From the NCBI RefSeq assembly GCF_017569225.1, contig NZ_CP071868.1, positions 4,030,001 to 4,094,000 on the forward strand: a stretch of 64,000 bases of DNA. Reading direction: 5' to 3'. A model generated the notes under the pieces. That model did no database searches and was not told the DNA's origin. It worked only from the letters and a program-made list of their open reading frames with translations. Source of the DNA: Pengzhenrongella sicca (GTDB lineage: Bacteria; Actinomycetota; Actinomycetes; Actinomycetales; Cellulomonadaceae). Positions 1-64,000 of this stretch are shown one piece after another. The stretch's first letter is position 1, and each line of letters opens with the position of its first letter. A program made the position numbers and the translations under genes.

Positions 1-801
<801 letters not shown>

Positions 802-840
802 AGGGAACTCCGCATTTCCATCGAGTACGTCGGGCGCCAC

Positions 841-846
841 AGTGTA
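841..846 (-). promoter_or_regulatory. Candidate -10 box for aspartate kinase
   Basis: TACACT on the minus strand, about 40 nt before the GTG start, in the short gap between the kinase and the TSUP gene. No convincing -35 box is seen. Confidence 0.35.
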
Positions 847-902
847 GGAGGGTCCACCCTGCGGACTGCGCTGCGCTCACATCCCGGACCGTTCCGTCGC
901 GC

Positions 903-1685
903 TCAGGCGAGCACGTCCCAGGCGAGCCGGAGGATCAGCGCGCCGACCACGACGACGAACACGACCCGGACGAACGCGCTGCCGCGCGCGACGGCCATCC
1001 GGGCCCCCAGGTACGACCCGGCGATGTTCGCGGCGCCCACCACGAGGCCGAGCTTCCACAGCGGCGCGCCGTACAGCGTGAAGACGATGAGCGCGCCGAG
1101 GTTGGTCGCGGCGTTGACGATCTTCGCGTTCGCCGACGCCTCGAGGAACGAGTAGCCGAGGATCGCGACGAGGGAGATGACCAGAAACGTGCCGGTGCCC
1201 GGCCCGAGCAGGCCGTCGTACAGGCCGATCGCGGCGCCGAGCGCGACCGCCGCGCCGAGGTGCCGGCTTCCGGCCCACCGCAGCGCGGTCGCCCGCCCGA
1301 CGTCGGGCCGGGCCACGGTGTAGGCCGCCACCAGCACGAGCGCGACCAGGATGACGGGCCGGAACACGGCGGCGGGCAGCAACGTCGCGAGCCCCGCTCC
1401 CCCGGCGGCGCCCACGAGCGCGGCCGCCGCCATCGGGGCCGCTGTCCGCAGCCCCGGCCTGACCCGGCGGTAGTACGTCGCCGCGCTCACGGAGGTGCCG
1501 AGGAAGCCGGCGAGCTTGTTGGTCGCGAGCGCCTGGACCGGGCTGATCCCCGGCACCAGCAGCAGCGCCGGCAGCTGGATCAGCCCGCCGCCGCCGACGA
1601 CCGCGTCGACCCAGCCCGCCACGAACCCGGCCAGCGCGAGCAGCACGACCGTCGCGGTCGCGATCTCCAGGTCCCCGGCCGTCAC
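903..1685 (-). CDS. TSUP family (TauE/SafE-type) membrane transporter
   Basis: 260-residue membrane protein made almost only of hydrophobic helices. It has the family signature near the N-terminus (GWVDAVVGGGGLIQLPALLL) and again in the second half (YDGLLGPGTGTFLV). These are the two repeats of the TauE/SafE fold (PF01925), usually proposed to export sulfite, sulfonates or other organic anions. The substrate cannot be read from sequence. Start is GTG with a TAGACC box about 7 nt upstream, so it may be leaderless. It lies in the same direction as aspartate kinase with about 100 nt between, and probably has its own promoter. Confidence 0.88.
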   Translation of the reverse strand: MTAGDLEIATATVVLLALAGFVAGWVDAVVGGGGLIQLPALLLVPGISPVQALATNKLAGFLGTSVSAATYYRRVRPGLRTAAPMAAAALVGAAGGAGLATLLPAAVFRPVILVALVLVAAYTVARPDVGRATALRWAGSRHLGAAVALGAAIGLYDGLLGPGTGTFLVISLVAILGYSFLEASANAKIVNAATNLGALIVFTLYGAPLWKLGLVVGAANIAGSYLGARMAVARGSAFVRVVFVVVVGALILRLAWDVLA

Positions 1686-2135
1686 GCGGGCTGGTCTATC
1701 ACAGGACTGCGCGCACTCACGGGCTCGTGCGGGGATCGGCGGGGGCCGCGGCGGGAGGGGCCGGGGCGGCGGGTGCCGGTGGCGGGGCGGGGGCGGGGCG
1801 CGGGCGGGCGGGAGGGGCCGGGGGCGGCGGGTGAACCTGCGCGACGCCCTAGGTGCTGGAGTGGCCCCTGTGACCCGTGTGGCTCCCCACGCGTCACACC
1901 GGTCCCACCCGTCACGCGCGCGTCGGACAGGTTCAGCCGGGCGCGTTCCGGCGGCCCCCGAGGGCCCCGGGCGGACCCGTCGGGGCCCGCGGCGGCACCG
2001 TCCGCGCGGAGCAGGTGACGGGTGGTGCTGATGGGGCTGCTGGGATGTCCGGTCCGGCAGCTCCGGCCACTCTGGTCACGCGCTCCGCGCGGAAGGCGGA
2101 CCGCGCGGAAGGCGGTCAGCCGGCGGCGCGGACCG
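1686..2135. other. Intergenic, no gene seen
   Basis: 450 bases of extremely GC-rich sequence with long G and C runs between the TSUP start and the stop of the downstream lipoprotein. Open frames exist on both strands, but they are Arg/Pro/Gly-rich with no recognizable motif and no ribosome binding site. I see no RNA gene or repeat. Confidence 0.5.
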
Positions 2136-3995
2136 CTAGCCGCGGCCGCCCCCGCCGCCGGGTCCGCCGCCGCCGGCCGGCGCCTCGCCCGCCGTCACGG
2201 TCAGGGCCTGCGTCGCGCCGGAGCTGTCGCCGCTCGTCGACAGGCCGGCGACGACCTCGCCCGAGACCGTCCCGCCCGTCAGGACCGTGTACGTCTCGCC
2301 CGCCACCAGGTCGGCCGACGAGAGCACGATCGACTGGAAGTCCTTGGCCGACTCGAACGACGCGATCTCCGTGCCGTCCGCCGCGACCACGTGCACGACG
2401 GTGCCGGCCGCCTGGACGGAGTCGAAGCCGATCGCGACCCAACCCTGCGCGGAGGCCTCGTCGGGCGCGACCACCATGCCGGAGCTGCCGGCCGCCAGCA
2501 GCACGCCGCCCGAGACCTCGAGCGTGCCGTTGACGTCGAGCGCCCCGTTGCCGTCGTTGGTCGGCCCGCTCACGACGATCGTGCCGCCGCTGATCTGCGC
2601 CGAGCCGTTCGAGTCGAGCCCATCCCCGCCGGAGTCGACCGAGATCGTGCCGCCGGTGATGGCGAGGAGGAACTCGCCCGTGTCGCTGAACTCGTCGGTG
2701 CCGCCGCCCGGCGCAGCGCCCTCCTGCGCGCCGGAGCTGTCCGCGCCGCCCGCGACGTTCACGCCGTCGTCGCTCGCGACGAGGGTGACGTCGCCGCCGT
2801 CGATCGTGATGTTCGCGCTCTCCAGGCCCTCGTACGACTGCGTCACCGCGACGGTGCCGCCCGCGACGTTCAGGCCGGCGTCAGCGTGCACGCCGTCGTC
2901 CCCGCTCGCGAGCGTGACGTCGCCGCTCGCCAGCGAGACGATCCCGCCGGAGTGGATCGCGTCGTCCGCGGCCTCGACGGCGACCGTGCCGCCGACGATC
3001 ACCACGGAGACGGCGCCCTTGAGGCCCTTGGCCGACGCGTCGTCGGCCACGATGCCCGCGGTGCCGCCGCCGGCCTGGACCGTGAGGTCGCCGCCCGAGA
3101 CGACGACGTCGGTCGCCGCCGCGATGCCGTCGCCGGCGGCCGTGACGTCGAGCGTGCCGCCGGTGACCGAGACGTACCCGAGCGCGGCGTCGTCGGCATT
3201 GTCCGAGGTCAGGCCGTCGCCGCCGGCCGTCACCGTGATGGTGCCGCCGTTCACGACGAGGTAGTCCTTGCCCCGGATGCCGTCGTCGACGGCCGTGACG
3301 GTGATCGTGCCCGCGTCGATGACGAGGCCGTCCTTGCTGGTGATCGCGTCGTTCGAGTTGCCCGCGACGGTCAGGGCGCCGCCGCCGGTGATCGTCAGGT
3401 CGGCGGTGCTGTAGAGCGCGGCGTTCGGGACGTCGGTCCCGGCGTCGGCCGTCTCGGCATCGGTCGACTCGGCAGCGACGGAGGTGTCGCTCAGCGCATT
3501 CTGGCTGCCGTCGGCGAGCACGATCACGGCCTCCTCGGCGTCCGCGACGACGAAGGCCGCGCCGGTCGAGGAGGAGATGTCGGCACCGTCGAGGATCAGC
3601 TGGACGGCGCCGGTGTCCGCGCTGTCGACCACGACCTGTCCGTCGTCCAGCACCCCAGTGAGGCGGTAGGTCCCGGCGGCCGTGATGGTCACGACACCCC
3701 CGTCGACCGTGACCGCGTCGCTGCTCGACGTCGCGGTCGCGCCGTCAAGGCTGATCTCGACGACGTCGGCCTCGTCCCACACGGCGGCGGCGGCGGAGTC
3801 GGTCTCGGGAGACGTGTTCTCGGCGAGCGCCTGCTCGGCGGTGACGCTCGCGACGACCGAGGCCGTCGTCGAGACGGCCGCGGTGTCGGTGGTCGCGACG
3901 GTGCCGGAGTCGGCGTCGGCGGTCGAGGCGCAGCCGGCGAGGAGCCCGGCCACGAGCACGGCGGAGAAGAAGGTCTTTCGGGTAGGTCGTCGCAT
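2136..3995 (-). CDS. Secreted carbohydrate-binding lipoprotein, Cthe_2159 type (beta-helix)
   Basis: 619-residue predicted lipoprotein. After a basic start (MRRPTRK) and a hydrophobic stretch, the lipobox LLAGCAS gives the lipidated cysteine. The rest is a long series of short repeats of the form GG-T-I-x-V-x-A-x-x-D-G-I, rich in Gly, Asp, Val and Thr, as expected for a right-handed parallel beta-helix. This pattern and length match the Cthe_2159 family (PF14262), whose founding member binds acidic polysaccharides; that is family knowledge. The C-terminus is a Gly/Pro tail (GGGGPGGGGGRG). ATG at 3995 is preferred over the GTG just before because AGGAG is then 6 nt away. It lies next to VTC and DUF4956 genes, a combination seen in other bacteria together with CotH. 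Confidence 0.82.
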   Translation of the reverse strand: MRRPTRKTFFSAVLVAGLLAGCASTADADSGTVATTDTAAVSTTASVVASVTAEQALAENTSPETDSAAAAVWDEADVVEISLDGATATSSSDAVTVDGGVVTITAAGTYRLTGVLDDGQVVVDSADTGAVQLILDGADISSSTGAAFVVADAEEAVIVLADGSQNALSDTSVAAESTDAETADAGTDVPNAALYSTADLTITGGGALTVAGNSNDAITSKDGLVIDAGTITVTAVDDGIRGKDYLVVNGGTITVTAGGDGLTSDNADDAALGYVSVTGGTLDVTAAGDGIAAATDVVVSGGDLTVQAGGGTAGIVADDASAKGLKGAVSVVIVGGTVAVEAADDAIHSGGIVSLASGDVTLASGDDGVHADAGLNVAGGTVAVTQSYEGLESANITIDGGDVTLVASDDGVNVAGGADSSGAQEGAAPGGGTDEFSDTGEFLLAITGGTISVDSGGDGLDSNGSAQISGGTIVVSGPTNDGNGALDVNGTLEVSGGVLLAAGSSGMVVAPDEASAQGWVAIGFDSVQAAGTVVHVVAADGTEIASFESAKDFQSIVLSSADLVAGETYTVLTGGTVSGEVVAGLSTSGDSSGATQALTVTAGEAPAGGGGPGGGGGRG

Positions 3996-4023
3996 CACAG
4001 GCTCCTGGAAGGGTGGGGTCGGA

Positions 4024-4809
4024 CTACGCAGCGGCTCGGTTGCCGGGCTGGTCGAGCTGGTGGCACAGGACGCGGTGCCAGCGGGTCGCGGGGAGGTCGG
4101 GGCGCAGGGCCGCGAGGCCCGTCGCGTACTTGGAGATCGACGTCGGCCGGTGGCCGTGGCGCCAGAGCAGCCGGTCGACGGACGAGGCGGTCGAGCCCGA
4201 CTTGGTCTCGACGATGGCGAGCCCGGGCGTCTCGAGGTGCCGGCCGGCGTCGACGAGCCACGCGAGGCGGGTGTCGACCGTGACGCGGCTGCCGGAGTCC
4301 GGCAGGTACAGCGTGCTGCGGTCGTACCGCGTCACGAGCGTGGGCTCGAACTCGGCCGTCGGGCTCGGGACGTCGGCCGCAGCGAGCACCTCGGCCGTGA
4401 ACGCCTCGCCGAGCTCGGTCAGGCGGGATCGGTCCGCCAGGCCGTACGGGAGCCGTTGCTTGACGGTGCGACCGCGGTTGTCCCGGGTCTTCACCTCGAG
4501 CCAGCACTGCCCCGAGTCGAGGTAGGTCCGGGTGCGGAGCTTGAACCGCCGGCGCCGGCGGCGGGCGCTCTGCAGGTAGCTCGTCAGGTCGGGGGTGTCG
4601 AAGTAGACGGACTCGTACCGGTGCGTGCGCTGGCCCGCGATCTCGAGCGCCCGGGTCCCGGCGTTGACGTTCGCCAGCACCGGCGCGAGGTCGGCCAGGG
4701 GGAGCAGGTACTTGCGGTCCACCCGGGTCTGCAGCGCCGCGCGCTCCATCAGCTCCGGGAGGCCGATCGGCTCGAGGTCGCGGAGGGCGGCGAGGTGCGC
4801 CGCCATCAT
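4024..4809 (-). CDS. VTC-domain protein (polyphosphate-polymerase-like)
   Basis: 261 residues, cytoplasmic. Carries the VTC fold (PF09359): VDRKYLLP near residue 33, YESVYFDTPDLTSY, then RRRRRRFKLRTRTY, a basic cluster expected to bind polyphosphate or nucleotide, then the acidic WLEVKTRD and a late IVETKSG. These alternating basic and acidic strands form the tunnel of triphosphate-tunnel enzymes. In yeast Vtc4 the domain makes polyphosphate; in bacteria it occurs beside DUF4956 and CotH genes and its product is not established. The start ATG overlaps the DUF4956 stop (ATGA), so the two are translationally coupled. A second ATG directly follows and could be used instead. Confidence 0.87.
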   Translation of the reverse strand: MMAAHLAALRDLEPIGLPELMERAALQTRVDRKYLLPLADLAPVLANVNAGTRALEIAGQRTHRYESVYFDTPDLTSYLQSARRRRRRFKLRTRTYLDSGQCWLEVKTRDNRGRTVKQRLPYGLADRSRLTELGEAFTAEVLAAADVPSPTAEFEPTLVTRYDRSTLYLPDSGSRVTVDTRLAWLVDAGRHLETPGLAIVETKSGSTASSVDRLLWRHGHRPTSISKYATGLAALRPDLPATRWHRVLCHQLDQPGNRAAA

Positions 4810-5426
4810 CGGATCGCTCCGGCCGACGCCGCCACGACCGTCTGGGCGCTCGCCGCGCCGACGAGCTGGGCCGGGCGGCCCGACGCGGGCAGCTCGTACC
4901 GGACGTCCACGATGCTCGTGTCGTTCACGAGGTCGACCCGCTGGACGATCGCGGTGTGCACGCGGGCGCCGAGCGCCTCCTCGAGGCGGGCGATCATCGC
5001 GACCTCGTCGGTGCACGCCCAGTCGAGCACCATGACCTGGTTGCGGTAGCGCCGGAACATCCGGGGGTGGTCGCCGACGAACATCACGGCGAGCACGAGC
5101 ACCATCAGCGTGACGGTGATCCAGCTCGGCGTGGCGCTCAGGCCGCCGAGCAGCCCGAGCGCGAGCGCGGAGAAGTAGTAGGCGACCTCGAGCTGGTCGA
5201 GCTCGGACGACCGCAGCCGGATGATCGACAGCACCCCGAACAGGCCCAGACCCAGGCCCGCGCCGACCGTGGACGAGGCCAGCGTGCCCGCGACCGCCAG
5301 GACCCCGACGTTGACGCCGAGGTACGCGACGACGAGGTCACGTCTGCGGTGCCGCGGGAAGTAGAGGCCGAAGGTGAGCAGGCTGATCGCGACCAGGTCG
5401 ATCGCAAACATGATGGTCTGAGACAC
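4806..5426 (-). CDS. DUF4956 membrane protein
   Basis: About 206 residues with three or four hydrophobic helices in the first 120 residues, then a soluble part. The stretch GLFGVLSIIRLRSSEL is typical of DUF4956 (PF16316). The function is unknown. Constant association with VTC-domain and CotH proteins suggests that these form an envelope-associated phosphate or polymer modification system, which is inference. I prefer the GTG at 5426, with GGAG 6 nt before it, over an ATG at 5462 that would add 12 unconserved residues. Overlaps the VTC gene by 4 nt. Confidence 0.85.
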   Translation of the reverse strand: MSQTIMFAIDLVAISLLTFGLYFPRHRRRDLVVAYLGVNVGVLAVAGTLASSTVGAGLGLGLFGVLSIIRLRSSELDQLEVAYYFSALALGLLGGLSATPSWITVTLMVLVLAVMFVGDHPRMFRRYRNQVMVLDWACTDEVAMIARLEEALGARVHTAIVQRVDLVNDTSIVDVRYELPASGRPAQLVGAASAQTVVAASAGAIR

Positions 5427-5566
5427 GGTGAACTCCGGGTGAATGGAAGGTGAAGTCTCCATTTACCCAGGCCCGGCTAGGCGCCGGCTGTGCGAGCACG
5501 GGGGCCGTCCTGTGAGGGTCGATCGACCCGCGCGCGCTCACCCGCGCGATCGGCGCGGGGGCCCGC

Positions 5567-6220
5567 TCAGCGCTGGAGCGCGTCGTACTCCGCCTCGGCC
5601 GCGACGTCGTCCTCGACGTCCAGGCGTAGGTGCCCCAGCACGATCTGCAGCACGCGCAGCACGCTCGAGGCTCGCTCGCCCCACCCGGACAGGTACGAGA
5701 ACTGCCACCACCACAGCGCCTCGAGGATGCGGTTCTCCTCGAAGTGCCGCAGGCCCTGCGCGACCGAGCCGGCGATCGCAACCAGGTCGCCAGACAGCGT
5801 GGCGCTGCCCACCTCGGCGCCGACGACGGGGTCGACGATCTCGGCGAACTCGTCTAGCCCCTCGAGCGTGTTGGCGAGCGCGATCCGCAGCGCGTCGACG
5901 TCGGGCTCGGGCCCGATGTCCGGCTCGAACCGTTCGCGCGGGACGACATCGAGCATCGCGCCCAGCCGGGCGCCCGCGGCGAGCAGGTCGGAGACGGCGA
6001 GCAGGAGCAGCGGGATCGCGGCGTCGGGGTTGGCCCCGGACGCGACCTCGGTGACGGTGCTCAGGTAGCCGCGGCTCTCCTCGGCCATCGCGCGCGCGAC
6101 CGTGATCAGGTCGGTCGCCTCCGCGACCACGTTCGGGTCGACGCTCGGGTCGAGGGCCAGGTCGAGGACCGGGTCCACGGCGGCTTCAGCGGTCGGGTCG
6201 GTCGGTTCGGCGGCATCCAT
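5567..6220 (-). CDS. DUF5063 protein
   Basis: 217-residue acidic, mostly helical protein without signal peptide or membrane segment. The first 30 residues are a low-complexity Asp/Pro/Ala/Val stretch. The remainder, with LRHFEENRILEALWWWQFSYLSGWGERAS near the end, matches DUF5063, which is commonly found directly after recR in actinobacteria. The role is unknown. ATG at 6220 is chosen because GGAGG lies 5 nt before it; an in-frame ATG at 6238 is the alternative. Either way it overlaps or abuts the recR stop, so it is co-transcribed with recR. Confidence 0.82.
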   Translation of the reverse strand: MDAAEPTDPTAEAAVDPVLDLALDPSVDPNVVAEATDLITVARAMAEESRGYLSTVTEVASGANPDAAIPLLLLAVSDLLAAGARLGAMLDVVPRERFEPDIGPEPDVDALRIALANTLEGLDEFAEIVDPVVGAEVGSATLSGDLVAIAGSVAQGLRHFEENRILEALWWWQFSYLSGWGERASSVLRVLQIVLGHLRLDVEDDVAAEAEYDALQR

Positions 6221-6230
6221 CGGGGCCTCC

Positions 6231-6830
6231 TCAGGCATTGATCCGTCGCCGCCCTTCGAACGCGCGGCCGAGGGTCACCTCGTCGGCGTACTCGAGGTCG
6301 CCGCCCACCGGCAGCCCCGACGCGAGCCGGCTCACCGTGAGCCCCATCGGCACCAGCATCCGGGCGAGGTAGGTCGAGGTGGCCTCACCCTCGACGTTGG
6401 GGTCGGTGGCGAGGATGACCTCGGTGACCTCACCGTTCGCGAGCCGCGTGAGCAGCTCCTTGATCCGCAGGTCGTCGGGGCCGACGCCCGCGATCGGGTT
6501 GATCGCCCCGCCGAGCACGTGGTAGCGGCCGCGGAACTCGCGCGTGCGCTCGATGGCGACCACGTCCTTGGGCTCCTCCACCACGCAGATCTGGCTGAGC
6601 GAGCGGCGCGGGTCGCGGCAGATCCGGCACTGCTCCTCCTGCGTGACGTTCCCGCAGATGTCGCAGAAGCGGACCCGCGCCTTGACCTCGGTCAACGCGT
6701 CGACGAGGCGGCGCACGTCGACCGGGTCCGCCGAGAGGAGGTGGAACGCGATCCGTTGCGCGCTCTTGGGACCGACGCCGGGCAGTCTGCCGAGCTCGTC
6801 GATCAGGTCCTGAACCGCGCCTTCATACAC
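6231..6830 (-). CDS. recR: Recombination mediator RecR
   Basis: 199 residues, the standard length. Acts with RecF and RecO to load RecA at gaps. Visible parts: helix-hairpin-helix near residues 10-30 ([18 protein letters not shown]), a four-cysteine zinc finger (C56, C59, C68, C71), a Toprim domain with [11 protein letters not shown], and a C-terminal Walker-B-like hook region ([16 protein letters not shown]). Start is GTG with TAGGCT 6 nt upstream (6837-6842), so it is probably translated from a leaderless message. It follows dnaX in the same direction, as in many bacteria. Confidence 0.97.
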
Positions 6831-6896
6831 ACCGTCAGCCTACGGGGTCCGGCCCCCGGCGACCTGCGCAGGCCGCGGCGGCGGGCCGGTCGCGAC

Positions 6897-9077
6897 TCAG
6901 ACCTCGTCGCCCACCTGCTCGTCGATCACTGTCCCGCCGAGCATCTGCGCGACGAGCGGCGCGCCGATCAGGTTCGAGGTCGTGATGTCGGGGTCGTCCG
7001 GCTGCGGCGAGTCCTCCGCGGGCGCCGGCCCCTCGGCCGCGCGCCGCAGCGCGGCCGCATGCGCGTGCTCGCCCGCCTCGCGCGCGCTGGACTCGTGCGC
7101 CGGCTCCGGTCCGGCGTCGAACGCGGGCTCGACGGCCTCGAGGTGGTCGGGCGGCTCGACGTCGGCCCACGACGCCTCGGCGCGCGCGCGGTCGAGCACG
7201 GGCGCGGACCGCGGGGCGGAGCCCGAGCCGCCCGACGTCGCGGCGGACGACGCCGCTGGTCGCGCGGCGGGCGCGGCCTCGGCGAGCGAGCCCTCGACCC
7301 GCACCTCGAACCCGAGCGTCTCGCGCACCGCGCGCTGCACCATCTCGGCGTGCACGCCCGAGCGGAATGCGTTGGCCAGCCCCGCCGCGGCGAAGGTGAG
7401 GGTCAGCGTCGTCGACGTGAGCTCGCCGACCTGCGCGTTCTGGCTCACGAGGGCCCAGGTCGCCTTGCGCAGCCGGTTCAGAGTGTCGAGCACCTCGGGC
7501 CAGCGACGGCGCAGCACCTCGGTCTCGGTCCCGGCCGCTCCCGCAGGGGTGGCCGACGGCGCAGCGGGCGCGGGCGCGGATGCGGCGGCCGGCGGGGCGG
7601 CAGGCGGGGCGGCAGGCGCGACGGCGGCGGCCGGCACGGTTGGCACGCGCGGGACGTCGACCGGCGCGGTCTCGGCCGGCAGTCTGACCTCGGGCGTGGT
7701 GGCCGCCGGCGTTGTCGCGGCCGGGGCGAGCTCGATCGACGCCGCTTTGATCGGCGCGGCTTCGATCGGCGCGGCTTCGATCGGCGCGGGCACGATCGGC
7801 GCGGTCTCGATCGGCGCGGGCACAATCGGTGCAGGAGCAGCAACGGCTGGCGGCGCGGCCACCGCTCGCTCCACGGGCGCGACCGGCGCCGCAACCGGCG
7901 CCACCACCGGCGGCTGCGCTGCGAGGCCGCGCTCGAGCCGGTCGAGACGGGCCGCATAGCCGGTCGCGCCGTCGTCGGCCGACGGCAGCAGGAGGCGGGC
8001 GACGAGCAGCTCGAGGTGCAGCCGGGGCGAGGTCGCCCCGGTCATCTCGGTCAGGGCCGCGTTGACGAGGTCGGCGCCGCGGGACAGCTCGGCGGCGCCG
8101 AGGTGCGTGGCCTGGGCGCGCATGCGGGCGAGCTGGTCGGCGGGCACGTCGTGCAGCGCCGCACCGGCCCCCTCCCCCGAGGCGGCGATGACGATGAGGT
8201 CGCGCAGCCGCTCGAGCAGGTCCTCGACAAACCGGCGCGGCTCGTGCCCGGTCGAGATGACGCGTTCGACGACGCGGAACGCCGCCGCGCCGTCGCCGGC
8301 CGCGGTCGCCTCGACGGCGTCGTCGAGCAGCGTCGCGGGCGTGTACCCGAGCAGCGCGACGGCGCGCTCGTAGTCGATCCCGGCCTCGTCGGCGCCGGCG
8401 ATCAGCTGGTCGAGCACCGAGAGCGAGTCCCGCACCGACCCCGCGCCGGCGCGGACCACGAGCGGCAGCACGCCCGAGCCGACCCGCGCGCCCTCCTCGA
8501 CGCACAGCCGCTCGAGGTACGCGGTGAGCACGTCGGGCGGCACGAGCCGGAACGGGTAGTGGTGCGTGCGCGACCGGATCGTGCCGATGACCTTGTCCGG
8601 CTCCGTGGTCGCGAAGATGAACATGACGTGCTCGGGCGGCTCCTCGACGATCTTGAGCAGCGCGTTGAAGCCCTGCGGCGTGACCATGTGGGCCTCGTCG
8701 AGGATGAAGATCTTGAACCGGTCCCGGGCGGGGGCGAACGTCGCCCGCTCGCGCAGGTCCCGCGCGTCGTCGACGCCGCCGTGGCTCGCCGCGTCGATCT
8801 CGACGACGTCGAGCGACCCCGGGCCGCCGCGCGCGAGCTCGATGCACGAGTCGCACACCCCGCACGGGGTGTCGGTGGGGCCCTGGGCGCAGTTCAGGCA
8901 GCGCGCGAGGATCCGCGCGGACGTCGTCTTGCCGCACCCGCGCGGGCCGCTGAACAGGTAGGCGTGATTGACCCGGCCCGTCCGCAGCGCCTGCATGAGA
9001 GGCCCGGTGACGTGCTCCTGGCCGATCACCTCGGCGAAGTTCTCGGGCCGGTAGCGGCGGTACAGGGCTGTCGTCAC
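6897..9077 (-). CDS. dnaX: DNA polymerase III subunit gamma/tau
   Basis: 726 residues. Clamp-loader ATPase subunit. N-terminal signature YRRYRPENFAEVIGQ, Walker A GPRGCGKTT at about 44-52, zinc cysteines C63, C72, C75 and C78, and Walker B/DEAH in ILDEAHMVT followed by LLKIVEEPP and FATTEPDKVIGTI. Residues about 420-570 are a disordered Ala/Pro-rich linker containing a pentapeptide repeat (API plus two residues). The C-terminal tau-like region has WPEVLDTLNRLRKATWALV. GTG at 9077 is preceded by a TACAGT box 6 nt upstream (9084-9089), which suggests a leaderless message. I see no slippery sequence for a separate gamma product. Confidence 0.96.
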   Translation of the reverse strand: MTTALYRRYRPENFAEVIGQEHVTGPLMQALRTGRVNHAYLFSGPRGCGKTTSARILARCLNCAQGPTDTPCGVCDSCIELARGGPGSLDVVEIDAASHGGVDDARDLRERATFAPARDRFKIFILDEAHMVTPQGFNALLKIVEEPPEHVMFIFATTEPDKVIGTIRSRTHHYPFRLVPPDVLTAYLERLCVEEGARVGSGVLPLVVRAGAGSVRDSLSVLDQLIAGADEAGIDYERAVALLGYTPATLLDDAVEATAAGDGAAAFRVVERVISTGHEPRRFVEDLLERLRDLIVIAASGEGAGAALHDVPADQLARMRAQATHLGAAELSRGADLVNAALTEMTGATSPRLHLELLVARLLLPSADDGATGYAARLDRLERGLAAQPPVVAPVAAPVAPVERAVAAPPAVAAPAPIVPAPIETAPIVPAPIEAAPIEAAPIKAASIELAPAATTPAATTPEVRLPAETAPVDVPRVPTVPAAAVAPAAPPAAPPAAASAPAPAAPSATPAGAAGTETEVLRRRWPEVLDTLNRLRKATWALVSQNAQVGELTSTTLTLTFAAAGLANAFRSGVHAEMVQRAVRETLGFEVRVEGSLAEAAPAARPAASSAATSGGSGSAPRSAPVLDRARAEASWADVEPPDHLEAVEPAFDAGPEPAHESSAREAGEHAHAAALRRAAEGPAPAEDSPQPDDPDITTSNLIGAPLVAQMLGGTVIDEQVGDEV
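7746..7835 (-). repeat. 15-bp tandem repeat inside dnaX (6 units)
   Basis: Six 15-bp units with the core GATCGGCGCGG, in frame, giving repeated Ala-Pro-Ile plus two residues in the dnaX linker. Change of copy number would not break the frame. Confidence 0.8.
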
Positions 9078-9219
9078 CCCAGAACTGTAGGCGCCGGACC
9101 GGACACGGGCGGTCCCTCCGGTGGACGCCCGCGCGGCCGACCCCCGCCACGGTGGTAACTTGCGGGCTCGACCTCTCTGGTCGAACGAGCCGCCCCGCAC
9201 CGCAGGAATGGAGCACCAC

Positions 9220-9318
9220 GTGAACCGCCCCGTCGCCACCGAGCACCGTGCGCACCTCATGTGCGTCCTGCCGGGCGCGTGCCGCGGGCTCATGTGCTGT
9301 CGCACCTGCATGCGCTAG
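9220..9318 (+). CDS. Cysteine-rich leader peptide of the metQNI operon
   Basis: 32-codon reading frame, GTG start with GGAG 6 nt upstream and TAG stop. Cysteines at positions 15, 21, 26, 27 and 30, ending LMCCRTCMR. It lies 240 nt before metQ in the same direction and downstream of a possible -10 box TAACTT (9156-9161). Short poly-cysteine frames upstream of sulfur genes are known in mycobacteria and other actinobacteria, where ribosome stalling at Cys codons under cysteine shortage controls the genes below. The same role is inferred here. An in-frame ATG 9 nt earlier is possible but has no spaced ribosome binding site. Confidence 0.72.
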   Translation: MNRPVATEHRAHLMCVLPGACRGLMCCRTCMR

Positions 9319-9558
9319 AGCCCTCACCGGCTCTGCACGTCCGGTCCTGAACGGACCACCCCGGCCACGACGGCCCCCACCTTCGCTCCTCGCGAGCGCC
9401 CGCCTGTGGCGGTCCGTCCTCCTGCCGCCGTCGGCCAGCACCGCGCCCTTGCCCCCGTCGCGAGCGCCGGTCGGCCCGCGTCGCCTCCCGGCCGCCCCCG
9501 CGCAGCCTCACCTCCAGCCTCGATGACGTCCCCGAACACGCACTCGAAAGGCATTCTC
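9319..9558 (+). promoter_or_regulatory. Leader region between the Cys peptide and metQ, possible attenuator
   Basis: 240 nt without another gene. It contains short complementary segments that could form alternative hairpins after the leader stop, such as GTCCG...CGGAC near 9340-9356 and GGCGG...CCGCC near 9410-9431. No SAM-riboswitch sequence was recognised. The region is consistent with translation-coupled attenuation, but folding was not computed. Confidence 0.4.
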
Positions 9559-10473
9559 ATGAAGCGCAAGCTCTCCACCCTGGTCGCCGCGATCGCCCTC
9601 ACAGCCACGCTCGCCGCGTGCGCAGGAGGCGCGGACTCCGCGGCGTCCGGCGCGACCGCGACCGCCGACCCGAGCGACCCCGTCACGGTGAAGGTCGGCG
9701 TGACCGACGGGAGCAAGGCGTACTGGCAGGTGTTCGTCGACCTCGCCAAGGAGGAGGGCATCGACGTCGAGCTGCAGAACTTCACCGACTACCAGCAGCC
9801 CAACCCGATCGTCAGCCAGGGCGAGCTCGAGCTCAACCAGTTCCAGCACCTGCTCTTCCTCGCCAACTACAACCTGTCGGCGGACGCCGACCTCGTGCCG
9901 ATCAGCGCGACCGTGATCTACCAGCTCGGGCTGTACACCGAGAAGGACTACGAGACCCCGGCCGACATCCCCGACGGCGCCGAGATCGCGATCCCGAACG
10001 ACGCGACCAACCAGGCCCGCGCGCTGCTCGTGCTGCAGTCGGCGGAGCTCATCACGCTGAAGGACGGCGGCGGTGCGCTGTCGACCCCGGCCGACATCGT
10101 CGCGGACGAGTCCCGCGTCACGGTCGTCCCCGTCGATGCGAACCAGACCACGGTCCAGCTCAAGAGCCTCGACGCCGCGATCATCAACAACAACTTCGCC
10201 AGCGACGCCGGGATCGACCCGACCACGGCGATCTACTCGGACCTCGAGGACCTCGAGGCGGCCGAGCCGTACATCAACGTCTGGGTCGCGCGCGCGGAGG
10301 ATGCCGAGAACCCGATCTACGCCCAGCTCGTCGAGATCTACCATGACCCGTCGGTGACCGAGGCGCTGCTCGAGGAGTCCAAGGGCACCGCGGTCGCGCA
10401 GGACCAGACGCCGGCGGAGCTCCAGGAGATCCTGGCCGGCCTGACGGCCGACCTCGAAGCCGCCGCGAGCTGA
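9559..10473 (+). CDS. metQ: MetQ/NlpA-family methionine-binding lipoprotein
   Basis: 304 residues. Binds methionine outside the membrane and feeds the MetNI permease. Basic start MKRK, hydrophobic segment and lipobox LAAC with the lipidated cysteine at about residue 21. The mature part begins VTVKVGVTDGSKAYW and has FTDYQQPNPIVSQGELELNQFQHLLFL, AIPNDATNQARALLVLQ and DAAIINNNFA, all NlpA/MetQ landmarks (PF03180). ATG at 9559 has AAAGG 8 nt upstream. It is followed by metN and metI, so the whole importer is present. D- or L-methionine, or a sulfur analogue, could be the ligand. Confidence 0.93.
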   Translation: MKRKLSTLVAAIALTATLAACAGGADSAASGATATADPSDPVTVKVGVTDGSKAYWQVFVDLAKEEGIDVELQNFTDYQQPNPIVSQGELELNQFQHLLFLANYNLSADADLVPISATVIYQLGLYTEKDYETPADIPDGAEIAIPNDATNQARALLVLQSAELITLKDGGGALSTPADIVADESRVTVVPVDANQTTVQLKSLDAAIINNNFASDAGIDPTTAIYSDLEDLEAAEPYINVWVARAEDAENPIYAQLVEIYHDPSVTEALLEESKGTAVAQDQTPAELQEILAGLTADLEAAAS

Positions 10474-10552
10474 TCCGGCTCCCCGGGGCGATCCGCGGGC
10501 CGGTCGGCCGCGGATCGCCCCGAGCACGACCTAGAGAAGAGGACGGCCTCGC

Positions 10553-11626
10553 GTGAGCGCCATGGTTTCCCTGCAGGACGTGACGAAGGACTTCGTGACG
10601 GGCACCCAGTCGGTGCGCGCCGTCGACGCCGTCACGCTCGAGATCGAGCGCGGCGACGTGTTCGGCATCATCGGGTACTCCGGTGCGGGCAAGAGCACGC
10701 TCGTGCGGCTCATCAACGCGCTCGAGACGCCCACGAGCGGCACCGTCGTCGTCGACGACGTCCCGATGACCGGGCGCACCGAGCGCGAGCTGCGGCCCGC
10801 ACGGGCGCGGATCGGCTTCATCTTCCAGCAGTTCAACCTCCTGAGCTCGCGCACGGTCGCGGGGAACGTCGCGTACCCGCTGCAGGTCGCCCGCTGGCCG
10901 AAGGAGCGCCGCGAGGCACGCGTCGCCGAGCTGCTCGAATTCGTCGGGCTGTCCGACAAGGCGCGCCAGTACCCCGACAAGCTCTCCGGCGGGCAGAAGC
11001 AGCGCGTCGGCATCGCCCGCGCGCTCGCAACGTCGCCCACCCTGCTGCTCGCGGACGAGGCGACGAGCGCGCTCGACCCCGAGACGACGCGGGACGTGCT
11101 CGACCTGCTGCGCCGGATCAACCTCGAGCTCGGCGTGACGATCGTGGTGATCAGCCACGAGATGTCCGTCGTGAGCTACCTATGCAACCGGGTCGCGGTG
11201 ATGGAGGAGGGCCGGGTCGTCGAGCAGGGCGACGTCTACGACATCTTCGCCTCGCCCCAGCAGGCCGTCACCCGGCGCTTCATCGCGTCCGCGCTGCACG
11301 ACCGCCCCTCCCCCGAGGTCATCGCGCGGCTGCGCCAGCGGCACCCCGGCCGCATCGTGACCATCGGCGTGCGTGACACTGGCGGCTCCGGGACGCTGCT
11401 CACCGAGCAGCTGCGCGCGCACGGGATCGACGGCTCGATCGTGTACGGCGGCATCACTGACATCGGGGCGCGCCCGCTCGGCTCCCTGACGTTCGAGCTC
11501 GTCGGCCCGGACGCCGCCGTCGACGGCTTCATCACGTCGATCCGCGAGCACACCGACGTCGTCGAGCACCTGCCCGACGACGTCGGCCAGGATCCCCAGG
11601 ACACCCAGAGCGAGGCGGGCCGATGA
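10553..11626 (+). CDS. metN: Methionine ABC transporter ATPase with NIL domain
   Basis: 357 residues. Walker A GYSGAGKST, Q-loop FIFQQFNLLSSRTV, signature LSGGQKQRVGIARALA and Walker B LLADEATSALDPETT place it in the MetN ATPases. The last 80 residues (from RIVTIGV) form the NIL domain, which in E. coli MetN binds methionine and inhibits transport when cell methionine is high. GTG at 10553 has AAGAGG about 10 nt upstream; an ATG three codons later is possible. Overlaps metI by 4 nt. Confidence 0.96.
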   Translation: MSAMVSLQDVTKDFVTGTQSVRAVDAVTLEIERGDVFGIIGYSGAGKSTLVRLINALETPTSGTVVVDDVPMTGRTERELRPARARIGFIFQQFNLLSSRTVAGNVAYPLQVARWPKERREARVAELLEFVGLSDKARQYPDKLSGGQKQRVGIARALATSPTLLLADEATSALDPETTRDVLDLLRRINLELGVTIVVISHEMSVVSYLCNRVAVMEEGRVVEQGDVYDIFASPQQAVTRRFIASALHDRPSPEVIARLRQRHPGRIVTIGVRDTGGSGTLLTEQLRAHGIDGSIVYGGITDIGARPLGSLTFELVGPDAAVDGFITSIREHTDVVEHLPDDVGQDPQDTQSEAGR

Positions 11627-12282
11627 ACAACGGACAGAACCTCTGGCCGCTGCTCGTCACGGCCATCGGCGAGACGCTGCAGATGGTGCTGACGACCCTG
11701 CTCATCGGTGGCATCGCCGGGCTCGCGCTCGGCGCGCTGCTGTACACGACGCGGCCGGGCAACCTGCTGGCCAACCGGGCCGTCTACACGGCGCTCAACC
11801 TGCTCGTGAACATCATCCGGCCGATCCCTTTCATCATCTTCATCACCGCGGTGCTGCCGCTCACCGTGCAGGTCACGGGCACCAGCTTTGGCACCAAGGC
11901 CGTGATCTTCCCGATGACGATCATGGCGACGGTCGCGACGTCGCGCATCGTCGAGCAGAACCTCGTCGCGCTCGACCCCGGCCTGATCGAGGCCGCGCGC
12001 GCGATGGGCGCCGGCCCGCTGCGGATCGTGTGGACCGTGATCGTGCGCGAGGCCCTCGCGCCGCTGATCCTCGGGTACACCTTCCTGTTCGTCGCAATCA
12101 CAGACATGTCGGCGATGGCAGGTGCCGTCGCGGGCGGCGGGCTCGGTGACTTCGCGATCCAGTACGGCTACCAGCGGTACAACTACGCGGTCATGGGCAT
12201 CACGGTCGCGGTGATCGTCATCATCGTCCAGTTCGCGCAGCTGCTGGGCAACAAGCTGGCCAGCCGAGTCCTGCGCCACTGA
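11623..12282 (+). CDS. metI: Methionine ABC transporter permease
   Basis: 219 residues, five hydrophobic helices. The binding-protein-dependent transport motif is seen as IEAARAMGAGPLRIVWTVIVREALAPLI, the loop that contacts MetN. Start ATG overlaps the metN stop (ATGA). Ends 40 nt before a palindromic repeat cluster that may also act as transcription end of the operon. Confidence 0.95.
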   Translation: MNNGQNLWPLLVTAIGETLQMVLTTLLIGGIAGLALGALLYTTRPGNLLANRAVYTALNLLVNIIRPIPFIIFITAVLPLTVQVTGTSFGTKAVIFPMTIMATVATSRIVEQNLVALDPGLIEAARAMGAGPLRIVWTVIVREALAPLILGYTFLFVAITDMSAMAGAVAGGGLGDFAIQYGYQRYNYAVMGITVAVIVIIVQFAQLLGNKLASRVLRH

Positions 12283-12322
12283 CCACCGCGCTGCGGCACA
12301 CCCGCACCCGGTCCCGCCCCCT

Positions 12323-12453
12323 GTGAGGTCGTCCATTCGCGGTGAGGTCGTCCATTCGCGGTGAAGTAGTGCCTGTCGATGGACTACCTCGCCAAGGATG
12401 GACGACTTCACCGCGGATGGACGACCTCACCGCCACAGCTGGACCACCTCGCC
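12323..12453. repeat. Palindromic repeat element, copy 1
   Basis: Contains about seven versions of the 14-16 bp motif GTGAGGTCGTCCAT or its complement ATGGACGACCTCAC: two or three in one orientation (12323-12369) then four in the other (12378-12453). The halves can pair over some 37 bp. Its centre, GTGAAGTAGTGCCTG, occurs in complement in copy 2 (14455-14545), and the two elements align over about 90 bp when one is inverted. They bracket the two genes between. Confidence 0.8.
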
Positions 12454-12540
12454 CGACCCCGGGCCCCCGGCGCGCAGGGCCGTCCCCAGCGATGCCGGGG
12501 GTCGGCGGCGCCGAACGTCGGGCCGGCGCACAGTGCACCC

Positions 12541-13530
12541 ATGCCCCCTCCCCACCACCCCGCGCCACCACCCCGCGGCTCCAGCGCGCGGCCGCCCACG
12601 GGTCCGCTTCCGGCGGTGCTCCTCGCGCGCGAGCTCGCGCCTGCGGCGGTGCAGGCGGAGGCAAGTTCAGGGCGGCTCGAACGGGTCCGCCCGGGCGCCT
12701 ACCGCCGCGTGCCCCCGACGTCCGCATCGCCTCCCGGCGTCCCTGCCGCCGCCGCGCGGGAGCTCGCCCTCGCTCGGATCGCCGCGGTCGGCCGTCAGCT
12801 GCGCACCCCGTTCTGGTTCAGCCACGAGTCGGCGGCCCTCATCTGGGGCTGCCCGCTGTGGACGGCCCCCACCGCGACCCACATCATCCAGACGGTCCGG
12901 CCCAGCCACCACGGCGAACCGGCACTCACCCGCCACATCATGGAGCTGGCTCAGGCCGACCGCCAGGAACGACGCGGCGTGCCCGTGACCTCGCTCGAGC
13001 GCGCGGCCGTGGACTGCCTGCGTCAGCTCACGCCGCGCGAGGCACTCGTGCTCGCCGACGGCGCCCTCCGCCTCGGCGCCGACCGCGACGCGCTGCGGGC
13101 CAGGCTCGACGCGCTCGCCGGGGGACGCGGCGTCGTCGGCGCCCGGACGGTCCTTGACCTTGCCGACGCGCGGGCGGAGTCGCCGTGGGAGACGTTCGTC
13201 CGCTACCTGCTGCTGCGGCACGGGCTGCCTCGGCCGGATCTGCAGATCCCGGTCCTGACCCGGCTCGGGTGGTTCTGGTCGGACCTCGGCTGGCCCGCCT
13301 GGAGGCTGCTGATCGAGGTTGACGGCTACGTCAAGTACGCGAGCAGCGAAGATCCGGCCCGCGTCGTCTTCGAGGAGAAGCGCCGCCAGGACGCGATCAC
13401 CGAGGAGGGCTGGTCCGTCCTGCGGGTGACTCCGGGCGACACCCGCGGCGCCCAGGACCTGATCGGCCGCGTACACGCACGGCTTCCGCCCGTGGCGACC
13501 GCGCGGCTGACGCCGGTCCGGGGCTGGTGA
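12541..13530 (+). CDS. AbiEi/DUF559-like protein (helical N-terminus, Vsr/REase-like C-terminus)
   Basis: 329 residues, cytoplasmic. The middle region (residues about 90-200) has TSLERAAVDCLRQLTPREALVLADGALR, the pattern of proteins annotated as type IV toxin-antitoxin AbiEi-like in actinobacteria. The C-terminal 110 residues have LLRHGLPRPDLQIPV, LLIEVDGYVKY and RRQDAITEEGWSVLRVTPGDT, the DUF559/Vsr-like nuclease fold with E-V-D as likely metal ligands. No cognate AbiEii toxin lies beside it. ATG at 12541 leaves a Pro-rich start; the longer frame from 12379 would run into the repeat element and is unlikely. Function unproven. Confidence 0.75.
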   Translation: MPPPHHPAPPPRGSSARPPTGPLPAVLLARELAPAAVQAEASSGRLERVRPGAYRRVPPTSASPPGVPAAAARELALARIAAVGRQLRTPFWFSHESAALIWGCPLWTAPTATHIIQTVRPSHHGEPALTRHIMELAQADRQERRGVPVTSLERAAVDCLRQLTPREALVLADGALRLGADRDALRARLDALAGGRGVVGARTVLDLADARAESPWETFVRYLLLRHGLPRPDLQIPVLTRLGWFWSDLGWPAWRLLIEVDGYVKYASSEDPARVVFEEKRRQDAITEEGWSVLRVTPGDTRGAQDLIGRVHARLPPVATARLTPVRGW

Positions 13531-13548
13531 GGATCAGCCGCCGCTGGC

Positions 13549-13580
13549 TTGACCCTCCCGCCGTGGCAGGGTGTTTCGTC
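13549..13580 (+). promoter_or_regulatory. MerR-type promoter/operator
   Basis: TTGACC (13549-13554) overlaps a dyad ACCCT...AGGGT (13552-13572) that ends just before the ATG of the MerR gene. A long spacer with dyad between -35 and -10 is the hallmark of MerR-controlled promoters, so autoregulation is likely. The -10 box is weak. Confidence 0.5.
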
Positions 13581-14438
13581 ATGGGCATGCCTTCCACCGG
13601 CGGACGACTGCTGTCGATCGGCGAGTTCTCGCGGCTGTCCCGGATCAGCGTCCGGATGCTGCGGCACTACGACGAGCACGGCGTCCTGCCCCCGACCCGG
13701 ACCGACCCCGGCTCGGGGTATCGGTTCTACTCGGCGGACCTCCTGCGCACCTCGGCCCGGATCTGTGCGCTCCGGGACGTCGGGCTCGGGGTCGCCGAGC
13801 TCGCGGCGTGCGTGCCGCTGCTCGACGAGCCCGCGCTGCTGCGCGCGGTGCTCCAGGAGCAGCGGGCCAGGCTCGAGGTCGACGCCGCCGCCGTCGCGAG
13901 CCGGATCCGGAAGGTTGTCCACCTGATCGACAGCCTGGAGGCACCTGCCATGTCCATCGACACCAACCAGCCCACCGAGATCATCCAGCGCGACCTGCCG
14001 GCCCGCATCGTCGCCGCCGTCCGCGACACGATCGGCGACTACTCCGCCGAGGGGCTGCTCTGGCAGCGGCTCATGAGCGGCCTGCCCGCGACGGGCGCGC
14101 GCGTCGCGGAGCGGCCGCTCGTCGCCGCGGTCTTCCACGACGAGAGCTTCGTCGAGTCCGACGCCGACGTCGAGGTCCAGATCGACGTCACCGGCCCGTT
14201 CGAGAGCGCCGCCGGTGTCCGGTGCGTCGAGGTTCCCGCGCTGCGCGTGGCGCAGGCCACGCTGCACGGCAGCTACGACGGCATCGGGTCCGCCGTCGAG
14301 GCGCTCGGCCGCTGGATCGGGGAGCACGACTACGCGATCGCCGGCCCGATGCTGAACGTCTACGTCGTCGGCCCGCCGCAGGAGCCGGATCCGGCGAGCT
14401 GGCTCACGGAGGTCTGCGTCCCGATCCACAAGGCCTGA
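13581..14438 (+). CDS. MerR-family regulator with GyrI-like effector-binding domain
   Basis: 285 residues. Residues about 9-75 form the winged helix: LLSIGEFSRLSRISVRMLRHYDEHGVLPP then GSGYRFYS. A helical dimerization stretch follows (LRAVLQEQRARLEVDAAAVASRIRKVVHLIDSLE). The second half, from IIQRDLPARIVAAVRDT to WLTEVCVPIHK, is a GyrI/AraC-E-like effector pocket as in BmrR-type multidrug sensors. It likely senses a small organic ligand. No transporter is adjacent; the neighbouring target may be itself only. Both this gene and the upstream DUF559 gene sit between the inverted repeat elements. Confidence 0.88.
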   Translation: MGMPSTGGRLLSIGEFSRLSRISVRMLRHYDEHGVLPPTRTDPGSGYRFYSADLLRTSARICALRDVGLGVAELAACVPLLDEPALLRAVLQEQRARLEVDAAAVASRIRKVVHLIDSLEAPAMSIDTNQPTEIIQRDLPARIVAAVRDTIGDYSAEGLLWQRLMSGLPATGARVAERPLVAAVFHDESFVESDADVEVQIDVTGPFESAAGVRCVEVPALRVAQATLHGSYDGIGSAVEALGRWIGEHDYAIAGPMLNVYVVGPPQEPDPASWLTEVCVPIHKA

Positions 14439-14454
14439 CGAACCCGGCAGGGGC

Positions 14455-14545
14455 GTGAGGTAGTCCATCCGCGGCGAGAACGTCCATCGGCAGGCACTAC
14501 TTCACCGCAAATGGACTACTTCACCGCTGATGGACTACCTCGGCC
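14455..14545. repeat. Palindromic repeat element, copy 2 (inverted relative to copy 1)
   Basis: Contains GTGAGGTAGTCCATCCGCG, then a degenerate unit, then CAGGCACTACTTCACCGC and two ATGGACTAC-type units. The complement of copy 1 aligns with it over about 90 bp with scattered changes. Directly followed by a run of CCGG/GGCC repeats (14560-14597). Confidence 0.8.
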
Positions 14546-14621
14546 GCCGGGGTCGTGCGGGCTGGCCGGCTGGCCGGCCGGCCGGCCGGCCGGCCGGTGG
14601 CAGGTGGCAGGTGGAGCCCGG

Positions 14622-16025
14622 CTACAGCTTCTTGCCCGGGTTCAGGATGGCCGTCGGGTCGAACGCCTGCTTGATCCGGCGCTGGAGGTCGCGCACCGTC
14701 GGGCCCAGCTCCGCGTCGAGGGCCACGAGCTTCTCGACGCCGATGCCGTGCTCGCCGGTCACCGTGCCGCCCAGCTCGGCCGCCAGGTCGAGGATCTGGC
14801 GGTGCACCCGCTGGGCCGCGGCGACCTGGGCCGGGTCCGCGGGGTCGAACGCGATGACGGGGTGCACGTTGCCGTCGCCGATGTGCCCGCCGGTGCCGAC
14901 GGTCACGCCGGAACCGGCCGCGAGCGCGGCCAGCCGCTCGATCAGCTCGGGCAGGCGCGACCGCGGCACCGCGACGTCCTCGTTGAGGCTCGCGCCCCGC
15001 AGGGCCTGCATCGCGGGCTGGAACGCCCGCCGCGCCGCGAGCAGCGCGTCGAGCCGGTCGGGCTCCGTCGCGAGGTCAACCGTGAGCGCCGCGCGCTCGT
15101 GCGCCGCCCGGGCGTACGCCGCGACGTCGGCCGAGCCGCCCTCACGCGCATCCGTCAGGACGAGCAGCAGCGCGTGCGCGCCCGCGGGCAGGGTCGACGT
15201 CGGGTCGTACGCGGAGATCGCCGCGAGCACCACCGAGTCGAGCAGCTCGAGCGTGCTCGGGCGGTGCGGTCCGGCCATGATCGCGTTGGCCGCCGCAAGC
15301 GCGCCGGCGACGGTCGCGAACGTCGCGCAGACCCCCTGCGTCGGGCCCGGCGCAGGCAGGAGCGCGAGCGTCGCCTCGGTGACGATCGCGAGCGTGCCCT
15401 CCGAGCCCACGACCAGGCCCGTCAGGTCGAGGCCGCCGACCGCCTTGACCGTCGGCGGGCGCGTGCGCACGATCTGGCCGTCGGCGAGCACGACCTCGAG
15501 CGAGCGCACGAAGTCCCGCGTCACGCCGTACTTCACGCAGCGCATGCCGCCCGCGTTGGTCGCGATGTTGCCGCCGATGGTGCACCTCGAGCTCGAGGCC
15601 GGGTCCGGCGGGTAGAACAGCCCCCGCTCGGCGACCGCGCGGGCGAGGTCGTCCGTGACGACGCCGGGCTGCACGACGGCGACCTGGTCGACGGCGTCGA
15701 TCCGCACGATCGCGGCCATCGCCTCGAGCGAGACGAGAATCGCGCCGTCGACGGCGTTGGCCCCGCCCGCGAGCCCGCTGAGGGCGCCCTGGGGCACGAG
15801 CGGGACGCCGTGCGCGTGGGCGATGCGCGCAATCGCGCTGACCTGCGCCGTCGTCGACGGCAGGACGAGCGCCAGCGCGACCCCCGGGGCCGCGGCGCCG
15901 GCGGCGTCCGACGACCGCGCCAGCACGGCGGCGGGGTCGGTGACGACGGCGCCGGCCGGCAGCGCGGCGCGCAGCTGCGCGAGCACCTGCACGCCAGCCA
16001 CGCCAACCATGCCCGCGCCGCTCAC
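14622..16025 (-). CDS. FAD-binding oxidase, GlcD/D-lactate dehydrogenase type
   Basis: 467 residues. FAD-linked oxidase (PF01565) with LVPQGALSGLAGGANA, the PP-loop region FYPPDPASSSRCTIGGNIATNAGGMRCVKYG, and the C-terminal FAD-oxidase domain with GHIGDGNVHPVIAF and GEHGIGVEK, all typical of glycolate oxidase subunit GlcD and D-lactate dehydrogenases. Oxidises a 2-hydroxy acid. GTG at 16025 overlaps the stop of the LldD-type gene (GTGA); an ATG at 16010 is an alternative start. The pair could convert both D- and L-hydroxy acids to the keto acid. Confidence 0.88.
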   Translation of the reverse strand: MSGAGMVGVAGVQVLAQLRAALPAGAVVTDPAAVLARSSDAAGAAAPGVALALVLPSTTAQVSAIARIAHAHGVPLVPQGALSGLAGGANAVDGAILVSLEAMAAIVRIDAVDQVAVVQPGVVTDDLARAVAERGLFYPPDPASSSRCTIGGNIATNAGGMRCVKYGVTRDFVRSLEVVLADGQIVRTRPPTVKAVGGLDLTGLVVGSEGTLAIVTEATLALLPAPGPTQGVCATFATVAGALAAANAIMAGPHRPSTLELLDSVVLAAISAYDPTSTLPAGAHALLLVLTDAREGGSADVAAYARAAHERAALTVDLATEPDRLDALLAARRAFQPAMQALRGASLNEDVAVPRSRLPELIERLAALAAGSGVTVGTGGHIGDGNVHPVIAFDPADPAQVAAAQRVHRQILDLAAELGGTVTGEHGIGVEKLVALDAELGPTVRDLQRRIKQAFDPTAILNPGKKL

Positions 16026-17233
16026 GGCAGCCGCACGTGCGCGGGCGTGAGCTCCGCGATCGAGCGGACCCCGAGCAGCTGGAGGGTGCGCAAGATGTCG
16101 GCGGTCAGGATCTCGTGCATGCGGTCGACACCGCGCTCGCCGCCCGCCATCAGGCCGTACAGGTACGCCCGCCCGAGCATCACGGCGCTCGCGCCGAGCG
16201 CGATGCCGGCCACGATGTCGGCGCCCGAGGAGAAGCCGGTGTCGACCATGACCTCGGCCCGGTCGCCGACTGCCTGCACGACGTCGGGCAGCAGCCGCAG
16301 CGGGACGGGCGCGCGGTCGAGCTGGCGTCCGCCGTGGTTCGAGAGCACGATGGCGTCGGCGCCCGCGCCTACCACCCGCTCGGCGTCGGCGACGGTCTGG
16401 ATGCCCTTGACCACGAGCGGCCCGTCCCAGAACTCGCGCACCCACGCGAGGTCGTCGAGCTCGACGGTGGGGTCGAACAGGTGCGCGGCGAGCTCCTCGA
16501 TGGTCCCGCCCCACGAGTCGAACGTCGCGAACCGGATCGGCTCGGTCGTGAGGAAGTCCGCCCACCAGCGCGGGTGCATCGCGCCGTCGAGGATCGTGCG
16601 CGCCGTGAGGGCGGGCGGGATCGTGAAGCCGTTGCGGTTGTCGCGCAGCCGCGCGCCCCCCACGGGCACGTCGACCGTCAGCACGAGCGTCTCGTACCCC
16701 GCCTCGCGCGCGCGCGTCATGAGGTCCTCGCCCGCCGCCCGGTCCTTCCACACGTAGAACCCGAACCAGTTGCGCCCGCCGGGCACGGCCGCGGCGAGGG
16801 CCTCGATCGACGTCGTGCCCATCGTGGAGAGCGTGTACGGCACGCCGTGCCGCTGCGCCGAGCGCGCGACCGCGACCTCGCCCGCCTGGTGCATCATCCG
16901 GGTGAACCCGGTCGGGGCGAGCACGTACGGAAGCGCGGCCGGGGTGCCGAGGATCGTCGTCGACAGGTCGACCTGGCCGACGTCGCGGAGCACCGACGGC
17001 TGCAGCTCGAGGTCGCGCAGCACGCGCCGCGCGCGCCGGATCGACACCTCGCCCTCGGCCGCGCCGTCGACGTAGTCGAACACCGAGCGCGGGGTCCGGC
17101 GCCGCGCGAGCGTGCGCAGGTCGCCGACCGTGTGCGCGCCGGCGAGCCGGCGTGCGACCGGGTCGAGCTGGAACGGCTGCACCCGCAGCAGGGGTCGAAG
17201 CTGTGCCCAGGTCTGGAGCCGTCGTGCCACCAT
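16022..17233 (-). CDS. FMN-dependent alpha-hydroxy acid dehydrogenase, LldD2 type
   Basis: 403 residues, an FMN TIM-barrel enzyme (PF01070). FDYVDGAAEGEVSIRRAR is the start of the fold, LAPTGFTRMMHQAGE the phosphate region, SNHGGRQLD carries the catalytic His and substrate Arg, and DTGFSSGADIVAGIALGASAVMLGRAYLYGLMAGGE the FMN phosphate site. The DTG...SGADIV form is the one of mycobacterial LldD2 rather than E. coli LldD. L-lactate is the likely substrate, but other 2-hydroxy acids are possible. Upstream of and coupled to the GlcD-like gene. Start ATG 17233 (or GTG 17236). Confidence 0.88.
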   Translation of the reverse strand: MVARRLQTWAQLRPLLRVQPFQLDPVARRLAGAHTVGDLRTLARRRTPRSVFDYVDGAAEGEVSIRRARRVLRDLELQPSVLRDVGQVDLSTTILGTPAALPYVLAPTGFTRMMHQAGEVAVARSAQRHGVPYTLSTMGTTSIEALAAAVPGGRNWFGFYVWKDRAAGEDLMTRAREAGYETLVLTVDVPVGGARLRDNRNGFTIPPALTARTILDGAMHPRWWADFLTTEPIRFATFDSWGGTIEELAAHLFDPTVELDDLAWVREFWDGPLVVKGIQTVADAERVVGAGADAIVLSNHGGRQLDRAPVPLRLLPDVVQAVGDRAEVMVDTGFSSGADIVAGIALGASAVMLGRAYLYGLMAGGERGVDRMHEILTADILRTLQLLGVRSIAELTPAHVRLP

Positions 17234-17349
17234 CACGCATCCCGCCGATCTCGGCGCCGCGCGTCCGGTGCGCACGCGGGTCCGTGGCCCGACGGTAGAC
17301 CTGCGCACCGGACGGCGGTCGCGGCGTCTCACCTGCACAGCAGAGCGCG

Positions 17350-18003
17350 TCAGCCGAGCGCGATGACCGCGGCGAGGACGACGACGCACGCGTGGCCGGC
17401 GAGCGAGACCGCCGTGCGCGCGCGGGGCCCGAGCCGCGCACGCAGCACCGAGCCCGCGGCGGCGAGCACGAGCTGCCAGGCCGCCGACGCCGCCGCGACG
17501 CCGAGCACGAACGCGAACCGCGCCGGGCCGGCCAGGTGAGGTCCGAGCGCCACCGCGATCGACGCGACGGCGAGCGCGGTGAGCGGGTTCACGGCGGTCA
17601 GCGCGACGAAGCGGCCGAACGCCCGCGCCGACTGCGCCAGTTCCGGCCGCGCCGTCGCGGGCAGCACCGTCGCGGGTAGCACCGCAGCACGCTCGGCGGC
17701 CGACGGCGTCGCGAGGGTCCGGCGGAGCCCGTGCGCGGCCACGCCGAGGAGGGCGAGCGCGGCGGCCGTCCGCACCAGCGGGAGGTGCCCGTCGAGCGCG
17801 GCGGCGAGGCGCCCGCCGACGGTCACGGCGAGGCCCGCGTAGGCAGCGTCGACCGCGGCGACGCCGAGCGCCGCGCCCGCGGCGACGCGGAAGCCCCGCG
17901 TGAGGCCCGCCGAGACGACGAGCAGCGCGACCGGGCCGACCGGCAGGGCAAGCGCGAGGCCGGCCAGGAGCCCGAGAGCGAGCGCGTCGGCGAGCGGGTG
18001 CAT
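17350..18003 (-). CDS. LysE-family amino acid exporter
   Basis: 217 residues, about six hydrophobic helices. Starts MHPLADALALGLLAGLALALPVGPVALLVVSAGLTRG, the LysE/RhtB signature (PF01810), and has FVALTAVNPLTALAV near residue 130, the usual second conserved stretch. Probably exports basic or other amino acids; the Lrp regulator divergent to it at 18074 is the standard control arrangement (as LysE/LysG). The 70-bp gap must hold both promoters. Confidence 0.87.
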   Translation of the reverse strand: MHPLADALALGLLAGLALALPVGPVALLVVSAGLTRGFRVAAGAALGVAAVDAAYAGLAVTVGGRLAAALDGHLPLVRTAAALALLGVAAHGLRRTLATPSAAERAAVLPATVLPATARPELAQSARAFGRFVALTAVNPLTALAVASIAVALGPHLAGPARFAFVLGVAAASAAWQLVLAAAGSVLRARLGPRARTAVSLAGHACVVVLAAVIALG

Positions 18004-18073
18004 GCCCGCGAGACTGGCGGACACGCGCGCCCCGACGCAGCGCAAACCTCCGCCAGGCTGCGAAGATCGCTGG

Positions 18074-18556
18074 ATGGACGCCATCGACGACGCAATCCTC
18101 CGTGAGCTGACCGCGGATGCGCGGTTGCCCTTCCGGGAGCTCGGCCGCCGCGTCGGCCTCTCGGCGAACGCCGCGGCGGCCCGCGTCCGCCGGCTGGTCG
18201 ACGCGGGCGTGATTCGCGGCTTCACGGTGCTCACGGCGGGCACTGCCCGCCCGCTGCGAGCCGGCGGACCCGGCGGGGCGAGCGGGCCGAGCGGGACCGA
18301 CGCGGCGGCGTCGGCGGCGGGGCTCGAGGTCTTCGTCGACCTTCGGCTGCGACCCGACGTGAGCGCCGAGGACTTCGCGGCGGCGCGCTCGTCGGGCGCC
18401 TTCCCGGAGATCCTCGACGCGGTGCACGTGACCGGCGGGTACGACTACCTGGTGCACGCGGTGGTGCGCGACGCCGCAGCGCTCGACCGGCTCGTCCGGC
18501 GGCTCAAGCGGGACGCAGGCGTCGCGCAGTCGCTCACCCGGCTCGCATTGCGATAG
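18074..18556 (+). CDS. Lrp/AsnC-family regulator
   Basis: 160 residues. N-terminal helix-turn-helix: MDAIDDAILRELTADARLPFRELGRRVGLSANAAAARVRRL. C-terminal RAM domain with DAVHVTGGYDYLVHAVVRD. An unusual Gly/Ser/Ala-rich insert of about 25 residues (GGPGGASGPSG region) lies between strands at residues 66-90. Likely activates the divergent LysE exporter in response to its amino acid substrate. Confidence 0.9.
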   Translation: MDAIDDAILRELTADARLPFRELGRRVGLSANAAAARVRRLVDAGVIRGFTVLTAGTARPLRAGGPGGASGPSGTDAAASAAGLEVFVDLRLRPDVSAEDFAAARSSGAFPEILDAVHVTGGYDYLVHAVVRDAAALDRLVRRLKRDAGVAQSLTRLALR

Positions 18557-18651
18557 CCGCTACCAGCAAGCTCCCAGCCGATCCTCAGGACCCACCCTGG
18601 TCGGGCGGCGAGGGTGGAGCGACCACACCACCTGCCCCCTGGGAGCACCAC

Positions 18652-19197
18652 ATGCGCCGCATCGTCATCGCCATCGGCACGACGCTCAGCGCCCTGGTGC
18701 TGCTGTTCTCCTGGCCGACGAGCCGCAACAGCTCCACCCAGGCGACCGCCACCGACACCGGCGGCGGGGGGACCACGAGCGGCACGACGACGGCTGGCGG
18801 CACGACGGCCGACAGCGGGGCGACCACGGCCGGCGGCACCACGGCCGACGGCACCACCGCCGGCGGGACCACGACAGCCACCGACGGGACGACGGCGACG
18901 GCCGCGCCGGCCGCCCCGACGACCGCGACCTACGACGGCGACTCCACCGCCACGCGCTACGGGAACGTACAGGTCCGCATCACAGTGACCGACGGCGCCG
19001 TCACGTCGGCCGAGGCGATCGCGTTCCCCGGGGGCGAGCGCGAGAGCGTCCAGATCAACGCCCGGGCCATCCCGATCCTCAACCAGGAGGCGTCCGCCGC
19101 GGGCTCGGCTGACATCAGCATGGTCTCCGGCGCGACCGTCACGAGCCGCGGGTACCTGACCTCGCTCCAGAGCGCGCTCGACCGGGCCGGGCTGTGA
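18652..19197 (+). CDS. FMN-binding domain protein (flavinylation substrate)
   Basis: 181 residues. One N-terminal hydrophobic helix (residues 4-22) anchors or exports it, followed by a Gly/Thr-rich linker (about 30-85) and one FMN-bind domain (PF04205) with RYGNVQVRITVTDGAVTSAEAIAFP. The motif SGATVTS near residue 160 is the ApbE flavinylation site, so FMN should be attached to the first or second Thr. Located outside the membrane. GGGAG precedes the ATG. Overlaps the ApbE gene by 4 nt, so the pair is one unit. Confidence 0.9.
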   Translation: MRRIVIAIGTTLSALVLLFSWPTSRNSSTQATATDTGGGGTTSGTTTAGGTTADSGATTAGGTTADGTTAGGTTTATDGTTATAAPAAPTTATYDGDSTATRYGNVQVRITVTDGAVTSAEAIAFPGGERESVQINARAIPILNQEASAAGSADISMVSGATVTSRGYLTSLQSALDRAGL

Positions 19198-20012
19198 CCG
19201 CCGTCGCGGGGTGGGGCCCCGGGTTCGGCGACGTCACCGAGCCGGAGCCGCTCGCGACCGACCGGCGCGCCTGGGTCGAGCAGATCATGGGCATGCCGGT
19301 CAGCCTGCACGTGCGTGGCGCGGGCGCGCGGGACGCGAGCGCCGCCTACGCCGCGCACCGGGTGTTCGCCGACCTGCGCGCCGCCGACGCCGTCTTCAGC
19401 ACCTACCGCGAGGACTCCGAGATCAGCCGGCTCGCGCGCGGCGAGCTCACCCTCGCGGGCTGCAGCCTCGCCGTGCGCGAGGTGGCCGCGCTGTCCGAGA
19501 TCGCGCGGGTGCGCACCGACGGGTACGTCGACGCGTGGGCCGCGCCGGGTCGCGCCGGGACGTTCGATCCGACCGTGCTCGTCAAGACCTGGGCGGTCGC
19601 GCGGTCGGTCCGGTTCTTCGACGACCTGCCCGGGCTCTCGCTCGCGATCGGCGCCGGCGGCGACATCCTCGTGCGCCCGGGCGCCGACCTCGAGCCCTGG
19701 CAGATCGGCATCGAGGACCCGCGCGAGCGGTCGACGATCCTCGCGACCGTGCCGGTGCACGACGGCGGGGTCGCCACCTCGGGCGTGGCCGCGCGGGGAG
19801 CGCACATCGTCGACCCGCACACCGGGCTGGCCGCGACGCAGGTGCTGTCCGCGACCGTGGTCGGGCCGTCGCTCCTGTGGGCGGACGTGTGGGCCACCGC
19901 CCTGGTCGCACGCGGCGCCGACGCCGTGGACTGGACCGCGACCCTGCATGGCACGAGCGGACTGCTCGTGCTCGCGGACGGTCGCGTGCACCGCTGGCAG
20001 AACGCGCCCTGA
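19194..20012 (+). CDS. apbE: FAD:protein FMN transferase (ApbE family)
   Basis: 272 residues. Transfers FMN from FAD to a Thr of target proteins; the target is almost surely the protein encoded just before. Conserved parts: EQIMGMPVSLHV, FSTYREDSEISRLARGE, DPTVLVKTWAV, IGAGGDILVR and VATSGVAARGAHIVDPHTG (Mg and FAD binding). No signal peptide or lipobox is seen, so it may act in the cytoplasm or be exported by another route. The usual third partner, a ferric-reductase-like membrane protein, is not next to it. Confidence 0.9.
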   Translation: MTAVAGWGPGFGDVTEPEPLATDRRAWVEQIMGMPVSLHVRGAGARDASAAYAAHRVFADLRAADAVFSTYREDSEISRLARGELTLAGCSLAVREVAALSEIARVRTDGYVDAWAAPGRAGTFDPTVLVKTWAVARSVRFFDDLPGLSLAIGAGGDILVRPGADLEPWQIGIEDPRERSTILATVPVHDGGVATSGVAARGAHIVDPHTGLAATQVLSATVVGPSLLWADVWATALVARGADAVDWTATLHGTSGLLVLADGRVHRWQNAP

Positions 20013-20061
20013 ACGCGCGGGTCCCGGCCCTGAGCGCGTACCGTCAGTCCGCCCGAGCGGG

Positions 20062-21420
20062 TCAGTCCGCCCGCACCGCGGTGTCGGCGAGCACCGAGCG
20101 CAGCAGGGGCCGGACCGTCTCCGTCGCGCCGAGCACGAGCGCGGTGCCCGCGACGAGGCAGGCCGCGAGCACGGCGAGCCCCTGCGGCGCCCGCACCGCC
20201 GCGGCGCCGAACAGCGGGAACAGCATGACCAGCGCGGCGAGCGCCGACCCGGTGGACACAACCACGAGCGGGACCAGCACCTCCCGCCGCCGGACGGCGT
20301 CGAGCAGCTCGACCGGCGTGCCGGCCAGCGTCTGGAGCACATAGTCGCGCCGGCGGTCGAGCACGCTGGCCGCCTGGGTGATGCCGGCCGAGGCCGCCGC
20401 GACGAGGTAGGTCAGCACGAGCGTGACCATCGCCCCGCGCATGAGGTCGCCGAGCAGGAGCGCGGTGTCGGCGTCGGCGCCGTCGTCGAGCGCGACCATC
20501 ACCGGGACCACCGCGAGCGCTCCCGCGACGAAGCCCGCGAGCCCGAGCCCGCCGACGACGCGCCAGGTCGCGCGCGGGTCGTCGAGCAGGCGGCGCGCCG
20601 CGAGGAGCGCGGCGGGCGTCGACGCCCGGCGCAGCAGGATCCGGCCGAGCACGCCGAGCGTCCACGGCCCGACGGCGTTGAGCGTCGCGAACCCGAGGGC
20701 CAAGGCGCCCACGAAGACCCCGATCGCCGCCGCGCCGAACGCTCCGAGGGACGAGCTCACCGCCACGACGACCACGATCGCGGCGAACGCCGCGGCCGCC
20801 CGCAGCCAGCTGAGGGACCGGGGCGACTGCCGCCGCGCGACCCCGAGCGGGGAGACGACGACGCGGCGCAGCGACACCACGCCGCTCACCGCCGCGAGCA
20901 GCGGCACGGCGACGCACGCGAGCACGAGCGAGCCGGGGCCGACCCAGAGGTCGGCGGCCGTGAACGTCGCCCCCTCGAACGGGATCCGGGTCCACACCGG
21001 CAGCAGGGCGACGTACCCGACGATGCCCGCGAACGCCCCGAGCAGCCCCTGCCAGGAGGTCTCGAGCACCGTCAGCGCGACGACCTCGCGCGGCGTCACC
21101 CCGATCAGCCGGAGCGTCGCGAGCCGCGCATCGCGCCGCGCGACCCCGAGCCGCGCGGCGGCGCCGCCGAGCGTGAGCAGCGGGACGACGAGCAGCACGA
21201 GCGCCGCCCAGGCGAGCCCGACGTACTGCGTGGCGTTGAGCTCCTGGTACGCGCCGACGGGGTTGGCCGCGCGGTCGATGAAGCCGAGCAGCCCCCCGAT
21301 CACGCTGAGCGTGAGCGCCGTGGTGACGGCGAACGCGGCGATCGCGAGGCCCGTGGTCACGCGCTGGTCCCGCCCGCCGGCCCGGCGCAGCAGCGGCAGG
21401 AGCGCTCGGATCGTCCTCAT
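20062..21420 (-). CDS. ABC transporter permease, FtsX-like
   Basis: 452 residues with about eight to ten hydrophobic helices and two FtsX/MacB-like regions (for example RLGVARRDARLATLRLIGVTPREVVALTVLETSWQGLLGAFAG and SVLDRRRDYVLQTLAGTPVELLDAVRRREVLVPLVV). Works with the ATPase encoded upstream, whose stop overlaps this start (ATGA). Systems of this type usually export lipids, peptides or antibiotics or act on the envelope; the substrate is unknown. Confidence 0.85.
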   Translation of the reverse strand: MRTIRALLPLLRRAGGRDQRVTTGLAIAAFAVTTALTLSVIGGLLGFIDRAANPVGAYQELNATQYVGLAWAALVLLVVPLLTLGGAAARLGVARRDARLATLRLIGVTPREVVALTVLETSWQGLLGAFAGIVGYVALLPVWTRIPFEGATFTAADLWVGPGSLVLACVAVPLLAAVSGVVSLRRVVVSPLGVARRQSPRSLSWLRAAAAFAAIVVVVAVSSSLGAFGAAAIGVFVGALALGFATLNAVGPWTLGVLGRILLRRASTPAALLAARRLLDDPRATWRVVGGLGLAGFVAGALAVVPVMVALDDGADADTALLLGDLMRGAMVTLVLTYLVAAASAGITQAASVLDRRRDYVLQTLAGTPVELLDAVRRREVLVPLVVVSTGSALAALVMLFPLFGAAAVRAPQGLAVLAACLVAGTALVLGATETVRPLLRSVLADTAVRAD

Positions 21421-22229
21421 CGCTGGGCCTGCCCGACGCCGGCGCCCACGACGAGGCCGTCCCGGACCTCGATCCGCCGGTCGCACCAGGCGGCGACGGT
21501 CGCGTCGTGGGTCACGACGACGAGCGAGGCGCCCGCCGCCCGGGTGGTCTCGGTCAGGATCTGCATGACGTCGTGGCCCGTCGCCTGGTCGAGGGAGCCG
21601 GTCGGCTCGTCGGCGAACACGACGTCCGGGCCCGTGATCAGCGCGCGCGCGACCGCGACCCGCTGGGCCTGCCCGCCCGAGAGCTCGCCCGGGCGGCGGT
21701 CCCCCATCCCGGCCAGGCCCAGGTGGTCGAGCCAGCGGCGTGCCTGGTCAGTCGCCTCGCGCCGCGAGGTGCCGAGCAGCATCGCGGGCAGCGCGACGTT
21801 CTCGACGGCGGGCAGCTCGGCGAGCAGCTGGCCGAACTGGAACACGAAGCCGTAGTGCTCGCGGCGCAGCAACGAGCGTTCGCGCTCGGAGAGCTCGTGC
21901 ACCGGCAGCCCCCGCAGCAGGACCGCGCCCGCGTCCGGGCGCAGGATGCCCGCGAGGCAGTGCAGCAGGGTCGACTTGCCCGAGCCGGACGGGCCCATCA
22001 CGGCGAGCGACTCGCCGTCGGCGAGGTCGACGTCGACGCCCGCGAGCGCCGTCGTCGGCCCGAACCGGCGGACGAGGCCGCGCGCGGCCAGGCGCGGCGG
22101 CGCGGACGGGGCGGGGGCCGGCGGGGCGGGGTTCGGCACGGCGGGGTTCGGCACGGCGGGGTTCGGCCGGGCGGGGTTCGGCACTGCGAGGTTCGGCCGG
22201 GCGGGGTTCGGCACGGGGTTCGACGACAT
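21417..22229 (-). CDS. ABC transporter ATPase, MacB/LolD type
   Basis: 270 residues. Walker A GPSGSGKST, YGFVFQFGQLLAELPAVENVALP, signature LSGGQAQRVAVARALI, Walker B VVFADEPTGSLD and H-loop VVVTHD. Matches the class that pairs with FtsX-like permeases. The first 40 residues are an unusual disordered tail of repeated P-N-P-A-V/R pentapeptides from a 15-bp DNA repeat. An internal start after this tail cannot be excluded. Confidence 0.9.
   Translation of the reverse strand: MSSNPVPNPARPNLAVPNPARPNPAVPNPAVPNPAPPAPAPSAPPRLAARGLVRRFGPTTALAGVDVDLADGESLAVMGPSGSGKSTLLHCLAGILRPDAGAVLLRGLPVHELSERERSLLRREHYGFVFQFGQLLAELPAVENVALPAMLLGTSRREATDQARRWLDHLGLAGMGDRRPGELSGGQAQRVAVARALITGPDVVFADEPTGSLDQATGHDVMQILTETTRAAGASLVVVTHDATVAAWCDRRIEVRDGLVVGAGVGQAQR
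22126..22215 (-). repeat. 15-bp tandem repeat (6 units) coding the ATPase N-terminus
   Basis: Units such as GCGGGGTTCGGCACG or GCGGGGTTCGGCCGG, six in a row, followed by a partial unit. Encodes PNPAV/PNPAR repeats on the minus strand. Confidence 0.85.
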
Positions 22230-22361
22230 GCCTCGAGCCTGCTGCCGGGACACCGTCCGCCGCGTCGGCCGCCAGGCCCGGCCCGATCGCGGCCGCCTGC
22301 GACCCGGGGCGGGCGCCGACCCGTGCCGGGTCAGACCGCCGGGGGACGTCCGGGCATGCGA

Positions 22362-22452
22362 GGACCCCCCGCACACCCATCAGAGCCCGCCTGCCCTTGC
22401 TGCCTTCCGGCCCTGGGGGAGTTCAGCGAGGTGACGCCGCACGAGGGGTCGT
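22362..22452 (-). ncRNA. ffs: Bacterial small SRP RNA (4.5S)
   Basis: Read on the minus strand the region has the conserved apical segment CCAGGGCCGGAAGGCAGCAA, the SRP54 (Ffh) binding loop, preceded by GAACTCCC. The 5' end CCCCTCGTGCGG can pair with the 3' end GGTGTGCGGGGG to form the long rod. About 90 nt, typical of the small bacterial type. A TAGGGT box at about 22458-22463 could be its -10. The exact ends are estimated from pairing. Confidence 0.93.
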
Positions 22453-22573
22453 CGACAACCCTAACGCAGACGGGCCACTGATCCGAAGCCGGGTGCTCCG
22501 GACGCGGCTGCACCGACCCGGACCGGACCCGGACCGACCGACCCCGACCCGAACCCTGACCCGAACCCGGGGC

Positions 22574-22691
22574 GCGAGTGTGGGCGTTCGGCTCCCAGCC
22601 GCGCGAGTGTGGGCAAACGGTCCCCTGATCGGGTCCTGAACCCGCACTTTGCCCACACGTGCGGGGTTGAGAGCAGATCGCCCACACTCGC
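22574..22691. repeat. Nested inverted repeats
   Basis: Outer arms GCGAGTGTGGGCG (22574-22586) and its exact complement (22679-22691), 13 bp. Inner arms GTGTGGGCAAA (22607-22617) and its exact complement (22648-22658), 11 bp. All four share GTGTGGGC. Lies between the stop of the MMPL gene and the 5' side of the SRP RNA, next to a GAC/CCG-rich tract (22518-22570). No coding function seen. Confidence 0.75.
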
Positions 22692-22772
22692 TGCCGGCGG
22701 CGAGCCGGCTGCGGGCCCGCCTCCTGTGCGGCGAGCCTGCCGTGCGGCGCGCGCCTCGCCGTGCGGCGCGCG

Positions 22773-25037
22773 CTAGCCGGCCGCGACCGGCTGGCGCTCG
22801 GCGGGCTGACGCGGCGGCAGGTACACCTCGGGGTGGCCCTCGATGTGCAGCTGCGGCAGCACCCGTTCGAGCCCCGCGGGCAGCCACCAGTTCGCCCGGC
22901 CGAGGATGTGCATGACCGCGGGGACGAGCAGCAGCCGCACGATCGTCGCGTCGATGATGATCGCCGAGGCCATCCCGACGCCGATCACCTTGAGCACGAT
23001 GTCGGGGCTGAGGATGAAGGCCGCGAACACGGCCGCCATGATCGCGGCCGCCGCCGTGATGACGCGGCCGGTCCCGGCCAGGCCCTCGACGATCGCGCGG
23101 TGGTTCTCGCCCGTGCGCAGCCAGGCCTCGCGCATCCTGCTGATCAGGAAGACCTCGTAGTCCATCGACAGGCCGAAGAGCACCGCGAACATGAGCACGG
23201 GCACGAACGCCGGCAGCGGGGTCGGGGTGTCGATCCCGATCAGGCCACCGGCCCAGCCGCCCTGCAGCACGAGCGCGACCACGCCGTAGGACGCGGCGAC
23301 CGAGAGCAGGTTCATCACCGCAGCCTTGACCGCGACGGCCACGCTGCGGAACGCGACGAGGAGCAAGAACATCGACAGCAGCACGACGCCGCCGATCAGG
23401 AGCGGGATGCGCTTGGCGATGTTCGCGCTCGAGTCGATCGCGGCCGCCGTCGCGCCGCCCACGTGCACGTCGATGCCGGTGCCCGCGGTCGCCGTCGGCA
23501 GCACGGAGTCGCGCAAGGTCCGCACGAGGTCCTCGGTCGCGCTCGACTGCGGTCCCGTCGTCGGGATGACGGTGAAGACCGCGGTGGTGCCCGCGGCGCT
23601 GGTCGTCGCCGGCGTGACGGCCGCGACCCCGGCGGTGGAGCCCAGCGCCTCGGTCACCCCCGCCAGGTCCGCCGCCGCGTCGGCGTCGGGCAGCTCCGCG
23701 ACCATCAGGAGCGGGCCGTTCGAGCCCGCGCCCAGCGCCTGCGCCTGCCAGTCGTAGGCCTGCCGCGTCGAGGACCCCTCGCTGTTGTTGCCGGCGTCCG
23801 GGAAGCCCAGCTGGACCGCGAGGAACGGCGACGCGAACAGCAGCAGGAGGCCGACGCCGGAGACGACGCCGAGCACGCGGCGGCGCTCGACGGCCTGGCT
23901 CCACCGCAACCAGGCCCCGGTCGGCTCCAGGTGCCCGCCCGTGGCGACCTCGACCGGGCGGGCCCGCAGGAAGGGGAGCCGCAGGCGATCGATCGACTTG
24001 CCGAAGTAGCCCAGCAGCGCGGGGAACAGCGTCAGGCTCGCGAGCAGGACGACGAGCACGCCGAGGATCGTCACGAGCGCGGCGCCGCGCATGAACGACA
24101 GCCCCATCGCGAACAGCCCGAGCATGCTCACGATCACCGTGGACCCCGCGAGCAGCACCGCCCGCCCGGCCGTGTCGAGCGTCGCGACGGTCGCGGCCCG
24201 ATCGTCCAGGCCCGCCGCCCTCCACTCCCGGAACCGGGTCACCATCAGCAGCGCGTAGTCGATCCCGATGCCGATGCCGATCATCGTCGCGAGCGACGTG
24301 GACCAGTCGGGCGCGTCGACGAACGAGATCAGGACCGTCGAGAGCGTCGCGCTCACGGCCAGGCCGGCGAGGGCCACGAGGATCGGCAGCCCGGCCGCGA
24401 CGATCGAGCCGAACATCACGAGCAGGATCACGGCGGCGGCCAGCAGACCGACGCCCTCGGACCCGATCGGCGCCGCCTCGGTGAGCTGGATCGTCGCGCC
24501 GCCGAGCGCCACCTCGAGGTCGGGGGTCTCCGCCGCCGCCGCGATCTCGAGCAGGCGCTCGGTGTCCGCGAGCGGCATGTCGGTCGGGTCGACGACGTCG
24601 AGGCGCGCGTGGGTCAGCACGGTGCGCCCGTCCGCGGCGAGCCCGCCGGGGGCGGCGAACGGGTCGTCGACGCTCACGACGTGCGGCACGCCGGCGAGCT
24701 CCGCGAGCAGCGCCTCGACGTCCGCCCGGACGGCGGGATCGGTCGCCGGCTCGGCGGTGCGGACGACGACGTCGACAGCGTCGCCCGACTGGGCCGGGAA
24801 CTCCGACTCGAGCAGCTGCTGGGCCTGGCTCGAGTCCGAGCCGGGCGAGGAGTAGTCCGCGGAGAACTCCCCGCCGAAAGCCCTCGCGAGGACCAGTGCG
24901 ATCGCGAGCGCCGCGACCCACGCGAGCACCGCGACGAGGCGGTGCCGGAAGGCCAGGTCGGCGAGCTGGCCGAGCGGGCCGGGCCGCCTCGTGACCGGCG
25001 CGGGGCCGAGGTCAGAGGTCATCGAGGTGCTGGGCAT
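22773..25037 (-). CDS. MMPL/RND-family transporter
   Basis: 754 residues. Classic duplicated architecture: one helix near residue 35, a periplasmic-side soluble domain with the ADYSSPGSDSSQAQQLLE start, a bundle with GIGIGIDYALLMVTRFREWRA, a second soluble domain (from TRQAYDWQAQALG), then a second bundle with FGLSMDYEVFLISRMREAW. These D-Y pairs carry the proton relay. Family PF03176; members export lipids or drugs. ATG at 25037 has AGGA 9 nt before; a GTG 15 nt upstream is possible. Divergent TetR gene suggests inducible efflux. Confidence 0.92.
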   Translation of the reverse strand: MPSTSMTSDLGPAPVTRRPGPLGQLADLAFRHRLVAVLAWVAALAIALVLARAFGGEFSADYSSPGSDSSQAQQLLESEFPAQSGDAVDVVVRTAEPATDPAVRADVEALLAELAGVPHVVSVDDPFAAPGGLAADGRTVLTHARLDVVDPTDMPLADTERLLEIAAAAETPDLEVALGGATIQLTEAAPIGSEGVGLLAAAVILLVMFGSIVAAGLPILVALAGLAVSATLSTVLISFVDAPDWSTSLATMIGIGIGIDYALLMVTRFREWRAAGLDDRAATVATLDTAGRAVLLAGSTVIVSMLGLFAMGLSFMRGAALVTILGVLVVLLASLTLFPALLGYFGKSIDRLRLPFLRARPVEVATGGHLEPTGAWLRWSQAVERRRVLGVVSGVGLLLLFASPFLAVQLGFPDAGNNSEGSSTRQAYDWQAQALGAGSNGPLLMVAELPDADAAADLAGVTEALGSTAGVAAVTPATTSAAGTTAVFTVIPTTGPQSSATEDLVRTLRDSVLPTATAGTGIDVHVGGATAAAIDSSANIAKRIPLLIGGVVLLSMFLLLVAFRSVAVAVKAAVMNLLSVAASYGVVALVLQGGWAGGLIGIDTPTPLPAFVPVLMFAVLFGLSMDYEVFLISRMREAWLRTGENHRAIVEGLAGTGRVITAAAAIMAAVFAAFILSPDIVLKVIGVGMASAIIIDATIVRLLLVPAVMHILGRANWWLPAGLERVLPQLHIEGHPEVYLPPRQPAERQPVAAG

Positions 25038-25282
25038 GGGGGTCGTCCTCACCGGGGCAGTGGTGCACGTGAGAATGCGTTAAGGTTCATAACGAACACG
25101 ATGCGGCATCACTTGTCAAGACAAATCACGTATGTAATGCTGCGTAACGCAGAAGTTGGCAGGCCGTTCAGATTCGGTCCGTCAGCACAACGAGGTGCGC
25201 CGCGGAAGCCTGCCGATACCGCGGGAGCCGGTCGACACTGCGCGAGGCGCCCAGACGCCGCAGCGCGAGAGGGGAGCAGCAG
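25038..25282. promoter_or_regulatory. Divergent promoter region with palindromes, MMPL/TetR
   Basis: AT-richer than its surroundings. Holds two dyads: TTGTCAAGACAA (25113-25124) and CTGCGTAACGCAG (25140-25152). On the minus strand TTGACA lies within the first dyad, and TATGAA follows further toward the MMPL gene with an overlong spacer. Either dyad could be the operator of the TetR regulator. Confidence 0.5.
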
Positions 25283-26005
25283 GTGACCGCCGAGCCAGCG
25301 ATGTCTCGTCGCGAGCGCACACGCAGCGCGACGCTGGACGAGATCAAGTCGACCGCGCGAGAACTCATGCACGAGCAGGGGTCGACCGACGTGCGGTTCA
25401 CCGACATCGCCCGGGCCATGGGCCTGAGCGCCCCCGCGCTCTACCGCTACTTCGACGACCGCGACGAGCTGATCTCCGCGCTGATCTCCGACGGGTTCGA
25501 CTCGCTCGGCGCGGCCGTCGCGGCCGCGAGCGCCCCGATCGACGACGCCGACATCCTGGGCCGGTGGGTCGCCGCGGCGGGCGCGTACCGGGACTGGGCC
25601 CGCGACGAACCGCAGCGGTTCGCGCTCGTGCTCGGCATGCCGGTCCCGGGGTACTCCGAGCCGACCGAGGGCATGACGACCGAGGCGGCAAGCCGGGCGA
25701 TGAGCCAGCTCAGCGCGCTGTTCGTCGCCGCGGCCGAGCGCGGCGAGCTCCGGCCGCCGCTGATCCGCGAGGCGTCGCCCGAGCTGGCGGTGTGCCAAGA
25801 GCTCAAGCACGAGGGCCAGGCCGAGCTGCTGCCGCCCGAGAGCTTCCAGGCCCTGCTGCAGACGTGGGCCATGCTGCACGGCCTCGTCTCGCTCGAGGTC
25901 AACGGCAACCTTGACTGGCTGACGCCGCAGGCACGCGACGAGCTCTTCCTGAGCCAGGTGCGCCTCGCCGCGCTGACCGCCGGTCTCGCCGATCCCGCCG
26001 CCTGA
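25283..26005 (+). CDS. TetR/AcrR-family regulator
   Basis: 240 residues. Helix-turn-helix at about residues 10-60: RERTRSATLDEIKSTARELMHEQGSTDVRFTDIARAMGLSAPALYRYFDDRDELISAL, the canonical TetR pattern. The C-terminal part has WARDEPQRFALVLGMPVPGY and WAMLHGLVSLEV, matching the WHG (PF13305) ligand domain. GTG start with GGGGAG 7 nt upstream. Probably represses the divergent MMPL exporter and itself. Confidence 0.92.
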   Translation: MTAEPAMSRRERTRSATLDEIKSTARELMHEQGSTDVRFTDIARAMGLSAPALYRYFDDRDELISALISDGFDSLGAAVAAASAPIDDADILGRWVAAAGAYRDWARDEPQRFALVLGMPVPGYSEPTEGMTTEAASRAMSQLSALFVAAAERGELRPPLIREASPELAVCQELKHEGQAELLPPESFQALLQTWAMLHGLVSLEVNGNLDWLTPQARDELFLSQVRLAALTAGLADPAA

Positions 26006-26054
26006 CGGCGCCCGAACGCCTGCGGACGGCGACCGCATAGGCGAGGCTGAGCCC

Positions 26055-27389
26055 GTGAAACTTTCCGCCGTCACGCCGCCGATGGGGTGGAACAGCTGGG
26101 ACTGCTACGGCACCACCGTGACCGAGGCCGAGGTGCTGGCGAACGCGCGGTTCCTGCACGAGCACCTGCTGGCGCACGGCTGGGACACGGTCGTCGTCGA
26201 CATCGCCTGGTACGACCCGACGGCGCGCTCACACGGCTACAACGCCGGCGCACCCCTGACGCTCGACGCGTACGGCCGGCAGCTGCCGGCCATGAACCGG
26301 TTCCCGTCCGCGGCGGGAGGGCTCGGCTTCGGCCCGCTCGCCGCCGCGGTGCACGCGCTCGGCCTGCGGTTCGGCGTGCACCTGCTGCGCGGGATCCCCC
26401 GCCTCGCGGTCGACCAGGCGCTCCCGGTCGAGGGGACGGCGTGGACCGCCGCGGACGCGGCCGACCGCACCTCGACCTGCGCCTGGAACCCCGACAACTA
26501 CGGGCTCGACCACGACCACCCGGCCGCGCAGGCCTACCTCGACGGACAGGTCGCGCAGCTGGCCGCCTGGGGCGTCGATCTGGTCAAGGTGGACGACATC
26601 CTCGCGCCGTACCACGACCGCGCGATCGAGGGCTGGGCGCGGGCGATCGAGCGCAGCGGCCGCGAGATCACCCTCTCCTTGTCGCCGGGCACCGGCCTGT
26701 CCACCGCGCGCACGGAGCACCTGCGCGCGCACGCGCAGATGTGGCGCGTGTCCGACGACCTTTGGGACCGGTGGCCCGACGTGCACGCGCAGTTCACCCG
26801 GCTGGCCCGCTGGGCGCCGCACCAGCGCCCCGGCGGCTGGGCGGACGCCGACATGCTCCCGCTCGGGCGCATCGGGATCCGGGCCGAGCGCGGCGACGAC
26901 CGCCAGAGCCGGCTCACGCTCGACGAGCAGCGAACCCTGCTCACGCTGTGGGTCATGGCCCGGTCGCCGCTGATGGTCGGCGGGGACCTGCCCACGAGCA
27001 GCCGAGCGACGATCGACCTGCTGGCCACCCCGGCCGTCGGCCACGTGCTGCGCACCTCGACCCACGGCCAGGAGGCCCTGCGCGAGGCGCTTCCCGCCGA
27101 CGCGGGCGGCGGGGACGAGCGTGACGGCGCGACTGCCGGGGAACTCATCGTCTGGACCGCGCGCGCGGGCGACGACGACGCGATCCGCTACGCCGCGATC
27201 TTCAGCACCGCAGCGGCCGCGGTCCGGGTACGGGTGCCGCTGACCGCCGTCGTCGAGCGCCCGACCGACCCAGGCGCGGTCCGCGACCTGTGGGACTCGC
27301 GCGCGGAGATCGACGTCGACGCCGGTGCCCTGGTCCTCGACGTACCGGCGCACGGCGTGCGCTGGCTCGCCCTACGGCTCGGCGCCTGA
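26055..27389 (+). CDS. GH27-like alpha-galactosidase
   Basis: 444 residues, no signal peptide, so intracellular. TPPMGWNSWDCYGTTVTE opens the GH27 TIM barrel; HGWDTVVVDIAWY, FGVHLLRGIPRLAV and WGVDLVKVDDI follow, the first D of KVDDI being the expected nucleophile; RVSDDLWDRW should hold the acid/base Asp; QRPGGWADADMLPLG and LWVMARSPLMVGGDL close the barrel. A beta-sandwich follows. Hydrolyses terminal alpha-galactosides or a similar sugar; specificity in this subgroup is not certain. GTG start. Confidence 0.87.
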   Translation: MKLSAVTPPMGWNSWDCYGTTVTEAEVLANARFLHEHLLAHGWDTVVVDIAWYDPTARSHGYNAGAPLTLDAYGRQLPAMNRFPSAAGGLGFGPLAAAVHALGLRFGVHLLRGIPRLAVDQALPVEGTAWTAADAADRTSTCAWNPDNYGLDHDHPAAQAYLDGQVAQLAAWGVDLVKVDDILAPYHDRAIEGWARAIERSGREITLSLSPGTGLSTARTEHLRAHAQMWRVSDDLWDRWPDVHAQFTRLARWAPHQRPGGWADADMLPLGRIGIRAERGDDRQSRLTLDEQRTLLTLWVMARSPLMVGGDLPTSSRATIDLLATPAVGHVLRTSTHGQEALREALPADAGGGDERDGATAGELIVWTARAGDDDAIRYAAIFSTAAAAVRVRVPLTAVVERPTDPGAVRDLWDSRAEIDVDAGALVLDVPAHGVRWLALRLGA

Positions 27390-27447
27390 GGGCGCCGCGG
27401 TGCGGCGGTCACGGCGCGCGGCGAGGTCCGGTATCCTCGTCCGGCCG

Positions 27448-27532
27448 GGAGGATTCGCCTAGTGGCCTATGGCGCACGCTTGGAAAGCGTGTTGGGTGAA
27501 AGCCCTCGGGGGTTCGAATCCCCCATCCTCCG
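27448..27532 (+). tRNA. tRNA-Ser (GGA)
   Basis: 85 nt. Acceptor arm GGAGGAT (27448-27454) pairs with ATCCTCC (27525-27531), discriminator G. Anticodon loop CTTGGAAAG gives GGA, read as serine. The long variable arm and T arm GGGGGTTCGAATCCCCC are clear. CCA is not encoded. The 3' half is the target of integration: it is repeated exactly at 33719-33773. Confidence 0.95.
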
Positions 27533-27533
27533 C
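27479..27533 (+). repeat. attL-like direct repeat (tRNA 3' half)
   Basis: 55 bp from the anticodon loop to just past the tRNA end, identical to 33719-33773. Retains the functional tRNA. Confidence 0.9.
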
Positions 27534-27539
27534 CGCGCG

Positions 27540-27580
27540 AAGGGCCTGCGACCTGCAGAGATGTGGGTTGCGGGCCCTTT
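27540..27580 (+). terminator. tRNA-Ser terminator
   Basis: Hairpin AAGGGCCTGCGACC...GGTTGCGGGCCCTTT directly after the tRNA. A similar hairpin follows the right repeat at 33780-33821. Confidence 0.75.
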
Positions 27581-28025
27581 GGCGTTGGGCGGGACTGGAG
27601 ACCCTGGCAGGGGTGGTAGCAGTTCCGGTAGCAGTCGAGCGCCCCGACAGCCACTCGCCGGTGCCGCCGATGCGGGCCCCTCGCCACGTGGGCTGCCCGC
27701 ACGGCGGGCCCACGGATCCCGCGGCGCAACCCGACTGGCTCTTGTGCCGTGGATCACGAGGACGCATCCTTGCGTAGATCAACCAGCCGCAGCCATCCTG
27801 GACGCGCTGCGCACCGCGCAACACGCGATCCACATGGCCCAATTGGGGGCAGAATGCGTTACGTTGCCCTTGTGGCATTCAGGAACATTCCTGCCTGGTA
27901 CTGCGGTCGCCCAACGCTGAGTCGTGGCCGAACCCGACTGATGTCCGCCCATCGCCGAGTCCTTGATCGAGTTCGGAGAGCCTGCGACGCACGCCTCCAG
28001 CTGCCGACTCTGATTGGAGTTCCCA
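27581..28025. other. Left end of island, no gene seen
   Basis: About 445 nt. Contains GTGGTAGCAGTTCCGGTAGC near 27612, and a similar GTGGCAG...CGGTAGCAG occurs near 33596 at the other end; these may be integrase arm sites or end remnants. No frame shows a known protein. Confidence 0.4.
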
Positions 28026-28265
28026 GTGGCCGCTGATCTCGACAGCGCGACGGACGTCTATGAGCCTCAGCGCTACGAGGCGACACCGGACCCCGTCGGC
28101 CGACGCGACCGCGTCCCAGGTCACCCAGAGCTCGTGTCATACCGCCTCGCAAGCCCGCGAGAGACACCAGACCAGACGATTGAACTGGTAGTCCGAATCG
28201 TCAAGTCCACCTCTCGCGAGGACCGCGCTAGGCGGGCGACAGAAATCCGCGCCCGCGTTCGCTGA
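28026..28265 (+). CDS. Small hypothetical protein
   Basis: 79 residues, starting VAADLDSATDVYEP and ending in an Arg-rich helix (STSREDRARRATEIRARVR). GTG start with GGAG 8 nt upstream. No family recognised. Its 3' end overlaps the convergent SIR2 gene by 38 nt, which is unusual and lowers confidence that it is real. Confidence 0.4.
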   Translation: MAADLDSATDVYEPQRYEATPDPVGRRDRVPGHPELVSYRLASPRETPDQTIELVVRIVKSTSREDRARRATEIRARVR

Positions 28266-29862
28266 CAAGACTATCTATTTCGACCAGGTTCGCGATCGTG
28301 TTCGGGGTAACCCGGGACAATTTGTGATCTGGAGCGTGCATCCTCAGAACCATCACACCCACCGGGATCTCGTGGTACGGCGCAGCGTCCAAGATCACTG
28401 GAGTAGCCAGCGTGTGTGTCCACCGATCATCCGAGCGCTCATTGTCTCTTGCGAAGACCGGTCCGCGCTGCGCAAACGCGCGAACCGCCGGATGCGTGGC
28501 GCGCTGCTCTATTCGCACCCGGTGGGGCCAGTAGGCACTCCCGCTGAGCCAGACGGACTGAGAGTTGCACCAGAGTTCGAGGACGCGCGGTGCGCTCGAG
28601 CGATCCATCTCGGGACGGACCCAGATTTCGGCCTTGAGATGGTCTGAGTCAAAAACGTGCTCTGCCTGTATCTCCATTGCCAGATTCTGGAGCCCAATGG
28701 TGACTTCGCGCCTACACTCGTCAGACAAATACTTCGGGCTGAAAGCGCGCCACCAGAGAGCTAGGCGATCCAGGTACGGGTCGGGGTCGCCTCCTGACAT
28801 CTCGACGGCAGCCGAGTGGCGAACCTCGTGCACGAATTGATAGACCTGACCAAAGAAGTCGGGGGTCAGGACCGAGATTCCCAATTGCTTCCCTCGACCG
28901 TCGCGCAAGTTCTCCATCGCAGGCAGACCCAACTCCGGTACCGACGCGAACGCACCGTCCCCCTCGGCCGGAAGCAACGCGATGCGCGAGGTCCGCCTGT
29001 CCTTGTACCGCGTGCGCCGCACGTAATTGATGATGTTGTGGTCTCGCAGCGAGCTCCCGAGGATCAGAGTCGCACCCTGATCAAATCTTGAAGCCACATA
29101 GTCGCGGAACGGTCCCTGATGCGTCCATGCCACATAATCGGACTCGGAGAAGATGGGATCAACCGACGGACCGCGACGGGGAATGAAGCCGTGTATGTGA
29201 ACGATCGGCACGGTGTCGGGAGAGTGACCCGCGGGCGGCGTCTTTCCAAACACGCGGAACTTGACGCCGAGCTGGCGGAGGCGACGTTTCAAGTCGGGGT
29301 CGTTCTTTACGGTTTCACGCAGAACGTCGTCGAAGTTGGTTGAAACGATGTGCAGATCATTCTCCGAGTCGAGAGATTTCAACACCGCGGCCAAGAGGAG
29401 GACTTCCCGCGCAAGGGAGGGTGGGTGCGCGAAGTCTCGATCTCTTCCGGTGACCGGATCGACGTAAATGATCGAGCGAATGAGATTGTCGCGCCGCGCC
29501 CTCGCCTTCCGTTCGTCGCCCGCTTCCAGATCCAGGCAGATCTGATCAATCATGGTCGCAACCGGGAGTTGGAAGGAATTGTTCAATACCGCCGTGGCAA
29601 ATTCGGACTCCAGGCCGCGCAGCACCGACCACTTGGGAGCGCCCGTCGCAATAAGATCACGCACAAGTAGCGCGAGGCCTTGCCGCACGAGTTCACTCCA
29701 TGGCGGAACGTTTTGGTCGATGCTTACGCCTGCTCCAACGAAGATCGTCAATCGTTCCGAGAAAGCGACTTCAGAAATTGCCCACTCTGTTGCCTCGTCT
29801 CCGAAGAATCCGACGCGAAAGTCTCGGGAAAGGTTCGGCCCGTGGTCATCTGGATCTGCCAA
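28228..29862 (-). CDS. SIR2-family protein with possible GAF-like C-terminal domain
   Basis: About 544 residues from a TTG start; the start is unsure (GTG at 29916 is the next choice). The N-terminal half is a SIR2-like NAD-binding domain: IFVGAGVSID (about 40-49), STNFDDVL (174-181), VHIHGFIPRRG (221-231, catalytic His) and LILGSSLRDHNI (267-278). From about residue 375 a mixed alpha/beta region (THPAVRAFAQRGPVF to IPVGVMVLRMHAP) resembles GAF domains by eye only. SIR2 domains in phage defence (for example DSR, Thoeris ThsA, SIR2-pAgo) destroy NAD; that role is inferred from the island context. Confidence 0.78.
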   Translation of the reverse strand: MADPDDHGPNLSRDFRVGFFGDEATEWAISEVAFSERLTIFVGAGVSIDQNVPPWSELVRQGLALLVRDLIATGAPKWSVLRGLESEFATAVLNNSFQLPVATMIDQICLDLEAGDERKARARRDNLIRSIIYVDPVTGRDRDFAHPPSLAREVLLLAAVLKSLDSENDLHIVSTNFDDVLRETVKNDPDLKRRLRQLGVKFRVFGKTPPAGHSPDTVPIVHIHGFIPRRGPSVDPIFSESDYVAWTHQGPFRDYVASRFDQGATLILGSSLRDHNIINYVRRTRYKDRRTSRIALLPAEGDGAFASVPELGLPAMENLRDGRGKQLGISVLTPDFFGQVYQFVHEVRHSAAVEMSGGDPDPYLDRLALWWRAFSPKYLSDECRREVTIGLQNLAMEIQAEHVFDSDHLKAEIWVRPEMDRSSAPRVLELWCNSQSVWLSGSAYWPHRVRIEQRATHPAVRAFAQRGPVFARDNERSDDRWTHTLATPVILDAAPYHEIPVGVMVLRMHAPDHKLSRVTPNTIANLVEIDSLVSERGRGFLSPA

Positions 29863-30069
29863 TGCGCTCTCATCTCTACGGCCGCGGCGTCGTTGCCCGA
29901 GTAGGAGTATTACCACAACCTGGCAACTCGCGTCCGAACGCGGACGCGACGGGGAAGGGGCCAGGGCTTGTTGAAAGTCGGGTCGGCGCTCGTCAGCGTG
30001 CTGACAAGGCCCATTATCGCGTAAAGACCCGCCGCGATGGCCACATCCCGCTCGGCGAGAACGAGCTCG

Positions 30070-30480
30070 TCGAGCTTGGCACGGGCCGGCCACGATCCCG
30101 CGGCGCCCGGCACGCGTTCGCGCCGATCTTGCCCTTGGGGACTCGCGCCGTGATCGCGGGGTGCTGCCCGGTCGCGGCGATCACGGTCTCGGCCCAGGAC
30201 CTGCCGTCCTGGCAGGCTCACCGGGTGGGTGCGCTTCGTCGGCCACGGCTCTCCCGGCTATCGTCCGGGACCCTCATCGCGCTCGACCCCACACTCTGGA
30301 CGTTGTCCTGGGTTTCAGGCTCGCCGCCCGCCGAGCTCTTCGACCGGGATGCTGGCTCCGATGCGTGACGGCAAGACCGCACGCGGCGCGCCGCTCTGAC
30401 GGGACCAGGCTGCGTCTGGCCGCCTCCTTGGACCATCCCAGCGGGACGGCTCAGGCCCAGGCCGAGGGCGCGGCGGCCGC
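30070..30480 (+). pseudogene. ISAs1-family transposase remnant, N-terminal part
   Basis: In broken frames the DNA encodes GARHAFAPILPLGTRAVIAG, then AITVSAQDLPSWQAHRVG, then TLIALDPTL and DGKTARGA/RRSDGTRLRLAASLDHPSGT, the order seen in the first 170 residues of ISAs1 transposases. Several frameshifts and a lost start show that it is dead. The remnant stops exactly at the 3' end of the SIR2-TPR gene. The matching C-terminal part is at 33040-33610, beyond that gene. Confidence 0.7.
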
Positions 30481-30487
30481 GCCAGGC

Positions 30488-32914
30488 CTACAGCCGAAGT
30501 TCGTCGATTGCTGCCCGCACGGGTTGCTCCCACTCGGTTCCATCGAAGACCAAGAGCGCCTCGTGAAGGAGCGCGCTCCGCCTGCCTAAGTCGACCGCCT
30601 CCGTGAGAACTGTCGCTAGGCGCAACTTGACCACAGCGCTATCCAGAGGAGAGTCCGCAAGCGACGGATGAGCGAGCAGCCGCTCGATCTCCCTCTGCGC
30701 CTCCCGCGGATGCACGTCGCCCGCGAGCGCTCGTTGCTCGAGGACTAGCGCGCGCCTCGCGATGATCGGGGGAACGTGGCTACCGAATGCTGACGCCTCT
30801 AGGGCGTCCAGCAGAGACACTGCCCGCTCGACATCCCCCGCCCTAACGTGTGAATCTACGGCGTAGATTCCCGCGCGGGCCGACTCGCTAATGTCGTTGA
30901 CCAAGGCGAATCCAACGCTCGCCACTGTGAAGAGTCTTCCTGCAGACCCAAAGTCACCGGACCGATGGATTTCCTTCCCTGTTTGCGCTATACGGCGCGC
31001 GACCTCCGCGGCCACATCGACTATGCATGGATGCAGGTGAGGCACGGGACCCCCTGGAGGGAGGGGAATGTCCGGAATCTCGGACACGCTGAACGCCAGT
31101 CGGCCACCGAAGAGAGCTTCGACACAGACTACGACAAAGAGGGCGGCAAGGTCTGGCGGTCCGTGCTTTCGGCGTAGATCCCCCATCTGGCGGGAAAGGC
31201 GCCCGTTTGGCGCCTCCGCACATGCGCACACTTCCCAAAGCACTTGCGCAAGCAGGGCACCGTCGCCCTCAAGTTCGACTTGAACGTGCTCCATGAGTTG
31301 CTCGATCCGGATCGTTCGATTCGTCTCCGGTCCGCCGTCGATCCTTGGGTCGGATGGATCACTCGCAGTACCGTTGAGCCACGCGGAATAGCGCTCGAGG
31401 CCCAATTTGGCGAGCGCATTGGCATACTGAGTGTGCGCACCGTCGGCCGCAAGCAGATCTCCATACTCGACAAACAGACTCCGTGACTCAAGAAAAGCGA
31501 GCGCTGCGCGACGCCAATCTCTTCGGCCGGCCGATACTAGCCCATTCAGAAGCCGCAATTGCGCACGACGGGCCATCGCGGCGCCCGCCCCATGATCGAC
31601 TGCGACCAACGCGGTTCTTGCGATGCCTGCTGCGACCTCCGCTCCCGCAAGATCACCGACGAGCACCCTGGCTCTTCCTAGATTGACGAGTGTTCCCGAG
31701 AGATTGAGGCGTCTCTCGAGTCGCTCCTTCTCGCTGGACTCTTCTGGAAGAACCGACTGAAGTTGCAGAGAATTGTTAAGATCCTCGAACGCCGTTCTCA
31801 GCACCGCTGCGATAGCCTCGTCGTCCGCAACAACATCTGGGAGGTCGCCGAGGGCGTCCGCGCCCATCTGAGCTAGAACGGCAGCGCGTGTGGCGAGCTC
31901 GGCGCCGGTCTCTGCTTCCTGAGGCACGCGGAGTGCGTGTCGCCGCAGCATCGCCCGTAGGCGTTGGCTGGCATTGGTGTCCCCCTGGACTCGCATGATC
32001 CGGGCAAGTGCAACGCCGTAGAGGATCGGGTCCAGGTTTGAACCGTCGAACCACGAAGCCACCGAAGGGGACTGGATGACGGGGACCCGGCTGCGGGGCG
32101 CCCCATCTGCGAACCGGAGCAGGAAGTCGGGCAGGTCGGCGGCCACGACCCTGCCTTCCTTGGCCAGTGCGAGCAGCCTGCTGACGTTCTCGAGTACGTG
32201 ACCGTCCCGTGAGAGCCAGGTCACGTGCGAAAGGCCTTGGGCAAGTGCGGCCTCAAGTCCCAGGTAGTCGCGGCCCAAGGTGAGATCGTAGCCCGAGAAG
32301 CCGGCCACGAGCAGCGGATGTCGGCAGAGGGACCGGCTGAGCCACGACTTCCACGAAACGTCGATTCCGGACGCCTTCTGACGTGCTAAGTCGACGAGGC
32401 TAGCGCTTCGTTCCACCGAGCCGTGCACCTTCACGACCAGCAGGCCGCTCGGGTCGTCGACAATCTTCGGCGGCGCAGAATTCTTTGGCACCAGAACGCG
32501 ATGGTCAACTCCCGCGGCCCCGAGCGCCCGCTCGATCAATGTGTCGAAGTTCGTCGTGACTATAAGCCTGACGGTACCTCGGCGCGCCAGATCGGCCAGC
32601 GCCCAGTGGCCTGCGTTGGGCAGTTCGCCGTCAAGATGGCGCAGTGCATCGAACCAGTAGTCGCGCGCAAACGCATCGGAGACGATTTCGCTGAAGCCCG
32701 TGACTGTGTCCCGCGCCAACGCGAGACGAGCGACGTCCTCGTGGACTTCGTTGCTGGTAGGCAGCACTGTGAGGAGGCGAGACTTCATCTCCGTCAGTAG
32801 TTGCTCGTTGAATCCCATCCAGCTCGGGACATTGGAGGGCGGTGCCATCGATAGTCCCGCCCCGACAAGGACCGAGAGTCCTTCGTTCCGCCAACGATCT
32901 CCGAGGTCGTCCAC
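30488..32914 (-). CDS. SIR2-family protein with TPR-like C-terminal repeats
   Basis: 808 residues. The N-terminal 260 residues are SIR2-like: VLVGAGLSM (16-24), VTTNFDTLIERAL (119-131), VVKVHGSVERS (160-170, His in the active site) and LLVAGFSGYDL (201-211). The region from about 310 to the end is all alpha-helical with repeated A-L-x-x-x-G-x-x-x-x-A patterns as in TPR solenoids (for example RRDWRRAALAFLESRSLFVEYGDLLAADGAH). SIR2 plus helical repeat is a known design of anti-phage NADases in which the repeats sense the phage. GTG start with GGAGG 8 nt upstream. It lies between two halves of a dead transposase. Confidence 0.82.
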   Translation of the reverse strand: MDDLGDRWRNEGLSVLVGAGLSMAPPSNVPSWMGFNEQLLTEMKSRLLTVLPTSNEVHEDVARLALARDTVTGFSEIVSDAFARDYWFDALRHLDGELPNAGHWALADLARRGTVRLIVTTNFDTLIERALGAAGVDHRVLVPKNSAPPKIVDDPSGLLVVKVHGSVERSASLVDLARQKASGIDVSWKSWLSRSLCRHPLLVAGFSGYDLTLGRDYLGLEAALAQGLSHVTWLSRDGHVLENVSRLLALAKEGRVVAADLPDFLLRFADGAPRSRVPVIQSPSVASWFDGSNLDPILYGVALARIMRVQGDTNASQRLRAMLRRHALRVPQEAETGAELATRAAVLAQMGADALGDLPDVVADDEAIAAVLRTAFEDLNNSLQLQSVLPEESSEKERLERRLNLSGTLVNLGRARVLVGDLAGAEVAAGIARTALVAVDHGAGAAMARRAQLRLLNGLVSAGRRDWRRAALAFLESRSLFVEYGDLLAADGAHTQYANALAKLGLERYSAWLNGTASDPSDPRIDGGPETNRTIRIEQLMEHVQVELEGDGALLAQVLWEVCACAEAPNGRLSRQMGDLRRKHGPPDLAALFVVVCVEALFGGRLAFSVSEIPDIPLPPGGPVPHLHPCIVDVAAEVARRIAQTGKEIHRSGDFGSAGRLFTVASVGFALVNDISESARAGIYAVDSHVRAGDVERAVSLLDALEASAFGSHVPPIIARRALVLEQRALAGDVHPREAQREIERLLAHPSLADSPLDSAVVKLRLATVLTEAVDLGRRSALLHEALLVFDGTEWEQPVRAAIDELRL

Positions 32915-33039
32915 CCAAGTTCCCTCCGTTGCGAACGGGTCTGCTGCACGGATAGGTGGCAGCGGCTGGCCGGCCGGGCGGCCGCACGCTCACGATGGGC
33001 CTCGCAGTAGATGGAGGTCAACCAGCCCGGGATGCCCCG

Positions 33040-33610
33040 TGTTCAGTCAGTGCCCATTCAAAGTCAAGCCGGCGCGTGTCAGCGGCGCAACACGCGCCGG
33101 TGATGGTGTTGAAGCCGGACTTGGCTGCTCTCGTCGCAGGTCCGGCCCGGGCACGCCCATCACACCGCTGGCGACGGGCGCCGCGAGCAGCGCGCCGTTC
33201 TGGTCATCACTGCAGTGCACCGGTATTTCCGCTCCCGCACGCCTGCCAGGTCGATCGAATCCTGCGTCGAAGACCTCACGCCCACCGCTCGCCCGCGACA
33301 GCAGGTCGGACTCGTCATCACCGACCTGACCCCCAAGTAGGGCCACGCCCAGCTCGCCGCGCTCGTGCGCGGCCGCTGGGGCATCGAGAATCGCCTGCGC
33401 TGAGTCCGCTACGCGACGTTCGCCGATGACCGCTGCGCGGTGGGCTCCGCGCCGGCCAGATCGAAATGACCACGCTGGGTGTCACCGCGGACAGCCTGTC
33501 CGGCTCGCCGGTCTCCGAGACATCGCCTACGCCCCCGGTGTTCGCAGAGTCCCGACTGACCGACGCCTGACACCCGGAGCTGGCCCGCCAATGCGGTGGC
33601 AGATTCGGTA
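33040..33610 (+). pseudogene. ISAs1-family transposase remnant, C-terminal part
   Basis: One frame reads QVGLVITDLTPK-stop-GHAQLAALVRGRWGIENRLR-stop-VRYATFADDRCAV. The family consensus has Gln at the first stop (TAG at 33338) and Trp at the second (TGA at 33401), so both are single-base nonsense changes. Further pieces (FPLPHACQVDRILRRR before, RLAGLRDIAYA after) sit in other frames. Two premature stops plus frameshifts mean no active transposase. Confidence 0.75.
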
Positions 33611-33718
33611 GCAGACCGGGCTCGTACGGGCCCCCTCACCCGGGTACATCGAGGTCCAACTCAGCACTTACGAGCACTAGGACCCCGAGCTGCACCCCGC
33701 TCCCACCCACTCGGACCT

Positions 33719-33773
33719 CTTGGAAAGCGTGTTGGGTGAAAGCCCTCGGGGGTTCGAATCCCCCATCCTCCGC
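33719..33773 (+). repeat. attR-like direct repeat (tRNA-Ser 3' half)
   Basis: Exact 55-bp copy of 27479-27533. It lacks the 5' half, so it is not a functional tRNA. Confidence 0.9.
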
Positions 33774-33779
33774 GTTGAC

Positions 33780-33821
33780 AAGGGCCCGTGACCTGCTCCA
33801 GATGCAGGTGGCGGGCCCTTT
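33780..33821 (+). terminator. Terminator hairpin after attR
   Basis: AAGGGCCCGTGACCTGC pairs, with two mismatches, with GCAGGTGGCGGGCCCTT. Related to, but not identical with, the terminator after the intact tRNA; the divergence suggests that it belongs to the original chromosome or an earlier insert. Confidence 0.7.
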
Positions 33822-33959
33822 GTCATGCGTGCGCTGGCCGTGCGGGGGCACTCGCAATGTCGACCGGCCAGGCGGCTGGGCGCTAGCGCGCAGATCCAGA
33901 CCACAACCCGCCTCGAGTGGGAGGGACGCAGCCAACCGCGGCTCACCCTCAGCCGCGGT

Positions 33960-33981
33960 CATACCTGGTTATACTCAGTCC
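33960..33981 (+). promoter_or_regulatory. Promoter/operator of the toxin-antitoxin pair
   Basis: TATACT (33970-33975) lies 6 nt before the antitoxin ATG, indicating a leaderless message. The overlapping imperfect dyad ATACCTGGTTAT is a candidate site for autoregulation. Confidence 0.5.
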
Positions 33982-34230
33982 ATGAAGACCGCAATCTCGG
34001 TACCCGACGACACCTTCGAGAAGGCGACCCGGCGTGCGCACGATCTCGGGATGAGCCGATCTGAGTTCTTTACCCGCGCCGCGGCCCGGTACCTGGACGA
34101 ACTCGATGCCGAGTCGGTCACCCGTCAGATCGACCTCGCGCTCGCGGCGCGCCCAGGGGCCGACGACGCTGCGTCGGACGCCGTCGACGTCGGGCACCTG
34201 ATCCTCGACGACTCGTCCGGTGACTGGTGA
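33982..34230 (+). CDS. Ribbon-helix-helix antitoxin
   Basis: 82 residues. MKTAISVPDDTFEKATRRAHDLGMSRSEFFTRAAARYLDEL is a ribbon-helix-helix DNA-binding domain of the MazE9/VapB type. The acidic C-terminal tail (DAVDVGHLILDDSSGDW) is the likely toxin-wrapping part. Its stop overlaps the toxin GTG by 4 nt, the usual coupled order with antitoxin first. Confidence 0.88.
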   Translation: MKTAISVPDDTFEKATRRAHDLGMSRSEFFTRAAARYLDELDAESVTRQIDLALAARPGADDAASDAVDVGHLILDDSSGDW

Positions 34231-34568
34231 TCGACCGGGGCGGGATCTACTGGGCGAACCTCGGCGCGCCGGTCGGCTCTCGCCCAGCCAAGCGCCGCCC
34301 CGTCGTGGTGATCTCGGCGCAGACGTACAACCAGAGCCGGCTAGCCACCGTCGTCGCACTCGTCATCACCTCCAACACCGAAATGGCCGCGATGCCGAGC
34401 AACGTGTTCTTGCCCGCCGCGGCAACCGGACTCCCTCGCGACTCCGTCGTGAACGTCACCGCCATCGTGACGCTCAACAAGGCAGACCTGATCGAACAAG
34501 CTGGCCTGACCCCGCTCGCACTGCTGCGCGATATCGACCGCGGCCTCACGAGCTCGCTCGATCTCTGA
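34227..34568 (+). CDS. MazF-type endoribonuclease toxin
   Basis: 113 residues. MIDRGGIYWANLGAPVGSRPAKRRPVVVISAQTYNQSR has the PemK/MazF pattern, including the RPVVVIS strand; VTAIVTLNKADLIEQAGLTP and LLRDIDRGL complete it (PF02452). Cuts mRNA at a short sequence that cannot be predicted here. GTG start. Confidence 0.88.
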   Translation: MIDRGGIYWANLGAPVGSRPAKRRPVVVISAQTYNQSRLATVVALVITSNTEMAAMPSNVFLPAAATGLPRDSVVNVTAIVTLNKADLIEQAGLTPLALLRDIDRGLTSSLDL

Positions 34569-34571
34569 CCG

Positions 34572-35534
34572 TCAGACCAGGGCTCCAGCGCTGGTCCGAT
34601 CGCCGACTTGCCGAGGTCCACGGCCGGCTTCCCCTGTGCTCGTTCGCACCTCACTGACCAGTACGACGGCGACTCCCCCGCCGCAGAGCACGAAGCCGAT
34701 CAGGGTCACGACCGTCAGCGGCTCGCCGAAGAGGACGAACCCGGCCGTGGCCGTGACGGGTGCCACCAGGAACAGCAGGGCGTTCAGGGCCGTGATGCCG
34801 ACTCGCCGCAGCAACCACCAGTACAGGCCGTAGGCCGCCATGGTCGGGCAGAGCGCCGCGACGACGGCCGCGAGCCAGAAGTCCAGCGAGGCCGGGGGCG
34901 CGAGCGTCCCCGTTGCGCAGGCGATCACGACGAGCGCCGCCGCCGTCACCGCGACATGCACGGTCAAGGTCACGAGCACGGGCGGCCGCCGCTGCGACCG
35001 TCGCTCGACGAACGTGCCCACGACCAGGCAGGCCATCGCCAGCGCCGGGAGCACGTACGCCAGCGGCTGCGCCTGCGAGGAACCGAGCTGCGAGCGGACG
35101 ACCAGGGCGACCCCCAGGGCTCCGGCCCCGAGGCCGACCCACTGGGAACCACGCACCCGCAGCCCCAGCAGCGGGCCGACGAGAACCGCGACCACCAGGG
35201 GTTGAACGGCATCGATCAGCGCCGTGGCGCCCGTCGTGACCCCAGCAACAATGGCGGCGTACACGAACAGGCAGTAGCCGAACTGAGCGAAGAGGCCGAC
35301 GACGGCCTGCTGCCGCAGCTCGGTGCGGGCGACCCCACGCGCGGCACCGGTGGCGACGGTGACCACGAGCAGCACGATCGCCAGGGGGACGAACCGCCAG
35401 ACCAGCAGCGTCGTGGCCGACTCGTCGACGGTCGCGACTGCCGCGATGACGAAACCCGAGCTCCACGAGGCGACGAACGCGGCGGCCGCCAGAGCCGTCA
35501 CGGCCGATCGAGGTATACCGATCGGTTTACTCAT
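34572..35534 (-). CDS. EamA-family (DMT) transporter
   Basis: 320 residues, ten hydrophobic helices in two five-helix halves. WSSGFVIAAVATVDESATTLLVWRF is the EamA start and LNALLFLVAPVTATAGFVLFGEPLT the equivalent of the second half. Probable small-molecule exporter. Its ATG is the first triplet of the large palindrome shared with the TetR gene. Confidence 0.87.
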   Translation of the reverse strand: MSKPIGIPRSAVTALAAAAFVASWSSGFVIAAVATVDESATTLLVWRFVPLAIVLLVVTVATGAARGVARTELRQQAVVGLFAQFGYCLFVYAAIVAGVTTGATALIDAVQPLVVAVLVGPLLGLRVRGSQWVGLGAGALGVALVVRSQLGSSQAQPLAYVLPALAMACLVVGTFVERRSQRRPPVLVTLTVHVAVTAAALVVIACATGTLAPPASLDFWLAAVVAALCPTMAAYGLYWWLLRRVGITALNALLFLVAPVTATAGFVLFGEPLTVVTLIGFVLCGGGVAVVLVSEVRTSTGEAGRGPRQVGDRTSAGALV

Positions 35535-35569
35535 GCACCGACTATACAGACCTGTATAGTCGGTGCATG
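35532..35569. promoter_or_regulatory. 38-bp palindromic operator and divergent leaderless promoters
   Basis: Two perfect 18-bp arms (CATGCACCGACTATACAG and complement) around AC. Each arm holds, reading outward, a TATAGT -10 box, 6 nt, then an ATG: the EamA start on the minus strand and the TetR start on the plus strand. Binding of the TetR protein to the core ACTATACAG...CTGTATAGT would shut both genes at once. Confidence 0.85.
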
Positions 35570-36187
35570 TCCGCGCCCGTTCCCGACCTCGCACCTCTGA
35601 CTCCCGGCGCACGGCGCGTGCTCGACGCCGCCTCCGAGCTGTTCTACGAGCGCGGCATTCATGCCGTCGGAGTCGACACGATCGCCGAGGCCGCCGGCGT
35701 GACGAAGAAGACCCTCTACGACCGGTTCGGGTCGAAGGAGGCACTGGTCGTGTCGTACCTGCAGCATCGCGATGCGAGGTGGCGCCAGCACCTCGCCTCC
35801 CACCTGGACCAGGTTCCTGAGCCCGGACCTGAGCGCGTGCTGGCGGTCTTCGATGCAGCGGTCTCGTGGTCGCACGAGAACTCGATGAAGGGCTGCAGCG
35901 CGATCAATGCCCGCGCCGAGATCGGCGACGGCCACGATGGGCACCCCGTGTTCCCCGAAGTCACCCGCCAGAAGGCATGGCTGCTCGACGTGTTCACCGA
36001 CCTCTGCCGCGACGCCGGCATGGTCAGTCCCGCAGCCCTGGCCCGGACGATGATGCTTCTGTACGAGGGTGCGATCGTGACCGTCGGTATGGAGACCTTC
36101 GCGGAGCCATTCGAACTCGCCCGCGACGTCGCCCGGACCCTGCTACGCCGCAGTGCCAATGGCCCTACCACGGACGTAGGTCCGTGA
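35567..36187 (+). CDS. TetR/AcrR-family regulator
   Basis: 206 residues. Helix-turn-helix in TPGARRVLDAASELFYERGIHAVGVDTIAEAAGVTKKTLYDRFGSKEALV. The ligand domain has MKGCSAINARAEIGD, a conserved Cys-bearing stretch found in many regulators of drug or electrophile transporters. It should bind the 38-bp palindrome in which its own start codon lies and control the divergent EamA gene. Confidence 0.9.
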   Translation: MSAPVPDLAPLTPGARRVLDAASELFYERGIHAVGVDTIAEAAGVTKKTLYDRFGSKEALVVSYLQHRDARWRQHLASHLDQVPEPGPERVLAVFDAAVSWSHENSMKGCSAINARAEIGDGHDGHPVFPEVTRQKAWLLDVFTDLCRDAGMVSPAALARTMMLLYEGAIVTVGMETFAEPFELARDVARTLLRRSANGPTTDVGP

Positions 36188-36191
36188 GGGG

Positions 36192-37169
36192 TTAAGCACT
36201 CAACCGGTGTTCGGCCCAGTGCTTGCCCAACCAGTCGACCTGTTCGTCCTGCAGCCTCGACTTCAAAGGTTCGTCGTGCAGCCGCGCGTACTGGGGATAC
36301 ATAGCGAGTCCGGGCGCGACGTCGATGCGAAGCCTCGACGGCTGGACCGCGAGCAACCCGTCGTCGAAGAGCCGATGGATGTCCCGTCGCAGCATGAGGC
36401 CACCGTGCTTGAAGTGCGTGCCCAGCTGGGCGTAGCTATACAGGTGGCCAGCCTCCAGGACGCGCACCGGCGCGCGCCCCGTGAATGCGCACACGCTGCC
36501 CTGCGACGCCAGCAACTGTTCACGAAACTGCTGTTGCCCTCTACGGACCCGAACGAGCGCGTGACTGAACCCTTGAGGTGCCTCGACAAGCACGCCGAAC
36601 TCTGATTGCCAATTGACGTCGATGCGCGCAGACACCCGATCGAGCGCGTGACCTGCATCCCTTGCAATGAGCGCCGCGCCGAAGGCGACCCAGTCCAGCG
36701 GGCGCATCGCGTTGATGTCGCCGGCGTTGACCGCGAGGGACCGAATCTCGCCCCCGGTGAAGAATCCGTCCAGCGGAGTCCACGCCGCGTCGTACCTCGC
36801 CCTGTAGCGGAGCACTTCCACGACATCGGGGCTTGGGGTAGCGAACTCGGCGCGGCACTTCATGCACCGGTATCGCGGCTCGCTCTTCTTGCGGTCGCTG
36901 ATTCGCGTGGTGTTGCACGAAGGGCAGCGACTGAGCAGCTTAAGGCCGAGCGTTGCTTTGATCTCCTCGATGACGGAAACGCCAAGGAGTCGCTCCTTGT
37001 CCCAGAGCGCGATTGGATCGCCGACGGCAAGATTCTTGTGGTTCGGGACGTTGCTGTCCCAGGAGTAGTACGCGTCGAACTGATCGTCGTATCCGGAGTT
37101 CCCGCCGTGGCCGCGATTGTCGCCCGCTGCCATGAGCAGCCAGGCTCGCTGTGGGATGCCGCCTTCCAT
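36192..37169 (-). CDS. PUA/EVE-like plus zinc ribbon plus HNH endonuclease
   Basis: 325 residues. N-terminal RAWLLMAAGDN and VGDPIALWDKERLLGVSVIEEI look like a PUA/EVE-type module (known to read modified bases). A zinc ribbon follows (C82, C85, C102, C105). The C-terminus is an HNH domain of the PF13391 type: RVRRGQQQFREQLLASQGSVCAFTG, LEAGHLYSY (His) and HGGLMLRRDIHRLFDDG (His). The family's usual Asn before GLLL is Gly here. Likely a modification-dependent nuclease. Start ATG at 37169; divergent from the helicase at 37301. Confidence 0.75.
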   Translation of the reverse strand: MEGGIPQRAWLLMAAGDNRGHGGNSGYDDQFDAYYSWDSNVPNHKNLAVGDPIALWDKERLLGVSVIEEIKATLGLKLLSRCPSCNTTRISDRKKSEPRYRCMKCRAEFATPSPDVVEVLRYRARYDAAWTPLDGFFTGGEIRSLAVNAGDINAMRPLDWVAFGAALIARDAGHALDRVSARIDVNWQSEFGVLVEAPQGFSHALVRVRRGQQQFREQLLASQGSVCAFTGRAPVRVLEAGHLYSYAQLGTHFKHGGLMLRRDIHRLFDDGLLAVQPSRLRIDVAPGLAMYPQYARLHDEPLKSRLQDEQVDWLGKHWAEHRLSA

Positions 37170-37225
37170 GTGCCACAGCTTGGCACGGCGATTCAACGTT
37201 CTGTGCAACATCGCCGATCGGTAGC

Positions 37226-37243
37226 TGCAGGTGACGGGCCCTT
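37226..37243. repeat. Third copy of half a tRNA-Ser terminator
   Basis: TGCAGGTGACGGGCCCTT matches the right half of the hairpin at 33803-33820 with one change. No complementary left half is present, so it is a fragment. May mark an older insertion boundary. Confidence 0.45.
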
Positions 37244-37287
37244 TTCGCGGTGTCGCGCGGGTGGCTCAGTGGGCGCTCCCCCGCGTG

Positions 37288-37293
37288 TACTGT
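37288..37293 (+). promoter_or_regulatory. -10 box of the helicase gene
   Basis: TACTGT 7 nt before the GTG start; no ribosome binding site at a usable distance, so a leaderless message is likely. Confidence 0.45.
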
Positions 37294-37300
37294 CCGGAGC

Positions 37301-40300
37301 GTGACGGAGCTTGAGCCTGGACTCTACGAGTCGCTCGTCACGAGCGCGCTCCGGGCGCAGCTCGACCTGTTGCCCGCGACGCTTGTCCCGCGCGATCGCC
37401 GCCTGAGCAGCGCCGATGCGGCGGACCGGATCGCCTGGCACGTCAGCAAGCAGGTCGAGCGGGCGCTGTTGGACGTCAGCGACGACGACCGGGTCGACGT
37501 CGCGCTTCGGGTGGCGCAGGCGCTCCTCGATCGGCTGGGGGAGGTCGCCGAGTCCGACGGGAGCGCGCGGCTCGTCGCGCCCGCGTCTGTGCTTCACGCG
37601 ATCCTGCGTCGCCGTCCAGACGGTGAGCCCGAAGAGGTCGACGCTCCGGTGATCCCACTGCTGGACACGACATTGCTGACCAACGCACCGGGGGAGCCGA
37701 CCCTCTGGAGCCAGTTGCGGTCCGAGATCGCCTCGGCGACGTCGATCGACGTCATCATGGCGTTCATCAGGCGAAGCGGAATCGCGCCGCTGCTCGACGC
37801 GCTCCGCGCACACTGCGCGAACGGCCGACCACTGCGGATCCTGACGACGACGTACACGGACTCCACCGAGCGTGAGGCGCTCGACCAGCTCGCCGCGCTC
37901 GGGGCGGACGTCCGGGTCTCCTACGACCTCGGATCGACCCGTCTGCATGCCAAGGCCTGGGTCTTCACTAGGCGGCCGTTCTCGACCGCCTACGTCGGCT
38001 CGTCGAACCTGACTCGAAGCGCCACGGTGACCGGACTGGAGTGGAACGTCAGGCTCTCTGCCGCCCGCAATCCCGACGTGCTCGCCAAGTTCGAGGCGGT
38101 CTTCGAGAGCTACTGGTCGGGCGGCGACTTCGTGCCGTACAGCGCGGAGCAGTTCGCGGCGGAACAGCAGCGGGCCGGTCGAACGGACACGGGGCCGCGG
38201 ATCATGCTGAGCCCCCTTGAGGTTCGCCCCCATCCATTCCAGTCCCGTCTCCTCGAACTCATCGAGGTCTCTCGGCGAGCGGGCCACCATCGCAATTTGC
38301 TCGTCGCCGCGACCGGGACTGGCAAGACCGTCATGGCTGCCCTCGACTATGCGGCGCTTCGCGGTCAGCTCGACAGATCCCGGCTGCTCTTCATCGCGCA
38401 CCGCGAGGAGATCCTGGATCAGAGCCTGGCGACCTTTCGCCACACGCTCCGCGAGACCCAGTTCGGCGAGAAGTGGGTGGGCCAGTCCCGGCCACGGGAG
38501 TTCGAGCACGTCTTCGCCTCGATCCAGAGCCTCACCGCGAACGGCCTTGCCGCGCTCGACCCCGAACACTTCGACGTGGTGATCGTCGACGAGTTCCACC
38601 ACGCCGCCGCGTCCTCGTACGAACGCGTGCTCAACGGCTTGCGCCCCAAGGAGTTGCTCGGCCTCACGGCCACCCCGGAGCGAAGCGACGGCCTCCCGAT
38701 CCTGCACTGGTTCGACGACCGCATCGCCGCCGAGCTGCGGCTCTGGGATGCCATCGACCAACAGCATCTCGCGCCCTTCGTGTACTTCGGCGTTCACGAT
38801 GGCGTCGACCTCCGCGCGATTCCCTGGCGCCGCGGCCAGGGCTATGACATCGATGGGCTGACGAGCCTTTACACCAGCTCCGACGCGTGGGCCCGGACGG
38901 TCGTCAAGCAGGTCGCCGAGCACGCGGACCCGAGCTCGATGCGGGGCCTAGGATTCTGCGTCAGCATCAAGCACGCCCAGTTCATGGCCGAGCACTTCAA
39001 CCGGCACGGCATCCCCGCGGTCGCGATCTGGGGAGACAGTCCCCGGCACGAACGCGAGACCGCGCTTCGAGACCTTGCCGCCGGACGAACGCGCATGCTC
39101 TTCTCCGTTGACCTGTTCAATGAGGGTGTCGATGTGCCGGACGTCGACACGATCCTCATGCTTCGACCCACCGAGAGCCCCACGCTCTTCCTGCAGCAAC
39201 TCGGCCGAGGCCTGCGCAAGACGCGCACGAAGGGTGCCTGCACGGTCCTCGACTTCGTCGGCACCCACCGCGCGGAGTTCCGATTCGACCGGCGCTATCG
39301 CGCGCTTCTCGGTGGCTCTCGCCGCGATGTGGAACGCGCCGTCACGGCCGGATTCCCCTTCCTGCCTGCGGGCTGTTACATGCATCTCGATCGCCAGGCG
39401 TCCGACATCATCCTGCGCAGCCTGCGCGAGGCACTCCCGTCGCGGTGGCCGGCGAAGGTCGAGGAGCTCCGGTCGCTTCGTAGGGACGGCACGGACCGCT
39501 CCCTCTCCCAGTTCCTTGCGGAGTCCGGGCTCGACCTCGCGGACGTCTACGACGGCAACCGCTCGTGGTCGGACCTTCGCGCAGCGGCTGGCGCCCCCTG
39601 TCTGCCGGGCGGACCCCACGAGGGGTCGCTTCGCCGAGCGATCGGTCGCCTCCTCCACGTCGACGACCACACGCGTACCTCGGCCTACCAGCGGTTCGCG
39701 TCCCAGGCCAGCGCCCCAGTGGTCGCCGCCCTCACGGAACCGGACCGGCGGCTGCTGCACATGCTGATTGCCGGGATCGCCGACCAGGCCGTCTCCAAGC
39801 AGACCTCGCTGCAGGACGCCGTCGACCTCGTGTGGGCGCACCCACAGGTCCTCGCGGAGATCTCCGAACTGTCGGCGGTGCTCGACACCGGGATCGATCA
39901 CGTCCACACGCCGCTGCCGAGACATCCGGACAACCCGCTCCAGATCCACGCCCGGTACTCGCGGATCGAGATCCTCACGGCCCTCGGCCTCGTCGGCGGC
40001 GCGAAAGCGTTCGCCTGGCAGAGCGGAGTCCTCGAGGCCAAGGCGGCCGACGCCGAGCTCCTCGCCTTCACCCTGGACAAGAGCAGCGGCGGGTTCTCGC
40101 CGACGACGCGATACCGGGACTACGCGATCAGCCGCTCCCTCATCCATTGGGAGAGCCAGTCGAGCACCCGAGCGGACGGACCAACGGGTCTCCGCTACCG
40201 GAACCACGAAGGCGCGGGACGGTCGATCCTGCTCTTCGCCCGCCTGACGTCTGACGACCGGGCCTTCTGGTTTCTCGGCCCCGCAACGTACCGGGGGCAC

Positions 40301-40390
40301 GTCGGCGAGCGGCCCATGGCGATCACGTGGGAACTGCACACGCCGCTCCCGGGCGATCTTTACCAGGCGTTCGGCGCCGCGGTCGCTTAA
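37301..40390 (+). CDS. PLD-like nuclease/DEAD-box helicase with DUF3427 domain
   Basis: 1029 residues. A PLD-type nuclease half-site is seen at H216-x-K218 followed by YVGSSNLTRS (231-240). The superfamily 2 helicase follows: Walker A AATGTGKT (about 336-343), DEFHH (430-434), LGLTATPERSDG, FSVDLFNEGVDVPDVD and FLQQLGRGLRKT. The last 200 residues (from HARYSRIEILTALG, through FHW-like LIHWESQSSTRADG to ITWELHTPLP) match DUF3427. Such proteins are often restriction-like and found in defence islands. Cytoplasmic. Paired divergently with an HNH nuclease. Confidence 0.9.
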   Translation: MTELEPGLYESLVTSALRAQLDLLPATLVPRDRRLSSADAADRIAWHVSKQVERALLDVSDDDRVDVALRVAQALLDRLGEVAESDGSARLVAPASVLHAILRRRPDGEPEEVDAPVIPLLDTTLLTNAPGEPTLWSQLRSEIASATSIDVIMAFIRRSGIAPLLDALRAHCANGRPLRILTTTYTDSTEREALDQLAALGADVRVSYDLGSTRLHAKAWVFTRRPFSTAYVGSSNLTRSATVTGLEWNVRLSAARNPDVLAKFEAVFESYWSGGDFVPYSAEQFAAEQQRAGRTDTGPRIMLSPLEVRPHPFQSRLLELIEVSRRAGHHRNLLVAATGTGKTVMAALDYAALRGQLDRSRLLFIAHREEILDQSLATFRHTLRETQFGEKWVGQSRPREFEHVFASIQSLTANGLAALDPEHFDVVIVDEFHHAAASSYERVLNGLRPKELLGLTATPERSDGLPILHWFDDRIAAELRLWDAIDQQHLAPFVYFGVHDGVDLRAIPWRRGQGYDIDGLTSLYTSSDAWARTVVKQVAEHADPSSMRGLGFCVSIKHAQFMAEHFNRHGIPAVAIWGDSPRHERETALRDLAAGRTRMLFSVDLFNEGVDVPDVDTILMLRPTESPTLFLQQLGRGLRKTRTKGACTVLDFVGTHRAEFRFDRRYRALLGGSRRDVERAVTAGFPFLPAGCYMHLDRQASDIILRSLREALPSRWPAKVEELRSLRRDGTDRSLSQFLAESGLDLADVYDGNRSWSDLRAAAGAPCLPGGPHEGSLRRAIGRLLHVDDHTRTSAYQRFASQASAPVVAALTEPDRRLLHMLIAGIADQAVSKQTSLQDAVDLVWAHPQVLAEISELSAVLDTGIDHVHTPLPRHPDNPLQIHARYSRIEILTALGLVGGAKAFAWQSGVLEAKAADAELLAFTLDKSSGGFSPTTRYRDYAISRSLIHWESQSSTRADGPTGLRYRNHEGAGRSILLFARLTSDDRAFWFLGPATYRGHVGERPMAITWELHTPLPGDLYQAFGAAVA

Positions 40391-40568
40391 CCCACCGGTC
40401 AATCGGGCTCTGACACAAACGCTCTGAACGCCGAGTGTGCCTCCCCCGGCGCCTGCAGACAGCTAGGCATCCGGCGTCCGCGCGCTGATCGGCGCGGCAC
40501 GGCCGGCCCGACCAGTACGATCCGCGCGACGTGATCGTCCGGCCCCGCAGCGCAAGGAGCACCCCCAC

Positions 40569-41477
40569 GTGGAGCACAACTCGCGACGTCGCCGACGCGC
40601 CACCCTCGCCGCCGCGGTGCTCGCCGGCGCGCTGGCGCTCGTCGGGTGCGGCGCGACCGGCGACCCGGACGGGCCGGACTCGCCCGCGCCGATCGAGCCG
40701 ACAGCCTCCGCCGCGGCGAGCGGCCCGTTCGCCGTCGGGGACTGCTGGCAGGAGGACGACTACGTCGCCGCCAGCGGCTGGCTGACGTGGGAAGGCGGCG
40801 AGCCGGTCGATTGCGGGGCCGGCCACAACTCGATCACCGTCGCGGCGCCGTCGCTCGACGCCGACTTCGAGTATCCGGTCGACGCCGCCCGCGAGCTGAC
40901 GGAGCCGACCCGCGAGGCGGCCGCCGTCGTCGGCCGCGCGTGTCACGAGCTGGCCCTCGACGTGCTGCCCGACGGCGCACCCGAGGCAAGCATGGTGAAC
41001 GTCATGTGGTACCTGCCAACGGCCGAGCAGTGGGCAGCGGGGCAGCGGCAGGTCCGCTGCGACGTGACCCTGAACGCCTTCGGCGAGGCCCAGAGCGCGC
41101 AGGAGATGCAGCCGCTACCCCCCACGCTGGCCGACCTCGCGGCCGCGCTGCGAGCGGACCCGCTGGCGTTCGAGGCCTGCGCCCTCACCGCCGACGGCGT
41201 CGCGACCGGCCCGTACACCGCACCGGCGACGACCACGTTCGTCCGGTGCGACGAGCCGCACACATGGCGCTGGCTCGACCGCACCGAGCTGACGGCACCC
41301 GCCGACGCCCCGTACCCCGGCGACGCCCCCATCGAGGACGAGTCCGCGCAGGCCTGCCTGAGCGCGGGCGTCGACGAGAACGGCGCCTGGTGGATGTACT
41401 GGCCCGACGCCGCGACCTGGGCGGCCGGCGACCGCTCGATCGACTGCTGGATCGGCAGCGAGGCCATCTCGACCTAG
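40569..41477 (+). CDS. Secreted lipoprotein with two septum-formation-like repeats
   Basis: 302 residues. Lipobox LVGCG (Cys at about residue 27). Two related halves, each with a GDCW or FEAC start, a C-x-x-H motif (VDCGAGHNSITV; VRCDEPHTWRW), then W-x-x-G-x-R-x-x-x-C (WAAGQRQVRCDV; WAAGDRSIDCWI). This Cys/His pattern resembles the Septum_form domain (PF13845) of actinobacterial exported proteins. Function not known. GTG start with AAGGAG 9 nt upstream. Confidence 0.75.
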   Translation: MEHNSRRRRRATLAAAVLAGALALVGCGATGDPDGPDSPAPIEPTASAAASGPFAVGDCWQEDDYVAASGWLTWEGGEPVDCGAGHNSITVAAPSLDADFEYPVDAARELTEPTREAAAVVGRACHELALDVLPDGAPEASMVNVMWYLPTAEQWAAGQRQVRCDVTLNAFGEAQSAQEMQPLPPTLADLAAALRADPLAFEACALTADGVATGPYTAPATTTFVRCDEPHTWRWLDRTELTAPADAPYPGDAPIEDESAQACLSAGVDENGAWWMYWPDAATWAAGDRSIDCWIGSEAIST

Positions 41478-41601
41478 TCCGGCGTCATCCCTGTACTGCG
41501 TGCGCGGTACGGCGGGTGGGTCTACGGGTGGATGACAGCCGCGCGGCGCCACCGCAGGCTGGGTGCGTTCACCACTCGCACCCGCCCCGGAGGCCCACAG
41601 C

Positions 41602-42306
41602 ATGGACGGTCTGCTTGAGTTCGCGCTCGCGAGCGCTGCGCACCCGTGGGTCTACCCGGTCGTGTTCGCCTGGGTCGTGATCGACGCGTTCTTCCCCCCG
41701 ATCCCGAGCGACGTCGTCGTCGTCGGGCTCGCCGCCCTGTCCATCTCGGCGGGGGTGCCCAACACGTGGGGCATCGCGATCGTCGCGGCGCTCGGCGCGA
41801 TCGTCGGCGACAACATCGCCTACGAGCTCGGCCGCCGGCTCGGCGTCGAGCGTTGGCGCTGGCTGCGGGGCCGGGCGGCGCAGCGCGCGATCGCGTCCGC
41901 GCGCACGAGCCTCCTGCGCCGCCCCGTCGTGCTGATGCTGACCGCCCGCTACGTCCCGATCGGCCGCGTCGCGGTCACCATGGTCGCCGGTGCGATCGGG
42001 TTCCCCCGCCGCCGCTTCGTGCCGCTGACCGTCCTGGCCGGGCTGACCTGGTCCGCGTACATGGTGGGCGTCGGCGTCCTCGCCGGCACGTGGGCCCAGG
42101 ACCACCCGGTGCTCAGCCTCGTCGTCGCCATCGCGTTCGCGATCGCGTTCGGCGTGCTCGCCGACCGGCTCGTCGCGCGCTTCCAGGCTCGCCGCGACCT
42201 CGCCACCGTCGTCGTCGGGGCCGCGCCGTTGCCGGAGTCGGAGTTGGAACCGACGGCGGCGCTCGACCGCGACCTCACCCCGGCTCGGGCGTGCTCTCCT
42301 CGGTAG
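41602..42306 (+). CDS. DedA-family membrane protein
   Basis: 234 residues. FFPPIPSDVVVVGLAAL, GAIVGDNIAYELGRRLG and LTARYVPIGRVAVTMVAGAIGFPRRRF are the DedA/SNARE-associated (PF09335) signatures, with the membrane-embedded Arg/Gly motif. DedA proteins help recycle undecaprenyl phosphate or flip lipids. ATG at 41602 has GGAGG 8 nt upstream. The 3' end overlaps the convergent charged-protein gene by 32 nt. Confidence 0.9.
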   Translation: MDGLLEFALASAAHPWVYPVVFAWVVIDAFFPPIPSDVVVVGLAALSISAGVPNTWGIAIVAALGAIVGDNIAYELGRRLGVERWRWLRGRAAQRAIASARTSLLRRPVVLMLTARYVPIGRVAVTMVAGAIGFPRRRFVPLTVLAGLTWSAYMVGVGVLAGTWAQDHPVLSLVVAIAFAIAFGVLADRLVARFQARRDLATVVVGAAPLPESELEPTAALDRDLTPARACSPR

Positions 42307-42718
42307 CGACGACCTGATCAGACGCGGTCAGGTCGGCGCGATCGGTCGCTGAGGACTCGCGGTCCGTCTTGGCGTCCGCGCGGTCGAGGGCGGCGGCCCG
42401 CCGTGCACGCTGGGCCGCGCCGAACTGGGCGTTCGCCGAGACGAAGCCCTCGCGGCTCGCGGAGAGCTCGCGCGCGTCGGCGACGTCGTCCCGGGCGTCG
42501 GCCTCGTCGTCGCGCTCCTCGGCATCGTGCACGATCGCCTGGGCGGCGTCGTCGCGTTCGGCGCGGACGACGTCGCGCGCGTCGGCGAGGGCCTCCCGCG
42601 CGTCGAGCGACGCCCCTCGCGCGTTGGCCAGGTTCTCGCGCGCGTCGGCCTCGCGTTCGTCCGCGACCCTCTCGCTGCCTCCGTGCGCACTCGCACGCTC
42701 CCGCTCACGCCGATTCAT
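42275..42718 (-). CDS. Highly charged Ala/Asp/Arg helical repeat protein, unknown
   Basis: 147 residues made almost only of A, D, R, E, with a heptad-like repeat (for example [20 protein letters not shown] and [21 protein letters not shown]). Predicted long single helix or coiled coil; no cysteine, no membrane segment. Ribosome binding site GGAGG 5-6 nt before ATG supports expression. No named family recognised. Convergent overlap with DedA gene. Confidence 0.65.
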
Positions 42719-42800
42719 GGCTGCCTCCCGCCGTCGACCTCCTCCATGCTACGGGCGGCGCCTGCCGCAATCGCTGGTGCCCATTTCCGGGCCGTCGCGC

Positions 42801-42838
42801 TACACTTCTGGCGATTGCATGGGAGCGCTCCCATGCAA
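42801..42838 (+). promoter_or_regulatory. Promoter and CelR/CebR operator of cellobiose phosphorylase
   Basis: TACACT (-10, 42801-42806) is followed at once by a perfect 24-bp palindrome at 42815-42838 whose core is TGGGAGCGCTCCCA, the established binding site of LacI-family CelR/CebR repressors relieved by cellobiose. The operator covers the start of transcription. The repressor gene is not in the window. Confidence 0.9.
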
Positions 42839-42949
42839 CCGAGCCAGGCCACCGACGACCAGACCACACCCGCAGAACGCGCGGCACCCGCAAGGCAGCG
42901 GGTCGCCCGGCCCACCGCGGGAGCAGCCGAGAGAACCGAGAGGTGCTTC

Positions 42950-45442
42950 ATGCGTTACGGCCACTTCGATGATGACGCGCGCGAGTACGTCATTACGACG
43001 CCCCACACCCCGTACCCATGGATCAACTACCTGGGGTCCGAGCAGTTCTTCTCGCTCGTGTCCCACCAGTCGGGCGGCTACTCCTTCTACCGCGACGCGA
43101 AGATGCGGCGCCTAACCCGCTACCGCTACAACAACATCCCGGCCGACGCCGGCGGCCGGTACTTCTACGTCAACGACGGCGGCGACGTCTGGACGCCGTC
43201 GTGGCTGCCGGTCAAGGCGGACCTCGACCACTTCGAGTGCCGCCACGGGCTCGGATACTCGAAGATCACCGGCGAACGCGGCGGGCTGCGCGTCGAGACG
43301 CTGCTGTTCGTCCCCCTCGGCGAGAACGCCGAGGTGCAGAAGGTCACGCTGACCAACACCTCCGACGCGCCGAAGACCGTCACGCTGTTCTCGTTCGTCG
43401 AGTTCTGCCTGTGGAACGCCCAGGACGACCAGACGAACTACCAGCGCAACCTCTCGATCGGCGAGGTCGAGGTCGAGCCGTTCAACGGCACGAGCAGCGC
43501 GATTTACCACAAGACCGAGTATCGCGAGCGCCGCAACCACTACGCCGTCTACGGCGTCAACGCCGAGGCCGCGGGCTTCGACACCGACCGGGACACGTTC
43601 GTCGGCGCGTACAACTCCCTCGGCGAGGCGGCGGTGCCGTTCGCCGGCGCGTCCGCGAACTCGGTCGCGAGCGGCTGGTACCCGATCGGGTCGCACAGCC
43701 TCGTGATCACGCTCGAGCCGGGCGAGTCCACGAGCTACACGTTCGTGCTCGGGTACCTCGAGAACCCGGTCGAGCAGAAGTGGGCGCCGGCCGATGAGGC
43801 CGCGGGCATCGCGGCGATGCAGACGGTCAACAAGACCGGCGCGCACGAGCTTCTCGCGCGGTTCGCCACCGAAGAGCAGACGGACGCGGCCTTCGACGCC
43901 CTCGTCGCGTACTGGACCGAGCTGCTGTCGGGGTACTCCGTCACGAGCGGCGACGACAAGCTCGACCGGATGGTCAACATCTGGAACCAGTACCAGTGCG
44001 TCGTCACGTTCAACATGTCGCGGTCGGCGTCGTTCTTCGAGACCGGGATCGGCCGCGGGATGGGCTTCCGCGACTCGAACCAGGACCTCCTCGGCTTCGT
44101 GCACCTCATGCCCGAGCGGGCGCGCGAGCGCATCCTCGACATCGCCGCCACGCAGTTCCCCGACGGCTCCGCGTACCACCAGTACCAGCCGCTGACCAAG
44201 CGCGGCAACGACGACATCGGCTCGGGCTTCAACGACGATCCGCTGTGGCTCATCCTCGGCGTGGCCGCCTACATCAAGGAGACCGGCGACGTCGGGATCC
44301 TCGACGAGCAGGTGCCGTTCGACAACGACGAGTCGCTCGCCGAGTCGCTCTTCGAGCACCTGACCCGGTCGTTCACCTTCACGGTCAACAACCTCGGCCC
44401 GCACGGCCTGCCCCTGATCGGGCGCGCCGACTGGAACGACTGCCTCAACCTCAACTGCTTCTCGACCGAGCCCGGCGAGTCGTTCCAGACCACCGAGAAC
44501 CAGTCCGGCGGCGTCGCCGAGTCGGTCTTCATCGCGGCGATGTTCGTGCACATCGGCCCGGAGTACGCCGAGCTCGCCGAGCGGCGCGGCCTGGCCGACG
44601 TCGCGGCGTCGGCCCGGGCGTCGATCGCGCAGGTGCGTGCGGCGACCCTCGAGCACGGCTGGGACGGCGAGTGGTTCCTGCGCGCGTACGACTTCTACGG
44701 CAACAAGGTCGGCACGGACGACAAGCCCGAGGGCAAGATCTGGATCGAGCCGCAGGGCTTCGCCGTCATGGCGGGCATCGGCACAGAGATCCCCGCCGAC
44801 GGCGGTCGTTCCGTCGCCGTCCGCGCCCTCGACTCGGTCAACGAGCTGCTCGCGACCGACCACGGCATGGTGCTCCAGTACCCCGCGTACACGAGCTACC
44901 AGATCGAGCTCGGCGAGGTCTCGACCTACCCGCCGGGGTACAAGGAGAACGGCGGGATCTTCTGCCACAACAACCCGTGGGTGATCATCGGCGAGACCGT
45001 CGTCGGCAACGGCGCGCGCGCGTTCGACTACTACAAGCGCATCGCCCCCGCGTACCGCGAGGACATCAGCGAGGTGCACAAGCTCGAGCCGTACGTGTAC
45101 GCGCAGATGATCGCGGGCAAGGAGGCCGTGCGCCACGGCGAGGCGAAGAACTCCTGGCTCACGGGCACCGCGGCGTGGAACTTCGTCGCGGTCAGCCAGC
45201 ACCTCCTGGGGGTGCGGACCGACTACGACGGCCTCGTCGTCGACCCGTGCATCGGCCCGGACGTCCCGGAGTTCACGGTGCGCCGGCGCGCTCGCGGCGC
45301 GACGTACGTGATCCACGTGGTCAACGCCGGCGGCAAGGGCGCGCGGCTGAGCGTCGACGGCGTCGCGATCGAGGGCAACACGATCGCCTACGCCCCGGCC
45401 GGGCAGACCGTCGCGGTCGAGGTGATCGTCGGCACCGCTTGA
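42950..45442 (+). CDS. Cellobiose phosphorylase (GH94)
   Basis: 830 residues, cytoplasmic. Splits cellobiose with phosphate to glucose and glucose 1-phosphate. It starts [24 protein letters not shown] and includes [52 protein letters not shown] (general-acid Asp in RADWND) and [30 protein letters not shown], essentially the Cellulomonas enzyme as I remember it. Full length. ATG at 42950 has GAGAGG 7 nt before. Controlled by the CelR-type operator above, so induced by cellobiose. Confidence 0.97.
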
Positions 45443-45487
45443 GCGCGGCGCCGCCTGAGCGCGGCGCCGTCTGAGCGCGGCGCCGTC
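45440..45487 (+). repeat. 16-bp tandem repeat, three units
   Basis: TGAGCGCGGCGCCGCC or ...GTC three times; the first TGA is the stop of the phosphorylase gene. Intergenic. Confidence 0.8.
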
Positions 45488-45502
45488 TGACAGGGTGGGC
45501 GC

Positions 45503-46069
45503 ATGCGCACCCATGTGGCCCTCCTGCGCGGCGTCAACGTGGGCGGGCACGGCAAGCTGGCGATGCCCGAGCTGCGCGAGATCGCGGTCTCGCTCGGGTT
45601 CCGGAACGTCGCCACGTACATCCAGAGCGGCAACCTGGTGTTCGCGAGCTCCGAGACGTCGGCGCGACGGCTGGCCGCCCGGCTCGAGGAGGCGGTCGCC
45701 GAGCGCACGACGGCGAGTCCCGGCGTCGTCGTGCTGGCCCGCGCCGAGCTCGCGCAGGTGGTGGCGGGCAACCCCTACCCGGGCGAGGCCGACCCCAAGC
45801 ACGTGCACGTCACGTTCCACAGCGAGGTGATCGGCCCGGACGGCGCCGCCGCCGGCCTCGCGGCAGCCGATCGGGCGCGCGAGCTCGGCAGCCGGGACGA
45901 GCTCGCCGTGGTCGGCAGCTGCCTGTACCTGCACACCCCGGACGGGCTGGGGCGGAGCGTGCTGGCCGCGCAGCTCGCGCGTCCGCAGGTCGGCCGGGCG
46001 ATGGGCCAGCTGGGCACCGCGCGCAACTGGTCCACTGTGCTGGCACTGCTCGCCCTCCTCGACGAGTGA
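45503..46069 (+). CDS. DUF1697 protein
   Basis: 188 residues. MRTHVALLRGVNVGGHGKLAMPELREIAVSLGFRNVATYIQSGNLVF is the hallmark start of DUF1697 (PF08002), followed by HVTF and TARNWSTVLALL at the end. Function unknown; found in many actinobacteria as a single gene. CAGGGT lies 6 nt before ATG, so it may be leaderless. Confidence 0.9.
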   Translation: MRTHVALLRGVNVGGHGKLAMPELREIAVSLGFRNVATYIQSGNLVFASSETSARRLAARLEEAVAERTTASPGVVVLARAELAQVVAGNPYPGEADPKHVHVTFHSEVIGPDGAAAGLAAADRARELGSRDELAVVGSCLYLHTPDGLGRSVLAAQLARPQVGRAMGQLGTARNWSTVLALLALLDE

Positions 46070-46089
46070 CCCGCGGCGCGCCCGTCGGG

Positions 46090-46314
46090 CTACAGCAGGA
46101 CGTCGACGGTCGAGTCCGAGGCCTCCGCCAGAGCGAGCTGCGCGAGCAACACCGACGCCCGGTCCGCCGCGATCTCGTCGGCGGTGGCGTCCGATCGTTG
46201 GTCGGTCGCGAGCTGCTTCTCCTCGCGCGTGAGCTGAGCCTGCGCGAGGGTCTTGGCGGCCTCCGCGGCGGAGGTGGAAGCGGAGCTGACGGAGCTGACG
46301 GCATCGATCGACAT
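46090..46314 (-). CDS. Small helical hypothetical protein
   Basis: 74 residues, MSIDAVSSVSSAST start, then a charged helix (AQLTREEKQLATDQ) and DSTVDVLL end. Strong ribosome binding site GAGGAG 6 nt before ATG. No family recognised. Downstream of and in the same direction as the 199-residue protein; both begin with a Ser/Ala-rich stretch, so they may work together. The start vaguely recalls YjfB-type motility proteins, which I do not rely on. Confidence 0.6.
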   Translation of the reverse strand: MSIDAVSSVSSASTSAAEAAKTLAQAQLTREEKQLATDQRSDATADEIAADRASVLLAQLALAEASDSTVDVLL

Positions 46315-46377
46315 GGGTGTCTCCTCTGGGGGTTCCGGGCGCCGTGGACCGGCGCCGACGAGCAACGTGCGTCCGGT

Positions 46378-46977
46378 TCACGCGGTGGCGTCGAGGAGCA
46401 GGCCGTCTTCGACGGCGCCCGCGAGGTCGTTCACATCCAGGCCGGCACCCGAGATCAGGTCGGCGAGGCTCGTGCCGCTGCGCAGCTGCGCCAGGAGCTC
46501 GGACGGCTCGACCTCGATCAGCTCGCTCAACGCATCGATCGTGTCCTGCTGCGTCGCGGTCATCGAGTCCCCCAGCACGCCGGAGGAGTTGGCCGGCGGC
46601 GGGCCGCCGCCGGGGCCGCCGAGCCCGGTCTGGTCGACCATGCTGCCGATCATCGCCTCGACGTTGTCGAGGGCCTGCATGTCGGCGGGTGCGTCCGCGA
46701 CGAGCGCGGAGATCAGGTCGTCTCGCGACACGCCCTGCTCCTGCGCGAGGTCGGCAAGGCTTGAACCGCCCGCGAGCGCCTCGGTGATCTCGTCCGTCGA
46801 GAGGCCGAGCACCTCGGCCGCCGCGGAGATGTGCCCCGGCGCCTCCGGCACGGCGGGCCGTGCCGTCGCGGGGGTCGGCGTCGTACGCGCCGTGCTGGCG
46901 GTGCTGGCCGCGCTCGTCGTGCTGAGCGCACTGACCTGCAGCTGCGAGTAGGCGGAGCTGATGCTGGCGATGGTCAT
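46378..46977 (-). CDS. Hypothetical protein with duplicated helical SLADL motif
   Basis: 199 residues. Two copies of one pattern: VLGLSTDEITEALAGGSSLADLAQEQGVS and EVEPSELLAQLRSGTSLADLISGAGLD, separated by a Gly/Pro loop (GLGGPGGGPPPANSSG). Low-complexity Ser/Thr/Pro start. No signal peptide. AGGA before the ATG. Similar G-x-SLADxAxxxGVS helices occur in many proteins of unknown role. Confidence 0.65.
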   Translation of the reverse strand: MTIASISSAYSQLQVSALSTTSAASTASTARTTPTPATARPAVPEAPGHISAAAEVLGLSTDEITEALAGGSSLADLAQEQGVSRDDLISALVADAPADMQALDNVEAMIGSMVDQTGLGGPGGGPPPANSSGVLGDSMTATQQDTIDALSELIEVEPSELLAQLRSGTSLADLISGAGLDVNDLAGAVEDGLLLDATA

Positions 46978-47179
46978 CGCTGTCCTTCCGGTGACGCGCG
47001 GGGGCGCAGCGGACCGGCGGTTCGATCCACGCCCTGCTCATCGGTCGGACCCAGCGCTTGCGCAGCGAAATCCCGACTTTGACAGCGGATTGACAGGTGG
47101 GTCCCAGACACGCCGCCGATCCTGTGAATCCGCAGGTGGGCGCGCTGCCCGGGCCCGGCCACCCGGCCGGGCCCGCGGG

Positions 47180-47839
47180 TCAGCGCAGCGCGGGCGCCGG
47201 GGTGGGGTCGGGCGCGGGGATCTCCACCGCGATCTCCGTGCCGAGCGTCGCCCCGATCAGGCCCAGCTCGTCGCCGCTCCAGAACCGGCCCGGGTCGAAC
47301 CAGCTCGACTTCCGGTCGCTGGCGAGCAGCCCCATGGCCTCGAACGTGATCGCCACGATCTCGGCGCAGTAGACGGTCTCGAGCTGCGCGTCGCGGTCGG
47401 GCCCGATCTTTGGGGCGCGGCCGCGCAGCCAGCGGCCGGCCAGCGCGGCCGTGGAGGGGAACGGGGTGCCGTCGAGGCGGGCGACGGTGCGCAGCACCGC
47501 GTCCTCCATCTCGCGCGTGATGGGGGCGTCGAGCTGGCGCAGCCACGCCTGCTGGCCGTAGCGGTTGCCCCAGACCGTCACCGCGTCGCGCAGGTCGTGG
47601 AGCTGGGCGCCGCGCTGGTGGCTGCCCGACCACTGGTCACGCAGCGACCGGCCGAGCTCGGCGTGCCACATCAGCGGCGGCAGGTCGTCGATCACGACCG
47701 CCATCCCGACGTGGTTCACCGGGCTGTTCGTCGTCAGCTGGATCGCCCGGTCCGCGATCGTGTGGCCGCGGAACAGCCACAGGTCACCCGTCCGCGTCGC
47801 GGTCAGAGCCTCGTTCAGGTCGATCCGGTCCGCGAGCAC
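47180..47839 (-). CDS. Permuted NlpC/P60 (YiiX-like) papain-fold protein
   Basis: 219 residues. TGDLWLFRGHTIADRAIQLTTNSPVNHVGMAVV contains the conserved G-D-x-x-x-F and N-H-V-G (catalytic His), and ETVYCAEIVAITFEAMGLL carries the catalytic Cys of the circularly permuted NlpC/P60 group. Members cut amide or lipid ester bonds. No signal peptide, so probably cytoplasmic. GTG start 6 nt after a TAGGCT box. Confidence 0.75.
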   Translation of the reverse strand: MLADRIDLNEALTATRTGDLWLFRGHTIADRAIQLTTNSPVNHVGMAVVIDDLPPLMWHAELGRSLRDQWSGSHQRGAQLHDLRDAVTVWGNRYGQQAWLRQLDAPITREMEDAVLRTVARLDGTPFPSTAALAGRWLRGRAPKIGPDRDAQLETVYCAEIVAITFEAMGLLASDRKSSWFDPGRFWSGDELGLIGATLGTEIAVEIPAPDPTPAPALR

Positions 47840-47856
47840 CTCTGTAGCCTAGGCGG
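47840..47856. promoter_or_regulatory. Overlapping divergent -10 boxes
   Basis: TAGCCTAGG holds a -10 for each direction: TAGCCT (47845-47850) 6 nt before the plus ATG and TAGGCT on the minus strand 6 nt before the GTG at 47839. Both genes appear leaderless and cannot be transcribed at the same moment. Confidence 0.55.
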
Positions 47857-48039
47857 ATGAAGTGGTGGAAGGTCCTCGGAGTGGCCGCGTTCGCAGGTGT
47901 CGCAGCAGGTGGCGTGCTGATTGCGAAGGACGAGCGTCGCCGCGACGCCTACACGCCCGACGAGATCCGGGCCCGGCTGCACGCGCGGCTGACCGCGGGC
48001 GCCGACGACGCCGGGCCGGCCGCGCCGAGCGACTCCTAG
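47857..48039 (+). CDS. Small membrane-anchored hypothetical protein
   Basis: 60 residues. One hydrophobic helix (VLGVAAFAGVAAGGVLIA) then a charged tail with YTPDEIRARLHARL. No family recognised. The short spacing from the shared promoter and a clean frame support it. Confidence 0.6.
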   Translation: MKWWKVLGVAAFAGVAAGGVLIAKDERRRDAYTPDEIRARLHARLTAGADDAGPAAPSDS

Positions 48040-48094
48040 CCGCCGCACAGGATCCGCACACCCCGGCCACACGCGCGGGGGCTTTGCTGGGGCC

Positions 48095-49483
48095 ATGCCC
48101 TCCTCACACCCCGCCTCGCCCCGCGTTCCCCGCCGCTGGCTCCGCACGAGCGCCCTCGCGCTCGGCGCCACGCTCGCCTTCGGGGGCCTGACCGCGTGCG
48201 CGGCGTCGGACGGCTCGACCGAGGGGTCCTCGTCGTCGTCCTCGACGTCGGCGACCAGCGCGCTGTTCGACAGCTCGGCCGTGCACACGATCGCCGTGAC
48301 GTTCGACGACGCGGAGTACGACGCGATGATCGCGGCGTACCTCGCCGACGGCACGAAGGGGTGGATCACCGCCACCGTGACGATCGACGGCGAGGAGTTC
48401 ACGGAGGTCGGGCTGCGCCTGAAGGGCAACTCGTCGCTGCAGGGCCTGACCACGGAGCAGGCCGAGGACCCCGCCGCGCTGCCGTGGCTCGTGCGCCTCG
48501 ACAAGTTCGTGGACGGCCAGGCGTACGACGGCGCGACGTCGTTCGTGGTGCGCTCCAACACCACCGAGACCGCGCTCAACGAGGCCGTGGCGCTCGAGCT
48601 GCTCGAGCTCAGCGGGCTCGCCTCCGAGCAGGCGACCGCGTCCCGGTTCAGCGTCAACGGCGGGGAGGAGGCCCTGCGTCTGGTCATCGAGAACCCCGAC
48701 GAGGCGTGGGAGGAGTCGACGTTCGGCACGGCGGGGCTGCTCTACAAGGCCGAGTCCGGCGGCGACTACACCTACCGGGGCGACGACCCGGCGGCGTACG
48801 AGGACGTCTTCGACCAGGAGACCGGCGAGGAGGACCTGACGCCGCTCATCGAGTTCCTCGCCTTCCTCGACAGCGCCGACGATGCGACGTTCACCGCGGA
48901 GCTGTCGGACTACCTCGACGTCGACGCGTTCGCGACGTACCTCGCCGCGCAGGAGCTCGTCGACAACTTCGACGACATCTCGGGCCCCGGGAACAACTCC
49001 TACCTGCGCTACGACACCGAGAGCGGCCTGTTCACCGTCGTCGCGTGGGACCAGAACCTGTCGTTCGGGACGATGAACATGGGCGGCGGCGCAGGCGGAG
49101 CGGCGCCCGGTGGCGACGGGGCGGCGGCCGGCGGCGCCCGGCCCGAGCTCCCGGCGGACGGGGAGCTGCCCAGCGGCATGCCCACCGACATGCCGACTGA
49201 CATGCCTACCGACATGCCCACCGACATGCCCTCGGACATGGCGGGCGGGATGGACGGCTCGATGGGCGGGAACGTCCTGGCCGAACGATTCATGGCGGAC
49301 GAGACGTTCGCGGCGCTGTACGAGACCACGCTCGCCGACCTCACCGAGACCCTCTACACGAGCGGGACGGCCGCCGAGGTGCTCGAGACGTGGACCGATG
49401 TGCTCACCGACGGCGCGAGCGACCTGGTCAGCGCGGAGACCATCGACACCGAGGCCGCGGCCATCGCCGAGTACTTCGACTGA
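48095..49483 (+). CDS. CotH-kinase-family lipoprotein
   Basis: 462 residues. Lipobox LTACAAS (Cys near residue 35) and Ser-rich linker. CotH kinase fold (PF08757): ITATVTIDGEEFTEVGLRLKGNSSLQG, LPWLVRLDKFVDGQAYDGATSFVVRSNTTETALNEAVALELLE and NSYLRYDTESGLFTVVAWDQNLSFG, the last with the metal-binding Asp. CotH kinases phosphorylate surface proteins. A low-complexity insert (GGAGGAAPGGDG then five MPTD units) interrupts the end. Its usual partners, VTC/DUF4956/Cthe_2159, lie at 2136-5426. Confidence 0.88.
   Translation: MPSSHPASPRVPRRWLRTSALALGATLAFGGLTACAASDGSTEGSSSSSSTSATSALFDSSAVHTIAVTFDDAEYDAMIAAYLADGTKGWITATVTIDGEEFTEVGLRLKGNSSLQGLTTEQAEDPAALPWLVRLDKFVDGQAYDGATSFVVRSNTTETALNEAVALELLELSGLASEQATASRFSVNGGEEALRLVIENPDEAWEESTFGTAGLLYKAESGGDYTYRGDDPAAYEDVFDQETGEEDLTPLIEFLAFLDSADDATFTAELSDYLDVDAFATYLAAQELVDNFDDISGPGNNSYLRYDTESGLFTVVAWDQNLSFGTMNMGGGAGGAAPGGDGAAAGGARPELPADGELPSGMPTDMPTDMPTDMPTDMPSDMAGGMDGSMGGNVLAERFMADETFAALYETTLADLTETLYTSGTAAEVLETWTDVLTDGASDLVSAETIDTEAAAIAEYFD
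49178..49240 (+). repeat. 12-bp tandem repeat in the CotH gene
   Basis: About five units of ATGCCCACCGAC or variants, coding MPTD repeats followed by MPSDM. In frame. Confidence 0.85.
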
Positions 49484-49792
49484 GCGGCACCCCGCAGACC
49501 CAGACCCCCGCAGACCCAGCGGCGCCGCAGCCTCAGCGGCGCCGCACGAGCGCGGCCGTCACGCCGGCGATGAGGATGAGGGACATGACAATCAGCACCA
49601 TTCGGTCATAGTGTCTGAAACACACATTTAACACCACAGGACCACACAAACCTGCCAGCATGGTCACAGAACCTGCACAGCCAGTGGCCGCGTAGCCCCG
49701 CCCCACCTCGACCCGCACGGGAGGTCTGCCCCGGACGCAGAAGCGAGCCTCGGCCCACTCACCGAGGCCGGACCCTCCCTGGAGGTTCGACT
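49484..49792. other. Region upstream of the exopolysaccharide operon
   Basis: 309 nt. 49590-49670 is the most AT-rich part and includes TTTAAC, a plausible promoter for the operon, and GTGT...ACAC dyads. A very short minus-strand frame is listed separately. Nothing else recognised. Confidence 0.4.
49533..49601 (-). CDS. Possible 22-residue hydrophobic peptide
   Basis: One membrane helix with an RRR tail (ends AGVTAALVRRR). CACTAT lies 6 nt before ATG as in other leaderless genes here. May be a small membrane protein or chance; no homologue known to me. Confidence 0.2.
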   Translation of the reverse strand: MVLIVMSLILIAGVTAALVRRR

Positions 49793-50785
49793 GTGAGCGA
49801 ACAAGTCCTGCTCACGGGTAGCGACGGTCGGCCAACCCCCGGCCCGCATCCCGCCCTCACCAGCTGGCTCGTCGGCTTTCACGGCACGATCCACGCCCTC
49901 GACCCCGACGTCGACGGCCGGGTGTCGCTCCGCTCGCTCGCCCTCGCGCACAAGTCCCTCGGGACGCAGCGGCTGTCCGTCCTGACGGACCTCGGGTCGG
50001 TGCGCGGCACGCGCCTCGCGCCCCGCGCGATCGACGGCTCGCGGCACGTCGGCGCGTCCGCGTCCGACAGCGACCAGCCAGCGCCCGACCACTGGGACGA
50101 GTCCGAGCCGCTCGCCGCCTACCTGGACCGCCGGCTGCTCGAGGCCCGCGTGCTCTACCTGCCGAACCGGAGCCGGGTGTACCACCTGCTCAAGCGGGTC
50201 CTCGACCTCGTGTGCTCGATCGTCCTGCTCGTGCTCGCGTCTCCGGTCATCCTCATCCTCGCCGTGTGGATCCGGCTCGACTCGCCCGGCCCGGCCATCT
50301 TCCGCCAGCAGCGCGTGACGCTCGGCGGCCAGCAGTTCACGTTCTACAAGTTCCGCACGATGTGGGTGGACGCCCCCGAGCGCTTCCCGGAGCTCTACGA
50401 CTACCGGAGCACGGGCTCGCGCGGCGAGGTCTTCTACAAGCTCGAGGACGACCCCCGGAACACCCGCGTCGGCCGCTGGCTGCGGCGCACGACGCTCGAC
50501 GAGCTGCCGAACCTGGTGAACGTGCTGCGCGGCGACATGACGCTCGTCGGGCCGCGGCCGGAGCTGCCGCAGCTCCTCGCGCACTACCGCCCCGAGGACC
50601 TCGCCCTGTTCTTCACGCGCGCCGGGCTCACCGGCCTCGCGCAGGTCGCCGGGCGCAGCCTGCTCACGGTCCGCGAGCGCATCACCCTCGACCTGCGCTA
50701 CGTCGCCCAGCAGACCCTGGTCCTGGACCTGCGCATCCTCACGCGGACCGTCCTCGTGGTGCTGCTCGGCCGAGGCGCGTTCTGA
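49793..50785 (+). CDS. Polyprenyl-phosphate sugar transferase (exopolysaccharide priming)
   Basis: 330 residues. Begins sugar polymer synthesis by moving a sugar phosphate to undecaprenyl phosphate. One strong helix (LVCSIVLLVLASPVILILAVWI) preceded by KR, then DSPGPAIFRQQRVTLGGQQFTFYKFRTM, RRTTLDELPNLVNVLRGDMTLVGPRPELP and GLTGLAQVAGR, all of the bacterial sugar transferase family (PF02397). The first 130 residues are a non-membrane extension. GTG start with GGAGG 8 nt upstream. First gene of the operon. Confidence 0.92.
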   Translation: MSEQVLLTGSDGRPTPGPHPALTSWLVGFHGTIHALDPDVDGRVSLRSLALAHKSLGTQRLSVLTDLGSVRGTRLAPRAIDGSRHVGASASDSDQPAPDHWDESEPLAAYLDRRLLEARVLYLPNRSRVYHLLKRVLDLVCSIVLLVLASPVILILAVWIRLDSPGPAIFRQQRVTLGGQQFTFYKFRTMWVDAPERFPELYDYRSTGSRGEVFYKLEDDPRNTRVGRWLRRTTLDELPNLVNVLRGDMTLVGPRPELPQLLAHYRPEDLALFFTRAGLTGLAQVAGRSLLTVRERITLDLRYVAQQTLVLDLRILTRTVLVVLLGRGAF

Positions 50786-51732
50786 TGCGCCGCGCGCCGG
50801 CGGGCGCCCGGTCTGGCACCGGCCACGGCACCGGCACGAGCACCCGCTCCAGCACGACCGACGTCGACGTCGTGATCGTCGGCTACCGCTCGCGCGAGCT
50901 GCTCGGGCGGTGCCTCGACGCCCTGACGGCGGCCGCGCCGGGGCTTACGATCAGCCGGACCGTCGCGGACAACCACTCGACGGACGGGACGCTCGAGGCG
51001 GTCGCGGCGCGCGACGACGGGTCCCGGGCGTTCGACATGGGCTGGAACAGCGGGTTCGCGCGCGCCAACAACCGGGCGATCGCACTCGGCGACGGCCGGT
51101 ACGTGCTGGTCCTCAACCCGGACACCGTCGTCCGACCGGGCGCGCTCACGGAGCTCGTGCGGTTCGCCGACGCCGAGCCGACCGCCGGCGTCGTCGCCCC
51201 CCGGCTGCTGAACGCCGACGGCACGGCCCAACGCACCGCGCGGGCGTTCCCGACGCCCGCCGCGGCCGTCTTCGGCCGCCGCTCGCCGCTGACCCGCTGG
51301 TTCCCGAGCAACCGGTTCTCCCGCGCGTTCCTGCTCGAGGGCGAGCACGCGGCGGACGCCCCCTTCGCCGTCGACTGGGTCTCGGGCGCCGCGATGCTCG
51401 TGCCCCGCGCGGTGATCGCCGAGGTCGGCGGGTTCGACGAGGACTACTTCCTGTTCTGGGAGGACGCGGACTGGTGCCGGCGCATCCGGTCAGCCGGGTA
51501 CGGCGTCTGGTGCGTGCCGACGGCGGTCGTCGTCCACGACGAGGGCGGCTCGCGCGGGCACGGCTGGAGCGCCCGGTCAATCGTCCGGTTCCACCGCGGC
51601 GCGTACCTCTACTGGCGCAAGCACCATGCCCGGCACCCGCTCAACCCCGCCCGCTGGGCCGGCGCCGTGGTGCTCACGGCCCGCGCCGTCACCCTCATCC
51701 TGTTCCACCAGTTCGCCAGGAGGTCGCTCTGA
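50785..51732 (+). CDS. GT2-family glycosyltransferase (rhamnosyltransferase-like)
   Basis: 315 residues. VDVVIVGYRSRELLGRCLDAL, ADNHSTDGTLEAV, GWNSGFARANNRAI, VLNPDTVVRPGAL (metal-binding DxD-like NPD), FAVDWVSGAAMLVPRAVI and GGFDEDYFLFWEDADWCRR. The layout is that of WbbL/rhamnosyl-type GT2 enzymes. One-nt overlap with the gene before and after. Adds a sugar to the lipid-linked repeat unit. Confidence 0.9.
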   Translation: MRRAPAGARSGTGHGTGTSTRSSTTDVDVVIVGYRSRELLGRCLDALTAAAPGLTISRTVADNHSTDGTLEAVAARDDGSRAFDMGWNSGFARANNRAIALGDGRYVLVLNPDTVVRPGALTELVRFADAEPTAGVVAPRLLNADGTAQRTARAFPTPAAAVFGRRSPLTRWFPSNRFSRAFLLEGEHAADAPFAVDWVSGAAMLVPRAVIAEVGGFDEDYFLFWEDADWCRRIRSAGYGVWCVPTAVVVHDEGGSRGHGWSARSIVRFHRGAYLYWRKHHARHPLNPARWAGAVVLTARAVTLILFHQFARRSL

Positions 51733-53198
51733 TGGGTTCCGTCACCTCCGTGCTGGGTCGCCACTGGCGACTCGTCACCGTCGCGGCGATCGGGGCGATC
51801 CTCGCCTTCGCCGGCTCGTACCTCGTCGAGACGACGTACTCGTCCTCGACCCGCGTGCTCATCCGGGGTCGCGATGCGACGTTCCTGACGAGCACCGGGC
51901 AGGACCTGTCCGGGCAGCCCGGGGTTGTCGACTCGACCCTGGCGCAGTCGCTGGCGTCCACCTACGCCGGCATCGCCACGAGCCGCAGCGTCGCCGAGGC
52001 CGTCGTCGCCGACCTCAAGCTCGACGACCAGCCGCCGAAGACGGGCGTGCTGGCGTCCGCCGCGAAGGCCCTCGCCTGGGTCTACCGGTGCGGGCGGGCG
52101 TTCGTCACGTCCGGCTTCTGCGCGCGCGTGGACGAGCACGAGAAGGCGGTGCTCGGCGTGCAGGAGGGCACCGCGGTCGAGCCGCTCGGCGCCAACGCCG
52201 GGTCGAGCGCCGGGACGACGGGCTCGTACGTGCTCGAGGTGCGCGCCTCGGGCAGCACGTCGACGCAGGCGCAGGCGGTGACCGATGCCGTAGCCGACGA
52301 GCTGATCCGGGCGAGTGCCGAGCGGTTCCAGGCCGACTCGGCGGAGAACATCGCAAGCCTGCAGGGGCTCGTCGCCAGCGCCGAGGCCGACGTCGCGACC
52401 CGCTCGGGCGCGCTCGCCGCCTTCCAGACGCAGCACGGCATCCTCGCGGCCGACGGCCGCCAGACGCTGTCAGCCACCACGAACGAGGCCGTCCGCTCGG
52501 ACCTGATCCAGGCGCAGGCGCAGGAGGCCGACCTGCGCGCGCAGCTCGCCTCGATCGACCGGGCGCTCAGCACGACACCGAAGAACCAGACCTCCTCGCA
52601 GCGCATCACCACCGGGCGGTCAACGACCGAGCTGGCCGGCGAGGACACGAACGCCGTCTACACCGACCTCCAGATCCAGCAGCGCACGCTCCAGGCCCAG
52701 CTGCAGGGCCAGTCCGCGCGGGTCGCCCAGCTCCAGGCGACGCTCGACGGCGCGGGGACCCTGGCCGACAACGCCGTCGCCGGCGAGCTCGCGGACCTGG
52801 AGAACGCTGTGTCGCTCGCCGAGCAGAACCTCGCGGCCGTGACCACGACGCTGCAGGACGCGCAGGTGACGCAGGCACAGGGCCCGGTGGACCTCACGCG
52901 CCTCGACCAGGCGGGCGCCCCCGCCTACCCGTCGGAGCCCAAGCGATACATCTACCTCGCGCTCGGGCTGCTGATCGGCGGCCTCGCCGGCGCCGGGCTC
53001 ACCGCGCAGGCCCGCCGGCGCGAGCCCGGCGTCGCCCCGGACGAGGACGACGACGAGGCGGCAGGCGCGCGGCCCCGCGGCGGGAGCGGCGAGGGCGAGG
53101 CGAGCGACGCCGAGCTCGAGTCGAGCATCTTCGGCGGATCCCTGCAGCCGACCAACGGTCGCCGCGCGCTGCACAGCGACCCGCCGGGGCGAACCTGA
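51732..53198 (+). CDS. Wzz-like chain-length determinant protein
   Basis: 488 residues. Helix near residue 15 (LVTVAAIGAILAFAGSYLV) and near 405 (YIYLALGLLIGGLAGAGL), with a large periplasmic-side part between that has long coiled coils (ADVATRSGALAAFQTQHG; QLQGQSARVAQLQATLDG). Two cysteines occur in the first half. Unlike tyrosine-kinase-linked forms there is no ATPase domain; the tail is charged and disordered. AGGAGG precedes ATG. Confidence 0.8.
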   Translation: MGSVTSVLGRHWRLVTVAAIGAILAFAGSYLVETTYSSSTRVLIRGRDATFLTSTGQDLSGQPGVVDSTLAQSLASTYAGIATSRSVAEAVVADLKLDDQPPKTGVLASAAKALAWVYRCGRAFVTSGFCARVDEHEKAVLGVQEGTAVEPLGANAGSSAGTTGSYVLEVRASGSTSTQAQAVTDAVADELIRASAERFQADSAENIASLQGLVASAEADVATRSGALAAFQTQHGILAADGRQTLSATTNEAVRSDLIQAQAQEADLRAQLASIDRALSTTPKNQTSSQRITTGRSTTELAGEDTNAVYTDLQIQQRTLQAQLQGQSARVAQLQATLDGAGTLADNAVAGELADLENAVSLAEQNLAAVTTTLQDAQVTQAQGPVDLTRLDQAGAPAYPSEPKRYIYLALGLLIGGLAGAGLTAQARRREPGVAPDEDDDEAAGARPRGGSGEGEASDAELESSIFGGSLQPTNGRRALHSDPPGRT

Positions 53199-54625
53199 TG
53201 ACCGCGGAGGCGACCGGGCAGGTCCGCGGCGCGACGATCAGCGTCGCCGCGCAGCTCGCCGCGAAGGTCGCGCACCTCGCGCTCAACGTCGTCTCGACGC
53301 TGGCGATCGTCCGCTACCTCGCGCCGGCCGAGTACGGCACCTACGTCCTCGTCCTGACCGTGACGACGCTCGCGGGGGTGATCGCGGACTTCGGGCTGCC
53401 GAAGCTCGCCGTGCGCGAGGTGGTGCGCCCGGGCGAGGACGAGGGCGCCGTCGTCGGCACGATCATCGCGATCCGGCTCGCCCTCGCGGTCGTCGCGGTG
53501 CTCGCGTGCCAGGGGGTGATCGCGCTGTTCGGCGGCTCGGCGCAGGCGCACCTGGCGGCGGCGGTCGCGTCGCTCGTGATCGTCGCCGACGCGGTGCTGG
53601 GCGTCGTGGTCGTCGCGTTCCAGGTCCGGCTCGCCCAGCACCTCGAGGCCGGGATCCGGGTGCTCGCGGAGGGGCTCGAGACCGCGCTGATCCTCGCGCT
53701 CGTCGCGCGCGGCGCGAGCCTGCCGGCACTGTTCGTGCCGCCGGTCGTCGGGGTCGTCGTCGGGGTCGTCGCGGCGGCGGCGCTCACGCGGCGCCGGTAT
53801 GCGCTGCGTCCCCGCGTGGTTGCCGCGCGCGTGCGCCCGCTCCTGCGCGAGGCGCTGCCGCTCGGCCCGGCGCTGCTCGTGGGCGTGCTCTACCTCAAGC
53901 TCGACTCGTTCGTGGTCGCCGCCATGCGGCCGCCGCAGGACCTCGGGCTGTACGGCGCCGCCTACCAGCCGATCGAGTACCTGTTCCTGGCGACGGCCGT
54001 GATCATCAACGTGCTCTTCCCGCTGCTCGCGCGGGCCTGGGCCGGGCACCGGCCCGAGTCGTTCCACACGATCTACGGCCGCGGCACCGAGCTGCTCGTG
54101 ATCGTCACGGCGTTCGTCCCGGTGACCGTGATCTTCCTGGCCCCCGCGCTGGTCGAGACCGCGTTCGGGCCGGCGTACGCGGGCGCGGCGGCCCCGCTGG
54201 CCGTCCTGTCGGTGGCCCTGGTCGTGATGACCGTGAACGCCTGGCAGTCGCTCGTGCTGCTGGCCGGCGGCTACCAGCGCGTCGTGCTGCGCTACAACCT
54301 CGTCGCCCTCGCCATCGCGGTCGTGAGCTGCACCGCGGCCGTCCGGGTCGCGGGCGTCGTAGGCGCGGCCGCCTCCGCGCTCGGCACCGGCGTCCTCGTC
54401 CTGGCGTTCTCGACCCGCGCGGTGCGGCGGCGGATGCAGGCGAGCCTCGACGCCGGCCGGATCGGCCGGATCACGACCGCCGCCGCGGCGACCGCGGCCG
54501 TCGTCGCGGCGCTCAGCGCGGCGGGCGCCCCGTGGCTGCTCATCGCGATCGGCGCGGCGGTGCCCTACGCCGCGATCCTCGGCGCGTTCGGGTTCCACCG
54601 CACGATCCCGGCGGCCTTCGCATGA
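53198..54625 (+). CDS. Polysaccharide flippase (Wzx/MOP type)
   Basis: 475 residues, about 12-14 helices. ISVAAQLAAKVAHLALNVVSTLAIVRYLAPAEYGTYVLVLTV is the MOP start; LYGAAYQPIEYLFLATAVIINVLFPLLARAW a second conserved part. Moves the lipid-linked unit across the membrane. One-nt overlap with the gene before (TGATG) and 4 nt with the next (ATGA). Confidence 0.88.
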   Translation: MTAEATGQVRGATISVAAQLAAKVAHLALNVVSTLAIVRYLAPAEYGTYVLVLTVTTLAGVIADFGLPKLAVREVVRPGEDEGAVVGTIIAIRLALAVVAVLACQGVIALFGGSAQAHLAAAVASLVIVADAVLGVVVVAFQVRLAQHLEAGIRVLAEGLETALILALVARGASLPALFVPPVVGVVVGVVAAAALTRRRYALRPRVVAARVRPLLREALPLGPALLVGVLYLKLDSFVVAAMRPPQDLGLYGAAYQPIEYLFLATAVIINVLFPLLARAWAGHRPESFHTIYGRGTELLVIVTAFVPVTVIFLAPALVETAFGPAYAGAAAPLAVLSVALVVMTVNAWQSLVLLAGGYQRVVLRYNLVALAIAVVSCTAAVRVAGVVGAAASALGTGVLVLAFSTRAVRRRMQASLDAGRIGRITTAAAATAAVVAALSAAGAPWLLIAIGAAVPYAAILGAFGFHRTIPAAFA

Positions 54626-55611
54626 GCGCCCCGACGGTGTCGGTGGTCCTGCCGACCTACAACCGCGCCGACGTCGTGGCCACGACGATCGAGCGCCTGC
54701 TCGCGCAGGACTACCCCCACCACCTGCTCGAGGTGCTCGTCGCGGACAACTCGAGCGACGACACCCCGGCGCGCGTCCGCGCCCTCGCCGCGGCCGCCGA
54801 CCTCCCGGTCACGCTCGTGTCGAGCCAGGAGCGGCTGCCGGCGGTCAAGCGAAACCAAGCGCTGCGCGCGGCGACCGGGGACCTGATGATCTTCATGAAC
54901 GACGACGTGTGGGTGCGCCCCGACTTCATCCGCGAGCACGTCGCCGCGCACGCCCGCCACGCCGGCCCCGTCGCCGTCGTCGGCCTCGTGGAGCAGTCGG
55001 CCCTCATGCCGTCGGACCCGTTCATCGAGTGGTACCAGCCGTTCGCGTACGCGCAGATCGCCGACCGCGCGGGGCGGGAGGTCACCTACCGCCACCACTG
55101 GTCCATGAACCTCTCGCTGCCGCGGCGGGTGATGCTGGAGCGCAACCTCGTCTTCCACGAGGACTGGGCGGAGATCGGGCACGAGGACGTCGAGCTCGGG
55201 TACCGCTGGTCGAAGGCCGGCTACCCAATCGTGTACGAGCCGCGCGCCTGGGGCGAGCACTTCCACCCGCACGGCCTCGACAGCGCGTGCCGGCTCCAGG
55301 AGTCGATCGGGCGGGGGCTGCGCGACCTCGAGGTGCTCATCCCGGAGCCCGACCTGCTGGCCCGGTACGGCGTGCCCACCCGGTCCGCGCCGCCGACGAC
55401 GCGGGTCCGGACCGCGGCGCGCGTCGCGCTGTTCAACTCCGTCACGGTGCCCGTGGTCCAGCGCCGGCTCGCGGCGCTCGACCGGCGCAGCCGGCTCGCG
55501 GAGTGGACGTACTGGAAGGTGCTCCTGCACTACACGCGGCGCGGGTACCGGAGCGCGCCGGCCCGCACCCCCACGCCCACCCCGACCTGGTCGCCGGCGG
55601 GTGAGCCATGA
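54622..55611 (+). CDS. GT2-family glycosyltransferase
   Basis: 329 residues. PTVSVVLPTYNRADVVATTIERLLAQDY, VADNSSDDTPARV, ERLPAVKRNQALRAATGDLMIFMNDDVWVRPDF (DD metal site) and FHEDWAEIGHEDVELGYRW. GT-A fold. Ends with a Thr/Pro tail. In-operon overlaps of 4 nt on both sides. Confidence 0.9.
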   Translation: MSAPTVSVVLPTYNRADVVATTIERLLAQDYPHHLLEVLVADNSSDDTPARVRALAAAADLPVTLVSSQERLPAVKRNQALRAATGDLMIFMNDDVWVRPDFIREHVAAHARHAGPVAVVGLVEQSALMPSDPFIEWYQPFAYAQIADRAGREVTYRHHWSMNLSLPRRVMLERNLVFHEDWAEIGHEDVELGYRWSKAGYPIVYEPRAWGEHFHPHGLDSACRLQESIGRGLRDLEVLIPEPDLLARYGVPTRSAPPTTRVRTAARVALFNSVTVPVVQRRLAALDRRSRLAEWTYWKVLLHYTRRGYRSAPARTPTPTPTWSPAGEP

Positions 55612-58600
55612 CCGGCCCCGTCGCCCGGACCGGGGTCCCGACCGCCGGCCGGCCGGCCGGGGCGCTCGCCCGGGCACTCGGCTGGGCGCTGGTCGTCGCC
55701 GTCGCCGCGATGGCGCTCGCGCCGCTCGGCGTCGCGGCGGTGTACGCGATCGGCGGGGCCATCGCGGTGGGGCTGCTCGGCTACGCCCTGCGGGCCGAGC
55801 TGCTCGCGCCGCTCGCGGCGGGGTTCCGGCGCCTGGCCCCGACCCTCGCCGCGAGCCCCGGCCGCGCGCCCGGGGCGGGTGCGGTCCTCGCCGCGGGCGC
55901 CGCGGCCGCCGCCGTGGCGTGGGCCGCGGCGACCCAGGGCGGGTACGCGGCGCTCGCCCTGCCCGCCCTGCTCCTGCTCGCCGTCGCGGTCGCGATGTGC
56001 TGGCCGCTCCTGGTCGACCTGTTCGCCGGGCCGGCGGAGCCCCGCGCCGCCTCCCGGCCCGGCCCGAGCGGGGCGACCGCGGCGACAGCGGCGACCGCGA
56101 CCGGGGCGGGCCCGACCGCGGCAGGCGCGGCGGGCGCGGCGGCGGGCGGGCCGGTCGGCCCGGTCGGCGTGCTCGTGGTCGGCGCGGCCGGCGCGGGCGT
56201 CGCGTGGGGCGCGGCGACGCTGGGCCTGAAGGGACTCATCGCCGGCCTGGGTCTGGTGGTCGCGACGGCGCTGCTCACCTTCGTGCGCGACCGGTCGGTG
56301 TTCTTCACCTTCGCGACCGTCTGCTCGCTGACGTTCGTGCTGCACAAGTCGATCGGCCCGCAGGACCTCGAGCTGTCGTCCGGCGCGATCTCGGTGTACG
56401 TCACGACGTTCGACCTGCTGCTCGTGCTCCTGTACGGGCTCTGGATCCGCGAGGGCACGTTCCGCGCGGACGTCACGGCGGCGCTGCGCGAGCCGATCCT
56501 GTGGTTCCCCCTCGTCGGGGCGCTCCTGTACCTGCCGAGCCTGCTCACGGCACCCACCCCGCTGCTCGCGGTCGCCGAGCTCGTGCGGATGGCCTGGATG
56601 TACCTGCTCTACGTCTACGTCGCGGTCCGGGTCCGAACCCGCCGGCACCTCTGGGCGATCCTCGGCGGCCTCGTCGTGTTCGTCGCCGTCGAGCTCGTGG
56701 TGGTCATCCTGCAGTGGCGCACGGGTGGCGTGCTCGGGCTCTCGTTCCTCGGGGTGCCGACGGAGCTCGGCGACCGCGTGACCGACGACGGCGTGCTCGG
56801 GCGCCCGTTCGGGACGATCATCCACCCGGTCTTCCTCGCCGCGTCGCTCGGGGCGATCGCGATGGTGGCGCTCGCCTTCGCGGTCGGGCTCCCGCGGTCG
56901 CTGACGAAGCTGACCGCGATCGGCGTCGTGCTCGCGTGCCTCGGGTGCATGTGGATCTCGGACACCCGCGCGGCGGTCGTGGCCGCCGCCCTGGCGGGCG
57001 CCGTCGTCGTCGGCGCGGGTCTGGCGCGTGGCCAGCTGCACTGGCGGACCCTCGGGCGGATCGCGCTGGGGCTCGCCGCGCTCTCGCTCGTCTTCCTCCC
57101 GCAACTCATCGACCGGTTCGGGCGGAGCTTTCAGTCAGGGCACTTCTTCACCGAGGTCGAGTCGCGGCTCGAGCTCAACGACATCGCGGTGCGGATCATC
57201 GAGGACCACCCCGTGCTCGGGGTCGGGCTGAACAACTTCGAGGTCGTGCTCCCCGCGTACGAGGCCCGCCCCGTCATCTTCTTCGGCCACCCCGTGCACA
57301 ACCTCTACCTGCTCGTGCTCGCCGAGACCGGGCTCGTCGGCTTCCTCGGGCTGCTCGTCGTGGGCGTCGGGCTGTACGACGTCGCGATCCGGCTCGCGCG
57401 CAGCCGGGACCTGCTGCTCGGGTGCCTGGGCACCGGCGTCGCCGCGGCGATGGGCTTCCTCATGGTCGAGGAGCTGCTCGGCTTCTCGCTGCGCCAGGAC
57501 ATCCCGCTCGCGCTGTACTGGCTGCTCGCCGGGCTCGCCGTCGCGGGCACCCGGATGTCGGGCCGGCCTTGGCCCGCGCTGCACCGGCCCGTCCGCGAGC
57601 GCCCGGCGTCCGGAGCGACGCCCGACGCCGGGGCCGACCGCGGGTCGCCGTCAGGGCGCCGGTCGCGCCAGCGCGCGGCGGCGCTGGTCGCGGCTGCCGG
57701 GCTCGCGCTGACGCCCTGGGGCGCCCCGACCCCGGCAGACGCGACGCCCTCGGCCGCGACGACGACGACGACACCAGCAGCGACGACGACGGCGGGCGCG
57801 GCCACCGGGCTGCTCTTCAGCGCCATCGAGCGCTCGACCGGGATCCAGGGGATCTACACCGCCGCAGCGGACGGCAGCGACGTGCGCCGGATCACGCCCG
57901 CCGACGGCCGGTTCTACAGCTGGCCCCGGTGGGCGTTCGGCAACACGCGCATCGTCTACACCGTCCGCTCGGGCGCCGCGGGCTCCCCGGAGGCGATCGC
58001 CCTGATGGAGCCGGACGGCTCCAACGCGCAGGTCCTGCAGGAGTTCGACTTCCGGGTCGCCCAGCCGGCGATCGACCCGTCCGGGCGGTGGGCCGTGTTC
58101 ACCGCGACGGCGCCCTGGTTCCCCGAGGTCGCCCTGTTCCGCCTCGACCTCGAGACGGGCGAGAGCACCAACCTCACGGCGCAGACCGTCGCGTACGGCG
58201 GCTTCGACTCCGACCCGAGCCTCGCCCCGGCCGCGGCGGGCGAGGCAGGCGCGGCCGACGGCATCCTGTTCGTCTGGCACGCCGGCACGGAGGGTTCGGC
58301 GGTCGCCGAGATGGCGACCGACGGGACCGACCGGCGCCGGCTCACCTCGGACGCGTGGTTCAACACCGACCCCACCGCGTCGCCCGACGGCACGCAGGTG
58401 GTCATCGCCTCGTACCGCGGTGCCGGCGCCCCGTCGCTCGACTTCGGCGACGTCTCGGCGGTGCACCCGGGCGACTGGCGGGTGGTCGTGCGGCCCCGGT
58501 CGGGCGGCGCCGAGACCGTCCTGACCGGCGGGGCCGACTGCACGACGCGGCTCGCCGCCGACCCGTGCGGGGTCGAGGAGATGTCGGGCTTCGTCCCGCG

Positions 58601-59804
58601 CTTCACCCCGGACGGCACCGCCGTCACCTTCAACGGCGCGACCGACGGGGAGCACACCTGCATCTGCGCCATCGACCTCGACGGCTCCGATCCCCGCGCG
58701 ATCATCTCGAGCGCCGAGCTCGCGATCGACTGGTACGACTGGCCGCAGGCCGCCGGCGCCTCGACGTCGACCGAGCACGTGCGGACCGCGACCCCCGCGG
58801 CGGACCTGCTGCTCGTCGCGGCGGATGCGGCCGGCACGCGGACGCTGCTGCGCGCGTCGGCCGACCTGATGCACCGGCAGGAGATCCCGCTGCCGGCTGG
58901 GCTCGAGCCGCTCGAGGCACGCTGGGCCCCGGACCGGCGCACGATCGTGTTCACCGCCGAGGTCCCGCTCGTCGCGGCCGCCGAGCCGCATCCGGCCGCA
59001 CCCGCGGGGCAGTCCCGCCGCGCCCACGTGACCCTCACCGACCTCGACGCGATGTCGGCCGCGCTGCGGCAGGCGAGCGTCGCCGAGCTCGACCCCGGCC
59101 TCGCCGCGCGCCAGGTGTTCCTGCGCGACGCGGACGGGAACGTCCGCCAGCTCACCGACCCCTGGACCGAGGACTGGCGCGACGGGCTCGCCGACGGCGA
59201 CGCGCGCGCGAACACCCAGCCGGTGCTGACGCCGGACGGGACGGCCGTCATCGTGACGAACACGTCCACCACGACGGGCGAGTCGTTCCTGCTCCGCATC
59301 GACCTCGCGACGGGCGAGGTCCTCAACCTCACCAACGGCAGCGCCGGTGCGATGCCGACGGACGACGCCGAGGCCGCCGTCTCCCCCGCGGGCGACCGGG
59401 TCGCGTTCTCCTGGACGCAGGGCGACCTGCGCGGGGTGTACGTCCTCGACGCCGCGACCGGGACACAGGTCGCGGCGATGACGGCGGACGAGCAGCCGAC
59501 GAGCGCGCCCGCCTGGTCGCCCGACGGCCGGTCGCTCGTGTACGTCAGCGAGCAGCCCTCCGGGCCGGCGGTCGCCTGGGCGGCCCTCGGCGCGGACCTC
59601 ACGACGGGACCGGCCGCGCTCGTCGGCGCCGGCCCGGCCTGGCCCCGCCGCCCCGTGGTCGCGCCTGGCGGCGACCACGTCGTGTTCCTCGCCGCCGCCG
59701 GCGCCGTGCTCGGGCTGTACGCGGCCCCGCTCGTGGCCGGCTCGACCGCCCGAGCCGTGCAGCCCGACCCGCTGCACTCCGTCATCGACGTGGACTGGAG
59801 GTGA
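55608..59804 (+). CDS. O-antigen ligase/Wzy-like membrane protein fused to a TolB-like propeller
   Basis: 1398 residues. Residues 1 to about 680 are polytopic membrane, with an Ala-rich loop near 140-190 and the Wzy/WaaL-type signature region (LGRPFGTIIHPVFLAA, WISDTRAAVVAA, EDHPVLGVGLNNFEVVLPAYEARPVIFFGHPVHNLYLLVLAETGLVGFLG), the long loop with conserved G-x-G-x-x-x-F and H-N. At about 684-712 there is a further hydrophobic segment after RRSRQRAA, like a signal anchor. From about 725 to the end come repeated strands (IYTAAADGSDVRRITPADG; PTASPDGTQVVIAS; APAWSPDGRSLVYVSEQP), i.e. a TolB/WD40-like beta-propeller that should face outside. Such a fusion is unusual. Confidence 0.85.
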   Translation: MTGPVARTGVPTAGRPAGALARALGWALVVAVAAMALAPLGVAAVYAIGGAIAVGLLGYALRAELLAPLAAGFRRLAPTLAASPGRAPGAGAVLAAGAAAAAVAWAAATQGGYAALALPALLLLAVAVAMCWPLLVDLFAGPAEPRAASRPGPSGATAATAATATGAGPTAAGAAGAAAGGPVGPVGVLVVGAAGAGVAWGAATLGLKGLIAGLGLVVATALLTFVRDRSVFFTFATVCSLTFVLHKSIGPQDLELSSGAISVYVTTFDLLLVLLYGLWIREGTFRADVTAALREPILWFPLVGALLYLPSLLTAPTPLLAVAELVRMAWMYLLYVYVAVRVRTRRHLWAILGGLVVFVAVELVVVILQWRTGGVLGLSFLGVPTELGDRVTDDGVLGRPFGTIIHPVFLAASLGAIAMVALAFAVGLPRSLTKLTAIGVVLACLGCMWISDTRAAVVAAALAGAVVVGAGLARGQLHWRTLGRIALGLAALSLVFLPQLIDRFGRSFQSGHFFTEVESRLELNDIAVRIIEDHPVLGVGLNNFEVVLPAYEARPVIFFGHPVHNLYLLVLAETGLVGFLGLLVVGVGLYDVAIRLARSRDLLLGCLGTGVAAAMGFLMVEELLGFSLRQDIPLALYWLLAGLAVAGTRMSGRPWPALHRPVRERPASGATPDAGADRGSPSGRRSRQRAAALVAAAGLALTPWGAPTPADATPSAATTTTTPAATTTAGAATGLLFSAIERSTGIQGIYTAAADGSDVRRITPADGRFYSWPRWAFGNTRIVYTVRSGAAGSPEAIALMEPDGSNAQVLQEFDFRVAQPAIDPSGRWAVFTATAPWFPEVALFRLDLETGESTNLTAQTVAYGGFDSDPSLAPAAAGEAGAADGILFVWHAGTEGSAVAEMATDGTDRRRLTSDAWFNTDPTASPDGTQVVIASYRGAGAPSLDFGDVSAVHPGDWRVVVRPRSGGAETVLTGGADCTTRLAADPCGVEEMSGFVPRFTPDGTAVTFNGATDGEHTCICAIDLDGSDPRAIISSAELAIDWYDWPQAAGASTSTEHVRTATPAADLLLVAADAAGTRTLLRASADLMHRQEIPLPAGLEPLEARWAPDRRTIVFTAEVPLVAAAEPHPAAPAGQSRRAHVTLTDLDAMSAALRQASVAELDPGLAARQVFLRDADGNVRQLTDPWTEDWRDGLADGDARANTQPVLTPDGTAVIVTNTSTTTGESFLLRIDLATGEVLNLTNGSAGAMPTDDAEAAVSPAGDRVAFSWTQGDLRGVYVLDAATGTQVAAMTADEQPTSAPAWSPDGRSLVYVSEQPSGPAVAWAALGADLTTGPAALVGAGPAWPRRPVVAPGGDHVVFLAAAGAVLGLYAAPLVAGSTARAVQPDPLHSVIDVDWR

Positions 59805-59809
59805 GGCCG

Positions 59810-60748
59810 ATGAGCGACCCCGACGTGACGACCGTCGTCGTCAACTGGAACACCGTGGGCCTCCTCGACGAGTGCCTGGCCAGCATCCTGGCGGCCACGC
59901 CGCCGGGGGTGGCCAACGACGTCGTCGTCGTCGACAACGGGTCGACCGACGGCTCGCTCGAGCACCTCGCCGCCGCGTGGCCGCACGTGCGCGTGCTCGC
60001 CAACCCGGAGAACGTGGGCTTCTGCCGCGCGAACAACCGCGCCATCCGGGCGACGCGGTCGCCGTACCTCCTGCTGGTCAACACCGATGCCCGGCTGCCC
60101 GTGGGGGGCATCGACGCGCTGCTGCGGTACTTCGAGGAGGACGACCGGGCCGCCGTCGTCGGCCCGCGGCTGGTCTACGGCGACGGCGCGTTCCAGCGCT
60201 GGACCGCGGGGCGGCTCCCGGCGGCGGGCTCGATGGCCGTGTACCTGTTCGGGCTCGACCGGGTCGGCCCGCGCGCGCTCCGCCGGCGCGGGCTGTACCT
60301 CGGCGCCGACACGCGCCAGCCGTTCCGGCCGGCCTGGGTCTCGAGCGCCGTCATGGCCGTCCGGCGCGCGGCGCTCGACGAGATCGGCCTGCTGGACGAG
60401 CGGATCTTCGTCTACATGGACGACGTCGACCTGTGCGCGCGCGCCGGGGCGGCCGGCTGGCACGTCTGGTACGCCGCCGACGTCACGGCGACGCACTTCA
60501 TGGGCTCGTCCTCGCGGCGGGCGACCGGCAGGGCCTCCCCCGAGGCGCTGCGCGCGCTCAACCGGTGGTACGTCCGCCGGCACGGCCGGGCGGCCGGGCT
60601 GGCCCTGCGCGCCACCGAGCTCGCCGGCTTCACCGCGCGGGCCGTCCTGCACGGCGTCGCCGCGCTCGGCGGCCGGCCCGGTTCGCGGTCGCAGGCCGCG
60701 GCCCACGCCACCCACCTACGCCTGGCCCTGGAGCGGATCGATGCCTGA
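59810..60748 (+). CDS. GT2-family glycosyltransferase (rhamnosyltransferase-like)
   Basis: 312 residues. VTTVVVNWNTVGLLDECLASIL, VVDNGSTDGSLEHL, NVGFCRANNRAIRATRSPYLLLVNTDARLP and DERIFVYMDDVDLCARAGAAGWHVWYA. The same subclass as the gene at 50785. GAGG before ATG, five nt after the ligase stop. Confidence 0.9.
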   Translation: MSDPDVTTVVVNWNTVGLLDECLASILAATPPGVANDVVVVDNGSTDGSLEHLAAAWPHVRVLANPENVGFCRANNRAIRATRSPYLLLVNTDARLPVGGIDALLRYFEEDDRAAVVGPRLVYGDGAFQRWTAGRLPAAGSMAVYLFGLDRVGPRALRRRGLYLGADTRQPFRPAWVSSAVMAVRRAALDEIGLLDERIFVYMDDVDLCARAGAAGWHVWYAADVTATHFMGSSSRRATGRASPEALRALNRWYVRRHGRAAGLALRATELAGFTARAVLHGVAALGGRPGSRSQAAAHATHLRLALERIDA

Positions 60749-61670
60749 CCCCGACGCCCTGCCGCCCGCACCCGACGCGCACCACCACCACGACCACGCC
60801 GGCGGCGGCCCCCTGACCCTCGCCCAGCGCCACGCCCACGAGGCGCAGACGTACGACCACATGGCCGCGGAGCTGCTCGCCGCCTGGTCCGACGCCGACT
60901 ACGTGGTCGATCCGCGCCGCATCCCGTTCGCGAACCGCGAGCACGTCGACTTCCTGACCGACGCCGTCGCCCGCCTCGGGCCGCTCGACGGGCGCCGGGT
61001 ACTCGAGGTCGGCGCCGGCGGCGGCTCGCTCGCCGTCTGGCTCGCGCAGCAGGGTGCCGAGGTGGTCGGGATCGACGTCTCGCCCGGCATCCTCGACGTC
61101 GCGCGGCGCCGGGCCGCGCTCAACGGCGTCGCCGACCGCGTGCGCTTCGTCCGGGCACCGATCGAGGGCTTCGACCCGCGGGCGGCCGGCCTGGCCGTCG
61201 AGGAGTTCGACGCGATCATCGGCAACAACGTCGTGCACCACTTCGACCGCGCACTCGCGCTCCGCTCGATCGGGGAGCTCCTGGCCCCCGGCGGCGTCGC
61301 GGTGTTCTGCGAGCCGGTGCTCTTCCTGCCCGAGTGGACCCGCCGCGCACGCAACTCGCGGCTCGTCACCCGACGCTTCCCCCTGCACACCCACAGCCCG
61401 GACGAGCGCTCGCTCGACGGGCACGACCTCGACGTGATGCGGCGCTGGTTCGGGCGGGTCGAGTGGACCCCGTACCAGGTCCTGTGCCGCCTGCAGAACT
61501 TCGTCGAGCTCTCCGACGGCGCGTGGCACCGGCTCGAGTCCGTCGACCGCGCCCTGCTCCGCCGCCTGCCGGCGGCCCGCCACGTCTGCCGCCTGGCAGT
61601 CATCACCCTCGCCGACCCACGGATCGCCGAACCCCTGAACGCCGATTCCCTGAACGGAGACGAAGCATGA
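60741..61670 (+). CDS. SAM-dependent methyltransferase, class I
   Basis: 309 residues. VLEVGAGGGSLAVWLAQQGAEVVGIDVSPGILDVA is motif I/post I, FDAIIGNNVVHHFDRA motif II and LLAPGGVAVFCEPVLFLP motif III. A His-rich start (DAHHHHDHAGGG) is odd. Probably methylates a sugar or lipid carrier of the polysaccharide. Overlaps the GT2 gene by 8 nt and the next by 4 nt. Confidence 0.87.
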   Translation: MPDPDALPPAPDAHHHHDHAGGGPLTLAQRHAHEAQTYDHMAAELLAAWSDADYVVDPRRIPFANREHVDFLTDAVARLGPLDGRRVLEVGAGGGSLAVWLAQQGAEVVGIDVSPGILDVARRRAALNGVADRVRFVRAPIEGFDPRAAGLAVEEFDAIIGNNVVHHFDRALALRSIGELLAPGGVAVFCEPVLFLPEWTRRARNSRLVTRRFPLHTHSPDERSLDGHDLDVMRRWFGRVEWTPYQVLCRLQNFVELSDGAWHRLESVDRALLRRLPAARHVCRLAVITLADPRIAEPLNADSLNGDEA

Positions 61671-62608
61671 GAATCCTCGTCACCGGCGCTGCCGGCATGC
61701 TCGGCAGCGCCCTCGTCCCCACGCTCGCCGCCGTCGGCCACGACGTGGTCGCGACCGACATCGCATTGGAGAGCCCCGAGCCGTGGGGGCCGGGCCAGCC
61801 GGGCATCACGCACCTCGACGTGCGCGACCGGCAGGAGGTCCGGCACGTGTTCGCCGCGGTCGAGCCCGACGCCGTCCTGCACCTCGCCGCCGAGACCTCG
61901 CTCGAGGCCAGCGACGCCGACCCCGACCACGCCTACCTGACCAACGTGATCGGGACCAAGTACGTCGCGCTGCAGGCGCGCTCGGCCGGCATCCCGATGA
62001 CCTACATCAGCACCGCCGGCATCTTCGACGGGGAGAAGGAGACGGCGTACACGGAGTTTGACACGCCGAACCCGCTCAACACCTACGGCGCCTCGAAGTA
62101 CGAGGGCGAGCTCATCGTCGCCCGGACCGTCGAGCAGCACTTCATCATCCGGGCCGGCTGGATGGTCGGCGGCGGCGCGGCGAAGGACCACAAGTTCGTC
62201 TCCCGGATCGTCGACCAGATCCGGGACGGCGCGCGGACCGTGCACGCCGTCACCGACAAGTTCGGGACGCCCACCTACGCGCCGGACTTCTCGCGCTGCC
62301 TCCTCGGGCTGTTCGAGTCGGGCGTCTTCGGGCTCTACCACATGGCCTGCGGCGGCGCGGGCACCCGGTACGACGTCACCGCCCGCATCCTCGAGGTGCT
62401 CGGCCGCACCGACATCGAGCTCGTGCCCGTCACCAGCGAGTTCTTCGCGGCGGAGTTCCCCTCCGTCCGGCCCCGCTCCGAGATCATGCGCAACATGGTG
62501 CTCGACCTCCAGGGCATGAACACGATGCGCCCGTGGCGGGTCGCGGTCGGGGAGTACCTGCTGACCGAGTTCCCCGCCCTGCGCGCGAGCGACCGCATCC
62601 CCGCCTAG
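61667..62608 (+). CDS. NAD(P)-dependent sugar-nucleotide epimerase/reductase (RmlD/SDR type)
   Basis: 313 residues. Rossmann start MRILVTGAAGMLGSALVPTLAA, then VLHLAAETSLEAS, STAGIFDGEK and YGASKYEGE (catalytic Tyr and Lys). TDKFGTPTYAPDFSRCLLGL and RPRSEIMRNMVLDL are reminiscent of dTDP-4-dehydrorhamnose reductases. Makes or reduces a nucleotide sugar for the glycosyltransferases nearby; exact sugar unknown. Confidence 0.87.
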   Translation: MRILVTGAAGMLGSALVPTLAAVGHDVVATDIALESPEPWGPGQPGITHLDVRDRQEVRHVFAAVEPDAVLHLAAETSLEASDADPDHAYLTNVIGTKYVALQARSAGIPMTYISTAGIFDGEKETAYTEFDTPNPLNTYGASKYEGELIVARTVEQHFIIRAGWMVGGGAAKDHKFVSRIVDQIRDGARTVHAVTDKFGTPTYAPDFSRCLLGLFESGVFGLYHMACGGAGTRYDVTARILEVLGRTDIELVPVTSEFFAAEFPSVRPRSEIMRNMVLDLQGMNTMRPWRVAVGEYLLTEFPALRASDRIPA

Positions 62609-62650
62609 ATCACCGCGGCGTCGTCCATCCCCGCGACAACCTCACCCCCG
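62609..62650. repeat. Fragment of the palindromic repeat element
   Basis: CACCGCGGCGTCGTCCATCC (62611-62630) followed by ACAACCTCACC echoes the units at 12323-12453 and 14455-14545. Located in the 67-nt gap, the largest within the operon. Confidence 0.4.
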
Positions 62651-62675
62651 ATCGGCTCACCCCGGAGGACCAGCC

Positions 62676-63785
62676 ATGACCACCGTGACCGTCCCGTCGC
62701 CCGCGGACCAGGTGCCGCGCGGCGCCGACGCCCGCACCGTCTGCGTCGTCGTGCCCATGCCGAACGACCCGCCGTGGGAGCTCTTCGACGCCATCGCGCC
62801 GGACATCCCGATCATCGTCAGCGACGACAGCGACGGGCACCTCGCGCCGCCGCCGCGCGAGAACGTGTACTACGTCGACTACGCCGCCCAGGAGGCGTAC
62901 GCGGGCCGGCATTACGCCGCGATGCCGCACAAGAGCGCGGCGAGCCGCAACATCGGCCACTACATCGCCTGGAAGGAGGGGTTCGACGTCATCATCGCGC
63001 TGGACTACGACTGCCAGACCCGGCCGGGCTGGCTCGAGACCCACCTCGGCGCGCTCGGCCCGGTCACCGGCGCGCCCGGGGTCCGGCCGGTCGCGGACAA
63101 CGGGTGGGTCAACCCGATCACCAACGCGTTCGGCAACGGCGACGCCGTCTACGCGCGCGGCCTGCCGTACGAGTGGCGCAGCCCCGAGCTCGCCCGCACC
63201 AGCGAGGTGCCCGTGTCGGGCGACGTGCTGCTCAACCTGGGCGTGTGGGACGGCATCCTGGACCTCAACGGCATCGACAAGCTGTACGGCGGCGAGCCTG
63301 GCGACCCCGGGGTGCCGCCGGGCCCCGCGCGGATCGCCCTCGGGAACATCCCGGTCTGCGGCATGAACACGAGCTTCGTCCGGGACCTGACGCCCGCGTA
63401 CTACTTCCTCCCCGACGTGTGGGTCAACGGCTGGCAGCTCAGCCGCCACGACGACATCTGGGGCGGCTACATCACGAAGCGGCTGCTCGACCGCGGCGGC
63501 GACCTGCTGGCGTACGGCGGCCCGGTCGTCGGGCACACGAAGCAGACCCGGCTCGAGCGCGTCGTCGTGCTCGAGCAGTGGATGCACCTGATGTCGATGC
63601 CGTTCTACGATCTCGTCGACGAGGCGGTGGCCCGGGTCGACGACGGCTCGTACGCCCAGATGTTCGACCACTTCGTCGAGGAGTACACCCGCCTCGTCGG
63701 CAAGGCCGCCGTGCCCGCGCACTACCGGGCCGTCTACCGCGAGCTGGGCGACTGGATGGGGCGCTGGGCCCGGGCGTTCCGATGA
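62676..63785 (+). CDS. Protein resembling reversibly glycosylated polypeptide/UDP-arabinopyranose mutase (GT75)
   Basis: 369 residues, no signal peptide. Parts in order: CVVVPMPNDPPWELFDAI, IIVSDDSDG, KSAASRNIGHYIAWKEGFDVIIALDYDCQ (metal-like DYD), SGDVLLNLGVWDGILDLNGIDKL, IPVCGMNTSFVRDL and SRHDDIWGGYITKRLLDRGGDLL. The last three match by eye the plant RGP family (CGMN; R-x-DD-x-W-x-G). RGPs interconvert UDP-arabinose ring forms and self-glycosylate. A bacterial member in an exopolysaccharide operon suggests furanose-sugar supply; inference. Overlaps next gene by 4 nt. Confidence 0.7.
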   Translation: MTTVTVPSPADQVPRGADARTVCVVVPMPNDPPWELFDAIAPDIPIIVSDDSDGHLAPPPRENVYYVDYAAQEAYAGRHYAAMPHKSAASRNIGHYIAWKEGFDVIIALDYDCQTRPGWLETHLGALGPVTGAPGVRPVADNGWVNPITNAFGNGDAVYARGLPYEWRSPELARTSEVPVSGDVLLNLGVWDGILDLNGIDKLYGGEPGDPGVPPGPARIALGNIPVCGMNTSFVRDLTPAYYFLPDVWVNGWQLSRHDDIWGGYITKRLLDRGGDLLAYGGPVVGHTKQTRLERVVVLEQWMHLMSMPFYDLVDEAVARVDDGSYAQMFDHFVEEYTRLVGKAAVPAHYRAVYRELGDWMGRWARAFR

Positions 63786-64000
63786 CCGCGCGGCCGGCCA
63801 ACCCGCCGCTGTGGGACGCGCTGCGCGCCGACGCCGCGGAGCTCGGCGCCGTCAAGGGCTCGACGGCGCGCGGCTGGGCCGCCGCCGCCGACGTGCTCAC
63901 TCTCCCCGGCTTCTGGGCCGTCCTGCTGTGGCGCGTCGGCAACGCGCTGCACGAGCGCGGGCTGCGTCCGCTGTCCCGGCTCACGTACGTCGCGAACCTC
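63782..64000 (+). CDS. Serine-acetyltransferase-like enzyme, N-terminus (runs off window)
   Basis: 73 residues seen. LWDALRADAAELGAVKG, LTLPGFWAVLLWRVGNALHERGLRPLSRLTYVANL is the helical start typical of CysE-like O-acetyltransferases in polysaccharide clusters; the left-handed helix of hexapeptide repeats would follow outside. ATG overlaps the previous stop (ATGA). Probably acetylates the polymer sugar. Confidence 0.65.
   Translation, partial: MTARPANPPLWDALRADAAELGAVKGSTARGWAAAADVLTLPGFWAVLLWRVGNALHERGLRPLSRLTYVANL

Follow-up and report, generated by a model that had tools for sequence, protein, structure and literature searches.

The window analysed here is a stretch of 64,000 nucleotides of the Pengzhenrongella sicca genome (contig NZ_CP071868.1, positions 4,030,001 to 4,094,000). 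Two intact open reading frames were found where an earlier note, made from the sequence alone, had seen a pair of SIR2 genes; they are called here P1 and P2. Both lie inside an island of 6.2 kb that is enclosed by two att copies at a serine tRNA gene, a setting that the earlier note did not mention (Table 1). The frame of P1 is open up to 30093, and the N-termini of homologues agree with a start near 29862.

Table 1. Features of the tRNA-Ser island and of its two SIR2 genes (positions in the window).
Feature	Position	Strand	Basis
tRNA-Ser (GGA), intact, integration site at the left island end	27448..27534	+	ARAGORN, Rfam RF00005
Left att repeat, 3' end of the tRNA	27480..27534	+	54-55 bp identical to 33719-33773
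P1, SIR2-GAF protein (GAF predicted), 544 aa, TTG start, purine-rich stretch upstream	28228..29862	-	SIR2_2 E 3.1e-12
P1, predicted GAF domain with leading helices, residues 356-544	28231..28797	-	predicted model, PDB matches, GAF match in a homologue
P1, SIR2 domain, about residues 25-352	28807..29790	-	alignment, predicted structure, structural matches
Stretch between P1 and P2	29870..30480	.	no identifiable gene or transposase
P2, SIR2 protein, 808 aa, GTG start, GGAGG-type site upstream	30488..32914	-	SIR2_2 E 3.2e-9
ISAs1-family transposase remnant, broken by stops	about 33318..33455	+	blastn to annotated ISAs1 transposases, 73-76%
Right att repeat	33719..33773	+	exact copy of the last 54-55 bp of tRNA-Ser(GGA)

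The SIR2_2 family (PF13289) was recognised in both proteins, with 47.2 bits for P1 and 37.4 bits for P2 against a Pfam cut-off of 24.5. The SIR2 landmarks reported earlier are in place, namely GAGVS at residue 43, TNFD at 175 and HIHG at 222 in P1, and GAGLS at 18, TNFD at 121 and VHG at 163 in P2. Their SIR2 parts are barely similar to each other (BLASTP E 0.006) and their C-terminal parts are unrelated, as had been claimed. In an alignment of five members of the P1 family, the invariant residues of the SIR2 domain are G43, A44, G45, N176, D178, H222, H224, G225, S271 and D274. The domain was confidently modelled by AlphaFold2 with eight sequences, and its closest structures in the PDB are ThsA, DSR2, KomC and Avs5 (Z up to 22) whereas classical sirtuins come lower, at a Z of about 13. 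By homology to ThsA and DSR2, P1 would cleave NAD+ through N176 and H224. An inactivated DSR2 mutant, H171A, is named in PDB titles, and H171 is presumably the histidine of the HG motif. Searches of PADLOC, NCBIfam and PHROGs gave no confident match for P1.

The last 189 residues of P1 were modelled alone, because the SIR2 domain filled the match list of the full-length model. With 15 sequences, the model reached a pLDDT of 78.6 and a pTM of 0.81, and it runs from two helices through three strands, a further helix and another three strands to a final helix. The top two Foldseek matches were GAF domains, 5hl6 (E 1.4e-4) and 1f5m, and after re-alignment with VIA most rows were GAF domains at Z 9.5-11.5, including those of PDE6, PtsP, methionine sulfoxide reductase and DosS. 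Pfam GAF (PF01590) did not match the sequence of P1 itself; the C-terminus of a relative, L153, reached E 3.4e-4 and 21.6 bits, just below the gathering score of 22.4. The predicted fold and this near-threshold match support the assignment of the C-terminal part of P1 to the GAF domains and bear out the GAF-like end proposed in the earlier note. When the 15 GAF domains of the family were made into a profile, it matched no PDB sequence. The NK...FxxxDE motif of cGMP/cAMP-type domains is missing, NK being absent from all 15, and no cysteine is common to all of them, so that no ligand can be named for the P1 GAF domain. Accordingly, a cGMP-type ligand was dropped for lack of the motif, and a cysteine-based domain of the methionine-sulfoxide-reductase type for lack of a conserved cysteine set.

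In P2, the SIR2 domain covers about residues 10-260 and is followed by about 500 putatively TPR-like residues. The SIR2 part of the earlier description holds, and the TPR-like end is weakly supported: no Pfam TPR family matched P2 itself, the frame that follows the SIR2 frame of a Rhizobium relative has weak TPR matches (TPR_2 E 0.026), and windows resembling TPR profiles are more numerous in P2 than in shuffled sequence. From composition and these weak profile matches, the C-terminal part of P2 is likely to be TPR-like. The SIR2 part matches PDC-S65 of PADLOC and Argonaute-accompanying sirtuins at E 1e-14 to 1e-11, over 70-165 residues only. The closest sequence found is a protein of a Rhizobium plasmid, 32% identical over 230 residues of the SIR2 part. 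In this nearest relative (CP050566, L075, 1541-8095), the SIR2 and TPR-like parts are carried by two overlapping frames, and the locus also holds FRG-domain, S8 peptidase and metallo-hydrolase-like genes. Another relative, of 675 aa, has a similar layout. No relative of P2 was found in phages or viral contigs. A published tree legend (PMC12700824) names TPR as one of the additional domains in the SIR2_2 subfamily, and the SIR2-TPR members listed there probably share the domain order of P2, although the TPR part of P2 is not recognised by Pfam. Since TPR is already listed in this subfamily, P2 is ordinary for its kind.

The anatomy of the locus suggests that the 6.2-kb segment was inserted at tRNA-Ser(GGA) in the manner of elements with a tyrosine integrase. 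Four observations argue for it: the exact repeat of the tRNA 3' end; beyond the right copy, a flank of ancestral type, with the original downstream terminator of the tRNA and 89% identity over 54 bp to the sequence downstream of the corresponding tRNA in a genome of the same genus; island DNA that, apart from the short terminator, had no match at this tRNA in four genomes of the same genus; and a GC content of 64% inside the island vs 75% to its left. Of the marks of a tRNA-integrated island, the directly repeated tRNA 3' end and the ancestral flank beyond the repeat were thus found, and an integrase of its own was not: no integrase-like frame lies between 27535 and 33718, where P1 and P2 are the only recognisable genes. 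This tRNA-Ser appears to be an insertion hot spot, since another genome (G001) bears a different insertion of 13.8 kb at the same gene (L041, 3953-17786), with a tyrosine integrase at 14044-15264.

A dead transposase had been described between P1 and P2, and this could not be upheld. The gap at 29.9-30.5 kb gave nothing identifiable in blastn searches against plasmids and against the genome itself and related genomes, nor in tblastn searches with two of its frames, and the idea was dropped; the nameable remnant, of an ISAs1 element, sits instead between P2 and the right end of the island. Directly outside the right att copy (33982-34568, plus strand), a frame resembling ribbon-helix-helix antitoxins precedes one for a MazF/PemK toxin (PF02452, E 2.7e-21). 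Further on, a gene at 36192-37211 (minus strand) may serve in defence (PADLOC HNH, E 1.8e-5); its product is of the HNH_2 endonuclease type and includes a stretch resembling a zinc ribbon. Next to this gene, 37223-37245 resembles the downstream terminator of the tRNA-Ser and may be what an earlier insertion at this tRNA left behind.

Profile searches identified 14 further proteins with both SIR2 and GAF domains. All are from Actinomycetota, in which they are scattered; other phyla were covered by a pattern-based search, which reaches few distant relatives. Class-wide and phylum-wide SIR2 matches without GAF were left out of the family by means of a GAF profile. None of 58 other genomes of the same genus, family and order holds a relative of P1, and the SIR2-GAF architecture was present in 4 other genomes of about 394 drawn from the class (about 1%) and in 9 of 339 drawn from one order (3%). 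Relatives of P1 were not found in phages, plasmids or viral contigs. In a tree built on the SIR2 domain only, all 15 GAF-bearing proteins fall in one cluster together with three proteins that lack GAF, and P1 stands beside L153 and L154 (96%). The GAF label changes twice on this tree, vs 13.9 times on average after shuffling, and none of 500 shuffles was as low. This clustering suggests one or two events of fusion or loss.

In one genome (G814), a frame of 188 codons (L157, 7781-8344) carries the GAF domain of the family and no SIR2 domain was found nearby; it looks like a remnant, a split gene or a stand-alone sensor. Two SIR2 proteins near the cluster in the tree have no GAF (L155, 6830-8401, of G965, and L094 of G1038), and in L155 the SIR2 domain is C-terminal, behind an N-terminal domain that is possibly Mrr-like. 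Other SIR2 proteins of Actinomycetota (L051, L057 and L070) are extended at the N-terminus by a long part that may be of macro-domain type.

SIR2-GAF genes mostly stand alone: recombinases apart, neighbours recur only between near-identical elements, according to gene calls made with a simple codon-usage script. Among 89 neighbour proteins, four phage integrases, transposases and one TrwC relaxase were found. Strong PADLOC matches were also observed (PDC-S39, PDC-M41B, PDC-M30B, dGTPase, SoFic, DrmD and subtilase), as raw matches; the presence of defence-type genes beside SIR2-GAF genes is suggestive at the level of a scan without background control. L149 and L150 lie downstream of a Schlafen/AlbA_2 gene. 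One locus (L154, 660-9049) is a possible exception to the stand-alone layout, as an apparent operon in which a protein of 1824 aa, a HEPN_Swt1-like protein and, last, the SIR2-GAF protein are encoded by overlapping or adjacent genes.

SIR2 effectors are known with SLOG, STAND and APAZ parts, in HerA-coupled forms and with long helical sensor parts. ThsA, the SIR2-SLOG protein of Thoeris, is the best structural match of P1, with a Z of 22 over 273 residues of the SIR2 domain. Both proteins end in a domain of small-molecule-sensor type, SLOG in ThsA and GAF in P1, and the TIR gene ThsB is absent from the island. With DSR2 and DSR1, P1 shares a single-gene layout and a SIR2 domain at Z of about 18-20; these are proteins of about 1000 aa with a long C-terminus, a feature that P2 also has, there probably helical, and that P1 lacks. 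A profile search of the kind that the earlier note had proposed as a check gave no match above the cut-off for Dsr1: the NCBIfam model gave P2 9.7 bits vs a cut-off of 1400, and did not match P1. Likewise, the SIR2 domain of P1 resembles those of KomC/HAM-SIR2 (Kongming) and Avs5 (SIR2-STAND) at Z 16-20, but KomC pairs with KomB, which was not found here, and Avs5 has a central STAND NTPase, whereas neither P1 nor P2 has a P-loop or STAND match in Pfam. PDC-S65 and the accessory proteins of SIR2-pAgo match the SIR2 part of P2 moderately, and the island holds no Argonaute. In the openly available papers searched, neither a SIR2 protein with GAF in a phage or antiviral context nor a GAF protein in abortive infection was found; over open papers only, such an absence is weak evidence. 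The SIR2-GAF protein would be an addition to the known SIR2 NADase effectors and not a new kind of system.

The explanation that we favour, at a probability of roughly 0.55, is that the tRNA island carries two independent single-gene SIR2 effectors, P1 being an abortive-infection NADase gated by its GAF domain and P2 one that senses through a solenoid. Homology and context make phage defence plausible for both, and both would probably destroy the NAD of the cell upon viral attack. In P1, phage infection would be sensed by the GAF domain, through a small molecule or an altered state, and the signal would pass to the SIR2 domain via the linking helix or oligomerisation to switch on the cleavage of NAD+. 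As the likely switch, the domain may bind a small molecule made or freed in infection, or it may govern oligomerisation. P2 would work alike, its alpha-solenoid (TPR-like) end sensing a phage or host protein as does the long C-terminal part of DSR2.

That the two genes are independent, as the earlier note had supposed, is supported. They share one island bounded by the tRNA and its repeat, on the same strand and 625 bp apart, which would suit two parts of one cooperating system; yet they are widely separated in the SIR2 tree, the surroundings of the 14 other SIR2-GAF genes yielded nothing like P2, and the relatives of P2 occur in other contexts. On the tree and the neighbourhoods, a joint system was dropped and is given very little credence. 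It is also improbable, though less so, that P1 and P2 serve no defence and act as NAD-dependent regulators or as toxins that stabilise a mobile element. The many roles of SIR2 enzymes, the location on a mobile element and the toxin-antitoxin pair of MazF type on the outer side of the right repeat speak for it, but the closest structures stem from anti-phage systems, SIR2-GAF genes have a patchy spread and defence-type neighbours, and no recurrent antitoxin-like partner stands beside the relatives of P1.

A more serious rival, still on the unlikely side, concerns the GAF domain itself, which might only dimerise or oligomerise while recognition of a phage protein falls to the linker or to the surface of the SIR2 domain. 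GAF domains often dimerise via flanking helices, and the P1 GAF model has such helices (H7-23, H26-47 and H165-186); no known ligand motif is present, and the 25 neighbour families that were listed as most frequent include no nucleotide cyclase. On the other hand, small-molecule binding is the most common role of GAF domains, and the domain is retained throughout the 15-member family despite strong sequence divergence. Filaments or oligomers have been seen in the structures of ThsA, Avs5, KomC and FAM118B (PMC12700824), in keeping with a role in assembly.

Under the favoured reading of P1 as a GAF-gated NADase, the mostly solitary position of SIR2-GAF genes means that the protein may sense a metabolite directly. 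We put forward, tentatively and as less likely than not, that SIR2-GAF proteins form a class of their own, so far undescribed, of anti-phage NADases that act as single genes and in which the GAF domain would directly sense a metabolite or nucleotide linked to infection, with neither a cyclase nor a TIR partner. The family is small and well defined by its 15 sequences, and it is thereby suited to one set of experiments. If the GAF domain is indeed the sensor, a very common ligand-binding module would join bacterial immunity by NAD depletion.
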